Origin: Ignavibacteriales bacterium
GTDB taxonomy: Bacteria > Bacteroidota > Ignavibacteria > Ignavibacteriales > Ignavibacteriaceae
Assembly (NCBI GenBank): GCA_015709675.1
Contig: CP054182.1
Coordinates: 248,001 to 312,000, forward strand
Length of the DNA: 64,000 nucleotides
Direction: 5' to 3'
A program made the position numbers and the translations under genes. Shown piece by piece: positions 1 through 64,000 of this stretch (its first letter is position 1; the number at the start of each line of letters is the position of its first letter). The notes under the pieces are model-generated. The model made no database searches, was not told the DNA's origin, and saw nothing but the letters and a program-made list of their open reading frames with translations.

Positions 1-525
1 AGAATATTTATCGGGCACGCCGTGGCTGCTGTCATAACTGCTAAACTTCCCATCCTTATAGCGGATTATCCCCGGTTCAAAGGTCTGAATCCACACTCCC
101 CCCTGGCCATCTCTGACAAAGGAAAGGACTGTCTGCTCAGAACCGGAACCGGGAAGATTAAAGCGGGTAAACTGATTATTCTGATAATGAAATATACCCC
201 CCCGCTCAAATCCGATCCACAGGACACCGTCGAACTCAGCCATGGTCAGCACACGATCGGTTTCAAGCCCGGGAATATTTGAGGTATTAAAAAGAGTGAA
301 GCGATTGCCGTCAAACCGGACAATGCCGCCAAAGGTGCCCACCCAGATATAGCCGTCACGGGTTTGAAGAATCGCTTTAACCGTATTCTGGGGAATACCG
401 CTCTCAATATCCCAATGGCGCACCGTAAAAGCGGGCTTATCTTCCTTAGCGGAAATAATCTCCTGCCCTGCCGGCATCAGCTGCAGGGTAAACCAGAGAA
501 CGGACAAAAGCAGAAAAAAGGGCAT
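1..525 (-). CDS. Two-component-regulator propeller protein (N-terminal fragment)
   Basis: This open frame runs off the left edge of the window; 175 codons are visible, starting from the ATG at 525. The first ~20 residues (MPFFLLLSVLWFTLQ...) form a signal peptide. After it comes a run of propeller blades typical of the periplasmic sensing half of hybrid histidine kinases and related regulators: the phrases GIPQNTVKAILQ and TRDGYIWVGTFGGIVRFDG are hallmarks of the Reg_prop repeat, and blade-like GVLWIGFERGGIF and GGVWIQTFEPGIIRY follow at ~35-40-residue spacing. An in-frame stop lies just upstream, so the start is well bounded. The output domain (kinase, HTH or diguanylate cyclase) lies outside the window. 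It is separated from the glucan locus by a tandem-repeat region, so a link to glucan sensing is possible but not shown. Confidence 0.8.
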   Translation of the reverse strand, partial: MPFFLLLSVLWFTLQLMPAGQEIISAKEDKPAFTVRHWDIESGIPQNTVKAILQTRDGYIWVGTFGGIVRFDGNRFTLFNTSNIPGLETDRVLTMAEFDGVLWIGFERGGIFHYQNNQFTRFNLPGSGSEQTVLSFVRDGQGGVWIQTFEPGIIRYKDGKFSSYDSSHGVPDKYS

Positions 526-674
526 TGGCGAAGAAATTGTTCTGTTTTAAGGCATGAATATAACTAACTGCGGAAAATACTTCTACAATAAAGAGATTTC
601 CGTTTGCCGGAGCAGATGACAACAATCAGTGATGCCAGCCAAAAAGACAAAAATCTTTTTCCATACTCCTAGCC

Positions 675-1027
675 TCATGGGCACGCCGCGGTGTGTCGGT
701 ACGATTGGTAAGGATTACTATTTTCTATTATTAAGAAGGATTGCTTTCAGAATTATTCGGGCTATATAGGAACACGGCTCTGTAGCGACACGCCGCGGCG
801 TGTCGGTACGATTGGTAAGGATTACTATTTTCTGTTTTTACGAAGGATTGCTTTTGAAATTACGCGGACTCTTTAGGAACACAGCTCTGTTGCGACACGC
901 TGCGGCGTGTCGGTACGATTGGCTGGGATTTCGATTTTCTGTTTTTGCGAAGGATTGGATCTGGAGTTATGCGTGGATTGTTCAGCAATATAGTTCTGTA
1001 GCGACACGGTACAGCGTGCCGCTACAA
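675..1027. repeat. ~107-bp tandem repeat with palindromic cores
   Basis: The 526-1044 interval has no gene. Its right part contains about 3.3 copies of a ~107-bp unit. Each copy begins with a GC-rich palindrome, clearest as CACGCCGCGGCGTG at 789-802, with cores starting near 682, 789, 896 and 1005. Each continues with CGGTACGATTGG and an AT-rich stretch containing GAAGGATTG and TAGGAACAC. The copies have diverged, so the array is not brand new. An ORF of 78 codons over it is an artefact of the repeat. Confidence 0.8.
998..1025. other. Hairpin just downstream of the GH5 gene
   Basis: GTAGCGACACG at 998-1008 pairs with CGTGCCGCTAC at 1015-1025 around a 6-nt loop with one mismatch. It sits 20 bp beyond the stop of the minus-strand GH5 gene and could end its transcript, but no clear U-tract follows. 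It is also the last partial copy of the tandem repeat. Confidence 0.45.
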
Positions 1028-1044
1028 AAGCTTTAAGAGGTCAG

Positions 1045-3051
1045 TCACCTCAACAGAATCATTTTCTTTGTTGCGGAGTATTCCGCTTTTCCCTCACTTG
1101 CCTGGGCGCGCATGCTGATGAAATAAATTCCGCTCGCCAGTCCGCTGGCTTCAAAAGAACGCGTATAATAACCCGCCTCCTGTTTTTCATCTGCAAGTAA
1201 AGCAACCACCCCACCAAGAGCGTTATATACTTCGATTTTTACTGATGCTGCTTCGGGGAGCTGGTAGCTGATTTTCGTGGCGGGATTAAACGGATTCGGA
1301 TAATTCTGCTCCAATGCATATTCGGCCGGCACTGACTGCCCGTCTGCTATATCCGTTGAGACCAGCACAAAATCCAGATTACTGAAATTAAAATTACCGC
1401 TGTAAAATCTGACCGTCAGTTTGTGTGTTCCCGCGCTTAGCTGCACGTTTGAAAGCTGCACTGTCTGCCAGTTTTGCCACCCGCCGGTTGCCGGAACCTG
1501 AATAAATCCACCGAGCGGAGTGCCGTTCATCAGCAGAAAAATACTTCCTCCGGCTGACTGCGCGGCCACGTTCAGATCAATGTTATATACACCAGTGGTG
1601 TTAACCGTAACCGTATAACTCAGCCATTCGTTATTGCTGATCCACCCGACATTATATCCGTTGGAGGCAAAGTCGGAACACTGCTCTATATCAACACCGT
1701 CATTCCGGTAAAGAAATCCGCTGTTGTAGCTCCCGCCGCCGGTATTCTGAAAATCGGTATCAAAATATGCTGTGTTATGTTTTCCCATATCATAATTCAC
1801 GGCAAAGATGTTGCCGGGTATTATATTCGGAGCATAAGCAGTAGTCTGACTGCTGAAAGGCTGTCCCAGTAACGCATGAACATAATCTTTATTATATGTG
1901 CAGTTTTCAATTTTCAGATTGTTGACCTGTGTCATCAGAGCGTTATATGCATACGTTTCTGAAGGACGCGCGCCCGACCCGCCCCAGTAATTAAGCAGCG
2001 TCTGATAGAGCGGAGAAAGCGTTGCCTGAAGCGGACCGGCAACCGATTTTATTTTCTTATGCGGCCATACCGCCCAGCCGATATTATGCGTCTTCATCAG
2101 CTCGGCCATATCGGTAAGCCACTGGTTTGAATTCTCACCCGTTTCGCCAAGCCACAAAGGGCGGTTGGTATTGTTCCTCAGATCTAGCAGATACTGGATT
2201 GAACCCTGATTATTGGTATTCCAGTATTTATGAAAACTGTAAACCATGTTTGCGTCCCACGGCGGGAAGAGACCGTTAAAATCAGTCGCAAACCAGTTCC
2301 CCTCGATAAAAATAATATGATTGGTATCAACCGCGCGGATAGTGTCGGTGAGGCGTATATACAGGTCACGCAGCGGCTGGTTTGTGCTGCCAAGATTCCA
2401 CTTTGGCTCATTAAGAAGATCATATCCGCCAATCCACTGTTTGTCTTTATAGCGTTCTGCTATCTTACGCCAGATGGCCACCGTAAGATTTTTGTTCTGC
2501 TCGCTCTGCCAGAGCGAAGGGAACGCGGAATTATAATCACTGATCGGCTCATCACTCTGACCGCCCGGGGCTGCGTGCATATCAAGTATCAGATAGATCT
2601 GATTCGCCTCGCACCAGGCCAGCAGTGAGTCTGTCAGTTCAATACCTTTTGTTAGGAACTGCGGCGGGTTAGTGTTCGTCGCGAACAGGTTAAAATGAAA
2701 CGGAAGCCGTACCGAATTAAATCCCCAGCTTTTTAACGAGTCTATATCAGCTTTGGTGACATAGTTTTTCAGCCAGGTATCATAAAAAATGGCTGTTTTT
2801 TCCGCCCCTATCAGATCAGTAATTCTCTCCTTTATCTGCCACTGCGCTGAGGCAAATGCTCCCGTATGCAGCATATATCCCTCCTGAAGCATCCACCCCC
2901 CGAGCCCTATTCCCTTAAGAAAGACTTCAGAACCGCTGCTGTTTACAATCTTCTGACCGTTAACTTTTAATAAATGCTGTCCTGTAAGGACGGACTGCAT
3001 AAGGATAAACAGTAATGCAATCCGTCCCGCTGAATAAAACCATACGAACAT
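1045..3051 (-). CDS. Secreted GH5 endo-glucanase with CBM6 and T9SS sorting domain
   Basis: 668 residues. A signal peptide (1-24) precedes a glycoside hydrolase family 5 barrel (~25-375). The acid/base is E215 in YDLLNEP and the nucleophile E303 in WLGETGENS; VRLPFHF and LDMHAAPGGQ are other family landmarks. A beta-sandwich module at ~400-570 (GVDIEQC, NEWLSYTV, ATGGWQNWQTVQLS) is a CBM6, and the last ~90 residues are a T9SS type A sorting domain (LEQNYPNPFNPATKISY ... IYFISM). The enzyme is therefore exported and probably attached to the cell surface. The opening KGIGLGGWMLQEGYM resembles exo/endo-beta-1,3-glucanase-like GH5 members. The gene is last in the minus-strand operon, 24 bp after GH3. 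The GH5 call is secure; the linkage specificity is inferred from the neighbours. Confidence 0.93.
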   Translation of the reverse strand: MFVWFYSAGRIALLFILMQSVLTGQHLLKVNGQKIVNSSGSEVFLKGIGLGGWMLQEGYMLHTGAFASAQWQIKERITDLIGAEKTAIFYDTWLKNYVTKADIDSLKSWGFNSVRLPFHFNLFATNTNPPQFLTKGIELTDSLLAWCEANQIYLILDMHAAPGGQSDEPISDYNSAFPSLWQSEQNKNLTVAIWRKIAERYKDKQWIGGYDLLNEPKWNLGSTNQPLRDLYIRLTDTIRAVDTNHIIFIEGNWFATDFNGLFPPWDANMVYSFHKYWNTNNQGSIQYLLDLRNNTNRPLWLGETGENSNQWLTDMAELMKTHNIGWAVWPHKKIKSVAGPLQATLSPLYQTLLNYWGGSGARPSETYAYNALMTQVNNLKIENCTYNKDYVHALLGQPFSSQTTAYAPNIIPGNIFAVNYDMGKHNTAYFDTDFQNTGGGSYNSGFLYRNDGVDIEQCSDFASNGYNVGWISNNEWLSYTVTVNTTGVYNIDLNVAAQSAGGSIFLLMNGTPLGGFIQVPATGGWQNWQTVQLSNVQLSAGTHKLTVRFYSGNFNFSNLDFVLVSTDIADGQSVPAEYALEQNYPNPFNPATKISYQLPEAASVKIEVYNALGGVVALLADEKQEAGYYTRSFEASGLASGIYFISMRAQASEGKAEYSATKKMILLR

Positions 3052-3075
3052 AAAAAATCCCGGGCCGAAGTTTTG

Positions 3076-5319
3076 TTACTTAAGTTCGAACTCTTTTTCA
3101 AGTCCGGCAATGTTTACAAGAAATCTGCCTGGCTCAACAATTCTTTTATTTTCACGACCGATAAATGAAAGATGGTCCTTGTTCACGGTAAAGGAAACAG
3201 TCCTGGTTTCACCCGGAGCCAGTTCAATCTTGTCGAATCCTTTAATCTGTCTGTTCGGACGGCTTACGCTTCCGAAAAGGTCTGTCAGATATAACTGCAC
3301 AACTTCTTTGCCTTTAATCTTGCCGGTGTTCTTAACATCAACCGTCACCGTCAGAGTACCGTTTTCGGATATTTCATTGCTGCTTAATTTCAGATTTGCA
3401 TACGCAAAGGTTGTGTAACTCAGTCCGAATCCAAATTCAAACTGCGGTTTGTAGCCGTTTGCGTCAAATTTTTCGATTGGTTTGTAATCATAAAAAGTGA
3501 TGCCGTTAGGTGATTTCGGATACGTCACCGGAAGTTTGCCGCTCGGATTTGCATCACCGAACAGGATATCCGCAATAGCTCGTCCGCCTTCCATACCGGG
3601 GAGGAACCCAACCATTATCGCATCAGCAATCTCCGCGATTTCATTCATAACGCGGGGTCTGCCCTGAACCAGCACTACAACCAGTTTTTTCCCTGCCGCT
3701 TTCAGCTTCTTTGCATAGTTTATCTGAGCGTCAGGCAGGGTAAGGTCATATATATTACCCGGAGTTTCGCAGTAAGCCGGTTCGCCAAGGCAAAGGACAA
3801 CAACATCAGAAGAACCGGCAAGCTTTACTGCTTCATCAGTATTTCCTTCTTTATCGAATGTTACGCCTTCTGCATAGCTCACCTGTGCTTTGGGAATTTC
3901 AGACTGAATTGCCTCCAGGATGGTAAATTTCTCCTGAGGGTAAAGAGTCTCTTCATTCCCCTGCCAGGTAATGGTCCACCCTCCGTTGAGCACTGAAAGC
4001 ATATTAGCTGTCGGACCCGTCACAAAAACCTTATTATTCTTTGCAAGAGGAAGAGTGTTATCCTTATTCTTTAACAGAACGATTGACTCCGTTGCAGCTT
4101 CAAGATTCTGTTTTGTATGTTCTTCCGTAGCGAAATGTTTTTTAAGTTCTTTGTCAGGAAAAGCATTTTCAAAAAGTCCCATACCCATCTTCACCGCGAG
4201 AATCCGTTTTACGGCTTCATCAATTCTCCACATCGGAAGCTTGCCTTCTTTTGCAAGCTCTACCACATATTCATAGAAACTGTAATCAGTCGGCACCATG
4301 CTCATATCAACGCCTGCCATTACCGCCATGCGGACAGCTTCCTTGGGTGAGTCAGCCACACGGTCACGTGTATATAAACGTTTAATATCTTCCCAGTCGG
4401 AAACCACAAAACCGTCAAACTTCAGTTCTCCTCTGAGTACATCGGTTAAAAGGAAATGATTTGCGTGTCCGGGAATGCCGTCAATCTCACCGGAATTAAC
4501 CATCACGGTTTTTGATCCTGCTTTAACGCCTGCTTCAAACGGCGGAAGGAAATATTCCCTCAGCGTTCTTTCTGACATATAAGCCGGGGTACGGTCAAGC
4601 CCGTTGAACGGAAAACTGTATCCCACATAATGTTTAAGACAGGTTACAAACCGGTCTTTACCGACCAGCGGATTATTCTGTGAACCATATATATATGCTC
4701 CGCCAAGCTGCTGAGCCAGATACACATCTTCGCCGTAGGTTTCCCAGAGGCGCGGCCAGAGCGGCTGACGGCCGAGGTCAAGCACCGGATTAAAATTCCA
4801 GTAGATACCCGAAGCCGCTGTTTCTATGGCGGTAACATCTCCGATCATTTTCGCCAGCCCGGTATTCCAGGTGCTCGCCAGCGCCAGTCCCTGAGGGAAT
4901 AATGTTGCGCCTTTTGTATAGGTTGCACCATGGATTGCATCAATGCCATAAATAACCGGAATACCCAGACGGGTTTTTTCCGTAGCTGCTGTCTGTATTT
5001 TGGTAATAATCTCATGCCAGTATTCAATATCATGAGCCACATCAAACACATTCAGTATTGAGCCCACATGATATTTTGTTATTGCCTCTTCAAGCTTTTT
5101 GTCATCAAGCTCATGCTTCTGGTCTTTTGTACCCTGCTTCTTTGAAATGGTCTGTATGGTAATCTGTGTCATCTGACCGGCTTTTTCTTCCAGGGTCATT
5201 TTGGAAATCAGCTCGTTCAGCTTAGCTTCCTGTTCTTTTGTTAGCTGCTGGGTATATGCGCAAAAGCTTATCAGCATTGCAAGTGCTGCGGTTAGTGTAA
5301 TGTTCCTGAATGTATTCAT
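3076..5319 (-). CDS. bglX: Periplasmic GH3 beta-glucosidase
   Basis: 747 residues, the normal length for BglX-type enzymes. A signal peptide (1-24, MNTFRNITLTAALAMLISFCAYTQQ start) lacks any T9SS tail, so the protein should stay in the periplasm. The family 3 barrel holds the nucleophile D308 in GFVVSDWED; KHYVGY and the GIDAIHGATY loop are typical of the family. The alpha/beta sandwich (~400-620) and a fibronectin-III-like C-terminal domain (VKNTGKIKGKEVVQLYL...) complete the three-domain layout. It releases glucose from the non-reducing ends of beta-linked gluco-oligosaccharides coming from the secreted GH16/GH5/GH81 enzymes. It lies between GH16 (46 bp) and GH5 (24 bp) in one transcription unit. 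Confidence 0.94.
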   Translation of the reverse strand: MNTFRNITLTAALAMLISFCAYTQQLTKEQEAKLNELISKMTLEEKAGQMTQITIQTISKKQGTKDQKHELDDKKLEEAITKYHVGSILNVFDVAHDIEYWHEIITKIQTAATEKTRLGIPVIYGIDAIHGATYTKGATLFPQGLALASTWNTGLAKMIGDVTAIETAASGIYWNFNPVLDLGRQPLWPRLWETYGEDVYLAQQLGGAYIYGSQNNPLVGKDRFVTCLKHYVGYSFPFNGLDRTPAYMSERTLREYFLPPFEAGVKAGSKTVMVNSGEIDGIPGHANHFLLTDVLRGELKFDGFVVSDWEDIKRLYTRDRVADSPKEAVRMAVMAGVDMSMVPTDYSFYEYVVELAKEGKLPMWRIDEAVKRILAVKMGMGLFENAFPDKELKKHFATEEHTKQNLEAATESIVLLKNKDNTLPLAKNNKVFVTGPTANMLSVLNGGWTITWQGNEETLYPQEKFTILEAIQSEIPKAQVSYAEGVTFDKEGNTDEAVKLAGSSDVVVLCLGEPAYCETPGNIYDLTLPDAQINYAKKLKAAGKKLVVVLVQGRPRVMNEIAEIADAIMVGFLPGMEGGRAIADILFGDANPSGKLPVTYPKSPNGITFYDYKPIEKFDANGYKPQFEFGFGLSYTTFAYANLKLSSNEISENGTLTVTVDVKNTGKIKGKEVVQLYLTDLFGSVSRPNRQIKGFDKIELAPGETRTVSFTVNKDHLSFIGRENKRIVEPGRFLVNIAGLEKEFELK

Positions 5320-5365
5320 GATTCTTTGTCGCTTTAGGATATGAGTATGATACTTTAAAAATACT

Positions 5366-7177
5366 TTAATTAAGCAGCAGAAGTTTCTTTATGCTGCGTG
5401 CCCCGGCTGATGCCAGTTCGTAAAAATAAACTCCGCTTGAAGCTGAGCTTCTGTTCAGATTATCAGAACGTAATGAAATCGAATACTCCCCCTGCTCCAG
5501 AAAGCCAAAGTGCTTCTCGAACAGACTTTCACCAAGCGTATTATATACTGAAAAAATGAAGTCTCCGGGAGTATGTACGGAGAACGATATCACCGTCTGT
5601 CCGTTAAACGGATTAGGATAATTCTGATGCAGACGGAATCCGCCGGGAGTTTCAAGACTTCCCTCATCTGTGCCAGAAGGATCCTGCTCAATGATAATGC
5701 CATTTATAAGAGGCATATCAACCTGCGCCCCAAAATAGATATCCAGCACTCCGTCCTGAACTGAAACTCCGTCAAAGGTATGCACCAGAGCAGTGTTTCC
5801 TCCAACGGATGCATAAATATCAAGATTCTGCAAAACGCGGTTCTGCTCAAGATAAATATCAAAAATCCTCTTGCCTGCTGCTGTAAGATAGTTCTCCGCA
5901 AACATCATCTTAACACGATAGGTGCCATTTGGCAGACGCACTTTATATCCCATGGCGCCATAGCGCTCTGTACGGTAAATTTCATCTTCATCGGTACCAT
6001 TAATCTGCAGTGAGGATGCGTAGGTGGTTACTCCCCCTTCATAATAGCCGTAATCGGTCGTCAGATTCCATTCAGCATCAGCCAGATACCCGAGTGCAGC
6101 CGGACCCGCGGCATTAATCTTAACCGGAAAGGTAAACTGTGTCTGCGGAGAAATGGTAATTGCCCGTGCGGCAGCGGTATTGTTAAACCGGTCCTTCACA
6201 TTAAATACCAGCAGATTTTTGGACGAAACAAAATCCCATCCTGAAACCGTCAGTTCAACACTTTTATTGTCCGGACGGATCTGAGCATTATCAACGGTCG
6301 CACCCACGATAATAAAATTGGATTCCGTCTGTGCGGTAACGGAATCAAGTTCTTCGGTAAAAGACGCAATCACTTTGTTGTTCTGAACCTTTGCACCGAT
6401 AAACTTCGGCGGAGTAATATCTGTATATCCGAGATTAAACTGATCGGTAAGACAGAGTATCAGTTTTGAATCACGGAAGACAGCGTTTTCAACAACAAAA
6501 TCACATCCGTTGCCAAACCAGGTGTGGGTGCCTTTTTCCCAGCGGGAAGTGTTAAAGTAGTCAAACTCATCTCCCCAGGAGAAGGTGAAATTATTTCCTG
6601 AGCCGTAATTCCCGGTACCAGGCGTATAGGTGTAATACTTAACCCAGTCATAGTAGGCAAACGCAGGAAGGATATCCGGACTCCACTGCCCCACCCAGTT
6701 GGCAAATGAAGGATTCCAGATATTCATCATAATCTTCTGTGTTTTATTCAGCGTTTGTATATGGGCTGATGTCTGCCGGTAAACTTCCACCCCGTCAATA
6801 AACCATGCGACATAGGACGGAGTCCATTCAAATGCATACGTGCGGTATTCCAGATGCGGGGAATAATTCACCGGATGACTTCTTACGTGATTCGCCTGTC
6901 CGGGTGTTATGGTGTTAAACTGCACGTTGTCATTATATCTGCCCAGAATTTCGATATCAATCTCATTCCAGGTATCAGGCCCCGTAGAATTGTCATTATA
7001 GGTAAAGAATGAAGAAAGCATTCCTTCTCTTCCGGCAGCTTTCATATTCACTTCAAAACGTCCGTAAAGAAATGACTGTTTAGTCCGCAGTTCCGCCCCT
7101 TTAAAATCCTTTGCCGCAAGCGGAGCCGCCATGGCAAGCAGAAGAAACACTGTTATATATAGTCTTGGCTTATTCAT
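5366..7177 (-). CDS. Circularly permuted GH16 beta-1,3-1,4-glucanase (lichenase) with malectin-like and T9SS domains
   Basis: The chosen ATG at 7177 gives a clean signal peptide (MNKPRLYITVFLLLAMAAPLAA); an in-frame upstream ATG at 7243 would bury it. The mature protein begins KDFKGAELRTKQSFLYGRFE and reaches the catalytic strand WNEIDIEILG (E72, D74, E76) within 50 residues. The strand that normally opens GH16 enzymes (FTFSWGDEFDYFNTSRWEKG) comes after it, around residue 200. This is the natural circular permutation known from the Fibrobacter succinogenes 1,3-1,4-beta-glucanase. After it come an Ig-like linker domain, a malectin-like module (~350-500, AEWNLTTDYGYYEGG, NGTYRVKMMFAE) and a T9SS tail (LHQNYPNPFNGQTVISF). 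It is predicted to be a surface lichenase attacking mixed-linkage glucan. Confidence 0.93.
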   Translation of the reverse strand: MNKPRLYITVFLLLAMAAPLAAKDFKGAELRTKQSFLYGRFEVNMKAAGREGMLSSFFTYNDNSTGPDTWNEIDIEILGRYNDNVQFNTITPGQANHVRSHPVNYSPHLEYRTYAFEWTPSYVAWFIDGVEVYRQTSAHIQTLNKTQKIMMNIWNPSFANWVGQWSPDILPAFAYYDWVKYYTYTPGTGNYGSGNNFTFSWGDEFDYFNTSRWEKGTHTWFGNGCDFVVENAVFRDSKLILCLTDQFNLGYTDITPPKFIGAKVQNNKVIASFTEELDSVTAQTESNFIIVGATVDNAQIRPDNKSVELTVSGWDFVSSKNLLVFNVKDRFNNTAAARAITISPQTQFTFPVKINAAGPAALGYLADAEWNLTTDYGYYEGGVTTYASSLQINGTDEDEIYRTERYGAMGYKVRLPNGTYRVKMMFAENYLTAAGKRIFDIYLEQNRVLQNLDIYASVGGNTALVHTFDGVSVQDGVLDIYFGAQVDMPLINGIIIEQDPSGTDEGSLETPGGFRLHQNYPNPFNGQTVISFSVHTPGDFIFSVYNTLGESLFEKHFGFLEQGEYSISLRSDNLNRSSASSGVYFYELASAGARSIKKLLLLN

Positions 7178-7205
7178 GCAATCCTGTTTGTTTTGGAAAC
7201 AGAAC

Positions 7206-7233
7206 GGTTCCGGAAGCTGCATGCTCCGGAACC
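7206..7233. other. Intercistronic hairpin, PorV-like gene / GH16
   Basis: GGTTCCGGA (7206-7214) and TCCGGAACC (7225-7233) form a perfect 9-bp stem with a 10-nt loop between the PorV-like stop and the GH16 start on the minus strand. There is no U-tract, so it is more likely an RNA-processing or stability element than a strong terminator. Confidence 0.5.
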
Positions 7234-7245
7234 ATTCAGACACAT

Positions 7246-8283
7246 CTAGAACGAAACTGATAAAGAGAATTTCTGAATTTCCGAGAAACGGCCGAAATTC
7301 TGGTAGCCGTAATCAAATATCACCGAAACATTATTCATCAGTGACTGCCGTATGCCGAATCCCAGCGCGAATGATTCTTCTGAATCCTGCTGAAACATTG
7401 ATTTAAATCCGCCTCTTATAAAAACGAAATTATCAAATGTATATTCAGCTCCCAGATTCAGACTTTCATAATCATCACTCGGGTGCTGTGCGTCAACCGC
7501 GACGGTCAGTTTATGCATCTCACTCCGTACCGGATCATAGCTCACTCCCACTCTGAAGTTCAGAGGCAGCGACCACTGATTGGTTTCAAGATACGCAGGC
7601 AGTTTGCCGTTATCACCCGTGTTCGAAGGATCCATATCATAGAGAACCAGGTTTGAATTACCGAGGAGCTGAACCTTTGTTCCGAAGTTTGAAATGGACA
7701 TCGCCAGTATGGCGCCGTCAAACGGAGTAACATACTGCACTCCCATATCAAGCGCGAAAGCCGATGCATTCATCTTCCAGATTCCCTGATAGATATACTT
7801 CGGGTTAAATCCGATCGAAAAATTATCTGTCAGCTGCATTGCGTAAGCCAGACTTATCGCAAGATCAGTAGCGGAAAAAGTTTCTCCGGTACCGTCCGGG
7901 CTTTCTACGGTTGTAACACGCATATCGCCAACATCTGAGCTGATAATGCTCAGGCCGATTGCGCCCATATCCTGCAGATTAACACTCGCGGCCACAAAGT
8001 TATAGCGCACGTTTGCAATCCACATCGTATGGTCAAACATCATCTGAATGCCCTGCGCCTTGGTGAGGCCGGCGGGGTTCCAGTAAATCGCGCTCACGTC
8101 ATTAACAGTCCCGGCAAAAGCACTTCCCATTCCTATTGAACGGGCTCCCTGTCCCACAGAGAGGAAGGGTGCCGCGGTGGTACCCCGTTTTGAAACATCT
8201 GATTTAAATGTCTGCGCCAGTGCAGGAGCAGTTACAAAGTAAATAAGAGCAAGTATATAAGTTATCTTTTTCATATTCATCAT
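7246..8283 (-). CDS. PorV/PorQ-family outer-membrane protein
   Basis: 345 residues. The signal peptide (to ~residue 24, ...APALAQ) is followed by a predicted beta barrel. The opening RGTTAAPFLSVGQGARSIGMGSAFAGTVNDVSAIYWNPAGL is diagnostic of the PorV/PorQ (UPF0164-like) family. Strands alternate to a C-terminal aromatic (FSLSVSF), as expected for an outer-membrane barrel. PorV shuttles T9SS cargo to the attachment complex, and family members are often encoded next to TonB receptors and large surface proteins in Ignavibacteria-like genomes. Here it sits 5 bp downstream of the 1,049-residue protein and upstream of three glycosidases, which fits a dedicated export or surface-assembly role. Which cargo it handles is inferred only from position. 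Confidence 0.85.
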   Translation of the reverse strand: MMNMKKITYILALIYFVTAPALAQTFKSDVSKRGTTAAPFLSVGQGARSIGMGSAFAGTVNDVSAIYWNPAGLTKAQGIQMMFDHTMWIANVRYNFVAASVNLQDMGAIGLSIISSDVGDMRVTTVESPDGTGETFSATDLAISLAYAMQLTDNFSIGFNPKYIYQGIWKMNASAFALDMGVQYVTPFDGAILAMSISNFGTKVQLLGNSNLVLYDMDPSNTGDNGKLPAYLETNQWSLPLNFRVGVSYDPVRSEMHKLTVAVDAQHPSDDYESLNLGAEYTFDNFVFIRGGFKSMFQQDSEESFALGFGIRQSLMNNVSVIFDYGYQNFGRFSEIQKFSLSVSF

Positions 8284-8288
8284 TCCTC

Positions 8289-11200
8289 TTATTTAATCAG
8301 TGCAAATTTACCGACATGTTCCCCCACATTCGGTGCTTCAACATGATAGACATAAATGCCGTACGCTGCATCCATACCGTCATCGGTTACCAGATTCCAG
8401 GAGATGCTTCCGTCTCCGATGTTCGAATTCTTATACAGAGTCTTTATCAGCTGTCCTGTTATTGTATATATTCTGATGGTGCATTCAGCGGGCAGCTTAA
8501 CAAAGTCTATCTTTCTTTCACCCCGGCCGGTGGAATTCAGATTTCTCTTTTCCCACGATGCAGCCCCGACGTAAGGATTCGGTACTACGTCAATCCTTTC
8601 GAGCTGGTTTTTAGCCAGGTCATTATCAACCACCGCCGCGTTGGTTCTGAAATTAAACTTATCGCCGTTCTTAAAGGGTTTGTAAGTGGTAATCTGATAT
8701 TTATCACCTGCCGCGGGCAGAACCGGAGTTGCTGCCGGATCAGCTGGAGCATCATAGGATATATCCCACGCAAAGCGTACATTTGCCTGCGTAACAGCTC
8801 CCTGGAACTCAAGCACCTGTATCTGGTCCCCTATGGTCAGTGAGCCGGAACCGTCATTATCACGCACAGCAACCTTCGCGAATTTGTTTTCCGTTTTATT
8901 ATATATCTTAAAGTTCACCGGGAATCTTGAGTAAAGTGGCGGTGACTGAATAAAACAGGTATCCTGCGGAGTATCGCTGAAGGTAATTTCATAATCAGCC
9001 GGCCACGGAATACCGCGGATCGGGGTAGGATTAGGCGTGGTCATGGTTATCAGATTTGTTCTGCCTGTCAGCCAGCCGGTCAGTGAATCATTCACAGTAA
9101 CCGCGGTATCATTCAGAACTGTAATTGCCATGCCGTCATAAGGAGGACTGATTCTCTCAGCGCCAAAGTACGATGAATCAACTGTTGCAAGTGTGTCAAT
9201 TACGGAGTTAAAGCTCTTAATCAGACGGTATCCCGTTGATTTATAAAGCGGATATGCTGAAGTAGAAGTAAACTCAACCGTGTAATCAGCTCCGCTAACA
9301 ATGGCTGAAGGGTCAAGTACGGTAATCTGCAGATCACCTGATCCCGCTCCTCCTGCGGCTACGTTCTTTATATCACCGCTGATCTGCGGAGAGACATAAC
9401 CTGCAACCGGTGCGTTCGGTGTTACCACCGCGCAATTGATATCCACAAACTGCAGATTGCCTGCAAAGTCCTGTGTGATAATTTTTGTGCACTCTGATGG
9501 CTGCAATCCTGTTGTTCCGAAGCTCGGGTCTCCCATATCATAGGATACACAGGCGTAATAATATTCAACGCCGTTCTTCACGTCAGTATCTATATATGAA
9601 TACCTGAGGCCGGTTTCGCTTCCTCTCCAGAAATGCGCGCCGTTAATGCCGACCGGATCAGGACCGCTAATGCTGTCCTTCAGGTCAAACTGTGCAATTG
9701 GCTTCCAGTATTTCGGCGAACCTTTTGAGTCAGTGATAATTTTTATATCATTAAACTCAGGTTCGGTACTGCGGTAAATAAGGTATCCTTCAAAATCCTT
9801 TTTATATCCCTGCGTCGGGTCATTATTCTGATAACCCAGGAATGCATCACGGCTTTCTTCGGCAACGTTATCCCAATAGAGATATACTTTTCTGTCACCC
9901 GGAACCGCGGTGAGTTTTGGCTTAATAGGCGGTTTTGAGAAGTTATAATTCGAGTTATATATCTGCTGAACAGTTTCTTTGTTAAAGATAATGTCATTCA
10001 GATCTTCGCCAAATACCAGCGCCATGGAGAATCTCTCACGCAGTCCCTTATTCAGCGGAAACATACCGGAAGCAAAAATCATACTGATGTTTGCTCTCTG
10101 CAGTGATGTATCAAATGTTCCTGCGCTCATCTTAAGCCAGAGTGATTCATCATCCTTGGGCCATCCTCCGCCTGTTCCTCCCTGACCAAGGCGGTAGAGT
10201 GATACGGCGGTAAGACCTATCTGGTCTGATTCATCTTTATCGGTTTTATCAAAGTTCGGTTCGCCGTCTGTCGGCAGTCCGTCTCCCTCACCTTCATCCG
10301 GTCCGGTGTATTGTCTGTCAAAGGGACCAACACCGTCACGGCCTACGTCATCGTTTAATGGTTCATTCTGATCAGCATCCCAGACTCCGTTTCCGTTCAG
10401 ATCGGTATATTTTATCCAGTCACCGTCATTATCAATGTTGTCATCACGGCGTTCATCAGTAATTCCATCCTGATCATTATCAATACCGTCAAAACCGTTA
10501 CCCGGACTTTCAAGATATGCATAACCATAATAACCGGTTTTCCAGTTATCCGGAAGTCCGAGTCCGTTATTGTCATAACAGTACGCCAGGTCAAGTATAA
10601 GGTCAAACGATGCGTTATCATCTTCTGAGTCATCAGTTCCGCCCACGCCGCAGTCCGTATAAAAACCGAATGCGGTTTTGGGATAATTAAAGTCAGACAG
10701 GTTAAGTATATCATAATGCCAGAAGATAATATCTTCAGCAAGTACCTGTGACCACTGGAATCCGCGGACTTCAACACGCAGGCCAAGTCCCGCTCTTTGT
10801 GAGTCGGCAGCAATCGGATAATAGAAGAAAGGATTTCTTGTGAACTCTTTATCCTTCGAATCATCCATAACAAAGAATGTTTCAAAATCTGAATTCTGCA
10901 CACCTCTTCCGAAGTAACCGTACCAGAAACCGTCCCACTCTGAAGTAAGATTCAGAGCCGCCGGCCAGAAATCAGGCCATGAAGCCGGATCGGTATTAAT
11001 GGCAGGTTTCTTTGCTGAAGGATGCATATATCCGGGTACTGGTTCAAGCCCCCAGATTTCGCCGGTAACCGGATCTTTATCCATCCACTCACGGTAGGAA
11101 GTCTGAACCGGATGAACAAGCTGGCCTGTTCCCGGAGCAGTAATTTCAGATGCAATAAGAACGCTCACACCGTCAAGATATGAGTGTCCGGATCCTTTTG

Positions 11201-11411
11201 GCCACTCACCAGAGGGCTGATAGGGCCACTGCCCTACTTCACCGTTATTATAAAAAAGTGTGCGTATCTGATTACCGTCCATCACACCTTCACGGCGGAA
11301 TTTGATGTCCCCCTTAGGGTCATCACGGTACCTCTGGACTTCAGGGGTTACCTGTGCCGTTACCGGGAAAGCTATCAGTATATAAACTATAAATAAAAGA
11401 TTTCTGAACAT
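8289..11411 (-). CDS. Large surface protein with acidic calcium-loop-like repeats and sorting-type C-terminus
   Basis: The ATG at 11411 is preceded by GGAG at good spacing and starts the signal peptide MFRNLLFIVYILIAFPVTAQ; an ATG at 11438 would overlap the receptor gene. The protein is ~1,040 residues. A middle stretch (~residues 300-390) is packed with DxDxDG-type loops (DNDQDGITDE, DLNGNGVWDADQNE), like thrombospondin-3/dockerin calcium sites. Fibronectin-like segments follow (KVYLYWDNVAEES; YSYIDTDVKNGVEYYYACVSYD). The end (VVPNPYVGAASWE ... YGIYVYHVEAP ... GKFALIK) is an FlgD/T9SS-like C-terminal fold. I recognise no enzyme. It lies directly between TonB receptor and PorV-like genes, where SusD would be expected in Bacteroides systems, so it may be the glycan-binding partner of the receptor. 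That role is inference. Confidence 0.8.
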   Translation of the reverse strand: MFRNLLFIVYILIAFPVTAQVTPEVQRYRDDPKGDIKFRREGVMDGNQIRTLFYNNGEVGQWPYQPSGEWPKGSGHSYLDGVSVLIASEITAPGTGQLVHPVQTSYREWMDKDPVTGEIWGLEPVPGYMHPSAKKPAINTDPASWPDFWPAALNLTSEWDGFWYGYFGRGVQNSDFETFFVMDDSKDKEFTRNPFFYYPIAADSQRAGLGLRVEVRGFQWSQVLAEDIIFWHYDILNLSDFNYPKTAFGFYTDCGVGGTDDSEDDNASFDLILDLAYCYDNNGLGLPDNWKTGYYGYAYLESPGNGFDGIDNDQDGITDERRDDNIDNDGDWIKYTDLNGNGVWDADQNEPLNDDVGRDGVGPFDRQYTGPDEGEGDGLPTDGEPNFDKTDKDESDQIGLTAVSLYRLGQGGTGGGWPKDDESLWLKMSAGTFDTSLQRANISMIFASGMFPLNKGLRERFSMALVFGEDLNDIIFNKETVQQIYNSNYNFSKPPIKPKLTAVPGDRKVYLYWDNVAEESRDAFLGYQNNDPTQGYKKDFEGYLIYRSTEPEFNDIKIITDSKGSPKYWKPIAQFDLKDSISGPDPVGINGAHFWRGSETGLRYSYIDTDVKNGVEYYYACVSYDMGDPSFGTTGLQPSECTKIITQDFAGNLQFVDINCAVVTPNAPVAGYVSPQISGDIKNVAAGGAGSGDLQITVLDPSAIVSGADYTVEFTSTSAYPLYKSTGYRLIKSFNSVIDTLATVDSSYFGAERISPPYDGMAITVLNDTAVTVNDSLTGWLTGRTNLITMTTPNPTPIRGIPWPADYEITFSDTPQDTCFIQSPPLYSRFPVNFKIYNKTENKFAKVAVRDNDGSGSLTIGDQIQVLEFQGAVTQANVRFAWDISYDAPADPAATPVLPAAGDKYQITTYKPFKNGDKFNFRTNAAVVDNDLAKNQLERIDVVPNPYVGAASWEKRNLNSTGRGERKIDFVKLPAECTIRIYTITGQLIKTLYKNSNIGDGSISWNLVTDDGMDAAYGIYVYHVEAPNVGEHVGKFALIK

Positions 11412-11427
11412 GAACAAACTCCGGATA

Positions 11428-14163
11428 TTAGAAATCAATGCCGACTCCTATTCTTATTTCGCGCGGGGCCGAGTACATTGCGGGATTCTTTATATACTCT
11501 TCAATCGTGTTAAGGCCTATGATGTCGCCTGCATACTGCGTATTCAGATCAATATTCGCACGGCCTGTGCTGGCATAAACACCAAACTCATTTCTGAGAT
11601 CAAGAACATTATATATCATCACATACGTTCTCAGGAATAATCCGCTGCCGATATCAAATGCCTTGTCAGCCCGCAGGTCCATATTAAAGAACGTGGGCTT
11701 AATTCCGCCGTTTTCAAAGCGAACGCCGCGTGAGATTCTCGGGTCTTCAGTATACGGGGTGCCTGAACCGTACTGGAAGATCAGTCCCGCTGTCCAGTCA
11801 GCAGGCAAACCAACATTAATCACCAGATTAGCAGTATGGCGCTGATCCCAGTCAAGCGGAACAACTGATTTTGCTTCTTCAATAGGAGGCACTGTCTGGT
11901 TTTTGTTATACACTGCATAAGGGTCAGATGAGTTCCCTTCAGCTATCTGATAGGTATAGTCCAGTTTCGCGCTGAAGAAGTTGGAGAACCGCTTGTCAAG
12001 CACTAGTACCAGGCCGCGAACGTTTGCGTAATCGCGGTTGATGAATCTGGCGTATTTAAATCCTTCATAGGTATTTACAATTTCCATACCCAGCCAGTTG
12101 CGGATATCCCGGTAGTATAAAGAAGCATTTAAGGATATATCTTCAAATAAAACCTGCTGCAGGCCTATTTCATAAATTACGTTTTTCTCTGCTTTCAGAT
12201 CGGGGTTGCCGATGATCGAGTTCAGACTGTTTCCGGGCCGGACGATAAAGTCAGGATTCTGATACAGATTCTCGAATGCCGGAATCTTGAAAAAATGTCC
12301 GTATGAGAAGCGGATAATTCCCTGGTCGGTAATCGGGAACGAAGCGCCAAGACGCGGGCTTACCTGCAGATTATCCGAAGCTTCAACCCACTGGTCAGCG
12401 CCGGGGAAAGCCGTGTTGCGTGTCGGATTCTTTTTATCTGCCGGCATACGGGCGTTTGAATTAAAGTAATCCAGACGAAGACCGGCGTTGATGATCATGA
12501 TATCATACTCCATCTTATCCTGTATATACGCAGATGCTTCAAAAGGATAGCGGGTATATTCGATATGGGAGCCCTGGTCAGAGATTGTACCCTTTGCAGG
12601 ATAGCCCGGAGTAAAAATAACGTTTCCGAGACTGTCAGTCTGGCCGTCGGTCAGGTTTACCAGATCCATGCTCTGGTTAAAGATGTTGTTAAATCTTGCT
12701 TCAACTCCCATCCCGATTTTATGTTCTTTGCTTATCTGGGAAGAAAGAGACCACTGGCTTACAAATGTCTGTGTATATCTGTGGTATCTGCCCCCCTGAT
12801 TTCCGCCGGAGCGGAATGTATAGTTGGAAAGCGATATTCCCTGGCGCGGATTTACATACCGGGGGTCAAACTTATCTTCATAAAGATATCCCTTAAAATC
12901 ATAGTTGCTGAAACTGAATTTCAGACTCTGATTGGTAGAGGATGATATATCGTGAATAAACTGCAGATTCTGAATCAGATCATTGCCATAGTGGGTCATA
13001 ATTCCGTCAGGCGTCCAGCTGAAGTTATGATCATAATAGCGGTTTTCTGTGTTATCCCAGAAAAGTGAGTAGGTAACAGCCAGTTTAGGAAGAGCATAGG
13101 TCAGCTTTCCGTTAAAGGAATATTTACTGCTTGGATTCATTGCCACGTATGAATTGTCGCCGGTGTTGCGTGCAACCCAAAACTGCTTATTTGATGGGTT
13201 CGGATAAAACGGAACATCATCTGTTACATTATAAACTCTTTTTCCATAGAGGTGGCCGGTATTATCAGCAAATCTTGCTGTTGTGAAAAAGTATAAATTA
13301 TTTATTGGAGTTACCGGACCGCTCACGGTCAGCTGAATACTGCGCTGTGATATACGGTCTGCCCTGTCAAGATTTCTGAAGAGATCAGTGCTTCCGGTTA
13401 TAAAATTGCCCAGATACGATGAAACGCTCATCCTGAATTTATTTGATCCCCCTTCAGTTACGATATTAACCACACCGGAAAGTGCCTGGCCATATTCAGC
13501 GTTAAATGTTCCCGTTATAACTTCCATCTGACGGATTGAAGTGTTCTCAACCTCCATGCTGAAGCCGCCGTTAAAAGGATCCGTCACAGCCACGCCGTCA
13601 ATCAGGTAAGCAACATCATTGGAGCGGCCTCCTCTGAAGTGTCCGTCCATTACACCGGCCTGCAGATTAACAATTTGGCCTACATTTTCAACAGGCATCA
13701 GTTTAATATCATCAGATGAGATGGTAGTTGAGGTTGACGTAAGATCCTTCTGTACCATCGGACGTTCGGAGGTAATCACGACTTCCTTATCCAACATAAG
13801 CGTTGAAGAGGTTAGTTTTACATCCACAGCTGTGGTCAGGTCTATCTTGACCAGGATATTTTCAATAACCACTTTCTGATATCCGATTGCCGAGACAATC
13901 AGACGGTATTTACCCGGAGGCACGTTGCTTATGGCATAATAGCCGTCTATATCTGCCGCAGCTCCGAGATAGGTGCCTTCAAGTACGATATTGGCCCCGA
14001 TTACCGGTTCGCCTGTTTTATCATCCAGCACCTTGCCTGCTATTTTTCCTGTCACACCTGCTTCCAGATCAGCCAGAAACAGTATGAGCAGCACAGCCAA
14101 GAGATGTTTATATACAGATAGAAGAAATGTAGTTTCAGCTTTCCTTATCATTATCCTGTCCAA
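11428..14163 (-). CDS. TonB-dependent outer-membrane receptor with carboxypeptidase-like N-domain
   Basis: 911 residues. A hydrophobic export signal (~20-36) precedes a CarboxypepD_reg-like domain (~39-120; GKVLDDKTGEPVIGANIVLEGT, DIDGYYAISNVPPGKYRL). The plug follows (~130-240; MPVENVGQIVNLQAGV, YLIDGVAVTDPF, GTFNAEYGQALSGVVNIVTEGG), then a 22-strand-type barrel with DNLQVSPRLGASFP and FSYGHFFKIPAFENLY. It should import oligosaccharides across the outer membrane using TonB/ExbBD energy; those partners are not in the window. It is shorter than Bacteroides SusC (~1,000) and no SusD lies nearby. The 67-bp gap upstream contains an 11-bp hairpin, so expression could be set separately from the CBM9 gene. 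Confidence 0.93.
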   Translation of the reverse strand: MDRIMIRKAETTFLLSVYKHLLAVLLILFLADLEAGVTGKIAGKVLDDKTGEPVIGANIVLEGTYLGAAADIDGYYAISNVPPGKYRLIVSAIGYQKVVIENILVKIDLTTAVDVKLTSSTLMLDKEVVITSERPMVQKDLTSTSTTISSDDIKLMPVENVGQIVNLQAGVMDGHFRGGRSNDVAYLIDGVAVTDPFNGGFSMEVENTSIRQMEVITGTFNAEYGQALSGVVNIVTEGGSNKFRMSVSSYLGNFITGSTDLFRNLDRADRISQRSIQLTVSGPVTPINNLYFFTTARFADNTGHLYGKRVYNVTDDVPFYPNPSNKQFWVARNTGDNSYVAMNPSSKYSFNGKLTYALPKLAVTYSLFWDNTENRYYDHNFSWTPDGIMTHYGNDLIQNLQFIHDISSSTNQSLKFSFSNYDFKGYLYEDKFDPRYVNPRQGISLSNYTFRSGGNQGGRYHRYTQTFVSQWSLSSQISKEHKIGMGVEARFNNIFNQSMDLVNLTDGQTDSLGNVIFTPGYPAKGTISDQGSHIEYTRYPFEASAYIQDKMEYDIMIINAGLRLDYFNSNARMPADKKNPTRNTAFPGADQWVEASDNLQVSPRLGASFPITDQGIIRFSYGHFFKIPAFENLYQNPDFIVRPGNSLNSIIGNPDLKAEKNVIYEIGLQQVLFEDISLNASLYYRDIRNWLGMEIVNTYEGFKYARFINRDYANVRGLVLVLDKRFSNFFSAKLDYTYQIAEGNSSDPYAVYNKNQTVPPIEEAKSVVPLDWDQRHTANLVINVGLPADWTAGLIFQYGSGTPYTEDPRISRGVRFENGGIKPTFFNMDLRADKAFDIGSGLFLRTYVMIYNVLDLRNEFGVYASTGRANIDLNTQYAGDIIGLNTIEEYIKNPAMYSAPREIRIGVGIDF

Positions 14164-14184
14164 AATTAACCATTAAATAAATGG

Positions 14185-14216
14185 ATGCAGGGACGCACAA
14201 TCCTTCGTCCCTGCAT
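14185..14216. other. Hairpin between CBM9 gene and TonB receptor
   Basis: ATGCAGGGACG (14185-14195) pairs perfectly over 11 bp with CGTCCCTGCAT (14206-14216), loop of 10 nt. On the minus-strand transcript it lies after the CBM9 stop and 22 nt before the receptor start. It may attenuate, terminate partly or stabilise the mRNA. No long U-tract follows. Confidence 0.6.
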
Positions 14217-14230
14217 ACCGGAGGTAAATG

Positions 14231-16717
14231 CTACTTAATGAGCATTAATTTATTAGTTTTTGTAAATGAGCCGCTTTCCAGCTTGTAGAGGTATATACCG
14301 CTTGCAAGTCCGGATGCGTTAAACTGCACGGAGTAAACTCCTGCATTCTGTTCCTGGTCAACCAGAGTTGCAACTTCGCGTCCGAGCATGTCATATACGC
14401 GCAGTGTTACCAGACCGGCTTTCTGAATTGAGTATTTTATCGTTGTAGCCGGATTGAACGGATTCGGATAGTTCTGCGCGAGTGCATAGCTGTCCGCGGT
14501 CAGTTCATCTTCAACTCCGACCGGCTCCCACAGGCTGCCAATCCAGGTGTGCGTCCATCTTGATACGTCAGCATAAGAACGGTCTTCGTTGAACGGTGAG
14601 TAGGTAAGAATACCTTCTCTTGTTCCGGTTGCATCTGCATCATTCAGAGCCATATCGAACGGAATTCTGTAACCTTCAACCGGGACGAAGGTAATATCAT
14701 TGCCCTGAAGAGCAAGCTGTGCAAAACTGATTCTTGCTTCAACAATGTAGCCTGAAGGGAATTTCTCACCGAAATAGTAATCAGTTCCCAGCCCGATCAG
14801 ACTGTCAGTTCCTGCGGAACCGTCAATAAGGATTCTGTTGTAAGCAAATCTGAAATGATAATCAGGTTCTGCGCCTCTGCGATAGGTGGTATGAGGCATA
14901 CCGCGCCAGTTATAAAGGCCGATATATAAGTCAGCTGCGTCATTCAGATATGAATCACCGTTGTTGTTCTGAACAACAATATCATCATTCACGTCAAACG
15001 CAACATAGAGATACTGGTTATCCATTGCAACATATGCATCAGCTGAAGCATCAGCATCGCCGCCGATAGTGGTATTGGTTACCACAAATCCTGTTCCGTC
15101 TGAAGGATACATTCTGAACTTGGTAAGTGACTGCCATTCCTGCAGATTACCGTCTGCTGCAAATGCTGCAGTAGGAGCGTTAAGGGAGATGGTTGGTTTT
15201 CCTTTTGCGGTATTGGTTACGGCAGATGAGTTATTGCTTACCGGGCTTTTATTGCCTGCAAGGTCTTTGCACATTACTGCATAATAATAGGTAACTGACT
15301 GATCTGTTACCGGTGCAATCAGAAGATGTTCAATAAGCTGAGCATTTTCCTGAACGCCAAGTTTTACCACTTCAACACCAGGAGCGGTAACATCGGTAAT
15401 AGGATTCTTTGAATAATATACATCATATATTTCGCCTGTTTCACCGGGAACATCCTGCCAGGTGATTACGTTCTGGAAAGAGCCGCCGAAAGCTGCGACA
15501 CCTGTCGGAGCAAGCGGAGGAATCACATCAAACGAAGGATTGCCTGTCCACCAGTCAGTCATCCAGATAACTGTTCCGGCTACTGCTGATGCTTCAGCCA
15601 TTATCTGCGCTACGTTAACATTTGAAGAATCAAAAGAGGTAGTGTTATCCTGGAATACCAGATCACGCAGTGCAAACTTGTATGAGTGCCACTGATCATC
15701 ACCGGTCGGAGTGAAGACTAATCCCTTCTTTCCGCCGCCGCCTTCAAACTGAATTCTGAGAGCACCTGTTCCGGGAGGGCATTTTAATTTAAACTTTACA
15801 CTGTCCACCTGCCATGCGCCTGAAAGATCGAAAGTAGGTGATACGTTAAGACCCCATCCGGTCCATCCGTTGCCCCATTCATTACCCTGTGTCCATTTAA
15901 TTGCGTTGCTGTTAGGTGTCGGGCCTGCACCAGTGACAACTTCCATTCCGGACTGTCCCCAGGTGAATGCAGTAAGGTTGCCCATAAACTGCACACCATT
16001 AAAAATGATTGCAGGTTTTGGCTTGTTGCCTGAACGGCTGAATCCGTCAAACAACACGCCAACTGAGTCTGCAGGAAGATTAACTCCAGGGGTGAATCCG
16101 GATGTTACTGCCGCAAGGTTAAATCCAACGATTTTATCGGCATCAAAAGTCTGGTTGTTCCAGTTATTGGTCGGACCTCCGCCCCATCCTGACGGGAAGA
16201 TTACAAAACCGGAGTCTGATGGATTAAGGCTTCCGTCTGTTCCGAGAATTCTGAGAGGAACTTTCAGATTAATCCAGTCTGTCGTAGCATCAATAACCAC
16301 GGCATTTTCATACACGTAGTTCTCCAGCGGAGCAGCTGCATTAGGACGGTCAAGCAGGTGAACACGAAGCACCATGTTTGCGGGTATTGAAGGTGCCTCA
16401 GTCACTTTAATCCAGAGAGAAAGAGTATCGGACTGGGTCCAGTCCCAGCTTTCGCCAACGGGAAGCAGCTTTTCAATAAGAGCAAAACTTCCCCAGGGAT
16501 GATGCGCGCCGATGACAAATTTTATCTGCGCGGATGCTGTTCCCTGTCTGAAATCAGTCGTGTTGACGGTATAGTCAAGACGGCTTATTCCGCCTTCTGA
16601 GTAGAAAGCGTAGGTAGTATCAGCAAAGATATCAGTATCGAAGGTTTCAATAATCTGCGGAAATGCAGTTACTGAAAATCCGATCAGCATCAGTGCCGTA
16701 AGTACGAGTTTTTTCAT
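14231..16717 (-). CDS. Secreted CBM9-type glucan-binding protein with T9SS domain
   Basis: 828 residues; signal peptide 1-20. The N-terminal ~370 residues hold two jelly-roll, binding-module-like domains (IETFDTDIFADTTYAFYSEGG...; WGNGWTGWGLNVSPTFDLSG...). A fibronectin-like segment (APTGVAAFGG ... YDVYYSKNPITD) follows. Next is a CBM9-like domain (~515-735; DGNLQEWQSLTKFRMYP, MDNQYLYVAFDVNDDIVV, GYIVEARISFAQL), a fold that binds reducing ends of beta-glucans in known members. The C-terminus is a T9SS sorting domain (LAQNYPNPFNPATTIKYS). No hydrolase catalytic motif is visible, so it is best read as a surface substrate-capture protein. It is 68 bp after the symporter gene and probably co-transcribed with it. 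Confidence 0.82.
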   Translation of the reverse strand: MKKLVLTALMLIGFSVTAFPQIIETFDTDIFADTTYAFYSEGGISRLDYTVNTTDFRQGTASAQIKFVIGAHHPWGSFALIEKLLPVGESWDWTQSDTLSLWIKVTEAPSIPANMVLRVHLLDRPNAAAPLENYVYENAVVIDATTDWINLKVPLRILGTDGSLNPSDSGFVIFPSGWGGGPTNNWNNQTFDADKIVGFNLAAVTSGFTPGVNLPADSVGVLFDGFSRSGNKPKPAIIFNGVQFMGNLTAFTWGQSGMEVVTGAGPTPNSNAIKWTQGNEWGNGWTGWGLNVSPTFDLSGAWQVDSVKFKLKCPPGTGALRIQFEGGGGKKGLVFTPTGDDQWHSYKFALRDLVFQDNTTSFDSSNVNVAQIMAEASAVAGTVIWMTDWWTGNPSFDVIPPLAPTGVAAFGGSFQNVITWQDVPGETGEIYDVYYSKNPITDVTAPGVEVVKLGVQENAQLIEHLLIAPVTDQSVTYYYAVMCKDLAGNKSPVSNNSSAVTNTAKGKPTISLNAPTAAFAADGNLQEWQSLTKFRMYPSDGTGFVVTNTTIGGDADASADAYVAMDNQYLYVAFDVNDDIVVQNNNGDSYLNDAADLYIGLYNWRGMPHTTYRRGAEPDYHFRFAYNRILIDGSAGTDSLIGLGTDYYFGEKFPSGYIVEARISFAQLALQGNDITFVPVEGYRIPFDMALNDADATGTREGILTYSPFNEDRSYADVSRWTHTWIGSLWEPVGVEDELTADSYALAQNYPNPFNPATTIKYSIQKAGLVTLRVYDMLGREVATLVDQEQNAGVYSVQFNASGLASGIYLYKLESGSFTKTNKLMLIK

Positions 16718-16785
16718 GTGATCCTCAGATCTTTAGTTGTTAGTGATGTTTATTAAATTACTGTTCTGTGTAGTATATATGGCTG

Positions 16786-18414
16786 CTATGACCAGATACT
16801 CCACAGACCCGCAATAAGAATCAGAATAAACGCTGACAATACCACATTGGTATTGACCCGGTGAAGCTTAAATGCTTCCGAAAAACTAAATCGAATTTCA
16901 GCAATACTCTCGGTAAAGGAGTTCCTGATTTCAGCAGCAAAGTGGTTTGTCTCGCGGTTTGTCTGATAATTTAATACCAGAATCATTGCCACACTCAGCC
17001 CGAACAGGAATACCGAGAAGTGAAGGAAATTAACCGTCAGAACCCATTGCAGAAACGGATAAAGCACGACATTATTTTTATCCAGTATCTCAAGCACCAG
17101 CCGGCTGATGCCTATTGCTTCCGTTGCTATCAGAGTAATAATTGCAGTCCGGCCGTTCATCTTTTTTGAAAAGAGTCCGAACAGCACAACCGCGGTAATG
17201 GGCGGACTGATAAAGGACTGAGTGCTCTGCAGAAACAGATATAACTGCGAACTAATCAGTTTTACAAACGGCACCAGGAGTATCGCGATTATTACCGCAG
17301 CAGTGGTTGAAAGCCTGCCGACCAAAACTAATTTCCGTTCGTTTGCTGAAGGATACTTAAGGCGGTAATAATCATTGGTAAAAAGAACAGCAATGCTGTT
17401 AAACGCGCTTGAAAGTGATGACATAATGGCGGCGAGAAGTCCGGCAATCACGATTCCCTTTAGTCCGAACGGCAGTATCGAGCCGTTAATTAATGCTGAA
17501 TATGCTGTATCTCCCCGCTGATCAGGGAAAAGAACTGCTGCATAAAGACCGGGGAAAACAAGAATAAATATGGGGAGTATCTTAAACGAGGCGGCGAGCA
17601 GTGAACCTTTTCTTGCGTCATCAGCTGATTTCGCGCTGAAGGTTTTCTGCACGATATACTGATCAGCGCACCAGTACCAGAATGCAATTATCGGTGCGCC
17701 AAACACAATGCCGGTCCAGGGATAATCTTTATCAGAAACCGGTTTAAACATCGTAAAAAAATCAGCCGGCAGTTTTGTATATAATTCACTGAATCCCCCC
17801 ACGGCAAAATATCCGGCAACGGACAAAATCACCGCACCGGTAATAAGCATGATGCCCTGAAAAGTCTGGGTCCTTACAACCGCAACAGAGCCTCCTATCA
17901 CACTGTAAAGCCCGGTGATGAGAACAATAAGAATTGATGATGCATAAAAACTGAGCCCGAAGGTGCTGTAAAACAAAAGTCCTGCGGCAAATAGCGAAAC
18001 AAGAATTTTTGTGAGGAAATAATTCGCGATTGAGAACACCGCAAAAATCTTACGGATTTTAACTCCAAGACTCCGCTCAAGGAATTCAGGTACGGTTGCC
18101 GCGCCTGACCGGTACATAACCGGAGCGAGAAACCATCCGAAAAAGATCAATATAAAAATAGCCATCAGTTCAAACTGACCCACCGCAAGCCCGCTCACTG
18201 AGCCGGCTCCGGCTAATCCGATAAAATGCTCGCTGGATATATTCGCGGCAAAAACGGAAATACCGATGGCAAACCAGCCAAGCGTTCTGCCGGCCAGAAA
18301 GTAATCCGCAAACTTTTCATCATTCTTCCTCGAGGAATAAAACCCGATAGTGAGAACCACTATCAGATACACCACAATAAAGAATGCATCCAGAAAAGAA
18401 AACGTATCAGGCAT
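16786..18414 (-). CDS. Sodium/solute symporter (SSS, SGLT-like) for sugar
   Basis: 542 residues with about 13-14 membrane segments and the SSS core: YSSRKNDEKFADYFLAGRTLGWFAIGISVFAANISSEHFIGLAG near the N-terminus and the SGLT-type GLKGIVIAGLLAAIMSSLSSAFNS around residue 320-345. It lies in the inner membrane and should couple Na+ to uptake of a monosaccharide, probably glucose released by GH3; the substrate is inferred from context. It is the first gene of the minus-strand glucan operon. A strong sigma-54 promoter lies immediately upstream, predicting a 5' leader of only ~20 nt. Confidence 0.9.
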   Translation of the reverse strand: MPDTFSFLDAFFIVVYLIVVLTIGFYSSRKNDEKFADYFLAGRTLGWFAIGISVFAANISSEHFIGLAGAGSVSGLAVGQFELMAIFILIFFGWFLAPVMYRSGAATVPEFLERSLGVKIRKIFAVFSIANYFLTKILVSLFAAGLLFYSTFGLSFYASSILIVLITGLYSVIGGSVAVVRTQTFQGIMLITGAVILSVAGYFAVGGFSELYTKLPADFFTMFKPVSDKDYPWTGIVFGAPIIAFWYWCADQYIVQKTFSAKSADDARKGSLLAASFKILPIFILVFPGLYAAVLFPDQRGDTAYSALINGSILPFGLKGIVIAGLLAAIMSSLSSAFNSIAVLFTNDYYRLKYPSANERKLVLVGRLSTTAAVIIAILLVPFVKLISSQLYLFLQSTQSFISPPITAVVLFGLFSKKMNGRTAIITLIATEAIGISRLVLEILDKNNVVLYPFLQWVLTVNFLHFSVFLFGLSVAMILVLNYQTNRETNHFAAEIRNSFTESIAEIRFSFSEAFKLHRVNTNVVLSAFILILIAGLWSIWS

Positions 18415-18444
18415 TTGATTTTGACTTCATACTCTGCTGAGTGA

Positions 18445-18459
18445 GCAGAAATCATGCCA
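18445..18459 (-). promoter_or_regulatory. Sigma-54 (-24/-12) promoter for the symporter-led operon
   Basis: Read on the minus strand the sequence is TGGCATGATTTCTGC, matching the RpoN consensus TGGCACGNNNNTTGC at all but two defined positions. The GG and GC doublets are separated by the required 10 nt. A transcript would start near 18434, about 20 nt before the symporter ATG. Confidence 0.75.
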
Positions 18460-18535
18460 TAATTAATAATTACCCCCGCTTTATTTAAACCCCTTTTAAT
18501 GCGATCAGCCCAAGAACTTCTTTAATAATGTTATT

Positions 18536-18563
18536 AAAATAATAACCCTGCATTTATTATTTT
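18536..18563. promoter_or_regulatory. Candidate enhancer (UAS) upstream of the symporter operon
   Basis: Perfect inverted repeat AAAATAATAA (18536-18545) / TTATTATTTT (18554-18563), containing ATAACCCTGC, which also occurs upstream of GH81. Its centre is 92 bp upstream of the -24 GG, the same distance as at the other two sigma-54 promoters here. A binding site for the adjacent NtrC-type regulator is the natural reading, but binding is inferred. AT-rich palindromes can be chance. Confidence 0.5.
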
Positions 18564-18580
18564 GATAAGCCATCCCGATG

Positions 18581-20041
18581 CTATTTAAGCCCCAGTTCTT
18601 TCATCATACGGTGATAGTTGGGGGGAGCAAGTCCGAGTTTCTTTGCCGCGTCAGAATCGGACTGTGAGTGCTCTCTTACAAATCTGAAATATTTTTCTCT
18701 GAAAGCGCTTTCCACCTCCTTAAGCGGAAGTATGTTCTCCGGATCAAACAGCCCTTTCAACTCGCCTCCCATACTCTGATCACCGGGGAGCGCAATTCCC
18801 AGCGCTTTTTGCACAAGCGCCGGTGTGATTGAGTTTTCGGCTGAAAACAGCATACGCTGAACTACATTTTTTAATTCCCGTACGTTGCCCGGCCAGTCAT
18901 AGGCAATGAGTGACTTCATCGCCTCGGGTGTAATATCCGGTTTCTCGCGCCCCATATCAGCACTCAGATTAAATAAAAAATGCTCGATGATTTCCGGTAT
19001 ATCATCCGACCGCTTTTTAAGATCCGGCACCTGAACCGGCAGCACGTTCAGCCGGTAATATAAATCTTCCCTGAACCGCCGCTCTTTTACTTCCTGCTCA
19101 ATGTTACGATTGGTTGCCGCTATTACCCGAACATCAACTTTCATTGTTCCGGTTCTGCCGATTTTTTCTATCTCCCCTTCCTGAATCACACGAAGCAATT
19201 TCACCTGCGCAAAAAGCGGCAGTTCGGTTATTTCATCAAGAAAGATGGTGCCCTTGTCAGCTATCTCAAAAAGTCCCGCCTTTTTCTTATCCGCGCCGGT
19301 GAAAGCGCCTTTTTCGTAACCAAAGAGCTCACTCTCAACAAGTTGTTCAGGCAGGCTTCCGCAGTTAACCACAATAAAATTTTCATACTTCCGGTCGCTG
19401 CGGTAATGGATATTGTGTGCCACAAGCTCCTTTCCGGTTCCGGATGCACCCTTAATCAGTATGTTAATATTGCTTTTGGCAAGGCGGTCTATATCATTTT
19501 TCAATTCAGTCATGAGCGGAGAACTCCCGATGATTTTTTTCTGCAGAAGTATGTCGCTCACCCCCCGTTTAATCTTTTGAATAGAGCGGAGCCGCTCCCT
19601 TTCTAAACGGGATTTTTCAAACGCATTGAAGATACTTAGTACAAAATCAGTCGGCTGATAAATAAATTCTTCAATATCTCCCGGGTATTTGGTACAGTAC
19701 CAGAATGCTCCCGCTTTAATCAGCCGGTTGGCAAAGTGGTAATCTGTCAGATTAATGGTCATCTTGGTTATAACGATAATCTGAATGGAACTGTCTATCT
19801 CCCTGATTTTATATATCAGCTCCTCACCCATAATACCGCCTGAAATCTGATAATCCATGATAACCAGATCAATTTCTGACTTATTCTGCTCCAGATATTC
19901 CAGAGCAGCTTTACCGTTCGAAACATATTTGGCAATCCTGATTTTTTCAGCAAAGGGAATTATCGTATTGGTCACACGCCTTACGTCAAACTCCTCATCC
20001 TCAATCAGCAGTATGTTGATATTCACATCCTGAAAGATCAT
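18581..20041 (-). CDS. NtrC-family sigma-54-dependent response regulator
   Basis: 486 residues in the classic three-domain order. The receiver domain (~8-130) has the phosphoacceptor D63 in LVIMDYQ and acidic E14/D15. The AAA+ domain (~165-400) has Walker A GASGTGKE at 198-205, the sigma-54 contact loop GAFTGA at 245-250 and Walker B GTIFLDE near 264-270. A Fis-type helix-turn-helix (SDSDAAKKLGLAPPNYHRMM) forms the C-terminus. Every residue needed to activate RpoN promoters appears present. It is third in an operon with the solute-binding protein and kinase (10-bp gap). Sigma-54 promoters lie upstream of three glucan transcription units on both sides, making those its likely targets. Confidence 0.95.
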   Translation of the reverse strand: MIFQDVNINILLIEDEEFDVRRVTNTIIPFAEKIRIAKYVSNGKAALEYLEQNKSEIDLVIMDYQISGGIMGEELIYKIREIDSSIQIIVITKMTINLTDYHFANRLIKAGAFWYCTKYPGDIEEFIYQPTDFVLSIFNAFEKSRLERERLRSIQKIKRGVSDILLQKKIIGSSPLMTELKNDIDRLAKSNINILIKGASGTGKELVAHNIHYRSDRKYENFIVVNCGSLPEQLVESELFGYEKGAFTGADKKKAGLFEIADKGTIFLDEITELPLFAQVKLLRVIQEGEIEKIGRTGTMKVDVRVIAATNRNIEQEVKERRFREDLYYRLNVLPVQVPDLKKRSDDIPEIIEHFLFNLSADMGREKPDITPEAMKSLIAYDWPGNVRELKNVVQRMLFSAENSITPALVQKALGIALPGDQSMGGELKGLFDPENILPLKEVESAFREKYFRFVREHSQSDSDAAKKLGLAPPNYHRMMKELGLK

Positions 20042-20051
20042 TCTTTCTCCG

Positions 20052-21524
20052 TCAATGTTTTATGGTGATAATGAAACGGCATCCCCCCTCACGTCGGTTT
20101 TCAGCATCAATCTCCCATCCGCACCGTTTTGTCATTTCATATGCAATATAACACCCGTAACCGGCATTCATGAATCCTTCCGGTTTAGTGGTGCTGTTTT
20201 CGGTGAATAACATCTTTATTCCCGACTCATCCCGCTCCAGAAGCGGTTCTGCTATGCCGCGGCCGTTGTCTTCAATTAAGAGCCGTGAAATGTTTTTCTC
20301 CTTATCGAATCTGGTGATTACGCTGATAAGCAGGTCGCTCTGTCCGCTGTGGTCTATGCTGTTCTGTATCAGCGGCTCCAGGATTTCCCAGATTACAAAC
20401 TCGTTGATATATACCGGAGGCATTGTCTCATCAAGGTCGCAGACAATGTTGTTCGCGTACGATACCGTTGAGACCCTTTCAAAAATGTTCTTCTTCAGAA
20501 ACATGATAACCTCATTCAGATTGGTGCGGAACATCATGTTCCGTATTGTCTGCACCGGAGGGTCATACCACTTCATATCATAAATCACGCGGGAAATAAA
20601 GTTCGAGTATTTTGTCACACGGTATTTTACCTCGTCAATATTATCCACGGCAAGAATCCGCAGATCTTCCTTGATAAAGCCCATGATTTTTTCCGCTTTG
20701 TGGTGCGTGTGATATATCCGCTTGGTAAAGACCAGTTCCTTCTCGTAATTAATCTGCTTTTTCAGATTCCGTTCATTTTCATCAAAAAGCATCTTCTGGG
20801 TTTCATCCCGTTCCTTCACGGTATAGGAGGAGATAAAATACATCGCGAGCAGACCCAGGGTAATCAGCGAGAGGTAAATCACCGATGTTTCATCATAATT
20901 GCTGATAACCTCATTGCTGATACTGCTGAAATCAGGCGAAATCAGCATATATATTGCTCCCAGATACTCCCCCTTTATCACAAAAGGCACAAAAATATGG
21001 AAGTTTTGCCTGTCTTCAATCACCGTCTGTATGCGTTCGGTGGACTTCAGCCCCTTTTCCAGAGAAGCATACTGCCCAAGAATCTCCGGAGCATAAGCAT
21101 CCGAACGGAGCGGCACATCTTTCCTGCTGAGAACCCCGTAGAGTGTCTTCCCCTCATTGATGCATAGCACCGAGTCCTTATACTCAATCAGCAGATAAAG
21201 CTTCTCTATATTATGGGTAAGCTGCTGCTGGCTGAATATGATGTCGAATGACTGTATCACCCTCCTCTCATCTTCCCCGTTCTCCGATGTGCGGGGATTG
21301 ATGGACTCAATGGCAAGTTCGATTGCGGTCGCGGTAAGGTTGGCTATCTCTTCCGCTGATTCTTTCTGGTACCACTCCTGCGTGGTATTCAGAAAGCTTT
21401 TGATGGAGGATTTATTAATAAAGGATACAAGAAGCTGAAAACTGAAAAGCACAATAAACAGCACCGTTACGTGCCTGAACTCAAAATGATACTGTTTTAA
21501 TTTTTCTAATACACTTTTTTTCAT
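20052..21524 (-). CDS. Membrane sensor histidine kinase
   Basis: 490 residues. Membrane segments at ~18-36 and ~217-235 bracket a ~180-residue periplasmic domain. A charged coiled linker and a dimerisation helix with a histidine-rich H-box-like stretch (KRIYHTHHKAEKIMGF) follow. The ATPase domain has an N-box (LEPLIQNSIDHS), G1 (EDNGRGIAE) and a G2-like GYGCYIAYEM. The H-box departs from the usual HE/DL pattern, so which histidine is phosphorylated cannot be read with certainty. It sits between the solute-binding protein (8-bp gap) and the regulator (10-bp gap), so the three genes probably act as one signalling unit, with the periplasmic domain touching the sugar-loaded binding protein. Confidence 0.88.
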   Translation of the reverse strand: MKKSVLEKLKQYHFEFRHVTVLFIVLFSFQLLVSFINKSSIKSFLNTTQEWYQKESAEEIANLTATAIELAIESINPRTSENGEDERRVIQSFDIIFSQQQLTHNIEKLYLLIEYKDSVLCINEGKTLYGVLSRKDVPLRSDAYAPEILGQYASLEKGLKSTERIQTVIEDRQNFHIFVPFVIKGEYLGAIYMLISPDFSSISNEVISNYDETSVIYLSLITLGLLAMYFISSYTVKERDETQKMLFDENERNLKKQINYEKELVFTKRIYHTHHKAEKIMGFIKEDLRILAVDNIDEVKYRVTKYSNFISRVIYDMKWYDPPVQTIRNMMFRTNLNEVIMFLKKNIFERVSTVSYANNIVCDLDETMPPVYINEFVIWEILEPLIQNSIDHSGQSDLLISVITRFDKEKNISRLLIEDNGRGIAEPLLERDESGIKMLFTENSTTKPEGFMNAGYGCYIAYEMTKRCGWEIDAENRREGGCRFIITIKH

Positions 21525-21532
21525 TTCGGCCG

Positions 21533-22861
21533 TCAGTTCTGCTCTATCTGCCTGAGTATGGTTCCGGTAACCGTTGCCGCGTCGGTGTTTTTTTCGATGG
21601 CTTTGCTGATATTTGACGAGAGAATATCCGATATGCCGGTATATTCTTCAAACATCGGACGGTATTTTCCCTTCTCAAAAAGTTTTTTGTAAAACTGAAG
21701 TTCAGGATACTTTCCGGTGAATTCTTTATCTGCATAAGGTGATTTCACCGCGGGGAGCAGATATCCCTCTTCAAACAGCAGCTTCTGATGTTCTTCTTTC
21801 AGTATATATGTTATAAACTTAACCACTTCCGGAACATTGTTTGAGAAACGGGAGATCATAAGATTCCATCCGCCGAAAACCGAAACCGGTTTCGTTCCGG
21901 CAATGTGCGGCACGGGAGCCGGGAGTATTTTTCCGCGCAATTCTTCTCTGAATGCAAGATTCGTTTTGCTCATAAAGCCCGGCCATCCTCTCACGGCAAA
22001 ACCATCGTTCTCAAAAAACTTTTGATAACTTTCATTTTCTTTAAGCCGCGTAACCTCCGCGGGGGATATGCCAGAGCCGTACACCAGCTGCTGTAAAAAG
22101 CTGATTGAGCTTTCAACCAGTCCGGCATCACGGAAAATCTTGTCGTCAGTTTTCATGCCGTTAGGGACTTTTGCGGCAGCCACTTCAAAAAATGAACAGA
22201 TCAGTCCTTCGTAAGCATCCGCCTGAAAGTAATAAAATGGTTTACCATTCCTTCCCGGAAGTTTTTGTACGTTTCTTTTCAGTTCCGCGAAACGATCCCA
22301 GGTGATTGATTCCGCCAGTTCAGCTCTGAATTTTTCCTGCTGCGGAATCTGCCTGAGCAGATCATTCCGGTAAAACATAACGGCTATATCCGCATAGAGA
22401 GGTAGAGCAACAAGGGAGTCCTGATAACGGCAGGTTTCAAGGGTAAAAGGCAGAAGGGTGTTAATTACGGAAGTATCTATCAACCTGTCCAGCGGCAGAG
22501 CCCACCGCGAAAATCTCGGCACCCAGATGATATCAACGCTGAAGAGGTCTATCCTGCTGCTCTTGCTCCGCAGATATCTGGCAAGCAGTTCCTTCCGTTC
22601 GTTGGTGCTGAACTTTTCGAACGGAAGATTAATAGTTTCAACCCGGATTCTTCCTTTATACTCATTATTAAACCGGTTGATAATTTTCTGATGAGCAGGT
22701 GATATATTATCAGCATAGTATATCACTTTCTCCCGGTTTATCTGCTGATCATCGTACGAGACCGGAGAAAAGATGAAGACAATCAGCACAAAAAGAGTTA
22801 CGAGCACCGTGCTGGCAACGATGTAAAAAATCTTTTCGAGATTCATTTCCATTTTTTGCAA
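21533..22861 (-). CDS. Membrane-anchored extracellular solute (sugar)-binding protein, likely sensor component
   Basis: 442 residues. A single N-terminal membrane segment (~9-33, IFYIVASTVLVTLFVLIVFIF) has no clear cleavage site or lipobox. The rest is a MalE/UgpB-like family 1 binding protein (KVIYYADNISPAHQKIINRFNNEY; DLFSVDIIWVPRFSRWALPLD; VSVFGGWNLMISRFSNN). ABC sugar importers normally have two permease genes beside such a protein. None is here; instead a kinase and a sigma-54 regulator follow within 10 bp each. The simplest reading is a tethered periplasmic sugar sensor feeding the kinase. A fold call of SBP is solid; ligand and role are inferred. Confidence 0.88.
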   Translation of the reverse strand: MQKMEMNLEKIFYIVASTVLVTLFVLIVFIFSPVSYDDQQINREKVIYYADNISPAHQKIINRFNNEYKGRIRVETINLPFEKFSTNERKELLARYLRSKSSRIDLFSVDIIWVPRFSRWALPLDRLIDTSVINTLLPFTLETCRYQDSLVALPLYADIAVMFYRNDLLRQIPQQEKFRAELAESITWDRFAELKRNVQKLPGRNGKPFYYFQADAYEGLICSFFEVAAAKVPNGMKTDDKIFRDAGLVESSISFLQQLVYGSGISPAEVTRLKENESYQKFFENDGFAVRGWPGFMSKTNLAFREELRGKILPAPVPHIAGTKPVSVFGGWNLMISRFSNNVPEVVKFITYILKEEHQKLLFEEGYLLPAVKSPYADKEFTGKYPELQFYKKLFEKGKYRPMFEEYTGISDILSSNISKAIEKNTDAATVTGTILRQIEQN

Positions 22862-23055
22862 TAGTTACGGCAAATATAGAGTGTATTTCTCCGCCGGAAA
22901 AGAGTTTTTCTTTTCACATCCGGTTTCAGGCGTCTCTTTCCGCCTAACCCTGACCCGCTCCCGCCTCCGGACTGATCATGATAACACCGCGTCTTCATTT
23001 CCGGAGCCTTCATATTTTCTTCTTTTTCTTTACGCGGATATCGGTAAATTTGGAG

Positions 23056-23078
23056 CCGGTTATCATTTTAATAACCGG
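23056..23078. promoter_or_regulatory. Candidate enhancer (UAS) upstream of the MFS operon
   Basis: CCGGTTAT (23056-23063) and ATAACCGG (23071-23078) form a perfect 8-bp inverted repeat with a 7-nt spacer. The half-site GGTTAT/ATAACC recurs in the GH81 upstream palindrome. The centre lies ~94 bp before the -24 GG. Likely bound by the NtrC-type regulator encoded at 18.6-20.0 kb; inferred from spacing and shared half-site. Confidence 0.5.
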
Positions 23079-23159
23079 AATTTATCAATTTGATAAATAA
23101 ATGCCTGCTAAACCGTACATAATACCGCTTATTCCCCTTATTAGCGGCTGGTAAATTTC

Positions 23160-23174
23160 AGGTACAATTATTGC
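23160..23174 (+). promoter_or_regulatory. Sigma-54 promoter for the MFS-GH5-isomerase operon
   Basis: AGGTACAATTATTGC keeps the invariant GG and GC with exactly 10 nt between them and a full TTGC -12 box; the first T and C4 of the consensus are changed. Predicted start of transcription is near 23186, ~38 nt before the ATG at 23224, which has a GGAG ribosome site. Confidence 0.68.
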
Positions 23175-23223
23175 CGTGTGAAAGTATTTATCATAAAACT
23201 TATATTTAACCGGAGTTACTTAA

Positions 23224-24534
23224 ATGGCTGGTATCATTACCGACTCAAAACCAATCTCCCAAAGTAACGGGAATAATAAGAACTATCTGCCCGAATTGTC
23301 AGTCCTTACCTCACTCTTCTTTATGTGGGGATTCCTGACCAGTCTTAACGATATTCTTATCCCCCATCTTCAGAACGTCTTTTCGCTGAGCTACTTTGAA
23401 TCCATGCTCGTGCAGTTTACCTTTTTTCTCGCTTACTTCCTCATCTCCCTCCCGTCAGGATGGATTGTTGAAAAGGTAGGATATAAAAGAGGCATTATCA
23501 TCGGTCTGGTAACAGCCGGTATAGGAACACTTATTTTTTATCCTGCAGCCGGCATGAGATCGTACCCGGTTTTCCTTACTGCATTTTTTATTCTTGCATC
23601 GGGTATCACCCTTCTTCAGGTTGCGGCAAATCCCTATGTAACAATTCTTGGCAAGCAGGAAACAGCTTCCTCACGGCTGAACCTTACACAGGCATTTAAC
23701 TCGCTCGGCACCACCATTGCTCCTTACTTTGGTTCCTTGCTTATCCTCTCAACCGCGGTTAAGACAGCAGATGAAATGGCCAAGATGTCAGCCGCTGACC
23801 TTGAAGCATACAAAATAGCTGAAGCAGCAGCAGTGCAGCAGCCTTACCTCTGGCTTGCAGCAGTTCTCCTGCTGATTGCGGCAATATTTGCTTTCATTAA
23901 ACTTCCGCAGGTTGAAGCCGGTTCAATGGATGAAGAAAATGACGGCTCGGCAAAGTATGACCATAAACACGAAAGTGCCTGGCAGTACCGCCATCTCATT
24001 CTCGGAGCAATTGGTATCTTTGTATATGTGGGCGCGGAAGTAGCCATCGGCAGTTTTCTTGTTAAGTATTTTGTTTTCCTTGACGGCACTCTCAGCGAAC
24101 TGGATGCCGGCAAGATGGTTTCCTTCTACTGGGGCGGTGCAATGGTCGGACGCTTCATCGGTTCAGGTATTCAAAGGATGATTAAACCCGGCACCGTGCT
24201 CGGTTTTAATGCTATTGCTGCTGCTGTGCTGGTTGTTGTTTCAATGTTCACCGACGGGCAGATTGCAATCTGGTCAATGCTGCTTGTGGGCCTGTTTAAC
24301 TCCATAATGTTTCCGACTATCTTCTCCCTTGCTATTCACGGACTCGGAAAACACACCGGACAGGCATCAGGTATCCTTTGTATGGCTATCGTAGGAGGAG
24401 CAATTGTTCCTGTGCTGCAGGGACTTATCGCTGACTCCATCGGCATTCATCAGGCATTCTTCCTGCCGGTTATCTGCTACATGTTTATCGTTTATTACGG
24501 TTTCTCAGGAAGCAAACCTTCGTTTGTGAAATAA
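23224..24534 (+). CDS. MFS sugar transporter (FucP/GluP-like)
   Basis: 436 residues with 12 predicted membrane helices. The N-terminal phrase [36 protein letters not shown], then [14 protein letters not shown] and [21 protein letters not shown], are signatures of the FucP/glucose-galactose H+ symporter family. It should carry a hexose through the inner membrane; glucose is likely in this setting. A GGAG ribosome site and a sigma-54 promoter precede it. The next gene starts directly after its stop codon, so the two are translationally linked. It gives the locus two independent inner-membrane sugar carriers, this one and the SSS symporter at 16.8-18.4 kb. Confidence 0.92.
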
Positions 24535-25770
24535 ATGACCAGTATCCGGAATATTTTTCCGTATATAATACTCTTATTTTTGCTTATCTGCCGGACCGGA
24601 CTGGCCCAGTCCGGCAGCTTTTATTCTGTCAGCGGTAAAGATATAATCACGCCCTACGGCAAACCGGTTGTGCTTAAAGGGATTAACCTCGGCCACTGGA
24701 TGGTACCTGAAGGATATATGTTCCGCTTTGAAAAAATCAGCTCCCCCCGGCTTATTTACGATTTCTTTAACATACTGCTGGGTGAATCAGAAGCGCAAAA
24801 GTTCTGGAGCAAATTCCGTGAGTTATATATTACCCGTGAGGATATAGCCCTGATACAAAAGGCCGGCTTTAATTCAGTCCGGATTCCTTTTCACTATAAA
24901 CTTTTTGTAAATGATCAGGGAGAAATGACCGGTCCCGGTTACGCATTGATGGATAGTGCTGTTTCCTGGTGCCGGGAGTATAATCTCGGGGTGGTGCTTG
25001 ATATGCACTGCGCTCCGGGAGGACAAACAGGTGATAATATAGATGACAGCTACGGCTATCCCTTCCTTTTTGAAAGCCCCGAAATGCAGGAACTCACCAT
25101 TAGAGTGTGGAGAGAACTTGCATCGCGATATGCTAAAGAATCCATCGTTATTGGTTATGACCTGCTGAACGAACCAATTGCCCATTTTTTTGACAAGGAT
25201 AAACTGAATCCGCTTCTTGAGCCGTTATTCAAAAGAATCACTGCCGCAATTCGGGAAGTTGATGAGAACCATATCGTCTTCATCGGAGGAGCACAATGGA
25301 ACAGCAATTTCTCCGTCTTCGGCCCTCCGTTTGACAGTAAATCGGTATATACTTTCCATAAATACTGGACGGCAGCAGGCAAAGAGGTTATCCAGGATTA
25401 TCTTGATTACAGAGACAAATACAATGTGCCTCTATACCTCGGTGAGTCAGGCGAGAACACAAATGAATGGATAACTGAATTCAGAAAAACGCTCGAATCA
25501 GAGTCGGTAAGCTGGTGTTTCTGGCCTTATAAAAAACTTGAAAGCGAGCGGGGAGTAGTAACCATAAAGGTGCCGGGTAATTACGATCAGATCAAAAAGT
25601 TCGCTGATGGTTTTGATGTGTCTTTTGCTTATATACGGGATAACAAGCCAGCGCAGGAAATCATTAACCGAGTGCTTGATGAGTATCTTGAAAATCTTGC
25701 TGTGAAAAATCTGATAATCAATCATGAATACCTGAAAGCTCTGGGGCTTGCTATTGATAATAAAAATTAG
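24535..25770 (+). CDS. Periplasmic GH5 glucanase
   Basis: 411 residues; the signal peptide (MTSIRNIFPYIILLFLLICRTGLAQ) is followed directly by a GH5 barrel. Acid/base E213 sits in YDLLNEP and nucleophile E304 in YLGESGENT. It is a paralogue of the GH5 at 1.0-3.1 kb, sharing HWM/GWM..EGYM, LDMH.APGGQ, FHKYW and WP.KK blocks. Unlike that copy it lacks a CBM and a T9SS tail, so it should act on imported oligosaccharides in the periplasm. Its ATG follows the MFS stop with no gap and its stop lies 4 bp before the isomerase ATG. Substrate linkage (beta-1,3 versus mixed) cannot be settled from sequence alone. Confidence 0.92.
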   Translation: MTSIRNIFPYIILLFLLICRTGLAQSGSFYSVSGKDIITPYGKPVVLKGINLGHWMVPEGYMFRFEKISSPRLIYDFFNILLGESEAQKFWSKFRELYITREDIALIQKAGFNSVRIPFHYKLFVNDQGEMTGPGYALMDSAVSWCREYNLGVVLDMHCAPGGQTGDNIDDSYGYPFLFESPEMQELTIRVWRELASRYAKESIVIGYDLLNEPIAHFFDKDKLNPLLEPLFKRITAAIREVDENHIVFIGGAQWNSNFSVFGPPFDSKSVYTFHKYWTAAGKEVIQDYLDYRDKYNVPLYLGESGENTNEWITEFRKTLESESVSWCFWPYKKLESERGVVTIKVPGNYDQIKKFADGFDVSFAYIRDNKPAQEIINRVLDEYLENLAVKNLIINHEYLKALGLAIDNKN

Positions 25771-25774
25771 TTCT

Positions 25775-27628
25775 ATGCTCCCTTCCGTCATCCGCATTAT
25801 TTTTCTCCTGTTTTTGATTATTTCATGTAATGCCGCCGCGCAAAAAGCTCCGCTTACAATTGCAGAAATCGGAAAACTGAAAATTACCGATTCTGAGTTC
25901 CGCATCCGCTATGAGCTTTCCCCTTTTATCAGTCAGAAATCAGGCACCAACGCTGAGCAGAGAAAATCCGACTTCCTTTTTTCACTGATAACGGAAAAGC
26001 TCTGGTATCTTGAAGCGCTCAGCAGCGGCATAAGCGAATCTCAGTTATTCCGTTTTTATTATCAGCCGGTAGAAGATATACACCTGCGTGACGCACTTTT
26101 CAAAAAAGAAATTTCAGACAAGGTAAAACTCAGCGCGGATGATGTTACCAAGGCCCTGATGTTTGCCGGAACAGAAGTGAAAACCGACGTTATTTCCGGG
26201 AACGACTCCGCGGCAATATTCTACCTTTATCATGAGCTTTCCGGCACAACACCCGAAAAGCATGACTCCGTTCTCGTAACCTTCAGCAGCAGCGGATTGT
26301 CCCTCAATCAGTTCACCGTAGTTTTAGGATCAATGAAGGATGCCGAGGTTGAGGAATATATTTTTACTCTGAAGCAGGGAGAATGTTCTTACCCTGTCAA
26401 AAGCGAACTTGGGTGGACAATGTTTCTGGTACGGGAAAAGTCTTCTAAGCCGGTTGACATAAGCAATCAGTCTGAAGTGAACAGGATCAAGGAAATCATC
26501 CGGAACAGGAAAACCCTGCTGAAAACCGGTGAGTATTTCAGCAAACTGCTCTCGGATGTGCGGATTGATATTAATGAACAGAACTTCCGGTATATAGCGG
26601 AAGCAATGTATAATAAAATTAAAATTCGTTATCCTGAGGGGATTGATACTGCAGAAGGAAAAATCATCCTCAGCGATTCTGATTTCCGGGAACTGCTTTC
26701 TGAGATTCCTGAACAGGAAATACGCCGTCAGCTTTTTACCGCCGGCCTTAATGCAGTAACCATATTGGATTTCCTTTCTCATACCGCATTTAACGAGCTC
26801 ACTTTTTCTTCATCAGGTAAGGCATACGTTTACCAGCGGCTAAGCAACGCTGTTAAGACTTTTGTGCAAAGCTGTATCCTTACTGATGAAGCACGCCGGC
26901 AGGGACTTCTGCAGACAGAGAGCGTCCAGCGCGATCTTGCGCTCTGGAAAGAAAGCATGCTTGCCCATTTCCTCAAACTCAGCAGCCTTGACTCCGCCCG
27001 TGCAAGCGATGATGAGGTAAAGCAGTACTACGATACAGATATATATAATGACCGTGAGCAGACCTATCTTAATGTGCAAATTCTTACCCTTGCTCAGCTG
27101 AGTGAAGTTGAAGAAGCTCTGCGCCGTATTACTGAAGGAACTTCTTTCGACCAGGTCACCCGCTCTTATGGATTTACTGATCCTCTTGCAGACTCAGCAG
27201 GAATGACCGGACTAAAACCCGCGGCTGTTCTGGGCAGCATTGGCACTATAGCCGCCGGGCTTGAACTCAATGAACTTTACGGCCCAGTGAGAAGAGAAAA
27301 CGGAAGCTATTCACTTCTGATGGTTAAAGAGAAGCAGCGGTCATCAGATGCGCCTGTTGTTGATTTTGAAAAAGACAAAGAACAGCTCCGCAGATATCTG
27401 GCACAAAAGAAGATTACCGGTTTCATCTCTGAGAAAACCGCTGAGCTGTTTAAGAAGTATGGCGTAAGAGTAAACGAACAGCTTCTTTCTTCGGTTAAAA
27501 CCAGTGATATATATATGTTCACCCACCGGCTTATGGGCTTTGGAGGAAGAATCTCCGCCGTTCCCCTTCTTGACAACTGGGCAGACTGGATTAACATTCA
27601 GCAGCTAAAAAAGGAACTGCTGCCCTAG
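25775..27628 (+). CDS. Parvulin-type peptidyl-prolyl isomerase / SurA-like lipoprotein
   Basis: The ATG at 25775 (4 bp after the GH5 stop) is preferred over an upstream in-frame TTG. It begins MLPSVIRIIFLLFLIISCNAA, a signal with a plausible lipobox (IISC). The 617-residue protein has a SurA-like N-terminal helical part (KITDSEFRIRYEL...). A first weak parvulin-like segment lies around residues 170-220 (LKQGECSYPVKSELGWTMFLVREK). A clearer rotamase domain follows near 420-520 (YLNVQILTLAQLSEVEEALRRI, GTSFDQVTRSYGF, LNELYGPVRRENGSYSLLMV). It probably chaperones outer-membrane or secreted proteins in the periplasm. Placement behind MFS and GH5 suggests a chaperone serving this locus. Confidence 0.8.
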   Translation: MLPSVIRIIFLLFLIISCNAAAQKAPLTIAEIGKLKITDSEFRIRYELSPFISQKSGTNAEQRKSDFLFSLITEKLWYLEALSSGISESQLFRFYYQPVEDIHLRDALFKKEISDKVKLSADDVTKALMFAGTEVKTDVISGNDSAAIFYLYHELSGTTPEKHDSVLVTFSSSGLSLNQFTVVLGSMKDAEVEEYIFTLKQGECSYPVKSELGWTMFLVREKSSKPVDISNQSEVNRIKEIIRNRKTLLKTGEYFSKLLSDVRIDINEQNFRYIAEAMYNKIKIRYPEGIDTAEGKIILSDSDFRELLSEIPEQEIRRQLFTAGLNAVTILDFLSHTAFNELTFSSSGKAYVYQRLSNAVKTFVQSCILTDEARRQGLLQTESVQRDLALWKESMLAHFLKLSSLDSARASDDEVKQYYDTDIYNDREQTYLNVQILTLAQLSEVEEALRRITEGTSFDQVTRSYGFTDPLADSAGMTGLKPAAVLGSIGTIAAGLELNELYGPVRRENGSYSLLMVKEKQRSSDAPVVDFEKDKEQLRRYLAQKKITGFISEKTAELFKKYGVRVNEQLLSSVKTSDIYMFTHRLMGFGGRISAVPLLDNWADWINIQQLKKELLP

Positions 27629-27894
27629 AGGTTTTTTAGCTGTCCTCAGAATATGTTGCGGGAGTATTAAAACCAGAATCATCAACCGGAAATTATTCTT
27701 ACTGACGTTCATATCCTTCCTTTCCTTTTCTGGCAGAAGATCACTTGCCGGTTACAAATTTTAACAAAATACATTTCAGATTTCAACCATTGCGAAATTC
27801 CGGATACTGCTTATTAAAACCATCCTAAGTTATACCGTAGAGTTTTAGTGAAGCCTGCTGGTGTGGAATATTTGCCTGCTTGGCTCTGCAGAAC

Positions 27895-28720
27895 TCAGAA
27901 AAGCCCCCTCTTTTTCGATCTGACTTATATTCATGTAAAACCATCTAACCCAAGAAATATACATGAACACGAACATCGTTTAAAAAGAGAGGGGGTTTGG
28001 GATAATTCAAAAAGCCCCCTCTTTTTCGGTAAGATTCAAAATCAAGAAATACTTTCTTGTTGAAAGGGCACAACTAACCACTATACTAAGTTTTAAGAAA
28101 GAGAGGGGGTTTGGGGGTGAGTCAAAAAAGCCCACATTTTTCGATTAGAATTACTTTCATGTAAAACTATCTTGCCCAAGAAATAATAATGAACACGAAC
28201 TTCGTTTTAAGAAAGAGGGGGGGTTGGGGGTGAGTTAAAAATCTCCTATATCTTCGATGTACAAAAGCCCCCTCTTTTTCGGTAAGATTCAAAACCAAGA
28301 AATACTTTCTTGTTGAAAAGGCACAGCTAACCACTATACTTCGTTTTAAGAAAGAGAGGGGGTTTGGGGGTGAGTCAAAAAAACCCACACTTCTTCGATT
28401 AGAATTATATTCATCTAAAACCATCTTTCTCAAAAAATAATAATGAACACGAACATCGTTTTAAGAAAGAGAGGAGGTTTGGGGGTGAGTCAAAAAAGCC
28501 CCCTCTTTTTCGGTAAGATTCAAAACCAAGAAATACTTTCTTGTTGAAAAGGCACAACTAACCACTATACTAAGTTTTAAGAAAGAGAGGGGGTTGGGGG
28601 TGAGTCAAAAAAACCCACACTTCTTCGATTAGAATTATATTCATCTAAAACCATCTTACTTAAAAAAATAATAATGAACACGATACATCGTTTAAGGAAG
28701 AGAGGAGGATTGGGGGTTAG
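27895..28720. repeat. Alternating two-type tandem repeat (units ~115 bp, dimer ~230 bp)
   Basis: Seven units of ~110-130 bp lie head to tail and alternate between two types. Type A starts near 28011, 28262 and 28493 and contains GGTAAGATTCAAAA and TTGAAA-GGCACA. Type B starts near 27901, 28131, 28377 and 28607 and contains GATTAGAATTA-TTCAT and AATGAACACGAAC. Every unit opens with a C-rich/T-rich box (CCCCCTCTTTTTCG or CCCACACTTCTTCG) and closes with its purine complement (GAAAGAGAGGGGGTTTGGGG), so each can fold as a long hairpin. One A unit carries an extra ~25 bp. Confidence 0.85.
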
Positions 28721-28807
28721 CCCTGCCAAAACTTCTACTCTCTCTCCACACCGCCCAAAACCCAAATTCCACTCACTTCACAATGCAAAAGCTCCCCATT
28801 ATCAATT

Positions 28808-28826
28808 TAATAACCCCCGGTTATTA
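28808..28826. promoter_or_regulatory. Candidate enhancer (UAS) upstream of GH81
   Basis: TAATAACCCCCGGTTATTA is a perfect 8-bp inverted repeat around CCC. Its centre is ~91 bp before the -24 GG of the GH81 sigma-54 promoter. It shares the ATAACC/GGTTAT half-site with the MFS upstream repeat. A second ATAACCCTGC, also found in the symporter site, lies at 28831-28840. Confidence 0.55.
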
Positions 28827-28906
28827 TTATCATAACCCTGCCTGAATTCTCATCTTCATAAACCCCTTAATCCATCTTATTTAACAGCTTTTCAGAGGTT
28901 TTTTAC

Positions 28907-28921
28907 TGGTACGTTTATTGC
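28907..28921 (+). promoter_or_regulatory. Sigma-54 promoter for GH81
   Basis: TGGTACGTTTATTGC matches TGGCACGNNNNTTGC with one change (C4 to T) and perfect GG-N10-GC spacing, the best of the three sigma-54 sites in the window. Transcription would start near 28933, giving a ~42-nt leader before the ATG at 28975. Confidence 0.82.
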
Positions 28922-28974
28922 ATACTTGCCTGTACGCGAGGGCGAAATTATTCTCCCTCCAATAAAAGGAATTA

Positions 28975-31900
28975 ATGATAAAGACTTTGCTTCAATTTAC
29001 CGCGTTCCTCCTGCTTTCATCATTTGTTTTTGCCCAAAACGTTCAGGTTGGGGCGGGCAGTTATGGTACGGTACTTCCATCCGGAACCGTCGGTCCGCAA
29101 TATGCATCAGGAGCCACTGCCGTTCCAAAAGTATCAGCGGCTTTCAGTAAGCCGGCACAGACCTGCGACTATTGGACCAGTCTTATTTTTCCTTTTTACG
29201 GCGACCAGCATTCAAACAACATCTTTGCCCACCCTCTGTATTTCCGCGCAAAGGGCAACGGACTTCAGGTTGGTCATACTCTTAACCATGTTTTTGCCGC
29301 GCAGGATTACCTCTATCCTTTTTCCCAGCAGATGACTGTCGGGATAACCGGACTCAATGTTACAAAAACCCTCACTGATGATTACGGTGACTGGACGGTA
29401 ACAGCACTCTGGGATGACGGCACACGCCGAATGAAAGCAACTTTAGGACATGGACTTCCGTTTGTGTTCTTCACCATCTCAGGCGGAAACGCTTCCATTA
29501 CTCTTATAGCCAATCCCAATATCTGGTTTAATCAGAATGGCGTTCTTGGTATTTCAGTTGAAGGGCGTCATTATGGAATCTTCGCCCCCGACAGTTCAGT
29601 GTGGACAGGAACAACCCTTCTTCAGTCTTCACTCAACAACAAAGATTATCTCTCCATAGCGCTTCTCCCTGACAATACTCCTGCAACACTCGAATTCTTC
29701 CGCAAGCGGGCTTATGCATTCGTTACCGGAAGTGAAGTTTCATGGGTATATAATCAGCAGACATCAAAACTTATTACCACGTTTACCTATACAACAGAAC
29801 TGAAAGAGAACCGGAACGGAAATCTTAACCAGACTCTTTCAGCTCTGTACCGCCATCAGTATATAAACTCTTCCGTGCCGCTCACAGCATACGAATACAC
29901 CACTGTCGCCGGAAAGATGAAACTGTTTGACGGCAGCCAGTTTGAAACCTCCCACGCTTATGAGGGAGTACTCCCGGGTATGCCCGATGCGGGTATATAT
30001 AACCGGGCAGATCTGCTGGCAATGCTGAACTCTCACACGTCCGAAACACTCCCGGCAAGCGGTGACAATTCCGGAACCTATTGGAACGGCAAGCTGATGG
30101 CCCGCATGGCACATCTTGTTGGCATTGCCGATCAGCTCGGAGCAGCAGCACAAAGAGATTATTTCCTTACCCAGATCAAGACTCGCCTTGAAGAATGGTT
30201 CACCGCGGGCGGACCCCAGAGTTATGTATATAACGCTCCCTGGCGCACCCTTACCGGCTATCCTTCAGAATACGGTGCTGATAATCAGATTAACGACCAT
30301 AACTTCCACTCCGGATACGCAATCATGGCAGCTGCAATAGTTGCGCAGTATGATCCCGTCTGGGCTTCTCAGGAAAACTGGGGAGGCATGGTTAACCTGC
30401 TTATCAAAGACGGCAATAACTGGGACCGCAATGATACCCGCTTCCCTTTCCTCCGGGCTTTTGACGCTTATGCGGGACACTCCTGGGCATCAGGCCACGG
30501 TGATTTTGGCGACGGCAACAACGAAGAATCAAGTTCCGAAGCCATGAACTTTGCAACCGCGGTTATCCTCTGGGGCTCACTTACCCAGCAGGACAGCATC
30601 CGCGATCTTGGTATATATCTGCACGCAACTCAGCGCAGCGCTATTGAACAATACTGGCTTGATGTTGATAATGTTGTTTTTCCGGCGGCCTATACTTATA
30701 AAGGTCTCGGCATGATCTGGGGAGCAAAAGGAGTCCACTCCACCTGGTTTGGCGCAAACCCTGATTTCATTCACGGCATTAACATGCTCCCCTATAACGG
30801 CGGATCACTCTATCTGGGACGCAATCCTGAATACGTGCAGTCGCTGCATACTGAAATAATCACCGAACTTAACGGCGCTGACCCCACATGGAAAGATATC
30901 ATCTGGAAATATCAGGCGTTTGTTGATCCCTCAGCAGCGCTTTCCTCTTTCTTTGCCGACAGTGGATATATACCCGAAGCCGGCGGCACCAAAGCCCACA
31001 CTTACCACTGGCTTGGCAATATGAAGAAGATGGGCAAGCAGGATCTGACCGTGACCGCGGATATTGCCACCTATGCGGTTTTTAAGGACAACGCGGGATA
31101 TAAAACGTATATCGCGTTTAATCCCGGTTCAGATTCCATAACGGTGAATTTTTCAGATAACTTTAGCATGCGAGTTGGTCCCCGCAGGATGAGGCATATC
31201 AGCACATCACCAGTTAACCCCGATGCACCCATTGTACTTCTTACAACAGACAGAACCACCGGCAAAGTGCCGCTTCGTGTTTCATTTTCCGGCAGCAGAA
31301 GTTATGACCGCAATAACTCACCCCTTACGTTCCTCTGGAACTTCGGAACCGGTGCTGTTTCTTCCGCCCCCGACACTATATATACTTTTACTGCTCCGGG
31401 GGAATATACGGTCCTCTTAAACGTGAGCAATCCGGCCGGACTTACCACCATGGACAGCGTAAAAATCCGTGTTCTTGGCAACGGTACTCCTTACACCGGA
31501 ACTGCGGTTAACCTCCCCGGAATTATTCAGGCAGAAAATTATGATAACGGCGGCGAGGGAGTTGCTTACCATGATGTTAACTCAAACAATATCGGTCTTG
31601 CCTACCGCCCGAATGAAGGCGTTGATATTGAACCCTCCGGTACACAGGGATATGATGTCTATTGGATGGTTGACGGTGAATGGCTTGAGTACACCGTGAA
31701 TGCAACACGCGACACCGTCTATGATATTACTGCAAACGTAGCAACCGTTCCCGGATTTGGTTACTTCCGTCTTTTTGTAAATAATGAGGATGTAAGCGGC
31801 AAGAAGTTTGTAACCGGTACCGGCGGCTGGCAGAACTGGCGCCCGATTACCGTGGCAGGTGTTCCCATGCAGGCAGGCACCAATATCATCAGATTTGAAG

Positions 31901-32289
31901 TATATACCGATGTGATTTCTGAAAAACCAAACTGGCTCTTCAGTCTGAACTGGTTTGATGTTACCTATTCAGCAGTAACCGGAAACCGGGAATATGCATC
32001 CCTTCCGGCGGAATTTGAACTCAATCAGAATTATCCGAATCCGTTTAATCCGGCAACAACTATTTCCTATACCTTATCCCATGATTCCCGTGTAACGCTG
32101 AGCGTATATACCATCCTGGGTGAAGAAGCCGTTCAGGTGGTTAATGAAACCCTGAGCGCGGGAAGTCATGTGGCACGGTTTGATGCATCCGGACTGCCAA
32201 GCGGCGTCTATTTCTATAAACTGACAGCTGATCCGCTTAACGGCTCTCCGTCATATCATGCTGTCAGAAAAATGACGGTTCTTAAATAG
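28975..32289 (+). CDS. Secreted GH81 endo-beta-1,3-glucanase with PKD, CBM6 and T9SS domains
   Basis: 1,104 residues. Signal peptide 1-21. The GH81 catalytic region spans ~25-740, with the signature blocks NDHNFHSGY (D441) and HSWASGHGDFGDGNNEESSSEAMN (E518, E522), which carry the family's catalytic acid and base. A PKD domain follows (~755-830; VSFSGSRSYDRNNSPLTFLWNFG), then a CBM6 (~840-995; PGIIQAENYDNGGEGVAYHD, TGGWQNWRPI). A T9SS tail (LNQNYPNPFNPATTISY) ends the protein. GH81 enzymes cut beta-1,3-glucan (laminarin, callose, curdlan) by inversion. This is the clearest evidence that beta-1,3-glucan is a substrate of the locus. A sigma-54 promoter precedes it; the following gene, 94 bp on, could be cotranscribed. 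Confidence 0.96.
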   Translation: MIKTLLQFTAFLLLSSFVFAQNVQVGAGSYGTVLPSGTVGPQYASGATAVPKVSAAFSKPAQTCDYWTSLIFPFYGDQHSNNIFAHPLYFRAKGNGLQVGHTLNHVFAAQDYLYPFSQQMTVGITGLNVTKTLTDDYGDWTVTALWDDGTRRMKATLGHGLPFVFFTISGGNASITLIANPNIWFNQNGVLGISVEGRHYGIFAPDSSVWTGTTLLQSSLNNKDYLSIALLPDNTPATLEFFRKRAYAFVTGSEVSWVYNQQTSKLITTFTYTTELKENRNGNLNQTLSALYRHQYINSSVPLTAYEYTTVAGKMKLFDGSQFETSHAYEGVLPGMPDAGIYNRADLLAMLNSHTSETLPASGDNSGTYWNGKLMARMAHLVGIADQLGAAAQRDYFLTQIKTRLEEWFTAGGPQSYVYNAPWRTLTGYPSEYGADNQINDHNFHSGYAIMAAAIVAQYDPVWASQENWGGMVNLLIKDGNNWDRNDTRFPFLRAFDAYAGHSWASGHGDFGDGNNEESSSEAMNFATAVILWGSLTQQDSIRDLGIYLHATQRSAIEQYWLDVDNVVFPAAYTYKGLGMIWGAKGVHSTWFGANPDFIHGINMLPYNGGSLYLGRNPEYVQSLHTEIITELNGADPTWKDIIWKYQAFVDPSAALSSFFADSGYIPEAGGTKAHTYHWLGNMKKMGKQDLTVTADIATYAVFKDNAGYKTYIAFNPGSDSITVNFSDNFSMRVGPRRMRHISTSPVNPDAPIVLLTTDRTTGKVPLRVSFSGSRSYDRNNSPLTFLWNFGTGAVSSAPDTIYTFTAPGEYTVLLNVSNPAGLTTMDSVKIRVLGNGTPYTGTAVNLPGIIQAENYDNGGEGVAYHDVNSNNIGLAYRPNEGVDIEPSGTQGYDVYWMVDGEWLEYTVNATRDTVYDITANVATVPGFGYFRLFVNNEDVSGKKFVTGTGGWQNWRPITVAGVPMQAGTNIIRFEVYTDVISEKPNWLFSLNWFDVTYSAVTGNREYASLPAEFELNQNYPNPFNPATTISYTLSHDSRVTLSVYTILGEEAVQVVNETLSAGSHVARFDASGLPSGVYFYKLTADPLNGSPSYHAVRKMTVLK

Positions 32290-32383
32290 CATTACAAAAG
32301 CGGGATGCGGGTAATCTGCCAAAAAACAGATCATCTGTATCTGAAATAATTAACCTAAACAAACATAATCTTCTGGAGAAACA

Positions 32384-34054
32384 ATGAAGACCAATCGTGT
32401 ACCTTTTCTCTTTGCTGCTTTCATAGCAGTTGTTCTGTTTGCCGGATCAGTTTTCGCGCAGGCACCAACCCTGCCGCTGGATTTTGAATCGGGAACAGTA
32501 AATTACACATTCACTAATTTTGACGGCGGTGTTGCTACCGTTATCAATAACCCGCAGATCGGCGGCATTAATACCAGTGCAAAAGTTGCACAGATGGTAA
32601 AAGGTGCCGGACAGCCATGGGCAGGCGCATACCTGACCTTAGCAGCACCGATTGATTTTTCCACCAATAAATTCTTTAAGGTAAAAGTATTTATGCCAAG
32701 AACAGGCGCAAAACTTCTCCTTAAAGTTGAAAACGAAACCAATCCTGCCATTAACTTCGAAAGAGAACTAACCGGAACTGTGGCAAACGGATGGGAAGAA
32801 CTCACTTTTGATTATACCGCAATTAATGCAGCAAACCAGTATTCAAAAGTTGTTTTTATCTTTGACCTCGGCACCGTAGGAAACGGATCACCTGATTTCA
32901 CCTATCTTTTTGATGATATCCGTTTAACCACAGGCACCCCTCCTCCGCCTGATACCACACAGATGAACCTTCCTGTTACCTTTGATGTACCATGGATTAA
33001 CTATGGACTGGTTGGTTTTGAAGGCGCTGAAAACTCAACCATCGTTGATGACCCGACTATGGCCGGAAACAAAGTTGCAAAAGCAGTAAAATCAGCTACC
33101 GCTCAGCCCTGGGCAGGCACAACCGTTACCGCTGTTACCGGCGGAGTTCAGACCGGTTTCAAAACAAAAGTTCCTTTCACCGAACAGGAAAAAAGGATGA
33201 ACGTCCGCGTATGGTCACCTCACGCCGGCATTCAGGTTCGTCTGAAAGTTGAAGATCATCTGAACAATACCATCACCTGCGAAACCGAAGCTACCGTTAC
33301 CATTGCAAATCAGTGGCAGACACTGGTATTCGATTTCGGCAACCCAGCATCAGGTACCGCACCGCTCAATCTTGCAAACAATTATAATAAAGCTTCCATC
33401 TTCTTTAACTTCGGTGTTAACGGAGCAACCGCCGGTGAAAGAACCTATTACTTTGATGATATGGCATTCGGACTGCCGGTTATTCCGGTTGAACTGACCT
33501 CATTCACCGCCTCTGTTTCAGGTAACGTTGTTAACCTTAACTGGGCAACCGCAACTGAGACCAACAACAAAGGTTTTGAAGTTCAGAGAAAATCAACTGC
33601 TGGTGAATTTAAAACCGTTGCATTCGTTAACGGAAACGGAACCACCGTTGAAACCAGAAGCTACAGCTATTCTGATATCATCAGTGAAGGCACCTACAGT
33701 TACCGCCTGAAGCAGGTTGATTTTGACGGATCCTATGCATATTCACAGACCGTTGAAGTAAGCGCGGCTCCTTCAGAATTCAGCTTAGAGCAGAACTATC
33801 CTAATCCGTTTAACCCTTCAACCATGATATCTTTCTCGCTTCCATTCGAAAGCAAAGTAAGTCTGATGGTATATAACACCCTCGGTGAAGTGGTCAGCGA
33901 ATTAGTAAACGGAACATTCAGTGCCGGTTACAATCAGGTCAGCTTTAATGCTTCCTCGCTTACCTCAGGAATCTACTTCTACTCCATCACAGCAAGCGCT
34001 GTTGACGGAAGCCAGACCTTCCAGTCCATGAAGAAAATGATTCTCACCAAGTAA
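32384..34054 (+). CDS. Secreted protein with duplicated carbohydrate-binding-like domain and T9SS tail
   Basis: 556 residues; signal peptide 1-26 and a GGAG ribosome site 6 nt before the ATG. Two similar ~160-residue beta-sandwich domains follow (~28-190 and ~197-370). Paired blocks are QPWAGAYLTL / QPWAGTTVTA, FKVKVFMPRTGAKLLLKVEN / MNVRVWSPHAGIQVRLKVED, NGWEELTFDY / NQWQTLVFDF and TYLFDDIRL / TYYFDDMAF. Then come a fibronectin-like segment (VELTSFTASVSGNVVNLNWATATETNNKGFE) and the sorting domain (LEQNYPNPFNPSTMISFS). No catalytic motif is visible. The domain type occurs on glycan-active enzymes, so a surface glucan-binding role alongside GH81 is likely. It is followed by a strong terminator. 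Confidence 0.8.
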   Translation: MKTNRVPFLFAAFIAVVLFAGSVFAQAPTLPLDFESGTVNYTFTNFDGGVATVINNPQIGGINTSAKVAQMVKGAGQPWAGAYLTLAAPIDFSTNKFFKVKVFMPRTGAKLLLKVENETNPAINFERELTGTVANGWEELTFDYTAINAANQYSKVVFIFDLGTVGNGSPDFTYLFDDIRLTTGTPPPPDTTQMNLPVTFDVPWINYGLVGFEGAENSTIVDDPTMAGNKVAKAVKSATAQPWAGTTVTAVTGGVQTGFKTKVPFTEQEKRMNVRVWSPHAGIQVRLKVEDHLNNTITCETEATVTIANQWQTLVFDFGNPASGTAPLNLANNYNKASIFFNFGVNGATAGERTYYFDDMAFGLPVIPVELTSFTASVSGNVVNLNWATATETNNKGFEVQRKSTAGEFKTVAFVNGNGTTVETRSYSYSDIISEGTYSYRLKQVDFDGSYAYSQTVEVSAAPSEFSLEQNYPNPFNPSTMISFSLPFESKVSLMVYNTLGEVVSELVNGTFSAGYNQVSFNASSLTSGIYFYSITASAVDGSQTFQSMKKMILTK

Positions 34055-34092
34055 GAAGGTATTTGCCTCCTCCGAATCGTTAGTGATTCAGC

Positions 34093-34127
34093 AAAAAGCC
34101 GTCCTCTGAGCATGGGACGGCTTTTTT
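34093..34127 (+). terminator. Rho-independent terminator after the GH81 unit
   Basis: AAAAAGCCGTCC (34093-34104) pairs with GGACGGCTTTTT (34115-34126) around a 10-nt loop, with the T-run continuing to 34127. It closes the plus-strand GH81/binding-protein unit. Confidence 0.92.
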
Positions 34128-34156
34128 GCTTTTAAATATATACCCCATTTGGCCCT

Positions 34157-34353
34157 GTAGAGACGATGCACCTGTCCCGATGCAATCGGGATGCATCGTC
34201 TCAACGGGTTTTGGTACATATTATAAGATAACCACACACAGTATTATCGGGATACATCGTCTTGTATGGTTAATGTGCCCTGTTCTTCCCTGAGACGACG
34301 CAAATGCAATAATCCGCTGACCCTGAAACCCCGCGTCGCATTTGCATCGTCTC
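34157..34353. repeat. Dispersed GAGACGATGCA inverted-repeat elements
   Basis: The gene-free 34128-34651 interval contains two palindromic elements. First, GAGACGATGCA (34160-34170) pairs with TGCATCGTCTC (34192-34202), with a nested CCCGAT/ATCGGG hairpin inside. Second, GAGACGACGCAAATGC (34292-34307) pairs with GCATTTGCATCGTCTC (34338-34353) with one mismatch. A relative occurs at 61891-61939. They look like non-autonomous, MITE- or REP-like repeats; no transposase is nearby. Nothing else recognisable lies between 34360 and 34651. Confidence 0.8.
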
Positions 34354-34651
34354 TACAAAAACCACATATATATTCCCCAAACCCCAAATGCCGAAGACAT
34401 GATATTATTATATATCCGACAAAACACATCCTTCATTTTCAACCGGGGTTATTCGATCCTGCAGGTAAATACGCACCCCTTTGTCTCCCCTCCCTCTTCT
34501 TCCCTGAGACTTAATCAAAAGAAATGCAGTATGTTAAAATTGTTTTACGCGCACCTTATCGGTGCCCGCTCAAATATTATTTTCGGTAAATAGTCAGAAG
34601 GAACCGGTTTCTTATTGCTTTTTTGACTTAATCCTTAAAAATAAAATGCGT

Positions 34652-35170
34652 TTAATGGCTTTCATTCTTTAATCTGCACGAGAACATAATTTGTATTTCA
34701 GTTATGAACTGGAAATCGTCCATCCATCTGACATTCATACTTTCACAAACATTAGGGATTTTTATTCTTGTTGAATTTAATGCAGTTTCTTTATTTTCTT
34801 TTGTTACCACGGTTGCCTTTTCATTCATTGCATGGGCAATCACCCAGGGATCCGCCAGTGAGCGTCCTCTTATATTATCCACCAGCAATCTGTGTTTGTG
34901 ATCAGCTGAATAAATTTTCTGAAGACATTGTGTTACTGACAAAGTAATCTTTACAATAGGAATCTGGCTTTTCTTTAACCACTTAGTCAGATCATCTTCT
35001 GTCCGCACAATTTCGTCAAAAACCTGTTCCGGAATAAAAATCCTTTTCTCTTGGCCAAGTTTATCAAGGATTCCCCAGTAGTCAGGACAGAACTTTGGGT
35101 TATAATATTTTTGCCATGCCTGTATCAATACGTTTGCATCCAGACAATATTTATTATCACCTGTACTCAT
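34652..35170 (-). CDS. DUF4411 PIN-like protein, probable toxin
   Basis: 172 residues. The start YCLDANVLIQAW carries the first acidic residue of a PIN-type nuclease. EQVFDEIVRTEDDL and SLADPWVIAHAMNEKATVVTKE supply the further conserved acids (D in ADPW, E in TKE), matching the DUF4411 branch of PIN-like proteins. Such proteins are predicted RNases and are typically the toxin partner of an XRE/ImmA-IrrE gene. Here the ATG overlaps the upstream gene's stop by 4 bp (ATGA), so the pair is translationally coupled. Toxicity is inferred from family and arrangement. Confidence 0.83.
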   Translation of the reverse strand: MSTGDNKYCLDANVLIQAWQKYYNPKFCPDYWGILDKLGQEKRIFIPEQVFDEIVRTEDDLTKWLKKSQIPIVKITLSVTQCLQKIYSADHKHRLLVDNIRGRSLADPWVIAHAMNEKATVVTKENKETALNSTRIKIPNVCESMNVRWMDDFQFITEIQIMFSCRLKNESH

Positions 35171-36339
35171 TTGAAAAGCTGCGCTTCCAATTTCTGAAAT
35201 TTTGTAATCCGGACATTTAAAAGGTCGCTTGCTAGTGTCGGATTAATACTTCCTCCTCTAAATGCATCTAGTACAATCTGCGTAAATAATCGGCCGTTTC
35301 TATTGCACTGAAGCAGATAATAATTTGGACCGCCATCCTTTGCTTTCTGCTTTGCCTTCCGCTCCGCTTCTTTAACAATATAGCTGTTATATTCAGCTTC
35401 CGCCTGTTGTCTTAAGCTCAGAAATTTGTTGTTTGATATTATGTGAAGATTTAACAGTCTTACTAATAAAGCGAAACTGCTGACGCCATATTTTCGTGAA
35501 CTGGAAGACAGGTCTTTTAAGTCACTAAAATTAGATATATTTTCAGATTGTAATGTTTTTTCCGGCATTAAGGCAGATGCTGCCACCTCATTACAGAAAC
35601 GTTCAACTGTATGATACGTATCTCCTTTTATTTGATCAAAGTCAATAGCATTAGAAATACCGCTGGCAGCAATCCAAAGATGAGCAAGTTCATGAACCAG
35701 GGTAAATAACTGAGCTGTATTCCAGTCCTCAGAGTTTATAAAAATAAACGGCGCAATTCGATCAGCTATTGCAAATCCCTGCAACTCATCTGTATCTATC
35801 AGTAATCTGGAATGAATATTGCTGGTACGGGTAATAAATATACCACTCATTTCGGCAGCATTTATCCACTCCTTTAAGGGATACCCGGATACGTATTGTG
35901 ATGGATTTATTCCCAGAACCTTTAGAATATCAACTGCCACATCCTGGGGACTGTTTTCCAGAGAAAACCGGCCAATAAATGGCAGCGGCTCTTTCTTTTC
36001 ATTTAAAAACGATTCCCGGACCCAGGCCTGCTTCTGCTGGATTTCACGGATAATAAAAATTACTGAAGTAGACAGATCCTTTGACCCCGGTTTTCTAAAG
36101 TCTTCAAGCGGTTTGAAGTCAGTTGGTGCTTCCGGGAGAAAAAATAATGCGAATGGTCTTCTGTAAACTTTTGCGAGTTTTTGTGCCTGCTTAATGGTTG
36201 GTTGTCCTAAACCCAATTCCCATTCTCTGATTCTATCAGCACTGACTGAGATTTTTTCTGCAGCAGTCTGCTCGTTCATTTTAGCTGTCTTTCGTGCCCA
36301 GCGTAAAACCTCTGGAGTTACAAATGCTTTTTCTGCCAT
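35167..36339 (-). CDS. XRE-HTH plus ImmA/IrrE metallopeptidase-domain antitoxin-like regulator
   Basis: 390 residues. The N-terminus is a Cro/XRE helix-turn-helix (~14-60; TAAEKISVSADRIREWELGLGQPTIKQAQKLAKVY). The central domain has the zinc-peptidase motif HELAH in FTLVHELAHLW (~215-225) followed by ERFCNEVAASALMP, the ImmA/IrrE (COG2856) signature. It likely binds its own promoter and neutralises the DUF4411 protein, whose start overlaps its stop. Similar HTH-peptidase proteins also act as phage repressor/anti-repressor regulators, so a plain regulatory role is possible. The pair stands between the glucan locus and the CRISPR-Cas genes. Confidence 0.88.
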   Translation of the reverse strand: MAEKAFVTPEVLRWARKTAKMNEQTAAEKISVSADRIREWELGLGQPTIKQAQKLAKVYRRPFALFFLPEAPTDFKPLEDFRKPGSKDLSTSVIFIIREIQQKQAWVRESFLNEKKEPLPFIGRFSLENSPQDVAVDILKVLGINPSQYVSGYPLKEWINAAEMSGIFITRTSNIHSRLLIDTDELQGFAIADRIAPFIFINSEDWNTAQLFTLVHELAHLWIAASGISNAIDFDQIKGDTYHTVERFCNEVAASALMPEKTLQSENISNFSDLKDLSSSSRKYGVSSFALLVRLLNLHIISNNKFLSLRQQAEAEYNSYIVKEAERKAKQKAKDGGPNYYLLQCNRNGRLFTQIVLDAFRGGSINPTLASDLLNVRITKFQKLEAQLFK

Positions 36340-36516
36340 ACTATATTTTATTAAATGAGATTTGTCCAGCCGGAAAAGTGTCTTCTCAGCATCAAAAGCT
36401 GAAATTTACAGATCATAAAACCACACCACTTTAACTGACTATGCTAAAATACGAGTTTTCTTTAGTCACATCAATAACTGTTTTAATGTTACCCGGATTT
36501 TTCCACCATTTATTAT

Positions 36517-36553
36517 AAAAAAAGCCGCGGCGTTTTTAACCGCCGCGGCTTTT
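36517..36553 (-). terminator. Rho-independent terminator after katG
   Basis: AAAAGCCGCGGCG (36520-36532) pairs with CGCCGCGGCTTTT (36541-36553) around an 8-nt loop. On the minus strand the stem ends in a T-run, 22 bp beyond the katG stop; flanking A/T tracts make it usable in both directions. Confidence 0.88.
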
Positions 36554-36574
36554 ATAATTCAGATCTTTACGTTT

Positions 36575-39214
<2,640 letters not shown>

Positions 39215-39877
39215 ATGCGCTTTCTCATTAAAACCACCCCAAACCTTGAAATTGTCCCCTTTAACTACCAGCAAAAACTTCTCGGCGTTTTCCATAAATG
39301 GCTTGGGGAGGAGAATCCCCATCATGATCAACTAAGTCTTTACTCCGTAGGATGGCTTTGGGGATCAAAATCTCACCGTGAAGGATTTATTTTCCAAGAT
39401 GGAGCAGACTGGTCAATTTCTGCGTGGGATGAAAAAATTCAGACAAGACTTACCAACGCAATAACATTAGACCAGGAGCTTTTTTGCGGTATGAGAATTA
39501 AAGAAATAAAAACCATGAAAACCCCAGAGTTCGGAAACGACTATACATTTAAAACCCTCAGCCCAATATTAGCCCGAATAAAAAGGGAAAATGGCACCAC
39601 CGAACACTTAACCTATCTCCACGATAATTTTCCTGAAAGATTAAAACAGATTCTCTTAAAAAAAGCAAATCATGCAAAATTGGAATTATCGGATTTTAGC
39701 ATAATTATTGAGAAAAACTTTAAAGGGAACAGGATTAAGGTAGTTACTCTCAATAAAGTGGGTAATAAAGCCAATTTTGTAAAGGTAAGGATGCAAGGTG
39801 ATGAAAATGCAATTAAATTTGCCTGGTGTGTGGGTTTGGGTGAATCTACAGGATCATGTTTTGGAGGGTTAAGATGA
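39215..39877 (+). CDS. cas6: Cas6 pre-crRNA endoribonuclease
   Basis: 220 residues, first gene of the cas operon. The protein has the paired ferredoxin-fold pattern of Cas6 and ends in the glycine-rich loop GLGESTGSCFGGLR, the family's signature C-terminal motif. WCVGLGESTG aligns with the RNA-binding G-loop. It cuts the array transcript within each repeat, leaving an 8-nt 5' handle, here predicted AUUGAAAU. It overlaps cas5 by 4 bp (ATGA). The catalytic histidine cannot be fixed by eye; H22 and H27 in the N-terminal region are candidates. Confidence 0.88.
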   Translation: MRFLIKTTPNLEIVPFNYQQKLLGVFHKWLGEENPHHDQLSLYSVGWLWGSKSHREGFIFQDGADWSISAWDEKIQTRLTNAITLDQELFCGMRIKEIKTMKTPEFGNDYTFKTLSPILARIKRENGTTEHLTYLHDNFPERLKQILLKKANHAKLELSDFSIIIEKNFKGNRIKVVTLNKVGNKANFVKVRMQGDENAIKFAWCVGLGESTGSCFGGLR

Positions 39878-40545
39878 GCACTAATAAAATTTCATTGGAT
39901 TTTCTCTTACAGGAGCCAACATTTGATAAAACTCTGGTTCTAAAGATAACACCCCTTACTCCTCTCTCAATGGTGAGCAAGCTGCCCGGAAGTTATTATC
40001 ACTCCTCACTTGAACCTACGAACCAAATGGTATTTGGAATGATTGAGAATTTATTATCCTTTCATTTTTCACCTGATATCCGAAATCAAATTGAAAAACG
40101 ACTTAAAAAGGAATTCAAAAAATCATTTAACGCGTTGCCCGAATCGGGTTCAGGTTATAAAAGCATACTTTCGAATCATATAAAAATTGAAAGTATTAAT
40201 AAGCCGGAAGAAACTACTTCTTTTGAGGATTTATGGAGCCAACAACTCAAGCGCAATGATAAAGGACACTTGAACGGTTCACGCAACTATGATTGGCGCC
40301 TGGAGCAAAAACTTGATACACTTGAAGAAAAATTGCAAACACAATATTACCCGTACTATTATATTAGCCCCACCAATAGAGAATATATATTATGCAAAGG
40401 CAGTTATTCTATTGCGTTAACAACTAACAAGGAACTTGCTCAGCGCATTAGAGAAGGTCTTTCAAATTTGAATACACCCCTATATCTTGGCTCAAATGAT
40501 GGGTGGATTGAAGTTATCGCGGAGGTATCTGATGAAAAATTATAG
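39874..40545 (+). CDS. cas5: Cas5 Cascade subunit (type I-B, PGING-like)
   Basis: The start at 39874 overlaps the cas6 stop and has GGAGG 6 nt upstream; an upstream ATG at 39856 has no such site. It is 223 residues. The N-terminal VLKITPLTPLSMVSKLPGSYY and NQMVFGMIENLLSFHF resemble the Cas5 RAMP of the Porphyromonas gingivalis-type (PGING) I-B variant. It should cap the crRNA 5' handle in Cascade. It lies before cas8 rather than after cas7, unlike the standard I-B order. The family call rests on position and partial recognition. Confidence 0.75.
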   Translation: MSTNKISLDFLLQEPTFDKTLVLKITPLTPLSMVSKLPGSYYHSSLEPTNQMVFGMIENLLSFHFSPDIRNQIEKRLKKEFKKSFNALPESGSGYKSILSNHIKIESINKPEETTSFEDLWSQQLKRNDKGHLNGSRNYDWRLEQKLDTLEEKLQTQYYPYYYISPTNREYILCKGSYSIALTTNKELAQRIREGLSNLNTPLYLGSNDGWIEVIAEVSDEKL

Positions 40546-41992
40546 TTTTTTACCAAGATATGGATTGGCATACGCTTGTCACCACTTTAAGAAAACGAAC
40601 CCTGGTGAATTAACCGCAAAAGATTTATCAGAGGTACTTAATTTAGAACTTAGTTATTTCAGATTGGCAACAAATAATGATCCGCAAATAGAAAGTGAAT
40701 TAAAGTTTGAATATAAAAATGTTGCAAAAGGAAATGCAGCAAAAGGTCTTTATTTGTCATCTCATGTACTTAGCACTGATAAATCTTCAGAACAAACTCA
40801 CAAAAGTATCACAAAAATTATATCAGAACTAAAAAATGGTTCACTCGACCAACGAATAAACCTGGATAAATCATTTTCCGTTACTACAAGTAAAATTAAT
40901 AATGGAAAAAGATCTCAAACCACCCCAACGGGTGAACTTGAAGAAGCTGCCCTGAGTGCAATTGGGGCAATAACGATGCGCAAACCCGCCCGATATGATG
41001 CTGTAAGCAATAACTACAGTTCAATAATACCCGACTTGGAACTCAACGACCTTATTCTTTTCATTAAGGTTTTTGAAAATATGCAATCATCAGGTCTTAT
41101 GGATTCTGCAAAAACTGCAAAAGTGAACGAGAAAAAGCGTGGCTTTAAGCGACCTCAAATCAGTTATGGAAACTTTCCTTTTGCGCCTCTTGATTCAACC
41201 TTTGCGGCTATCGGACTACTGGCTGCCCTGGGGCAATGGGCTAAAAACAGCGAAACCTTTTCTGAAGAGGCGATTCAAGTATGTGAACTTTTGGGTAAAG
41301 CGCGAATTTACATAGTAAGTTATAGTGGTGTTCACCAAACCCAATTCAGTCATGCAGCGGTTTCTCTTTCAAAAAGTGGTGCTCTCTATAACTTTTTACA
41401 AAGTCTTTACAGAGCGGGCTGGCAAGGTCTGCAAAACAAACACGAAAATGACAGAAAGTTGTTTTTCTTGTTTACCGCAAGATTTTTACAGTTTTTTACC
41501 CCTCACTACTTTAAGGATTTTTTATCAATCAGAATGGAATACGAAAATGAAATTACCAACTTATTTAAGGAATACTTCACTATGAACGGTATCAAAGAAA
41601 GTCATGTGCAATCCGTTTCAACACTTGGGCGATGGATTAACAGAGCAGCATACTTTTATGCTTTGGAAAATTCAGATAACAAGCAAGACTATGACAAGAT
41701 AAACACACTCAAAGCAAAAACACTTGCCGAGATTGAAAGTACTGTTTTGGCTGCAAAATCAGCCACTGCTTTAATCTCACAAGTAATCACAAGAATCGGG
41801 CGACTGAGCTATCAGGATGCTCCGGCTGAAGCAGAATTATTTATAAATGCGGTGATGACAGGTGAGATACCTTTGCAAAACTCAAAAGAATTAATCATGG
41901 CTTATTCCCGTATTAAAAACACTTCCAAAACTGAAACTGAAATTAACAACAACCCTTATCCAACTGAAGGAGTCGAAAATGAAGACAATTAA
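40532..41992 (+). CDS. cas8: Cas8 large Cascade subunit (Csp2-like)
   Basis: The ATG at 40532 has a near-perfect GGAGGT 5 nt upstream and overlaps the cas5 stop by 14 bp; a longer frame from 40487 is less likely. It is 486 residues. The start KNYSFLPRYGLAYACHHFKK and the central RPQISYGNFPFAPLDSTFAAIGLLAALGQW are unlike classic Cas8b but fit the Csp2/Cas8 of the PGING subtype. The large subunit recognises the PAM and recruits Cas3. There is no visible nuclease domain. Assignment depends strongly on its slot between cas5 and cas7. Confidence 0.75.
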   Translation: MKNYSFLPRYGLAYACHHFKKTNPGELTAKDLSEVLNLELSYFRLATNNDPQIESELKFEYKNVAKGNAAKGLYLSSHVLSTDKSSEQTHKSITKIISELKNGSLDQRINLDKSFSVTTSKINNGKRSQTTPTGELEEAALSAIGAITMRKPARYDAVSNNYSSIIPDLELNDLILFIKVFENMQSSGLMDSAKTAKVNEKKRGFKRPQISYGNFPFAPLDSTFAAIGLLAALGQWAKNSETFSEEAIQVCELLGKARIYIVSYSGVHQTQFSHAAVSLSKSGALYNFLQSLYRAGWQGLQNKHENDRKLFFLFTARFLQFFTPHYFKDFLSIRMEYENEITNLFKEYFTMNGIKESHVQSVSTLGRWINRAAYFYALENSDNKQDYDKINTLKAKTLAEIESTVLAAKSATALISQVITRIGRLSYQDAPAEAELFINAVMTGEIPLQNSKELIMAYSRIKNTSKTETEINNNPYPTEGVENEDN

Positions 41993-42920
41993 AGGAATCC
42001 TTATCTCATCCGTAGTTCCAATGGCAAATCATATTGCTAATGGCGGTGAAAAACTGCTTGGCAATGCCTCGTCAATAAAAAGAAGACCTGATAACAGAGT
42101 TTATATTTCTGGGCAGATGCAGCGTCATGTTTTGTTCCGTACAATGGAACTACTTAATTTTGAAGATGGTAACCGGGGCACTACCTATGTATCAAACGGT
42201 GACGGCGTAACCAATATGGTAGAACGCGATCTTAGGGCTGATATGGGTGGCTTCCTGCATACATCACTTGGCAGCTACTCCGGAAGAAGAACCGCACCAC
42301 TTACGGCAACTCCGGCAGTTTCACTTGGCGAAAGTGAAGTAGGGCGGGATCTTCTTATCCGTCTGAAGGTTAAAAAAGATTCCGGTGCTGATCAGGCATT
42401 AGCCACTAAGGAGTATTCACAGGCAGACGACATGTTAATGAATTTCCATCTTGATCTTATTAATCTGAGCATCTCCAAAAAGTTTGAATATGCAGGTGAA
42501 AAAGACGGAATGCATATAGAAACAAAATATGTTAAACATTGTAGTGAAGAAGAACGACTGCGACGCGTAAAATTGTTCATTAACTCAACTCGCTATATGC
42601 TTCATTATGCAAATCAGGCACGAAATGCCGTTCAGGGTGAACCGCAGAAAGTGCTTATCGTACTTGATACTTTATTAAGCAGAAAAGCAATCAGATTCTT
42701 TGAAGCTGAAGAACAAGAAAAGCAAAACATATTGGCAGAATTAACCGACCGAGGTGCATTATGGTTTCTTGGTGATGATACAGGCAAGACTCCTGATGCT
42801 TCCAGTGTGCTAACTGCATATACAGAAGCACTTAAATTTTTAACGAGCTCTGAATGTCAGATCTTTGATATAACCACTGGTGCTGCACCCGTAGCGTTTG
42901 CGGAGGCGTTTAAAGAATAA
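41979..42920 (+). CDS. cas7: Cas7 Cascade backbone (DevR/Csp1-like)
   Basis: 313 residues. The N-terminus KTIKGILISSVVPMANHIANGGEKLLGNASSIKRRPDNRVYISGQMQRHVLF is typical of the DevR-type Cas7 family, especially its PGING (Csp1) branch. GGFLHTSLGSYSGRRTAPLTATPAVSL forms the conserved thumb region. Several copies coat the spacer part of crRNA. It overlaps cas8 by 14 bp and has GGAG upstream; cas3 starts 3 bp after its stop. Confidence 0.92.
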   Translation: MKTIKGILISSVVPMANHIANGGEKLLGNASSIKRRPDNRVYISGQMQRHVLFRTMELLNFEDGNRGTTYVSNGDGVTNMVERDLRADMGGFLHTSLGSYSGRRTAPLTATPAVSLGESEVGRDLLIRLKVKKDSGADQALATKEYSQADDMLMNFHLDLINLSISKKFEYAGEKDGMHIETKYVKHCSEEERLRRVKLFINSTRYMLHYANQARNAVQGEPQKVLIVLDTLLSRKAIRFFEAEEQEKQNILAELTDRGALWFLGDDTGKTPDASSVLTAYTEALKFLTSSECQIFDITTGAAPVAFAEAFKE

Positions 42921-42923
42921 GAT

Positions 42924-45092
42924 ATGTATCTGGCAAAACCAACAGGCATAACTCTTAAAGAGCATACCGCTCATGTAATGGAGGAGGCGGAGTATATTCT
43001 CTCCGCCTGCCCATTCTATGAAGAAAAGTATTTTGCTTTCACTGGCGTCCCACTGAGAGAGATGTTGTTTAATGCGGTTAAATATCATGATGCAGGCAAA
43101 ATGCATGACAAATGGCAGAAGGCCTGTCAGCAAGATTATTTGCTGTTTAAACAATCTGGAGTTGATAAAGCTGTAAACCTGATGAAGGCAAATCTTCGGC
43201 ATGAGTTTGCATCAATTGACTATTGTAGAATTAAAAATATTTCATTAAGCGATGAAGTTACAGTTGCAATTGCTGCTCACCACCGTAAACTCAGCAGGTA
43301 TTATCAAAGTAGGCTGGAACGAGAAGGTTGGACTGATATTTTTAATCAAATACTCCGGTTGAATAACCGTGAGTTAAGCAGAAATGATAATATTTTTAAT
43401 GATATCATCAAGAAAAAATTTCGTTTTTCAGCAGTTCGTGCATTGCTGCAGCTCGCAGATCACCGCGCCAGTGCTAAAGAGGGGGGTATTAATGTTCTGC
43501 CGTTAACCAAATTTTCCTACAAATTCCCTCATCCCGAGATGAATCAGGTGCAGAAACTGGCTTTAGAAGGCGCCTCTCAGCTATTGACTCTGCTAAGAGC
43601 ACCCACAGGTGCAGGAAAAACCGATGCAGCATTTTTATGGGGAAGCAAATTAATTGAGAATAAACTTGCTGACAGAGTGGTGATAGCCCTCCCCACAAGA
43701 TTCACTGCCAACTCCATGGCAGTGGGCGCAGCGGAAAAACTAAGCAGCACTGGACTTTATCATTCTACCTCTGATATGTTTTTGAATGATAAAAATCTCA
43801 GGTCATTATCAAGATTACTAATGACCCCGGTTACTATTACAACTATAGATCATTTGCTGATAGCTCTTACAGGTACTGAGGAAGATCATCATACAATTTT
43901 TTACAATCTTGCAAATGCGGCATTAGTTATTGACGAGGCAGATTTTTATGATTCATTTACTCAGGCAAATATTCTAACTCTCTTGCAGGCACTTTCCGTG
44001 CTCAAAGTTCCGGTATTGGTAATGAGTGCGACACTGCCCGAGGTATCACAAAAATTTTATCAGGTGGAAGGGAACCAGCTCCCTCAGATTCTTAATGATT
44101 CATTTGATGAATCAAGAATTAAGTGCACCATCAGTAAAATTGAAGAGGAAGAAGCAATCACTTATGCACTTAATCAAATAAAGTCCAGTGGTAAAAAAAT
44201 AATTTTTTTCGCTAATACCATTGACCGGGCTCTTAATTACTATAAAGCAATAGAGGAGCAAGGATTTAATGCCATATTATATCACAGCAGATTCACAGAA
44301 CCCGACAAGAAAGAAAAAGAGTCACTCCTTTTGAATGCATTTGGACCTGAGAGCAAAGCCGATGCAGTCAGAATTGCAATACTTACCCAAATAGGTGAAA
44401 TGAGTGTAAATATCAGCAGTGACATAATGTTTTCAGATATCTGTCCGGGTGATAGAATGGTTCAAAGAATTGGCAGACTAAAGAGATTTAGTAAAGAACC
44501 AGGTGAACTTTTTTATATTGAACCTAAAGATAAAAATGGTGAGTTTTATCCAGCGCCTTATGGCGAGTTTAACAGAGCCAGCAAAGCATGGATACCAGCA
44601 TTAGCCCTGCAAAAAACCCTGACACTAATAGAGCAGAGGTCATATACCTTTAAACAGCTTCTGGAATTAGTGAATAGAATTTATTCTGAACTGCCTGATT
44701 GTGATGCAACTGCTCTTGCCAATAAAAATTTATACTATTCACTAATCTGTAATAATAATATTGTGTTGCCGGCAGCGGATGCTGACGAAGACAACGCAAC
44801 TGCCGGTGACTGGAAGAGCCGTCAAGGTATTGACCAGGTTAAAGTTTTTATTAATCTTAATGGTCAATTTGAGTTTGCAAACCGTTATGATTTTTATCAA
44901 TTTGAATTTGAAAACACCGTGCAGATTCCTATTTACTTAAAACACAAGCTCATAAAAGACAATCTATTGGGAAAAGAAAAGGTAATCATTCGCTCTGATG
45001 AACAGGAGATAAATATACTTACTGCCCGCTTTCAGGATTATTCATTTGAAAAGGGATTTATGCCTTCAGCAGATAACGATACATTCCTCTAA
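42924..45092 (+). CDS. cas3: Cas3 HD nuclease-helicase
   Basis: 722 residues. An N-terminal HD nuclease domain carries H14, the H55-D56 pair in KYHDAGKMHDKW, H93 and the H119-H120 pair in AIAAHHRKLS. The helicase has Walker A APTGAGKTD (226-234), DEAD box VIDEADFYD (D337-D340) and motif III MSATLP (367-372). Motif VI is MVQRIGRLKRF. All catalytic residues look intact, so target degradation should work. Nuclease and helicase are fused, as is usual for I-B. It is 3 bp after cas7. Confidence 0.96.
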   Translation: MYLAKPTGITLKEHTAHVMEEAEYILSACPFYEEKYFAFTGVPLREMLFNAVKYHDAGKMHDKWQKACQQDYLLFKQSGVDKAVNLMKANLRHEFASIDYCRIKNISLSDEVTVAIAAHHRKLSRYYQSRLEREGWTDIFNQILRLNNRELSRNDNIFNDIIKKKFRFSAVRALLQLADHRASAKEGGINVLPLTKFSYKFPHPEMNQVQKLALEGASQLLTLLRAPTGAGKTDAAFLWGSKLIENKLADRVVIALPTRFTANSMAVGAAEKLSSTGLYHSTSDMFLNDKNLRSLSRLLMTPVTITTIDHLLIALTGTEEDHHTIFYNLANAALVIDEADFYDSFTQANILTLLQALSVLKVPVLVMSATLPEVSQKFYQVEGNQLPQILNDSFDESRIKCTISKIEEEEAITYALNQIKSSGKKIIFFANTIDRALNYYKAIEEQGFNAILYHSRFTEPDKKEKESLLLNAFGPESKADAVRIAILTQIGEMSVNISSDIMFSDICPGDRMVQRIGRLKRFSKEPGELFYIEPKDKNGEFYPAPYGEFNRASKAWIPALALQKTLTLIEQRSYTFKQLLELVNRIYSELPDCDATALANKNLYYSLICNNNIVLPAADADEDNATAGDWKSRQGIDQVKVFINLNGQFEFANRYDFYQFEFENTVQIPIYLKHKLIKDNLLGKEKVIIRSDEQEINILTARFQDYSFEKGFMPSADNDTFL

Positions 45093-45103
45093 ATAACATC
45101 CTT

Positions 45104-45586
45104 ATGACCGGCACATACATTCATTATTACTATCTCTGTAAAAGGAAGCTCTGGCTGTTTGCCAAGACCATTGATATGGAGCATAACTCTGATCTTGTGC
45201 ACTCAGGTAAATTTATTTCCGAAAGCACCTACACAAGGGCAGAACATGAACTTAGGATTGGAGATATCACGCTGGATTTTTTTGACAGAAAAACGCGCAC
45301 TATCCATGAAATAAAAAGAACCGATGCCCTTGATGAAGTGCACACCTGGCAGGTTAAGTTTTATATTTTTTATCTTGAAGCAAATGGCGTTGACGGCGTA
45401 ACCGGCATAATTGACTACCCCAAACTCAGGAAAAAGATCAAAGTGCAGCTTTACCCCGATGACCGCGAGGAGTTGCAAAAAACAATTGAAGATATTAAGA
45501 AGCTCTTAGCCCTGCCCACTCCCCCGCCCGTGATTGACAAGCCATTTTGCTCTAAGTGCGCCTATTTTGATTTGTGTTACAGTTAA
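45104..45586 (+). CDS. cas4: Cas4 PAM-processing nuclease
   Basis: 160 residues. RecB-like fold with HEIKRTDALDEVHTWQVKFYIFYL (the E-x-K and Q-x-x-x-Y motifs) and the four iron-sulphur cysteines: C12 in LCKRKLWLF and C149, C152, C158 in FCSKCAYFDLC. Cas4 trims prespacers and enforces PAM and orientation with Cas1-Cas2. It is compact but complete. An ORF frame of cas1 extends back over its end, but the real cas1 ATG is 8 bp after the cas4 stop. Confidence 0.93.
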   Translation: MTGTYIHYYYLCKRKLWLFAKTIDMEHNSDLVHSGKFISESTYTRAEHELRIGDITLDFFDRKTRTIHEIKRTDALDEVHTWQVKFYIFYLEANGVDGVTGIIDYPKLRKKIKVQLYPDDREELQKTIEDIKKLLALPTPPPVIDKPFCSKCAYFDLCYS

Positions 45587-45593
45587 GCCTGAT

Positions 45594-46691
45594 ATGAAAA
45601 GACACTACTATATATTTTCAAACGGAAAACTAATACGCCGCCAGAACACTCTTTACTTTGAAGAATCTAAGGAACAGGAGTTGCGTGAGGAGACCGAGGA
45701 AAGCCCTGATACAGATTTGCTTGAGGTTGAAGATACTCAGGCAGAGGAATCTGAGGAAAGCCAGGAGCCAAAGAGGGTTCAGCGAAAACCAATTCCCGTT
45801 GAGGATATTGAATCGCTCTACTGCTTTAGTGAGCTTAAGTTTAACACAAAATTCCTGAACTTTATTGCCAAGAACCAGATTACCCTGCACCTGTTTAATT
45901 ACTATGGCTACTATAGCGGAAGTTTTTACCCAAGGGAGCCCTTTGTTTCAGGACGGCTTCTGGTAGAGCAGGTGAGCTGCTACCGTGACCCTGAAAAACG
46001 CCTTGCCCTTGCCAGAAAATTTGTTTCAGGTGCGGCTGATAACATGCTAAAAAATCTGCAATACTATAACGCCCGCCAGAGAGATATGGAACCCTTCATT
46101 CAGGCAATAAAGAAGTATATGACCGGGATTGACCAAAGCCGTGATATCCCCTCGCTGATGGGCATTGAGGGAAATATCCGCTCTACCTACTATGAATCAT
46201 GGCATCTGATAATCACTGAAGCCATTGATTTTAAGAAACGCGAAAAGCACCCGCCAACTAATCCGGTTAATGCCCTCATCTCATTCGGCAATTCATTAGT
46301 TTATACAACAGTATTAAGTGAGATTTATAAAACCCAGCTTAACCCCCTTATCAGTTTTCTGCATGAGCCGGGCGAAAGGCGCTTTTCACTTTCGCTTGAT
46401 ATTGCTGAAATTTTTAAGCCGCTGCTTGCTGACCGGGTCATCTTTACCCTGCTGAACAAAAAAATGCTTGGGGGAAAGGATTTTGAAAAAGACCTGGGAT
46501 ACTGTTATCTTAGCGAGCAAGGGAGAAAGATTTTTGTGAAGGAGTTTGATGACAAAATTAAAACCACCATCAAACACCGGAAACTGAACAAGCAGGTAAG
46601 CTACCGGCATCTGATACGGCTTGAGTGTTATAAAATTATCAAGCACATCCTGGGTGACAGCCAATATCAGCCATTTACTATCTGGTGGTAG
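45594..46691 (+). CDS. cas1: Cas1 integrase with acidic N-terminal insertion
   Basis: 365 residues from the ATG at 45594; an upstream start at 45534 would overlap cas4 and add an implausible leader. The catalytic site is complete: E192 in IEGNIRSTYY, H257 in FLHEPGERR and E272 in DIAEIFKP. Between the N-terminal strands, residues ~24-63 form a very acidic, low-complexity insert (repeated EE, ESEESQEP) absent from ordinary I-B Cas1, where the NTLYFE strand leads almost directly into PIPVEDIE. The insert lies in the N-terminal beta domain at the dimer surface. The rest aligns normally. Confidence 0.95.
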   Translation: MKRHYYIFSNGKLIRRQNTLYFEESKEQELREETEESPDTDLLEVEDTQAEESEESQEPKRVQRKPIPVEDIESLYCFSELKFNTKFLNFIAKNQITLHLFNYYGYYSGSFYPREPFVSGRLLVEQVSCYRDPEKRLALARKFVSGAADNMLKNLQYYNARQRDMEPFIQAIKKYMTGIDQSRDIPSLMGIEGNIRSTYYESWHLIITEAIDFKKREKHPPTNPVNALISFGNSLVYTTVLSEIYKTQLNPLISFLHEPGERRFSLSLDIAEIFKPLLADRVIFTLLNKKMLGGKDFEKDLGYCYLSEQGRKIFVKEFDDKIKTTIKHRKLNKQVSYRHLIRLECYKIIKHILGDSQYQPFTIWW

Positions 46692-46703
46692 GAGAACAGA
46701 GCG

Positions 46704-46970
46704 ATGTACGTAGTGTTGTTTTATGATATTAAGAAAGGCCCAAGAGCACCAAAAGTGTTAAAATATCTGAGGCAAAAACTTATCTGGATACAAAACTCCG
46801 TATTTGAGGGAGAGGTTACCGAGGCACAGTTTGAGGAGATCACCGAAACCCTGCACGACATGATAAACACCGAGAAGGACAGCATAATATATTATACATT
46901 TGACAGCATGAAATATTCAAAAAGAGAGGTATTAGGAATAGAGAAAAACCCTACTGACTCGTTTATATAG
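46704..46970 (+). CDS. cas2: Cas2
   Basis: 88 residues with the ferredoxin-fold start MYVVLFYDIKKGPRAPKVLKYLRQKLIWIQNSVFEGEVT typical of Cas2. TAGGAGA precedes the ATG and the gene starts 12 bp after cas1. It bridges two Cas1 dimers during spacer integration. It is the last cas gene; the array's first repeat begins 104 bp further on. Confidence 0.95.
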   Translation: MYVVLFYDIKKGPRAPKVLKYLRQKLIWIQNSVFEGEVTEAQFEEITETLHDMINTEKDSIIYYTFDSMKYSKREVLGIEKNPTDSFI

Positions 46971-47074
46971 AGAAAAAATCGTCGCACCCCCCTGTTTTTT
47001 GCAGTATTAGCCATAGACGACAGGAATGGGTAAAAAAACCGCCAAAACACCCCAAAAAGCGGGTTTTTGGGCGG
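46971..47074 (+). promoter_or_regulatory. CRISPR leader
   Basis: The 104 bp between cas2 and the first repeat is the leader: repeats read with ATTGAAAT at their 3' side, and the degenerate end is the far one. It is short and contains an inverted repeat, CCCAAAAA (47051-47058 region) / TTTTTGGG, only a few bases before repeat 1. No separate promoter could be placed with confidence, so read-through from cas2 is possible. Confidence 0.75.
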
Positions 47075-50000
47075 ACTTTAATCGCACCTATATGGAATTG
47101 AAATTCGTGTCGGTGATGTCTTAGTTGCTGACGGTAAAAACTTTAATCGCACCTATATGGAATTGAAATCTTCAAATACTTCTTTGATGCTCATGCCTGC
47201 AACATGAACTTTAATCGCACCTATATGGAATTGAAATTTAATCAGCTACACCGATAACGGCAAAGCATTTAAAAACTTTAATCGCACCTATATGGAATTG
47301 AAATGCAGGAACCTGCACGTCGAGTGCATCATTTGCGGAAACTTTAATCGCACCTATATGGAATTGAAATTTTGTTTTCAGCGAGAGCTTCCGTGAAACA
47401 ATCGAAACTTTAATCGCACCTATATGGAATTGAAATTCAGTCATTTCAACCTCGTCACCGGGAATGAAAGAGACTTTAATCGCACCTATATGGAATTGAA
47501 ATCGTTTCTGGTCTCTCTGGCTATGTCTGAGGTCTCAGACTTTAATCGCACCTATATGGAATTGAAATTTCTATAAATCAACAGCAGAATAGCTTCCCAA
47601 TACACACTTTAATCGCACCTATATGGAATTGAAATTACTCCACGGGCAAATATCATCACCTGGTTGATGTAACTTTAATCGCACCTATATGGAATTGAAA
47701 TAATGCAGATCTCACTCAGCCGACTGTAAACACGATCGACTTTAATCGCACCTATATGGAATTGAAATGAGTGAACCAATATCGGCATTTACTTTATTGT
47801 GTGACTTTAATCGCACCTATATGGAATTGAAATTCTGAAATGCTTTGCTGTTAAAGCTGGTGGAATCTTACTTTAATCGCACCTATATGGAATTGAAATT
47901 TTTTATGTTTTGTTTTAAGTTGCCGCATTACTATTACTTTAATCGCACCTATATGGAATTGAAATCTGAAACGGCGAAGCTGCCTGCATCCGGGGTGACG
48001 GACTTTAATCGCACCTATATGGAATTGAAATGGAGCCAGTTATATCCAATAAGAACCAATATCGATTGACTTTAATCGCACCTATATGGAATTGAAATTT
48101 GAATCTTTTGTTGATTCATCAATGGTTCCCCACTGAACTTTAATCGCACCTATATGGAATTGAAATTGATTTGATAACTATTATTAAAATCCTTTTCCGG
48201 CTCTGACTTTAATCGCACCTATATGGAATTGAAATTATTTTTACTCCTGTTCATTTACTCTCTTGTTGAGAGACTTTAATCGCACCTATATGGAATTGAA
48301 ATTTCTTCCTTTGTTACGTTAAGATAAGGTTGCCCGTACTTTAATCGCACCTATATGGAATTGAAATGGGGATTGACGATGTTCAAAATATCGTCCCTCA
48401 TCAACTTTAATCGCACCTATATGGAATTGAAATGGATTAACATATAACTCCGCTGGTGAGGTTAAGTTAACTTTAATCGCACCTATATGGAATTGAAATG
48501 AGAGACCATCGGAGAGAAGATATCGCTGGCATATATACTTTAATCGCACCTATATGGAATTGAAATACGTGCTAACATTGGACTTATTCATTGGTTTTGT
48601 GAACTTTAATCGCACCTATATGGAATTGAAATCGTACATTTCGATTTCGCGCTGGGTGAAGAAGCGTTTACTTTAATCGCACCTATATGGAATTGAAATT
48701 CAGAAAGGCAATACTAATGCTACTAATCCTTACATACTTTAATCGCACCTATATGGAATTGAAATGTATGTAAAGTTTTGTTTTCCAATTAAACCAATTC
48801 AACTTTAATCGCACCTATATGGAATTGAAATTGTTCATTACGCTTGCATAATCAGCACCGCCGCCGGACTTTAATCGCACCTATATGGAATTGAAATGAG
48901 TGTAGAACTGAGAAACTACCATAGAGATAAATCACTTTAATCGCACCTATATGGAATTGAAATGGATTCCGTTAAAGCTATATACGGCAATCCCTGCGAA
49001 ACTTTAATCGCACCTATATGGAATTGAAATCGGAAAGAAGTCGTAGAGATTATCTCTGAAGCCAGAAACTTTAATCGCACCTATATGGAATTGAAATTGC
49101 AAGGAGCAGAGCAGCGGAGAATTTATCTTCACCACTTTAATCGCACCTATATGGAATTGAAATGCACTTGAAGCGCTGAGCTGATCCAGAACAAGCAGAA
49201 ACTTTAATCGCACCTATATGGAATTGAAATTACCGTAACCGTATCGGTCGTTCCCGTTCCGGGTATAGACTTTAATCGCACCTATATGGAATTGAAATGG
49301 TAGATATAACGCTGCAACAGCCGGCAACAAACCTACTTTAATCGCACCTATATGGAATTGAAATCTATATACGCGCATATATTCGATATTTTGGTATTTA
49401 TACTTTAATCGCACCTATATGGAATTGAAATTTTGTCCGGTACTCTTTGTAGGTGATTTTAATCTCCACTTTAATCGCACCTATATGGAATTGAAATTAT
49501 ATCATCTACGATAAAATCGTATTGATTGTTTATACTTTAATCGCACCTATATGGAATTGAAATGCGGCAATTGTTTGCGTATTATATAGAGTGGTGCTCA
49601 CTTTAATCGCACCTATATGGAATTGAAATGACGGTCCAGAACCCAGTAGGTTGTAAGTGCCTCCAGACTTTAATCGCACCTATATGGAATTGAAATCAGA
49701 GCTTTATGTGATAAGGGAGCCGGAAGGAGAGGACTTTAATCGCACCTATATGGAATTGAAATGAGATTTCCAGCCGTGTCACCCCAGTAAAGCGTTTTAA
49801 CTTTAATCGCACCTATATGGAATTGAAATTGAGGCATTTGTGCGCGATTTCTGCGGCTTCTTTTAGACTTTAATCGCACCTATATGGAATTGAAATCGAC
49901 CCGTCCCTTCTTCGTGTCGGTGATGTCTTAGTACTTTAATCGCACCTATATGGAATTGAAATAGGCAAAATTGACAAAATGTCACACTGGATTTCTGCAC

Positions 50001-53000
50001 TTTAATCGCACCTATATGGAATTGAAATAGGGTTTTATGCGTGTGTTATCGACGCCGTGCGGAAACTTTAATCGCACCTATATGGAATTGAAATTTCATT
50101 AAAACATGATTTAAGGTAAGGTATATAATTTACTTTAATCGCACCTATATGGAATTGAAATGGGCTTTATAAAAATCGTTATCAGGGGAATAGTGAAACT
50201 TTAATCGCACCTATATGGAATTGAAATCGCAAAGTAATTTCTGCAAATTACTGAGCTGATGGACTTTAATCGCACCTATATGGAATTGAAATTTCAAAGG
50301 CATCAACATGGATGAGACGCTGCGCGAAACTTTAATCGCACCTATATGGAATTGAAATGTCAAAGGTCATAGATTTTCGATTGCCTTTATGAGTTACTTT
50401 AATCGCACCTATATGGAATTGAAATTGAGGAATTACTTAATCATAAAGGATAATATATATGAACTTTAATCGCACCTATATGGAATTGAAATGCATATTT
50501 ATTAGTTTGCACCTCATCTGCCTTCGGGCTTTAATCGCACCTATATGGAATTGAAATGTCTTCGCAATGCCTTATAACTCAAAGGCAAAGCATACTTTAA
50601 TCGCACCTATATGGAATTGAAATAAGAGAAAATTACCGATAAAGATGTTGCTGCCTGCGACTTTAATCGCACCTATATGGAATTGAAATAGTTGAAGAAG
50701 ATATGTTGTCGAAACGAGTCCATCTACTTTAATCGCACCTATATGGAATTGAAATAAATCCCAGACGGAAACATAATAAACCCAGCAACAACTTTAATCG
50801 CACCTATATGGAATTGAAATAATCAGTAGTGAACGCTTGCAGAGAGAGAGTAGAGACTTTAATCGCACCTATATGGAATTGAAATTTGCCTGAATAAGTT
50901 TTTCAAGCAATGAATTTGCTTACTTTAATCGCACCTATATGGAATTGAAATCTACTAAAGATGCAGCAATATCCTCAAGTCGTGCTTACTTTAATCGCAC
51001 CTATATGGAATTGAAATAATTCTTACAGCAGAGAAATGGTTATTGAGCCAAAAACTTTAATCGCACCTATATGGAATTGAAATCCAAAAGTGCAAAATTC
51101 AGGAGGTTGGAATTGATAAACTTTAATCGCACCTATATGGAATTGAAATGTACAAAGCTCAGAAAAATCCGACTCAGTATGATCCAAACTTTAATCGCAC
51201 CTATATGGAATTGAAATATCTTGAGGCGAAAATTGATTTACTTGAAGGCAAGGACTTTAATCGCACCTATATGGAATTGAAATTACTGAGCAATTATAAA
51301 TAATGACGAATCATAAACAACTTTAATCGCACCTATATGGAATTGAAATTGTTATCACCGAGCAGAAGTTTTGCAGAATTGATGCCTTTAATCGCACCTA
51401 TATGGAATTGAAATGAGTGTAACGAATTGATTCAGGACTTTGAGCAGGTCACTTTAATCGCACCTATATGGAATTGAAATACCTGTGCACTGTATTTTGA
51501 GGGTCAATTCGTTCACACTTTAATCGCACCTATATGGAATTGAAATTTATTTGTTGTCTCCATCCGAAACAAAAGGTATTTGTACTTTAATCGCACCTAT
51601 ATGGAATTGAAATCTTCTATTATTGAGGATATTAAAAAAAGACAGAGAAACTTTAATCGCACCTATATGGAATTGAAATGTACATCATCAATTCAACAGA
51701 TGCGGGAATATATATCACTTTAATCGCACCTATATGGAATTGAAATGGGGGCTTTTGTTGCAATGCGCACCGGGATTACATTAACTTTAATCGCACCTAT
51801 ATGGAATTGAAATTGAATACTACGATGAAACTGGTGCGGCTTCTGCGGAACTTTAATCGCACCTATATGGAATTGAAATGGTTATATCGCTACGCTGCAG
51901 AAAATCATCAGCATAACTTTAATCGCACCTATATGGAATTGAAATTTTTTCTTCTGCTGGGATATAACGAATAATATCGCCGAACTTTAATCGCACCTAT
52001 ATGGAATTGAAATCGGAAATGTATGTGAAAGTTGCAAGCGGAACGGATGAACTTTAATCGCACCTATATGGAATTGAAATGTGGGAGTTCGGATATAAAA
52101 ACACTGGCGGCGGAAACTTTAATCGCACCTATATGGAATTGAAATAGCGCAAAGCCGACGGCTCCGCCTGCCGCTGCCTGACTTTAATCGCACCTATATG
52201 GAATTGAAATATCTCTAAAACCATTACCAATGGAAGCTGTATTACCAACTTTAATCGCACCTATATGGAATTGAAATTATGGTATATCCTCAATGCCGTT
52301 TGTAGTTCTCCGGACTTTAATCGCACCTATATGGAATTGAAATCCTGAAAGCTTATCAGGATTCAGGCGGAGTTTGGACACTTTAATCGCACCTATATGG
52401 AATTGAAATTAAACTTCACCGTTAAGATATTTTTCATAAGTTTTAAACTTTAATCGCACCTATATGGAATTGAAATACGCTTTGCTGAAAAAGTATGAAA
52501 ATAATCCTGACTACTTTAATCGCACCTATATGGAATTGAAATTCCTGAATAATCTTCACTATTATAAAAATGTTTATCCTTTAATCGCACCTATATGGAA
52601 TTGAAATAATGCTAAATTCAGCTGAAGGCGTATGCTTGTTTAGTACTTTAATCGCACCTATATGGAATTGAAATTGAGCAGATTAAAGAACGTTATGCGA
52701 AATCCGGTGACTTTAATCGCACCTATATGGAATTGAAATCTGGGACGGAGATGATGTTTTCGCACGGGCAGAGGAACTTTAATCGCACCTATATGGAATT
52801 GAAATTTCTGTTTTGTTTATGAGTGAATGTTAAATCCTCTTCACTTTAATCGCACCTATATGGAATTGAAATTCATTTGGCAGGTAATTTAGAACCGCCA
52901 TTTTGATAAACTTTAATCGCACCTATATGGAATTGAAATCCTGCTGAAGTCCGTTATCAAATTTCATTTCGGCATAACTTTAATCGCACCTATATGGAAT

Positions 53001-54527
53001 TGAAATGCATAAGATCTGCATTTCTAAGATTTCCCGCCTTGACTTTAATCGCACCTATATGGAATTGAAATGCTGAATAAACTTTGGTGATTTCCTGTGC
53101 GTTGAGGACTTTAATCGCACCTATATGGAATTGAAATGATAGCGGGGATAAATTGGGGATAAAATTTACCGAAACTTTAATCGCACCTATATGGAATTGA
53201 AATGTAACCGACTCAATTACCTCCCTCAAAAAAGCATAGACTTTAATCGCACCTATATGGAATTGAAATATTTTTCAACATTGTTTTATAATGCGGCCGG
53301 CACTTACTTTAATCGCACCTATATGGAATTGAAATGCTTCTGTTATGCTGTAAATAACTGCATAAACAGAAACTTTAATCGCACCTATATGGAATTGAAA
53401 TGGATAACTGCTATTACTATGTGGATCGGGTTATCCCAACTTTAATCGCACCTATATGGAATTGAAATTTTGAGGGTTCCACCGGCTGTTTGATAAATTG
53501 CAGGACTTTAATCGCACCTATATGGAATTGAAATAGTTCACGGTTAATTTTGTATATATTAGCCGTCATCACTTTAATCGCACCTATATGGAATTGAAAT
53601 CCCTGAATCTTCCAGTAATTATCAGAAGCCGCGGCAAACTTTAATCGCACCTATATGGAATTGAAATCTATCAAGTCCAGGGAAAGAGTATCTCCCCACT
53701 CCCACTTTAATCGCACCTATATGGAATTGAAATATTTTTGGGACAGAGAAATGCTATCAGGTCTTCCGCACTTTAATCGCACCTATATGGAATTGAAATT
53801 AAGTCGTCCTTTTTGGTGCTGCGGGCAAAGGAGGGACTTTAATCGCACCTATATGGAATTGAAATTGTAATGCTCAAACAATTCATTTGCTTTACTTTGT
53901 GACTTTAATCGCACCTATATGGAATTGAAATAAATACTCCCGCTTGAAGTACAGGTCTATAAACCACCTTTAATCGCACCTATATGGAATTGAAATGTAG
54001 GTTCCTTTAAGGATGATTGGGAGAATATCCGTACTTTAATCGCACCTATATGGAATTGAAATGCGGTTTGGTGATCTCTTTACGCTGTTCGTCAAGCTAC
54101 TTTAATCGCACCTATATGGAATTGAAATGCAAAATAGATCTTACCTTAAGCGGCAATAAGCGCGCTTTAATCGCACCTATATGGAATTGAAATCTATATA
54201 CACGCCCCCTGAGCTCTGCACCATTGAGCAACTTTAATCGCACCTATATGGAATTGAAATTAATCATGTAGTTGGTTTTTCTCCGCTCCGGGTTACTACT
54301 TTAATCGCACCTATATGGAATTGAAATAAGCCCTGCAGAAGCTGCGGCAAGGAGATTGTTTTCCACTTTAATCGCACCTATATGGAATTGAAATGAGCAA
54401 ATGGATAACTCGGGTTAGACTGCTCAATCTGACTTTAATCGCACCTATATGGAATTGAAATATCGGCTCGCCTCCGAAACGAAGGTATAAAATCCAGACT
54501 TTAATCGGACCTATATGGAATTGAAAT
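47075..54527 (+). CRISPR. CRISPR array, 113 repeats and 112 spacers
   Basis: The 30-bp repeat begins ACTTTAATCG, continues CACCTATAT and ends GGAATTGAAAT. I counted 113 copies and 112 spacers of 35-39 nt (mostly 36). The first base is A in all but five repeats (near 50529, 51386, 52579, 53967 and 54164), where the spacer edge is C or G. The last repeat (54498-54527) has a C-to-G change. Together with the degenerate copies beyond, this marks the right end as the old, leader-distal end. The 8-nt handle fits type I-B. Spacers read as protein-coding fragments with phage character (see findings). Confidence 0.99.
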
Positions 54528-54963
54528 TTCGGGGAATTATGAAGTTTGAAGTATGAATTATGAACTGATTGGGGGCCCTGTTCTTCAATTATTCATGGTT
54601 CATTATACATTGTTCATTATTTTTGTACCTATATGGAATTGAAACTTCGGGGAATTATGAAGTCTGAAGTATGAATTATGTACTGATTGGGGGCCCTGTT
54701 CTTCAATTATTCATTGTTCATTATACATTGTTCATTGTTTTCGCACCTATATGGAATTGAAACCTCTAAGAATTATGAGGTTTGAATTATGAAGTATGAA
54801 TTTGTCCCGCAGTACATTACTAATTGCTAACTACTAATTACTAATTGTTTTCCGCCTTTATGGAATTGAAACCTCTAAGAATTATGAGGTTTGAATTATG
54901 AAGTATGAATTTGTCCCGCAGTACATTACTAATTGCTAACTACTAATTACTAATTACTAATTG
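54528..54963. repeat. Degenerate CRISPR repeats embedded in two tandem duplications
   Basis: 54528-54645 and 54646-54763 are near-identical 118-bp tandem copies. 54764-54872 and 54873-~54963 are a second tandem pair. Copies 1-3 each end in a worn CRISPR repeat (54616-54645, 54734-54763, 54844-54872) keeping TATGGAATTGAAAC but altered at the 5' side; the fourth copy lacks it. The filler contains GAATTATGAAG and runs of TTCATTGTTCATT or ACTAATTACTAATT. No gene lies here; the next begins at 55030. Confidence 0.9.
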
Positions 54964-55029
54964 CCCTGATTCTTCTTAGTTATAAATTATGATTTCCGTA
55001 ACTTTTCTCCTTCAATCAGGAAAATTATC

Positions 55030-55809
55030 ATGAACAAAAAACAGTGGTACGAAGAGCTTTTTGAAAATTACGCCGCGAAGTATGATCAGGAGATTTTTAC
55101 GCAGGGGACGTCCGGCGAATGTGATTTTATTGAACAGGAACTGAACTTCAACAAAAACCTGAAGATTATTGATGTCGGCTGCGGTACCGGCCGGCATGCC
55201 ATTGAGCTGGTAAAAAGAGGGTATCAGGTTACCGGTATTGATCTCTCGGATTCCCAGTTAAAGCGCGCCGGGGAAAAAGCCGCCGCGGCCGGGCTCACCA
55301 TTGATTTCCGCAGACATGATGCACGGGATCTTCCCTTCAGCGCGGAGTTTGACGCGGCAATCATGCTCTGCGAGGGGGGCTTTCCTCTGATGGAAACCGA
55401 CGAAATGAATTTTGCCATTCTGCAGAGCGTATCACGCGCGCTTAAAGAAAACGCTCTTCTGATCTTCACCACGCTTAACGGCCTCTTCCCCCTCTTCCAC
55501 TCCGTAAACCGGTTTCATCAGGATCAGGGCAAGGAAGGCGGGGCTGAGTACCACAGCACAAATTTTGATCTGATGACCTTCCGTGATTATAACATCACAA
55601 CATTCGAGGATGATGACGGCATCAGGAAAGAACTTCAGTGCAGCGAGCGGTATTACGTTCCGAGTGAGATAACCTGGCTGCTTAAATCGCTCGGGTTTGC
55701 CTCAGTGGAAATTTTCGGCGCCAGACTCGGGGCGTTTTCACGCAGTGATACACTCACCACGGAGGATTATGAGATGCTGGTCATCGCCCGGCGGGGTTCT
55801 CAGGGCTGA
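55030..55809 (+). CDS. Class I SAM-dependent methyltransferase
   Basis: 259 residues. Rossmann methyltransferase with motif I IIDVGCGTGRHA (46-57), the acidic residue ending strand 2 in VTGIDLSDSQL and motif II-like FDAAIMLCEGGFPLM. ALLIFTTLNGLFPL follows. The GEGGFP-like loop and overall length match small-molecule or unknown-substrate methyltransferases (Methyltransf_11/25); no target-specific domain is visible. It is the first gene after the CRISPR tail and appears to be a single unit, with 115 bp to the phosphatase. Confidence 0.88.
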   Translation: MNKKQWYEELFENYAAKYDQEIFTQGTSGECDFIEQELNFNKNLKIIDVGCGTGRHAIELVKRGYQVTGIDLSDSQLKRAGEKAAAAGLTIDFRRHDARDLPFSAEFDAAIMLCEGGFPLMETDEMNFAILQSVSRALKENALLIFTTLNGLFPLFHSVNRFHQDQGKEGGAEYHSTNFDLMTFRDYNITTFEDDDGIRKELQCSERYYVPSEITWLLKSLGFASVEIFGARLGAFSRSDTLTTEDYEMLVIARRGSQG

Positions 55810-55924
55810 AACCGGTATGGGAGAAAAAAATCCCCGCGGATTTCCTTTCATCCGGCTATATGCTCTTTTATCAATTTTCAGCCGGTTACTCCCTGTTTTA
55901 TCGTAAATTTGCGTTTTATCATTT

Positions 55925-57040
55925 ATGCCGGAAATGTCAGAAAAACGCACGGAAAAGGAATCCCCGCTCTCAAAACTCTACCGCCTCTACCTGAGCGGCC
56001 TGAGCTTAAATGACTTTGACCGGCTGGTAAAAAAAGAGGTCCCGGGCATGTATCAGTATTACCGGGAGCAGATTACGCCTCCGGAACCGGGAACGGATAA
56101 ATTTAAGCGCTCACTCCTTTTCATCAAAGATTTTTTCATCGTATTCCTCAATAAACTGACCCCTGTCCGCCGGATTGTTTACTCGGTGAGTCTTTTCTTT
56201 TTCCTGTGGGGTTATTTTATTGAAAGTTATTTCTATCTGGTGCTGGGTTTTATTATCACTAACATCCTTCTTGCGTTTGAACTGGCTGACAAGCTGAGCA
56301 TGAGGGATGAGCTTGATGTCGCGAAAAAAATTCAGCAGGATCTTATGCCTGCATGCGCGCCGGAGATTAACGGGTTCGAAATTTCAAGCCATATCTCTCC
56401 CGCGCGGGAAGTAGGGGGAGATTATTTTGATTTTATCAGGACGGAAGAAACCGGGGGGCATCTTTTTGTTATCGGTGATATATCAGGCAAGGGGATGGCA
56501 GCCGCGCTGAATATGATTCAGGTGCGCACGCTCATTCATGTGCTTGCCGCCGGTCGTGACGGTAATCTGCATCTTCTGCTGCAGGAACTGAATAAGGAGC
56601 TCTGCCGTGTTTTAAGGCGCGAATATTTTTTTACTGCCAATGCTGCTTATATTGATAACCGGAACAACATCAGCTTCTGCAGGGCCGGGCATATGCCGGT
56701 GATTCACTATTCGGCTGAAAGCAAAGAAATCAAAGTATATAAACCCCGCGGTCTCGGGCTCGGGCTTACCGGTTCTTCCCTTTTTTCAGAAACCCTTGAG
56801 GTGCAGGAAATTACTACCACCCCGGGGGATGTTCTTCTGTTTTACACCGACGGCGTGAACGAGTGCATGAATGAGCACGGCGAGTTCTTCGGAGATGAGC
56901 GCCTGCTCAGGATAATCCTCCATAACGCCCACCGCCCTGCTGAACAGATTAAGCGTGATATAGCCTACCGCCTGGCTGATTTTGCCGGGGATACTGATCA
57001 GCATGATGATATTACCTTTGTGATTTTTAAGGTGCTGTGA
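55925..57040 (+). CDS. Membrane-bound SpoIIE/RsbU-type serine phosphatase
   Basis: 371 residues. Two closely spaced membrane helices (~72-112, VYSVSLFFFLWGYFI / YLVLGFIITNILLAF) lead into a short linker with the RsbU hallmark ELDVAKKIQQDLMP. The PP2C-like catalytic domain (~150-371) has metal-binding REVGGDYFDF, GDISGKGMAAAL, FYTDGVNE and DQHDDITF. Such enzymes dephosphorylate anti-sigma-factor antagonists in partner-switching pathways. No anti-sigma or antagonist gene is adjacent, so the partner is elsewhere. Its stop overlaps the next gene (TGATG). Confidence 0.92.
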   Translation: MPEMSEKRTEKESPLSKLYRLYLSGLSLNDFDRLVKKEVPGMYQYYREQITPPEPGTDKFKRSLLFIKDFFIVFLNKLTPVRRIVYSVSLFFFLWGYFIESYFYLVLGFIITNILLAFELADKLSMRDELDVAKKIQQDLMPACAPEINGFEISSHISPAREVGGDYFDFIRTEETGGHLFVIGDISGKGMAAALNMIQVRTLIHVLAAGRDGNLHLLLQELNKELCRVLRREYFFTANAAYIDNRNNISFCRAGHMPVIHYSAESKEIKVYKPRGLGLGLTGSSLFSETLEVQEITTTPGDVLLFYTDGVNECMNEHGEFFGDERLLRIILHNAHRPAEQIKRDIAYRLADFAGDTDQHDDITFVIFKVL

Positions 57041-58560
57041 TGGATGAAAGCAAAAAACCGTTATATATCCTTGCCGCATCCCTTGCCGCGGTAAAGCTGA
57101 TGCTGCATCTCCTCTTTAACGGCGGCTACGGCTACTTCCGTGATGAGTTTTATTATATAGAATGCGCCAGACACCTTGCCTGGGGCTACGTGGATCATCC
57201 CCCTCTTTCCATGCTGATAAGCCGGATTTCGCTTGAGCTCTTTGGCGATTCACTCCGCGCCATACGGCTGTTCCCCGCGCTTGCCGGCGCCGGAGTGGTA
57301 TATATATCAGCCCTGACCGCCATTATGCTCGGCGGAGGAAGATATGCAGTCCTGATTACCGGTCTGGGCATTATTGTCTCCCCGGTGGTGCTCATTCTGG
57401 GGAACTTCCTTTCCATGAATGTATATGATCTGCTTCTTTCCGCTGTCTGGTTTTATTATGTTATCCGTCTGCTTAAGGATGAAAATCTGAAGGACTGGTA
57501 CCGCATTGGCGCGGTTACCGGGCTGGCGCTTCTTAATAAATATACACTGCTCTTTTATCTGGTGTTTCTTCTCCTTATTCTTATTGCCGGCAGGCAAAGG
57601 CATCTGTTCCGCGCCAAAGAGTTTGTTATTGCGGTGCTGATTGCTTCGGTTATGCTGCTGCCCCATCTGATCTGGCAGATACAGAACGGTTTCCCCACGC
57701 TGGAGTTTATGAGCAACGCGGCGTTATATAAAAATGCTGATCTCTCCGCCGGTACGTTTATCGCGGAAATGATTCTGGAACTGCATCCGGTTAATGCATT
57801 GCTGCTGCTCACTTCCGTCATTCTGATTCTTACGGACAAGGTTTTCGCGCGCTATAAACCGCTGGTCTTTGCGTATATAGCCGTCCTTTTCTTTTTTATG
57901 TTTACCGGAGGAAAGCCCTATTATCTTTCCGTGTTTTTCGGCGGCTTGATACCACTGGGGTCTGTTCTCGCGGAACGTGTTATTAAAGGAAAGCGCAGAA
58001 AGCTGATTATATACAGCCACGCCTCACTGCTCGCTGTTTCGGGACTGGTTATTGCTCCGGTCGCGCTCCCCGTTCTTTCCCCTGAAGCGCTGATTTCATA
58101 CACCGCGATGCTGGGCATAGAACACACTGCGCAGGAGAATGCAGAGCAGGGCCCGCTGCCGCAGTATCATGCTGATATGTTTGGATGGGAGGAACTTGTC
58201 CGCACCGTGGCTGATGCTTATAATTCCCTTTCGGAAGAGGAGAAAAAAAGTGTCGTGATCTTCGGGCAGAATTACGGACAGGCCGGTGCGGTTTCTGTTC
58301 TCGGCAAAAAATATGGCCTGCCTCCGGCTGTATCATCCCATAATAATTACTATCTCTGGGGCCCGGGTACTGATACTATTACTGCTGCAATCATTATCGG
58401 CGGAGAGGAGAACGAAAAGCATTTCGATTCTGTTGTTGTGGCAGGAGTAACAGACCACCCTTATGCAATGCCTTATGAACGGAATAAGCCGGTTTATATC
58501 GGACGCGGATTCAGGTATAACATTAAAGAGGTCTGGGGTTCCTTAAAGAATTTTAATTAA
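57040..58560 (+). CDS. GT39/ArnT-like membrane glycosyltransferase
   Basis: 506 residues from the ATG that overlaps the phosphatase stop (TGATG). About 10-12 membrane helices, with the first periplasmic loop holding the acidic motif FRDEFYYIECARHLAWGYVDHPPLSMLI, typical of the PMT/ArnT family that uses polyprenyl-phosphate sugars. A soluble C-terminal domain (~350-506; EELVRTVADAYNSLSEEEKKSVVIFGQNYGQAGAV) follows. The acceptor cannot be told from sequence; lipid, glycan and protein are all possible. The overlap with the phosphatase suggests cotranscription, without an obvious functional link. Confidence 0.85.
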   Translation: MDESKKPLYILAASLAAVKLMLHLLFNGGYGYFRDEFYYIECARHLAWGYVDHPPLSMLISRISLELFGDSLRAIRLFPALAGAGVVYISALTAIMLGGGRYAVLITGLGIIVSPVVLILGNFLSMNVYDLLLSAVWFYYVIRLLKDENLKDWYRIGAVTGLALLNKYTLLFYLVFLLLILIAGRQRHLFRAKEFVIAVLIASVMLLPHLIWQIQNGFPTLEFMSNAALYKNADLSAGTFIAEMILELHPVNALLLLTSVILILTDKVFARYKPLVFAYIAVLFFFMFTGGKPYYLSVFFGGLIPLGSVLAERVIKGKRRKLIIYSHASLLAVSGLVIAPVALPVLSPEALISYTAMLGIEHTAQENAEQGPLPQYHADMFGWEELVRTVADAYNSLSEEEKKSVVIFGQNYGQAGAVSVLGKKYGLPPAVSSHNNYYLWGPGTDTITAAIIIGGEENEKHFDSVVVAGVTDHPYAMPYERNKPVYIGRGFRYNIKEVWGSLKNFN

Positions 58561-58582
58561 CAACTTTTTACAGGAGAATTTG

Positions 58583-59047
58583 GTGGCACAACAACACTGG
58601 CTCTTTAAGGCTGAACCTGAAGATTATTCACTGGAGCAGTTTAAGAAAGATAAAAAAACATACTGGGACGGCGTCCGCAATTATCAGGCGCGGAACTTCC
58701 TGAGGGGTTCAGTTAAGAAGGGGGACGAGGTATTTATATATCAGAGCAATACCGATCCGCTCGCTGTTGTTGCACTTGCTGAGGTGGTAAAAGAAGGATA
58801 TCCGGACTTCACGGCAATGGATCCCGATAACAGCCATTTTGACCCCAAGAGCACTCCGGAAAATCCTATATGGTATATGGTGGATATCAAACTGACAAAG
58901 ATTCTTAAAACCCCGGTGCTGCTTTCCGAACTGAAACAAAACCCGAAGCTGAAAGATTTCAGACTCCTGCAGCGCGGAAACCGTCTTTCGGTTATGCCGG
59001 TCACTGCCGGGGAGCGGAATGAAATTCTGAAAATGAGTGAAAAATAA
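58583..59047 (+). CDS. EVE-domain protein
   Basis: About 154 residues. GTG at 58583 is 5 nt from AGGAGA and is preferred to the TTG at 58580. The whole protein is a single EVE domain (QQHWLFKAEPEDYSLEQFKKDKKTYWDGVRNYQARNFLRG; GDEVFIYQSNTDPLAVVALAEVVKEGYPD; NPIWYMVDIKLTKILKTPV), a PUA-like fold. EVE domains are thought to bind modified bases in nucleic acids and are often attached to defence enzymes. A stand-alone copy like this one is a widespread, conserved protein of unclear role. Confidence 0.93.
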   Translation: MAQQHWLFKAEPEDYSLEQFKKDKKTYWDGVRNYQARNFLRGSVKKGDEVFIYQSNTDPLAVVALAEVVKEGYPDFTAMDPDNSHFDPKSTPENPIWYMVDIKLTKILKTPVLLSELKQNPKLKDFRLLQRGNRLSVMPVTAGERNEILKMSEK

Positions 59048-59100
59048 ATTTTTATGAAACTAATTAACACATTCAATCATCAAAATACAGCGGATAAACT

Positions 59101-61833
59101 ATGTACCGTTTATTTCTCTATTTACTTACAATACAGGTTATGCTGATGTCTCAGGACGCACTTGCACAAAAAGCGAAAGACTTTGATATACCGTATAAGA
59201 AATTCACGCTGAAAAACGGGCTTACCCTCATTGTGCATGAGGATAACAAAGCCCCGGTTGTGGCAGTGAATATCTGGTATCACGTGGGATCAAAAAATGA
59301 AAAGAAGGGGAAAACAGGATTCGCGCACCTCTTTGAACATCTGATGTTTAACGGCAGCGAAAACTTTAACGACGATTATTTTCAGGCGCTTGAGCGGGTT
59401 GGAGCAACCGACCTGAACGGCACCACGAATAATGACCGCACGAATTATTTCCAGACCGTGCCGGTTTCAGCGCTTGATCAGATTCTCTTCCTCGAGTCAG
59501 ACCGTATGGGGCACCTGCTCGGCGCGGTTACGCAGGAAAAACTTGACGAACAGCGCGGTGTGGTTCAGAATGAAAAGCGCCAGGGTGAAAATCAGCCCTA
59601 CGCTGTTACCGAAGAACTTGTTACACAGAATACCTATCCGGCAGGCCATCCTTACTCATGGACGGTTATCGGCTCAATGGAAGATCTTGATGCCGCAAAG
59701 CTTGAGGATGTTCATGAATGGTTCAAAACCTATTATGGTGCGGCTAATGCAGTTGTAGTAGTAGCCGGAGCTGTTCAGGCGGATGATGTTCTTAAACGCG
59801 TTGAAAAATACTTCGGTGATATACCTTCAGGCCCTCCTATCGCAAAACATCAGGTGTGGATCGCAAAGATGAACGGCACAAAGCGCCAGACCGTTCAGGA
59901 CCGCGTTCCCCAGGCCCGTATATATAAAGTATGGAACATCCCCGAGTGGGGCACCAAAGAGTTAACCCTGCTTGATATGACAAGTGATATTCTTTCCTCG
60001 GGCAAAACGTCACGCTTTTACAAGCGGCTTGTTTATGATGAGCAGATTGCAACCAGCGTGAATGCATTCTACTCACCGGGTGAAATCGGCAGCCAGTTCT
60101 ACATCGTGGCAACCGCGAAACCGGGCGTTGACCTTAAAAAAGTTGAACAGGTGCTTGACGATGAGTTTAATAAATTCCTCAAAGAAGGCCCCACAGCAAA
60201 GGAAATGGAACGGGTAAAGACCCAGATATTCGCCTCATTTGTCCGCGGTGTTGAACGCGTCGGCGGATTCGGCGGCAAATCTGATATCCTGGCTGAAAAT
60301 CATGTTTACGGCGGAACACCGGATTATTATAAAACCCGCCTCAGCTGGGTTGAATCAGCCACCGCTGCTGAAATCAAAAAAGCAGCCAACGACTGGCTTT
60401 CAGACGGCGTATATATTCTTGAAGTTCACCCCTTCCCGGAATTTCAGACAACCGCTTCTGATGTTGACCGTAAAAACCTCCCTGCTAACGGAACTACGCC
60501 CGATGCAGTTTTTCCTGCATTTGAAAAGGCAGAGCTTTCAAACGGATTAAAAATTGTTCTTTCAAGAAGAAGCTCAATTCCTGTGGTAAACATGACTTTT
60601 ATGTTTGACGCGGGATATGCTGCCGATATGTTCACCCATGCCGGAACCGCTTCTCTTGCGATGAATATGCTTGATGAAGGAACCAAAACAAAGAACGCAC
60701 TTCAGATCAGCGAAGAGCTTGATATGATTGGCGCGCAGCTTGGCACCGGCGCCGGACTTGATTACGCGACAGTCCGTCTGAATGCACTCAAAATGAATCT
60801 TGATAAGTCATTGGATCTTCTTGCCGATGTAATGCTGAACCCAAGTTTCCCGGAAAAAGATCTTGAACGGCTCAGAGCAGAACGCCTTGCAACCATTGCG
60901 CGTGAAAAGAACACCCCCACACAAATGGGTTACCGTGTTTTTGCAAAACTTCTTTTTGGAGAAGGACACGCCTACGGTAATCCGTTAACCGGATCAGGTT
61001 TTGAAACTTCCGTAAAGAAAATCACCCGTGATGACATCGTGAAGTATTATGACACCTGGCTCAGGCCCAATAATGCTACTCTTATCGTGACCGGTGATAT
61101 CACCATGGAAGAACTGAAGCCGAAGCTTGAAAAGGCATTAAAGAACTGGAAACAGGGAACACCTCCGAAGAAGAATGTTTCTGAGGTTAAGCTCCCCGGA
61201 AAGCCAGTGATATATATTGTTGACCGCCCCGGTTCACAGCAGTCCATCATCTTTGCCGGACATGTTTCTCCCTCACGCGGAGAAGATGAAATAGCTGTTG
61301 AAGCCATGAATAACGTCCTCGGCGGAACCTTTACTTCACGCATTAACATGAATCTGCGCGAAGATAAACACTGGTCATACGGTGCGGGCGCGTTCATTAT
61401 CAATACTAAATATCAGCGGCCATATCTTTTTTACGGCATGGTTCAGTCGGATAAAACGATGGAATCCATGATGGAGATCTACAAAGAAGCTAAAGAATAT
61501 ATCTCCACCAGACCTGTTACGGCTGATGAGCTGAACAAAGTAAAACTGAATCAGACTCTTGCTCTCCCCGGCTCATGGGAAACCATCGGCGCGGTGAGCG
61601 GATCCCTTTCAGAAATGGTAATGTATGATCTGCCGGACAACTATTTTGCGACCTATTCAGACAAGGTGAAAAACCTGAGCGAGCAGGAAGTAAAAGAAAC
61701 CGCGGCAAGATATATCAAACCGGATAATTTTGTGTGGGTTGTGGTTGGCGACAGAGCCAAGATCGAGCCCTCCCTTAAAGAAACCGGATACGCCATCCAG
61801 TACATGGATAGCGACGGAAATGTCGTAAAATAA
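59101..61833 (+). CDS. Secreted/periplasmic M16 zinc metallopeptidase (two-module)
   Basis: 910 residues: signal peptide (1-22) and two tandem M16 modules. The N-terminal module has the inverted zinc motif HLFEH (H76, E79, H80) in GFAHLFEHLMFNGS, with the third ligand expected in the downstream EKRQGENQPYAVTEEL segment. The C-terminal module (from ~480; AELSNGLKIVLSRRSSIPVVNMTFMFDAGYAAD) lacks HxxEH, as usual for the inactive half. These clamshell enzymes degrade short peptides in the periplasm. A strong terminator follows. Confidence 0.94.
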   Translation: MYRLFLYLLTIQVMLMSQDALAQKAKDFDIPYKKFTLKNGLTLIVHEDNKAPVVAVNIWYHVGSKNEKKGKTGFAHLFEHLMFNGSENFNDDYFQALERVGATDLNGTTNNDRTNYFQTVPVSALDQILFLESDRMGHLLGAVTQEKLDEQRGVVQNEKRQGENQPYAVTEELVTQNTYPAGHPYSWTVIGSMEDLDAAKLEDVHEWFKTYYGAANAVVVVAGAVQADDVLKRVEKYFGDIPSGPPIAKHQVWIAKMNGTKRQTVQDRVPQARIYKVWNIPEWGTKELTLLDMTSDILSSGKTSRFYKRLVYDEQIATSVNAFYSPGEIGSQFYIVATAKPGVDLKKVEQVLDDEFNKFLKEGPTAKEMERVKTQIFASFVRGVERVGGFGGKSDILAENHVYGGTPDYYKTRLSWVESATAAEIKKAANDWLSDGVYILEVHPFPEFQTTASDVDRKNLPANGTTPDAVFPAFEKAELSNGLKIVLSRRSSIPVVNMTFMFDAGYAADMFTHAGTASLAMNMLDEGTKTKNALQISEELDMIGAQLGTGAGLDYATVRLNALKMNLDKSLDLLADVMLNPSFPEKDLERLRAERLATIAREKNTPTQMGYRVFAKLLFGEGHAYGNPLTGSGFETSVKKITRDDIVKYYDTWLRPNNATLIVTGDITMEELKPKLEKALKNWKQGTPPKKNVSEVKLPGKPVIYIVDRPGSQQSIIFAGHVSPSRGEDEIAVEAMNNVLGGTFTSRINMNLREDKHWSYGAGAFIINTKYQRPYLFYGMVQSDKTMESMMEIYKEAKEYISTRPVTADELNKVKLNQTLALPGSWETIGAVSGSLSEMVMYDLPDNYFATYSDKVKNLSEQEVKETAARYIKPDNFVWVVVGDRAKIEPSLKETGYAIQYMDSDGNVVK

Positions 61834-61847
61834 AACAAATATTCCAT

Positions 61848-61876
61848 AAAAAACCCCGCCACGTGCGGGGTTTTTT
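61848..61876. terminator. Rho-independent terminator after the M16 gene
   Basis: AAAAAACCCCGC (61848-61859) pairs with GCGGGGTTTTTT (61865-61876) around a 5-nt loop. It sits 15 bp after the peptidase stop. The symmetric A/T tracts could also serve the convergent minus-strand PhoX-like gene. Confidence 0.93.
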
Positions 61877-61890
61877 ATTTTAAACGTTCG

Positions 61891-61994
61891 GTAGAGACGA
61901 TGCACTTGTCCCGATGCAACCGGGATGCGTCGTCTCTACGGTGCTATATATATACTGTCCTCACATTACTAATTACTAATTCCTAACTGCTAAT
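61891..61994. repeat. Dispersed GTAGAGACGATGCA palindrome and ACTAATT run
   Basis: GTAGAGACGATGCA (61891-61904) pairs with TGCGTCGTCTCTAC (61926-61939), with a nested CCCGATGCAACCGGG core. It is a relative of the element at 34157-34204. It is followed by TACTAATTACTAATT (61968 on), the same low-complexity motif found in the CRISPR tail, which runs to the PhoX-like stop. Confidence 0.8.
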
Positions 61995-63375
61995 TATCCT
62001 TCCACGGTCCTGTTATCGCCAGCGTAATACCGGGATTCTGTATGTTTACAAACAGCCATTTGCCGTCAGGTGAAAAACAGCAGCCGCAGAGTTCTTTTTC
62101 ATTAAGAGCATTCTTGCCGAACTTAAAGATCTCTCCGGCGGGAGTTACGATATCCAGATACTGCACGCCGGGGCCATCCTCGCAGATCACCAGATCGCCG
62201 TTTGGTGCAACAGTGATGTTATCAGCATTCTCAATTAAATCAGCGGAAGGGGATTCAATAAAGAGTTCAAGCCGTCCCGGTTTTTCCTTTTCTTTTGCCG
62301 TGCCTTCATAGATACTCGGTATATACTTAAATATCTGGCCAACTTTTTTTGCTCCGCCGTTGGTGCAGGCAAAGAACACTGCATCGTTGCCGTACCACAT
62401 TCCCTCTCCGCGGGCGAAGCGTGCTGCTCCTGCCGCATATCCGCGGTAGCGGAGATCATCTTTTGGTGCCTCAACATCATCAAGATCAATCCATTCTGTT
62501 TCATATATCTCTCCCTGGGTAACCACTGCCCCTTCCCAGTTGCGGGTATCAAGTCCGGGCCTGCCTTTCACTGCAAGCGCCTGAAGTTTTCCTCCTGAGC
62601 GGAGATTCTGCTTTTCATTCGGAATAAAACGGTAAAGCAGTCCGTCTCCAATATCTTCGGTCAGATAGACAACTGAGGAATAGGGGTCAACCGCGATCGC
62701 CTCATGATTAAATCTTCCCATTTCCTTAATCGGATACGGTTCCGCAAGCGAGGGATTCATGGTCGCGGGCACTTCAAACACATATCCGTGGTCATGCTCG
62801 TATATATCATCCTTCAGGATAACGGTTTCTTCGCAGGTAACCCAGGTGTTCCATGGTGTGGGGCCTCCGGCGCAGTTACGCAGAGTTCCGGCCAGACTCA
62901 GGAATTCCTTCTCTTTTTCACCAGTTTCATTGTTAATAACTAATGTTGTGGTACCGCCGAGCGCCGGTTTTTTGCCCCGGGCGTAGTCGTAAAACCATTT
63001 TTTGTCCAGTTTCGGCAAAAGTTCGTTATCTGCCCCGAAAGCGCCGAGAGAGTTATCCGAAGTCGGGTTAATCTCATGATTCCGTATCAGGATGGTTCTG
63101 CCGTTCTCCCCTGGGAATGCAGCCATGCCGTCGGGCAGTCCGGGCACAATAAAGCCGTCTGACATCTTATCGCCGGAACGGGAAAGTATTTTATAGGTGA
63201 ATCCCTTAGGAAGATCAAACACTCCTTTGGGGTCCGGAATCAGCTCTCCATACCCAAGTGCCTGCCGTAACGGGGCCTGAGTAATAGCTGAGTATGCCAT
63301 CAGTTTGCTTAATCCGCTGAAACCCAGGGTTACCGCGGCAGCTCCTTTTAAGAAATTTCGCCGGGAAATTGACAC
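61990..63375 (-). CDS. PhoX-like (DUF839) Tat-exported protein
   Basis: 461 residues. The N-terminus MSISRRNFLKGAAAVTLGF is a twin-arginine signal (SRRNFLKG), so the protein is exported folded with a cofactor. The body matches the PhoX/DUF839 propeller family: GFTYKILSRSGDKMSDGFIVPGLPDGMAAFPG, ILIRNHEINP, GGTTTLVINN and ITVAPNGDLVICEDGPG. Known PhoX enzymes are calcium/iron alkaline phosphatases, but many DUF839 proteins have no assigned activity. No phosphate-regulation gene is nearby, so activity is uncertain. It converges on the M16 gene and diverges from the tricorn-like gene. Confidence 0.9.
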   Translation of the reverse strand: MSISRRNFLKGAAAVTLGFSGLSKLMAYSAITQAPLRQALGYGELIPDPKGVFDLPKGFTYKILSRSGDKMSDGFIVPGLPDGMAAFPGENGRTILIRNHEINPTSDNSLGAFGADNELLPKLDKKWFYDYARGKKPALGGTTTLVINNETGEKEKEFLSLAGTLRNCAGGPTPWNTWVTCEETVILKDDIYEHDHGYVFEVPATMNPSLAEPYPIKEMGRFNHEAIAVDPYSSVVYLTEDIGDGLLYRFIPNEKQNLRSGGKLQALAVKGRPGLDTRNWEGAVVTQGEIYETEWIDLDDVEAPKDDLRYRGYAAGAARFARGEGMWYGNDAVFFACTNGGAKKVGQIFKYIPSIYEGTAKEKEKPGRLELFIESPSADLIENADNITVAPNGDLVICEDGPGVQYLDIVTPAGEIFKFGKNALNEKELCGCCFSPDGKWLFVNIQNPGITLAITGPWKDN

Positions 63376-63619
63376 GCTTTACATCTCCAATAATTATTTT
63401 ACGCAAGATACACAACTCCCCCAGATTGAAAAGGAAAAGAAGTGTTATATTTCCGTTATTTCCGCGCAAAAACCGCGTTTTATAATCCTCCGTCCGTCCC
63501 AATGTTCCCCCGTTCTTGTTTTTTCTCTTCCGGTTATCCTTTCCTTACCGGATAAAGTCTGTATTTTTGTTAAATAACTTTGTTAATTCTTCTAAAAATA
63601 AAACAAACGGATAAACTCC

Positions 63620-64000
63620 ATGAAAAATTTCCCGGTAATGTTTTTCCTGCTGGTTCTTTCGGCAGGTACATTGTTTGCCCAGCAGCAGGAGGCGCGGTTG
63701 CTCCGCTTTCCCGCTATTCACGGCGATCAGATCGTGTTCACCTATGCTGGTGACCTCTATACTGTCAGTGCCTCAGGCGGAACCGCCCGTAAACTGACCA
63801 ATGATGAGGGTGTTGAGCTTTTCCCGAAATTCTCCCCGGATGGCAGGCAGATCGCTTTCACCGGCCAGTATGACGGAAACTCAGAAGTATATATAATCCC
63901 CGCCTCAGGCGGAGTGCCCAAGCGCGTCACCTGGACCGCCACTCTCGGAAGAGACGACGTGTCAGACAGAATGGGGCCTAACAACATTGTAATGGACTGG
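63620..64000 (+). CDS. Tricorn-like protease / TolB-type propeller protein (N-terminal fragment)
   Basis: 127 codons, open at the right edge. A signal peptide (MKNFPVMFFLLVLSAGTLFAQ) precedes beta-propeller blades characteristic of tricorn protease homologues: LLRFPAIHGDQIVFTYAGDLYTVSASGGTARKLTNDEG and FPKFSPDGRQIAFTGQYDGNSEVYIIPASGGVPKRVTW. The C-terminal PDZ and S41 protease domains would lie beyond the window. It probably digests peptides in the periplasm. The 243-bp divergent gap to the PhoX-like gene has no other feature I can support. Confidence 0.88.
   Translation, partial: MKNFPVMFFLLVLSAGTLFAQQQEARLLRFPAIHGDQIVFTYAGDLYTVSASGGTARKLTNDEGVELFPKFSPDGRQIAFTGQYDGNSEVYIIPASGGVPKRVTWTATLGRDDVSDRMGPNNIVMDW

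What the first reader, a model, noticed from the sequence alone, without database searches (positions are those of the whole stretch)
47105..49932. Two overlapping spacers reveal a 50-bp protospacer and a candidate PAM without any database
The first 21 nt of spacer 1 (47105-47125) are identical to the last 21 nt of spacer 43 (49912-49932). Joined, they reconstruct 50 bp of target in which spacer 1 is preceded by CTTCT. In type I systems the PAM lies 5' of the protospacer on this strand. The window itself therefore suggests a PAM ending in TTCT or TCT, if both came from the same allele. The 15-nt offset on the same strand is typical of slipped or primed acquisition.
Basis: partly seen in the sequence, partly recalled or inferred. 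Interest (0 to 1): 0.65.

Follow-up and report, generated by a model that had tools for sequence, protein, structure and literature searches.

The report
Overlapping CRISPR spacers hit phage transposase
Two spacers in a bacterial CRISPR array overlap by 21 letters because they were taken at different times from the same spot in a Mu-like phage's transposase gene; read together with a few other targets they point to an ordinary 'C then T' recognition motif, a tidy but unsurprising result.

Summary
Spacer 1 (47105-47139) and spacer 43 (49897-49932) share 21 nt; no other pair among 112 spacers shares more than 12. The joined 50-mer is a genuine contiguous gene piece: it encodes DPSLLRVGDVLVADGK, matching the segment around the first catalytic Asp of Mu-like DDE transposases on both the spacer-43-only and spacer-1-only side. 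The system is type I-B, PGING-like; the host family is inferred to be Ignavibacteriaceae.

The donor phage was not found, so the PAM was tested on other spacers. A same-genus genome carries a perfect protospacer for spacer 95 (5' flank CCT) and a 4-mismatch one for spacer 29 (GCT). At 12 homologous, mostly diverged sites, C stands at -2 in 9. Best reading: PAM 5'-NCT, loosely NCN, close to some known I-B PAMs.

'Slipped' acquisition is unsupported: 15 nt is too far. Primed or interference-driven acquisition is plausible: the three newest spacers all appear to fall in the transposase gene that older spacers 43 and 53 already target. Ordinary biology; new member of a known kind.

The parts
39215..39877 (+). 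cas6
   Evidence: TIGR01877 79.3 bits, over cut-off 58.65; PADLOC Cas6b
39856..40545 (+). cas5 (PGING type / Cas5b)
   Evidence: TIGR03488 118 bits, over cut-off 100
40532..41992 (+). cas8 (Csp2-like / Cas8b large subunit); probable ATG start, the listed ORF opens with TTG at 40487; the family searches used 40520-41989 in the same frame
   Evidence: TIGR03487 268.6 bits, below cut-off 461.75; PADLOC Cas8b 297.8 bits
41979..42920 (+). cas7 (Csp1)
   Evidence: TIGR03489 414.9 bits, over cut-off 340.65
42924..45092 (+). cas3 (HD + helicase)
   Evidence: TIGR01587 and TIGR01596 over cut-offs
45104..45586 (+). cas4
   Evidence: TIGR00372 75.8 bits, over cut-off 65
45594..46691 (+). cas1 (I-B type); probable ATG start, the listed ORF opens with TTG at 45534; the family searches used 45588-46688 in the same frame
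   Evidence: TIGR03641 461.7 bits, over cut-off 304.1
46704..46970 (+). cas2
   Evidence: TIGR01573 51 bits, over cut-off 24.5
46971..47074 (+). presumed leader between cas2 and first repeat
   Evidence: position and array polarity; inference
47075..54527 (+). CRISPR array, 113 repeats (29/30 nt, core CTTTAATCGCACCTATATGGAATTGAAAT), 112 spacers; last repeat has one changed base, degenerate units follow
47105..47139 (+). spacer 1 (newest); transposase, first catalytic Asp motif; first 21 nt shared with spacer 43
47170..47207 (+). spacer 2; transposase, antisense (weakest assignment)
   Evidence: score 36; 0.025 of 112 expected at 36 or more
47238..47274 (+). spacer 3; transposase, second catalytic Asp motif (TDNG)
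48964..49000 (+). spacer 29; protospacer in same-genus genome with 4 mismatches, flank GCT
49365..49401 (+). spacer 35; homologous site in the same-genus element (9 mismatches; translated score 43 equals the best shuffled control)
49897..49932 (+). spacer 43; transposase, starts 15 nt upstream of spacer 1's protospacer
50095..50131 (+). spacer 46; same 304-aa gene as spacer 95
50162..50197 (+). spacer 47; same 163-aa gene as spacer 29 (score 40, within control range)
50228..50262 (+). spacer 48; same 304-aa gene as spacer 95 (score 43 equals the best shuffled control)
50558..50593 (+). spacer 53; transposase, ends two codons before the catalytic Glu position
53336..53371 (+). spacer 95; perfect protospacer in same-genus genome, flank CCT
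53668..53703 (+). spacer 100; same 304-aa gene, 7 mismatches, flank CCG

Best explanation
[quoted passage not shown] Cas1-Cas2-Cas4 most likely picked each protospacer beside a 5' PAM whose key base is C at -2, often followed by T (5'-NCT, loosely NCN). Spacer 1 is one of a recent burst (spacers 1-3) from that gene, most simply a re-encounter with a phage already recorded by spacers 43 and 53, that is, primed or interference-driven acquisition. Shown: the overlap, the reality and identity of the joined target, CT at two independent protospacers, and C(-2) at 9 of 12 homologous sites. Inferred: that both spacers come from one allele, that the motif is the functional PAM, and that priming rather than naive uptake was at work.
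For: Overlap. The joined 50-mer translates to DPSLLRVGDVLVADGK, against DTSMLKVGDVFVADGK in L070 and DINRLEVGDVFVADGK in L071; these proteins match PF09299 and a PHROG transposase family, and align with phage Mu, SuMu and phiRTG5 transposases with MuA D269, D336 and E392 as invariant columns (that these are the catalytic residues is recalled). Against the two transposases only, 5 spacers (1, 2, 3, 43, 53) of 112 score 36 or more, where shuffles predict 0.025. Flanks: spacer 95 perfect match CCT, spacer 29 GCT; CT occurs at 5.7% of positions in L073 and L074, so two of two is about 0.3% by chance. C at -2 in 9 of 12 homologous sites against 2.6 expected. If all five transposase assignments hold, the chance that spacers 1, 2 and 3 are all among them is 4.4e-5; leaving out spacer 2, the chance of at least two of the newest three among four is 0.003.
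Against: The donor phage was not found: exact 21-mer absent from viral contigs and genome contigs, both of which may withhold records near the window's own genome; no convincing hit for spacers 1 or 43 in phages, plasmids, own genome, 164 genomes of the order or 391 drawn from the class. The PAM rests on two close protospacers plus diverged homologs. Spacer 100's flank is CCG (7 mismatches), and three of the 12 sites lack C(-2): spacers 3, 47 and 48. In one search the 3' columns, which are out of register, reached raw p of 0.002-0.005, so its 1e-4 for C(-2) is only moderate; the 12 sites include weak assignments. One I-B PAM in print from a Bacteroidota genus is TTTA (Petrimonas; its phylum is recalled); which I-B branch that is I did not check. 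Detection by translation favours conserved genes, so clustering in the transposase is partly ascertainment; in the whole 28-kb relative plus L103, no gene but the transposase gave spacers beyond expectation. With 5 spacers in a 1.7-kb gene, a same-strand overlap of at least 12 nt is expected in 14% of cases anyway.
Confidence: 0.72

Rival explanations
1. The overlap is real, but the two spacers come from divergent relatives of one phage family, so the CTTCT flank belongs to spacer 43's donor only and says nothing about spacer 1's PAM.
For: Other assigned spacers of this array differ from the same-genus element by 0 to 15 of 35-36 nt, so divergent donors are common here.
Against: 21 of 21 nt identical, including the synonymous positions. 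The two homologous transposases, 50% identical in protein, still carry CT at -2/-1 at this site through a shared Leu codon.
Confidence: 0.15
2. No priming: the spacers are independent naive acquisitions from a frequently met phage, and the transposase cluster appears only because it is the one gene conserved enough to recognise by translation.
For: Translated matching sees only conserved genes, and in the 28-kb relative nothing but the transposase was hit beyond expectation. A chance same-strand overlap among 5 spacers in one 1.7-kb gene is 14%.
Against: The recognised spacers are not spread along the array: 1, 2 and 3 are the newest three (4.4e-5, or 0.003 without spacer 2).
Confidence: 0.4
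3. Slipped acquisition: spacer 1 is a mis-registered copy of the same protospacer as spacer 43.
For: Same strand, overlapping.
Against: The offset is 15 nt, the spacers are 42 places apart, and spacer 1 has its own CT flank.
Confidence: 0.04
4. The 21-nt identity arose inside the array (recombination or duplication between repeats), not from a phage.
For: CRISPR arrays can recombine through repeats (recalled).
Against: Duplication through repeats copies whole spacers; here the shared part sits at the 3' end of one spacer and the 5' end of the other, and the non-shared ends extend the same reading frame.
Confidence: 0.01

Closest known systems
Type I-B CRISPR-Cas, PGING (Csp1/Csp2) branch, as in Porphyromonas gingivalis
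   Same: Model hits for Cas5p, Csp1 and Csp2; repeat of 29-30 nt. P. gingivalis array 30.1 is linked to a type I-B operon (PMC13055991, passages).
   Different: Csp2/Cas8 is below the curated NCBIfam cut-off (268.6 against 461.75 bits). The host is inferred to belong to the family of an Ignavibacteriaceae MAG, not Porphyromonas. I did not compare with P. gingivalis sequences directly.
Type I-B PAMs: YCN in C. difficile (PMC8406132, passages); a table of 11 I-B PAMs incl. CCA, CCN, CCT, TCA, TCN, but also TAC, TTA, TTC, TTN, TTG, TTTA (PMC8482600, passages)
   Same: 5' position; C at -2 as in the CCN/TCN group; CCT itself is listed.
   Different: GCT (spacer 29) would fall outside YCN, and the TT- and TAC PAMs of other I-B systems do not fit. 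The sample is small.
Primed or interference-driven adaptation (papers seen only as titles and starts of abstracts in the listing)
   Same: New spacers from a gene already recorded by older spacers, on both strands if spacer 2 is right.
   Different: Only inferred from array order; donor unknown; no acquisition data.
Mu-like (transposable) phages
   Same: Target encodes the DDE core of an A-type transposase.
   Different: The nearest homologs found, L070 and L071, are 50% identical to each other; the donor phage itself is unseen.

Membership tests
Type I-B CRISPR-Cas (PGING branch) | cas8b/csp2 large subunit | tested here: met
   PADLOC Cas8b 297.8 bits; NCBIfam csp2 268.6 bits is below its cut-off 461.75, so type I-B is met but the PGING subfamily label for Cas8 is loose
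Type I-B CRISPR-Cas (PGING branch) | cas7/csp1 and cas5p | tested here: met
   414.9 and 118 bits, both over cut-offs
Type I-B CRISPR-Cas (PGING branch) | cas3, cas6 and cas4-cas1-cas2 in one operon | tested here: met
   all eight genes on the + strand within 39215-46970; G053 shows the same order by eye in its ORF list, with only Cas7 and Cas1 aligned
Type I-B CRISPR-Cas (PGING branch) | 5' PAM of an I-B kind | tested here: inconclusive
   CCT and GCT at two protospacers, C(-2) 9 of 12; too few exact targets
Type I-B CRISPR-Cas (PGING branch) | active DNA interference | not testable with these tools
   needs an experiment
Primed adaptation | new spacers cluster around an old matching protospacer of the same invader | tested here: inconclusive
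   spacers 1-3 in the same gene as 43 and 53, but the donor is unseen and detection is biased to conserved genes
Primed adaptation | dependence on Cascade and Cas3 | not testable with these tools
   needs an experiment
Mu-type DDE transposase (the target gene) | D-D-E catalytic triad | tested here: met
   For homologs P0001 and P0002: D269, D336 and E392 of MuA are invariant columns of a five-sequence alignment. Spacer 1 covers the first D, spacer 3 the second; spacer 53 stops two codons before the E. The donor's own full gene was not seen

The most novel reading that the evidence does not exclude
This PGING-branch I-B system reads essentially one base (C at -2, any base at -3, weak preference at -1), and its array has repeatedly sampled the catalytic core of Mu-like transposases, so that immunity is renewed at the part of the phage that can change least.
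Probability: 0.12. Interest if true: 0.5.

Novelty: new member of a known kind. Interest (0 to 1): 0.33.

Why it matters
It shows that two overlapping spacers can yield a PAM hypothesis from one genome alone, and that reading-frame continuity across the join can validate the reconstruction when the donor phage is unknown. It also gives a testable PAM guess (NCT/NCN) for a PGING-like type I-B system in a presumed Ignavibacteriaceae host and names a Mu-like phage as a recurrent parasite. I saw no printed PAM for the PGING branch in the listings, in the passages of PMC13055991 or in the passages and one section of PMC10367356; these cover open-licence papers only, and the Petrimonas I-B entry of PMC8482600 (TTTA) was not checked for branch.

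Tried and rejected
Direct search for the donor phage: the exact 21-mer in viral contigs and genome contigs; the array in phages, plasmids, own genome, 80 genomes of the family (E up to 0.001), 164 of the order (E up to 1e-5) and 391 drawn evenly from the class (E up to 1e-6; G032 is not among its rows with a match). Apart from the two protospacers in G032, I saw only weak hits or other arrays' repeats; weaker true protospacers would be missed at the stricter limits. Nucleotide search of the three transposase-bearing viral records gave nothing better than E 0.18.

Degenerate back-translated patterns: one gave two Mu-like contigs; one for a 304-aa-gene peptide gave a contig that has 11 mismatches to spacer 95 and was not followed; two gave none; one over 164 genomes found only the array itself. 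A transposase alignment gave one further, remote viral relative (22% identity).

Two genes of the same-genus element were not found in viral contigs and had only remote homologs, in 2 other genomes of 164 and 4 of 80.

A second genome with the same operon (G053; Cas7 76%, Cas1 73% identical) has 49 spacers by the core used, but I found no protospacer for them, so it could not add to the PAM.

Rows dropped before counts: hits with 10 mismatches for spacers 46 (at another locus), 83, 13 and 34, and all 35 hits with 11, were treated as chance (the shuffled control gave 4 and 19); the spacer 53 hit, also at 10, was kept because its translation agrees. In one search, spacers 44 and 9 (score 40) were dropped as isolated, although 47 (40) and 43 (41) were kept because they fall in genes or registers already hit. 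This choice favours my reading. In one search spacer 32 (37) was dropped likewise.

Full report
Observation. The shared 21 nt are exactly where stated. They occur nowhere else in the window, and none of 100 shuffles had a match. They are far above any other spacer pair, the next longest being 12 nt. The array runs on the + strand, with cas2 on its 5' side and degenerate units at the far end. Spacer 1 is therefore taken as the newest and spacer 43 as much older (inference from polarity).

System. Eight genes upstream are cas6, cas5, cas8, cas7, cas3, cas4, cas1 and cas2, matching type I-PGING / I-B models. Cas7 and Cas5 pass the curated PGING cut-offs; Cas8/Csp2 does not. The genome is one contig of 4.21 Mb. 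A same-family genome with the same operon (G053) lies on a contig of 122,255 bases, the length of the named record JABWCL010000008.1, an Ignavibacteriaceae MAG that the Cas7 search found. The host family is thus an inference.

Is the join real? The 50-mer reads DPSLLRVGDVLVADGK. Two viral contigs that contain a back-translated VGDV[L/F]VADG motif encode transposases reading DTSMLKVGDVFVADGK and DINRLEVGDVFVADGK, with the Mu-transposase C-terminal domain. Residues contributed only by spacer 43 (D and L of the left part) and only by spacer 1 (the ADGK end) both match, so the identification does not depend on the shared part. Alignment with MuA puts the Asp of VADG at MuA D269 (its catalytic role is recalled).

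Other spacers in the same gene. Ungapped six-frame comparison with the two transposases gives spacers 3, 1, 53, 43 and 2 with scores 47, 47, 45, 41 and 36; the next is 30. Forty shuffles of all 112 predict 0.025 spacers at 36 or more. Spacer 2 is antisense and the weakest. In the wider scan of 22 loci, 7 of 112 spacers (29, 46, 100, 95, 3, 1, 53) exceed the best of one shuffled control per spacer (43); spacers 48 and 35 equal it; 43 (41) and 47 (40) fall inside the control range and are accepted only because they lie in genes or registers already hit. Scanning the whole 28-kb relative of the phage together with L103 added no other gene: at score 32 or more 13 spacers against 9.2 expected.

PAM test. 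Nucleotide protospacers exist in G032, the only same-genus genome among the 80 of the family searched. Spacer 95 matches 36 of 36 with flank CTTTTCCT; spacer 29 has 4 mismatches with flank GCTCTGCT. Both end in CT, as does the reconstructed flank of spacer 1 (CCCTTCT). CT occurs at 5.7% of positions in L073 and L074. Spacer 100, 7 mismatches, has CCG. At 12 homologous sites, most of them diverged, C stands at -2 nine times against 2.6 expected from gene-, strand- and phase-matched positions; the exceptions are spacers 3, 47 and 48. This was the best of 64 column-base tests (raw p 1e-4), but out-of-register 3' columns reached 0.002 to 0.005, so I count it as moderate support. At spacer 1's site both transposase homologs also have CT because of a Leu codon, so allele differences are unlikely to change this inference.

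Slipped or primed? A 15-nt offset with its own CT motif is not slipping (recalled usage). For priming: spacers 1, 2 and 3 all appear to fall in the gene already recorded by 43 and 53. The chance that the newest three are all among five assigned spacers of 112 is 4.4e-5; without spacer 2, at least two of the newest three among four is 0.003. Against: only conserved genes can be recognised this way, and a same-strand overlap of at least 12 nt is expected in 14% of random sets of five spacers in a 1.7-kb gene, against 0.6% for five in a 37-kb phage. Spacer 1 starts at position 16 of protospacer 43, so it avoids that protospacer's PAM and seed (extent of the seed recalled). That is what one would expect if an escape mutant of spacer 43 had driven the new acquisition, but this is untested. 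Escape changes there would lie at -8 or further from spacer 1 and would not alter the inferred CT.

Comparison with the known. I-B PAMs in print include CCN, CCT and TCN, but also TAC and several TT- motifs (PMC8482600, passages), and YCN in C. difficile (PMC8406132, passages). C at -2 fits the first group only; GCT would widen YCN. For P. gingivalis, 14 perfect spacer hits of one I-B array fall on its own phage (PMC10367356, passages), but the passages seen state no PAM. Verdict: confirmed observation, largely sound idea with an over-long motif, ordinary biology.

Noticed in passing
window 54505-54955: Beyond the last good repeat, two kinds of 109-118-bp tandem units each join the 3' part of a CRISPR repeat to non-spacer sequence.
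   Followed up: partly
L074 8616-10393 and L073 1-2355 (G032 contigs C194 and C145): Seven spacers (29, 35, 46, 47, 48, 95, 100; three of them weak) match genes of an element lying at two contig ends of the same-genus genome, in which no cas7/csp1 gene was found (the genome is 88% complete). Perhaps two ends of one prophage.
   Followed up: partly
window array spacers 1, 3, 53: Recognised transposase spacers sit at or beside the D, D and E motifs; probably detection bias toward conserved codons, but worth testing on the true donor.
   Followed up: partly
L070 and L071: Two Mu-like phage contigs; transposases 50% identical, and a likely transposition ATPase gene beside each (my reading of the ORFs); host not examined.
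   Followed up: no
G159, G058, G034, G021, G096, G162, G136, G047, G052, G073: Ten of 164 genomes of the order carry Mu-like transposase genes 31-36% identical to L071's.
   Followed up: partly
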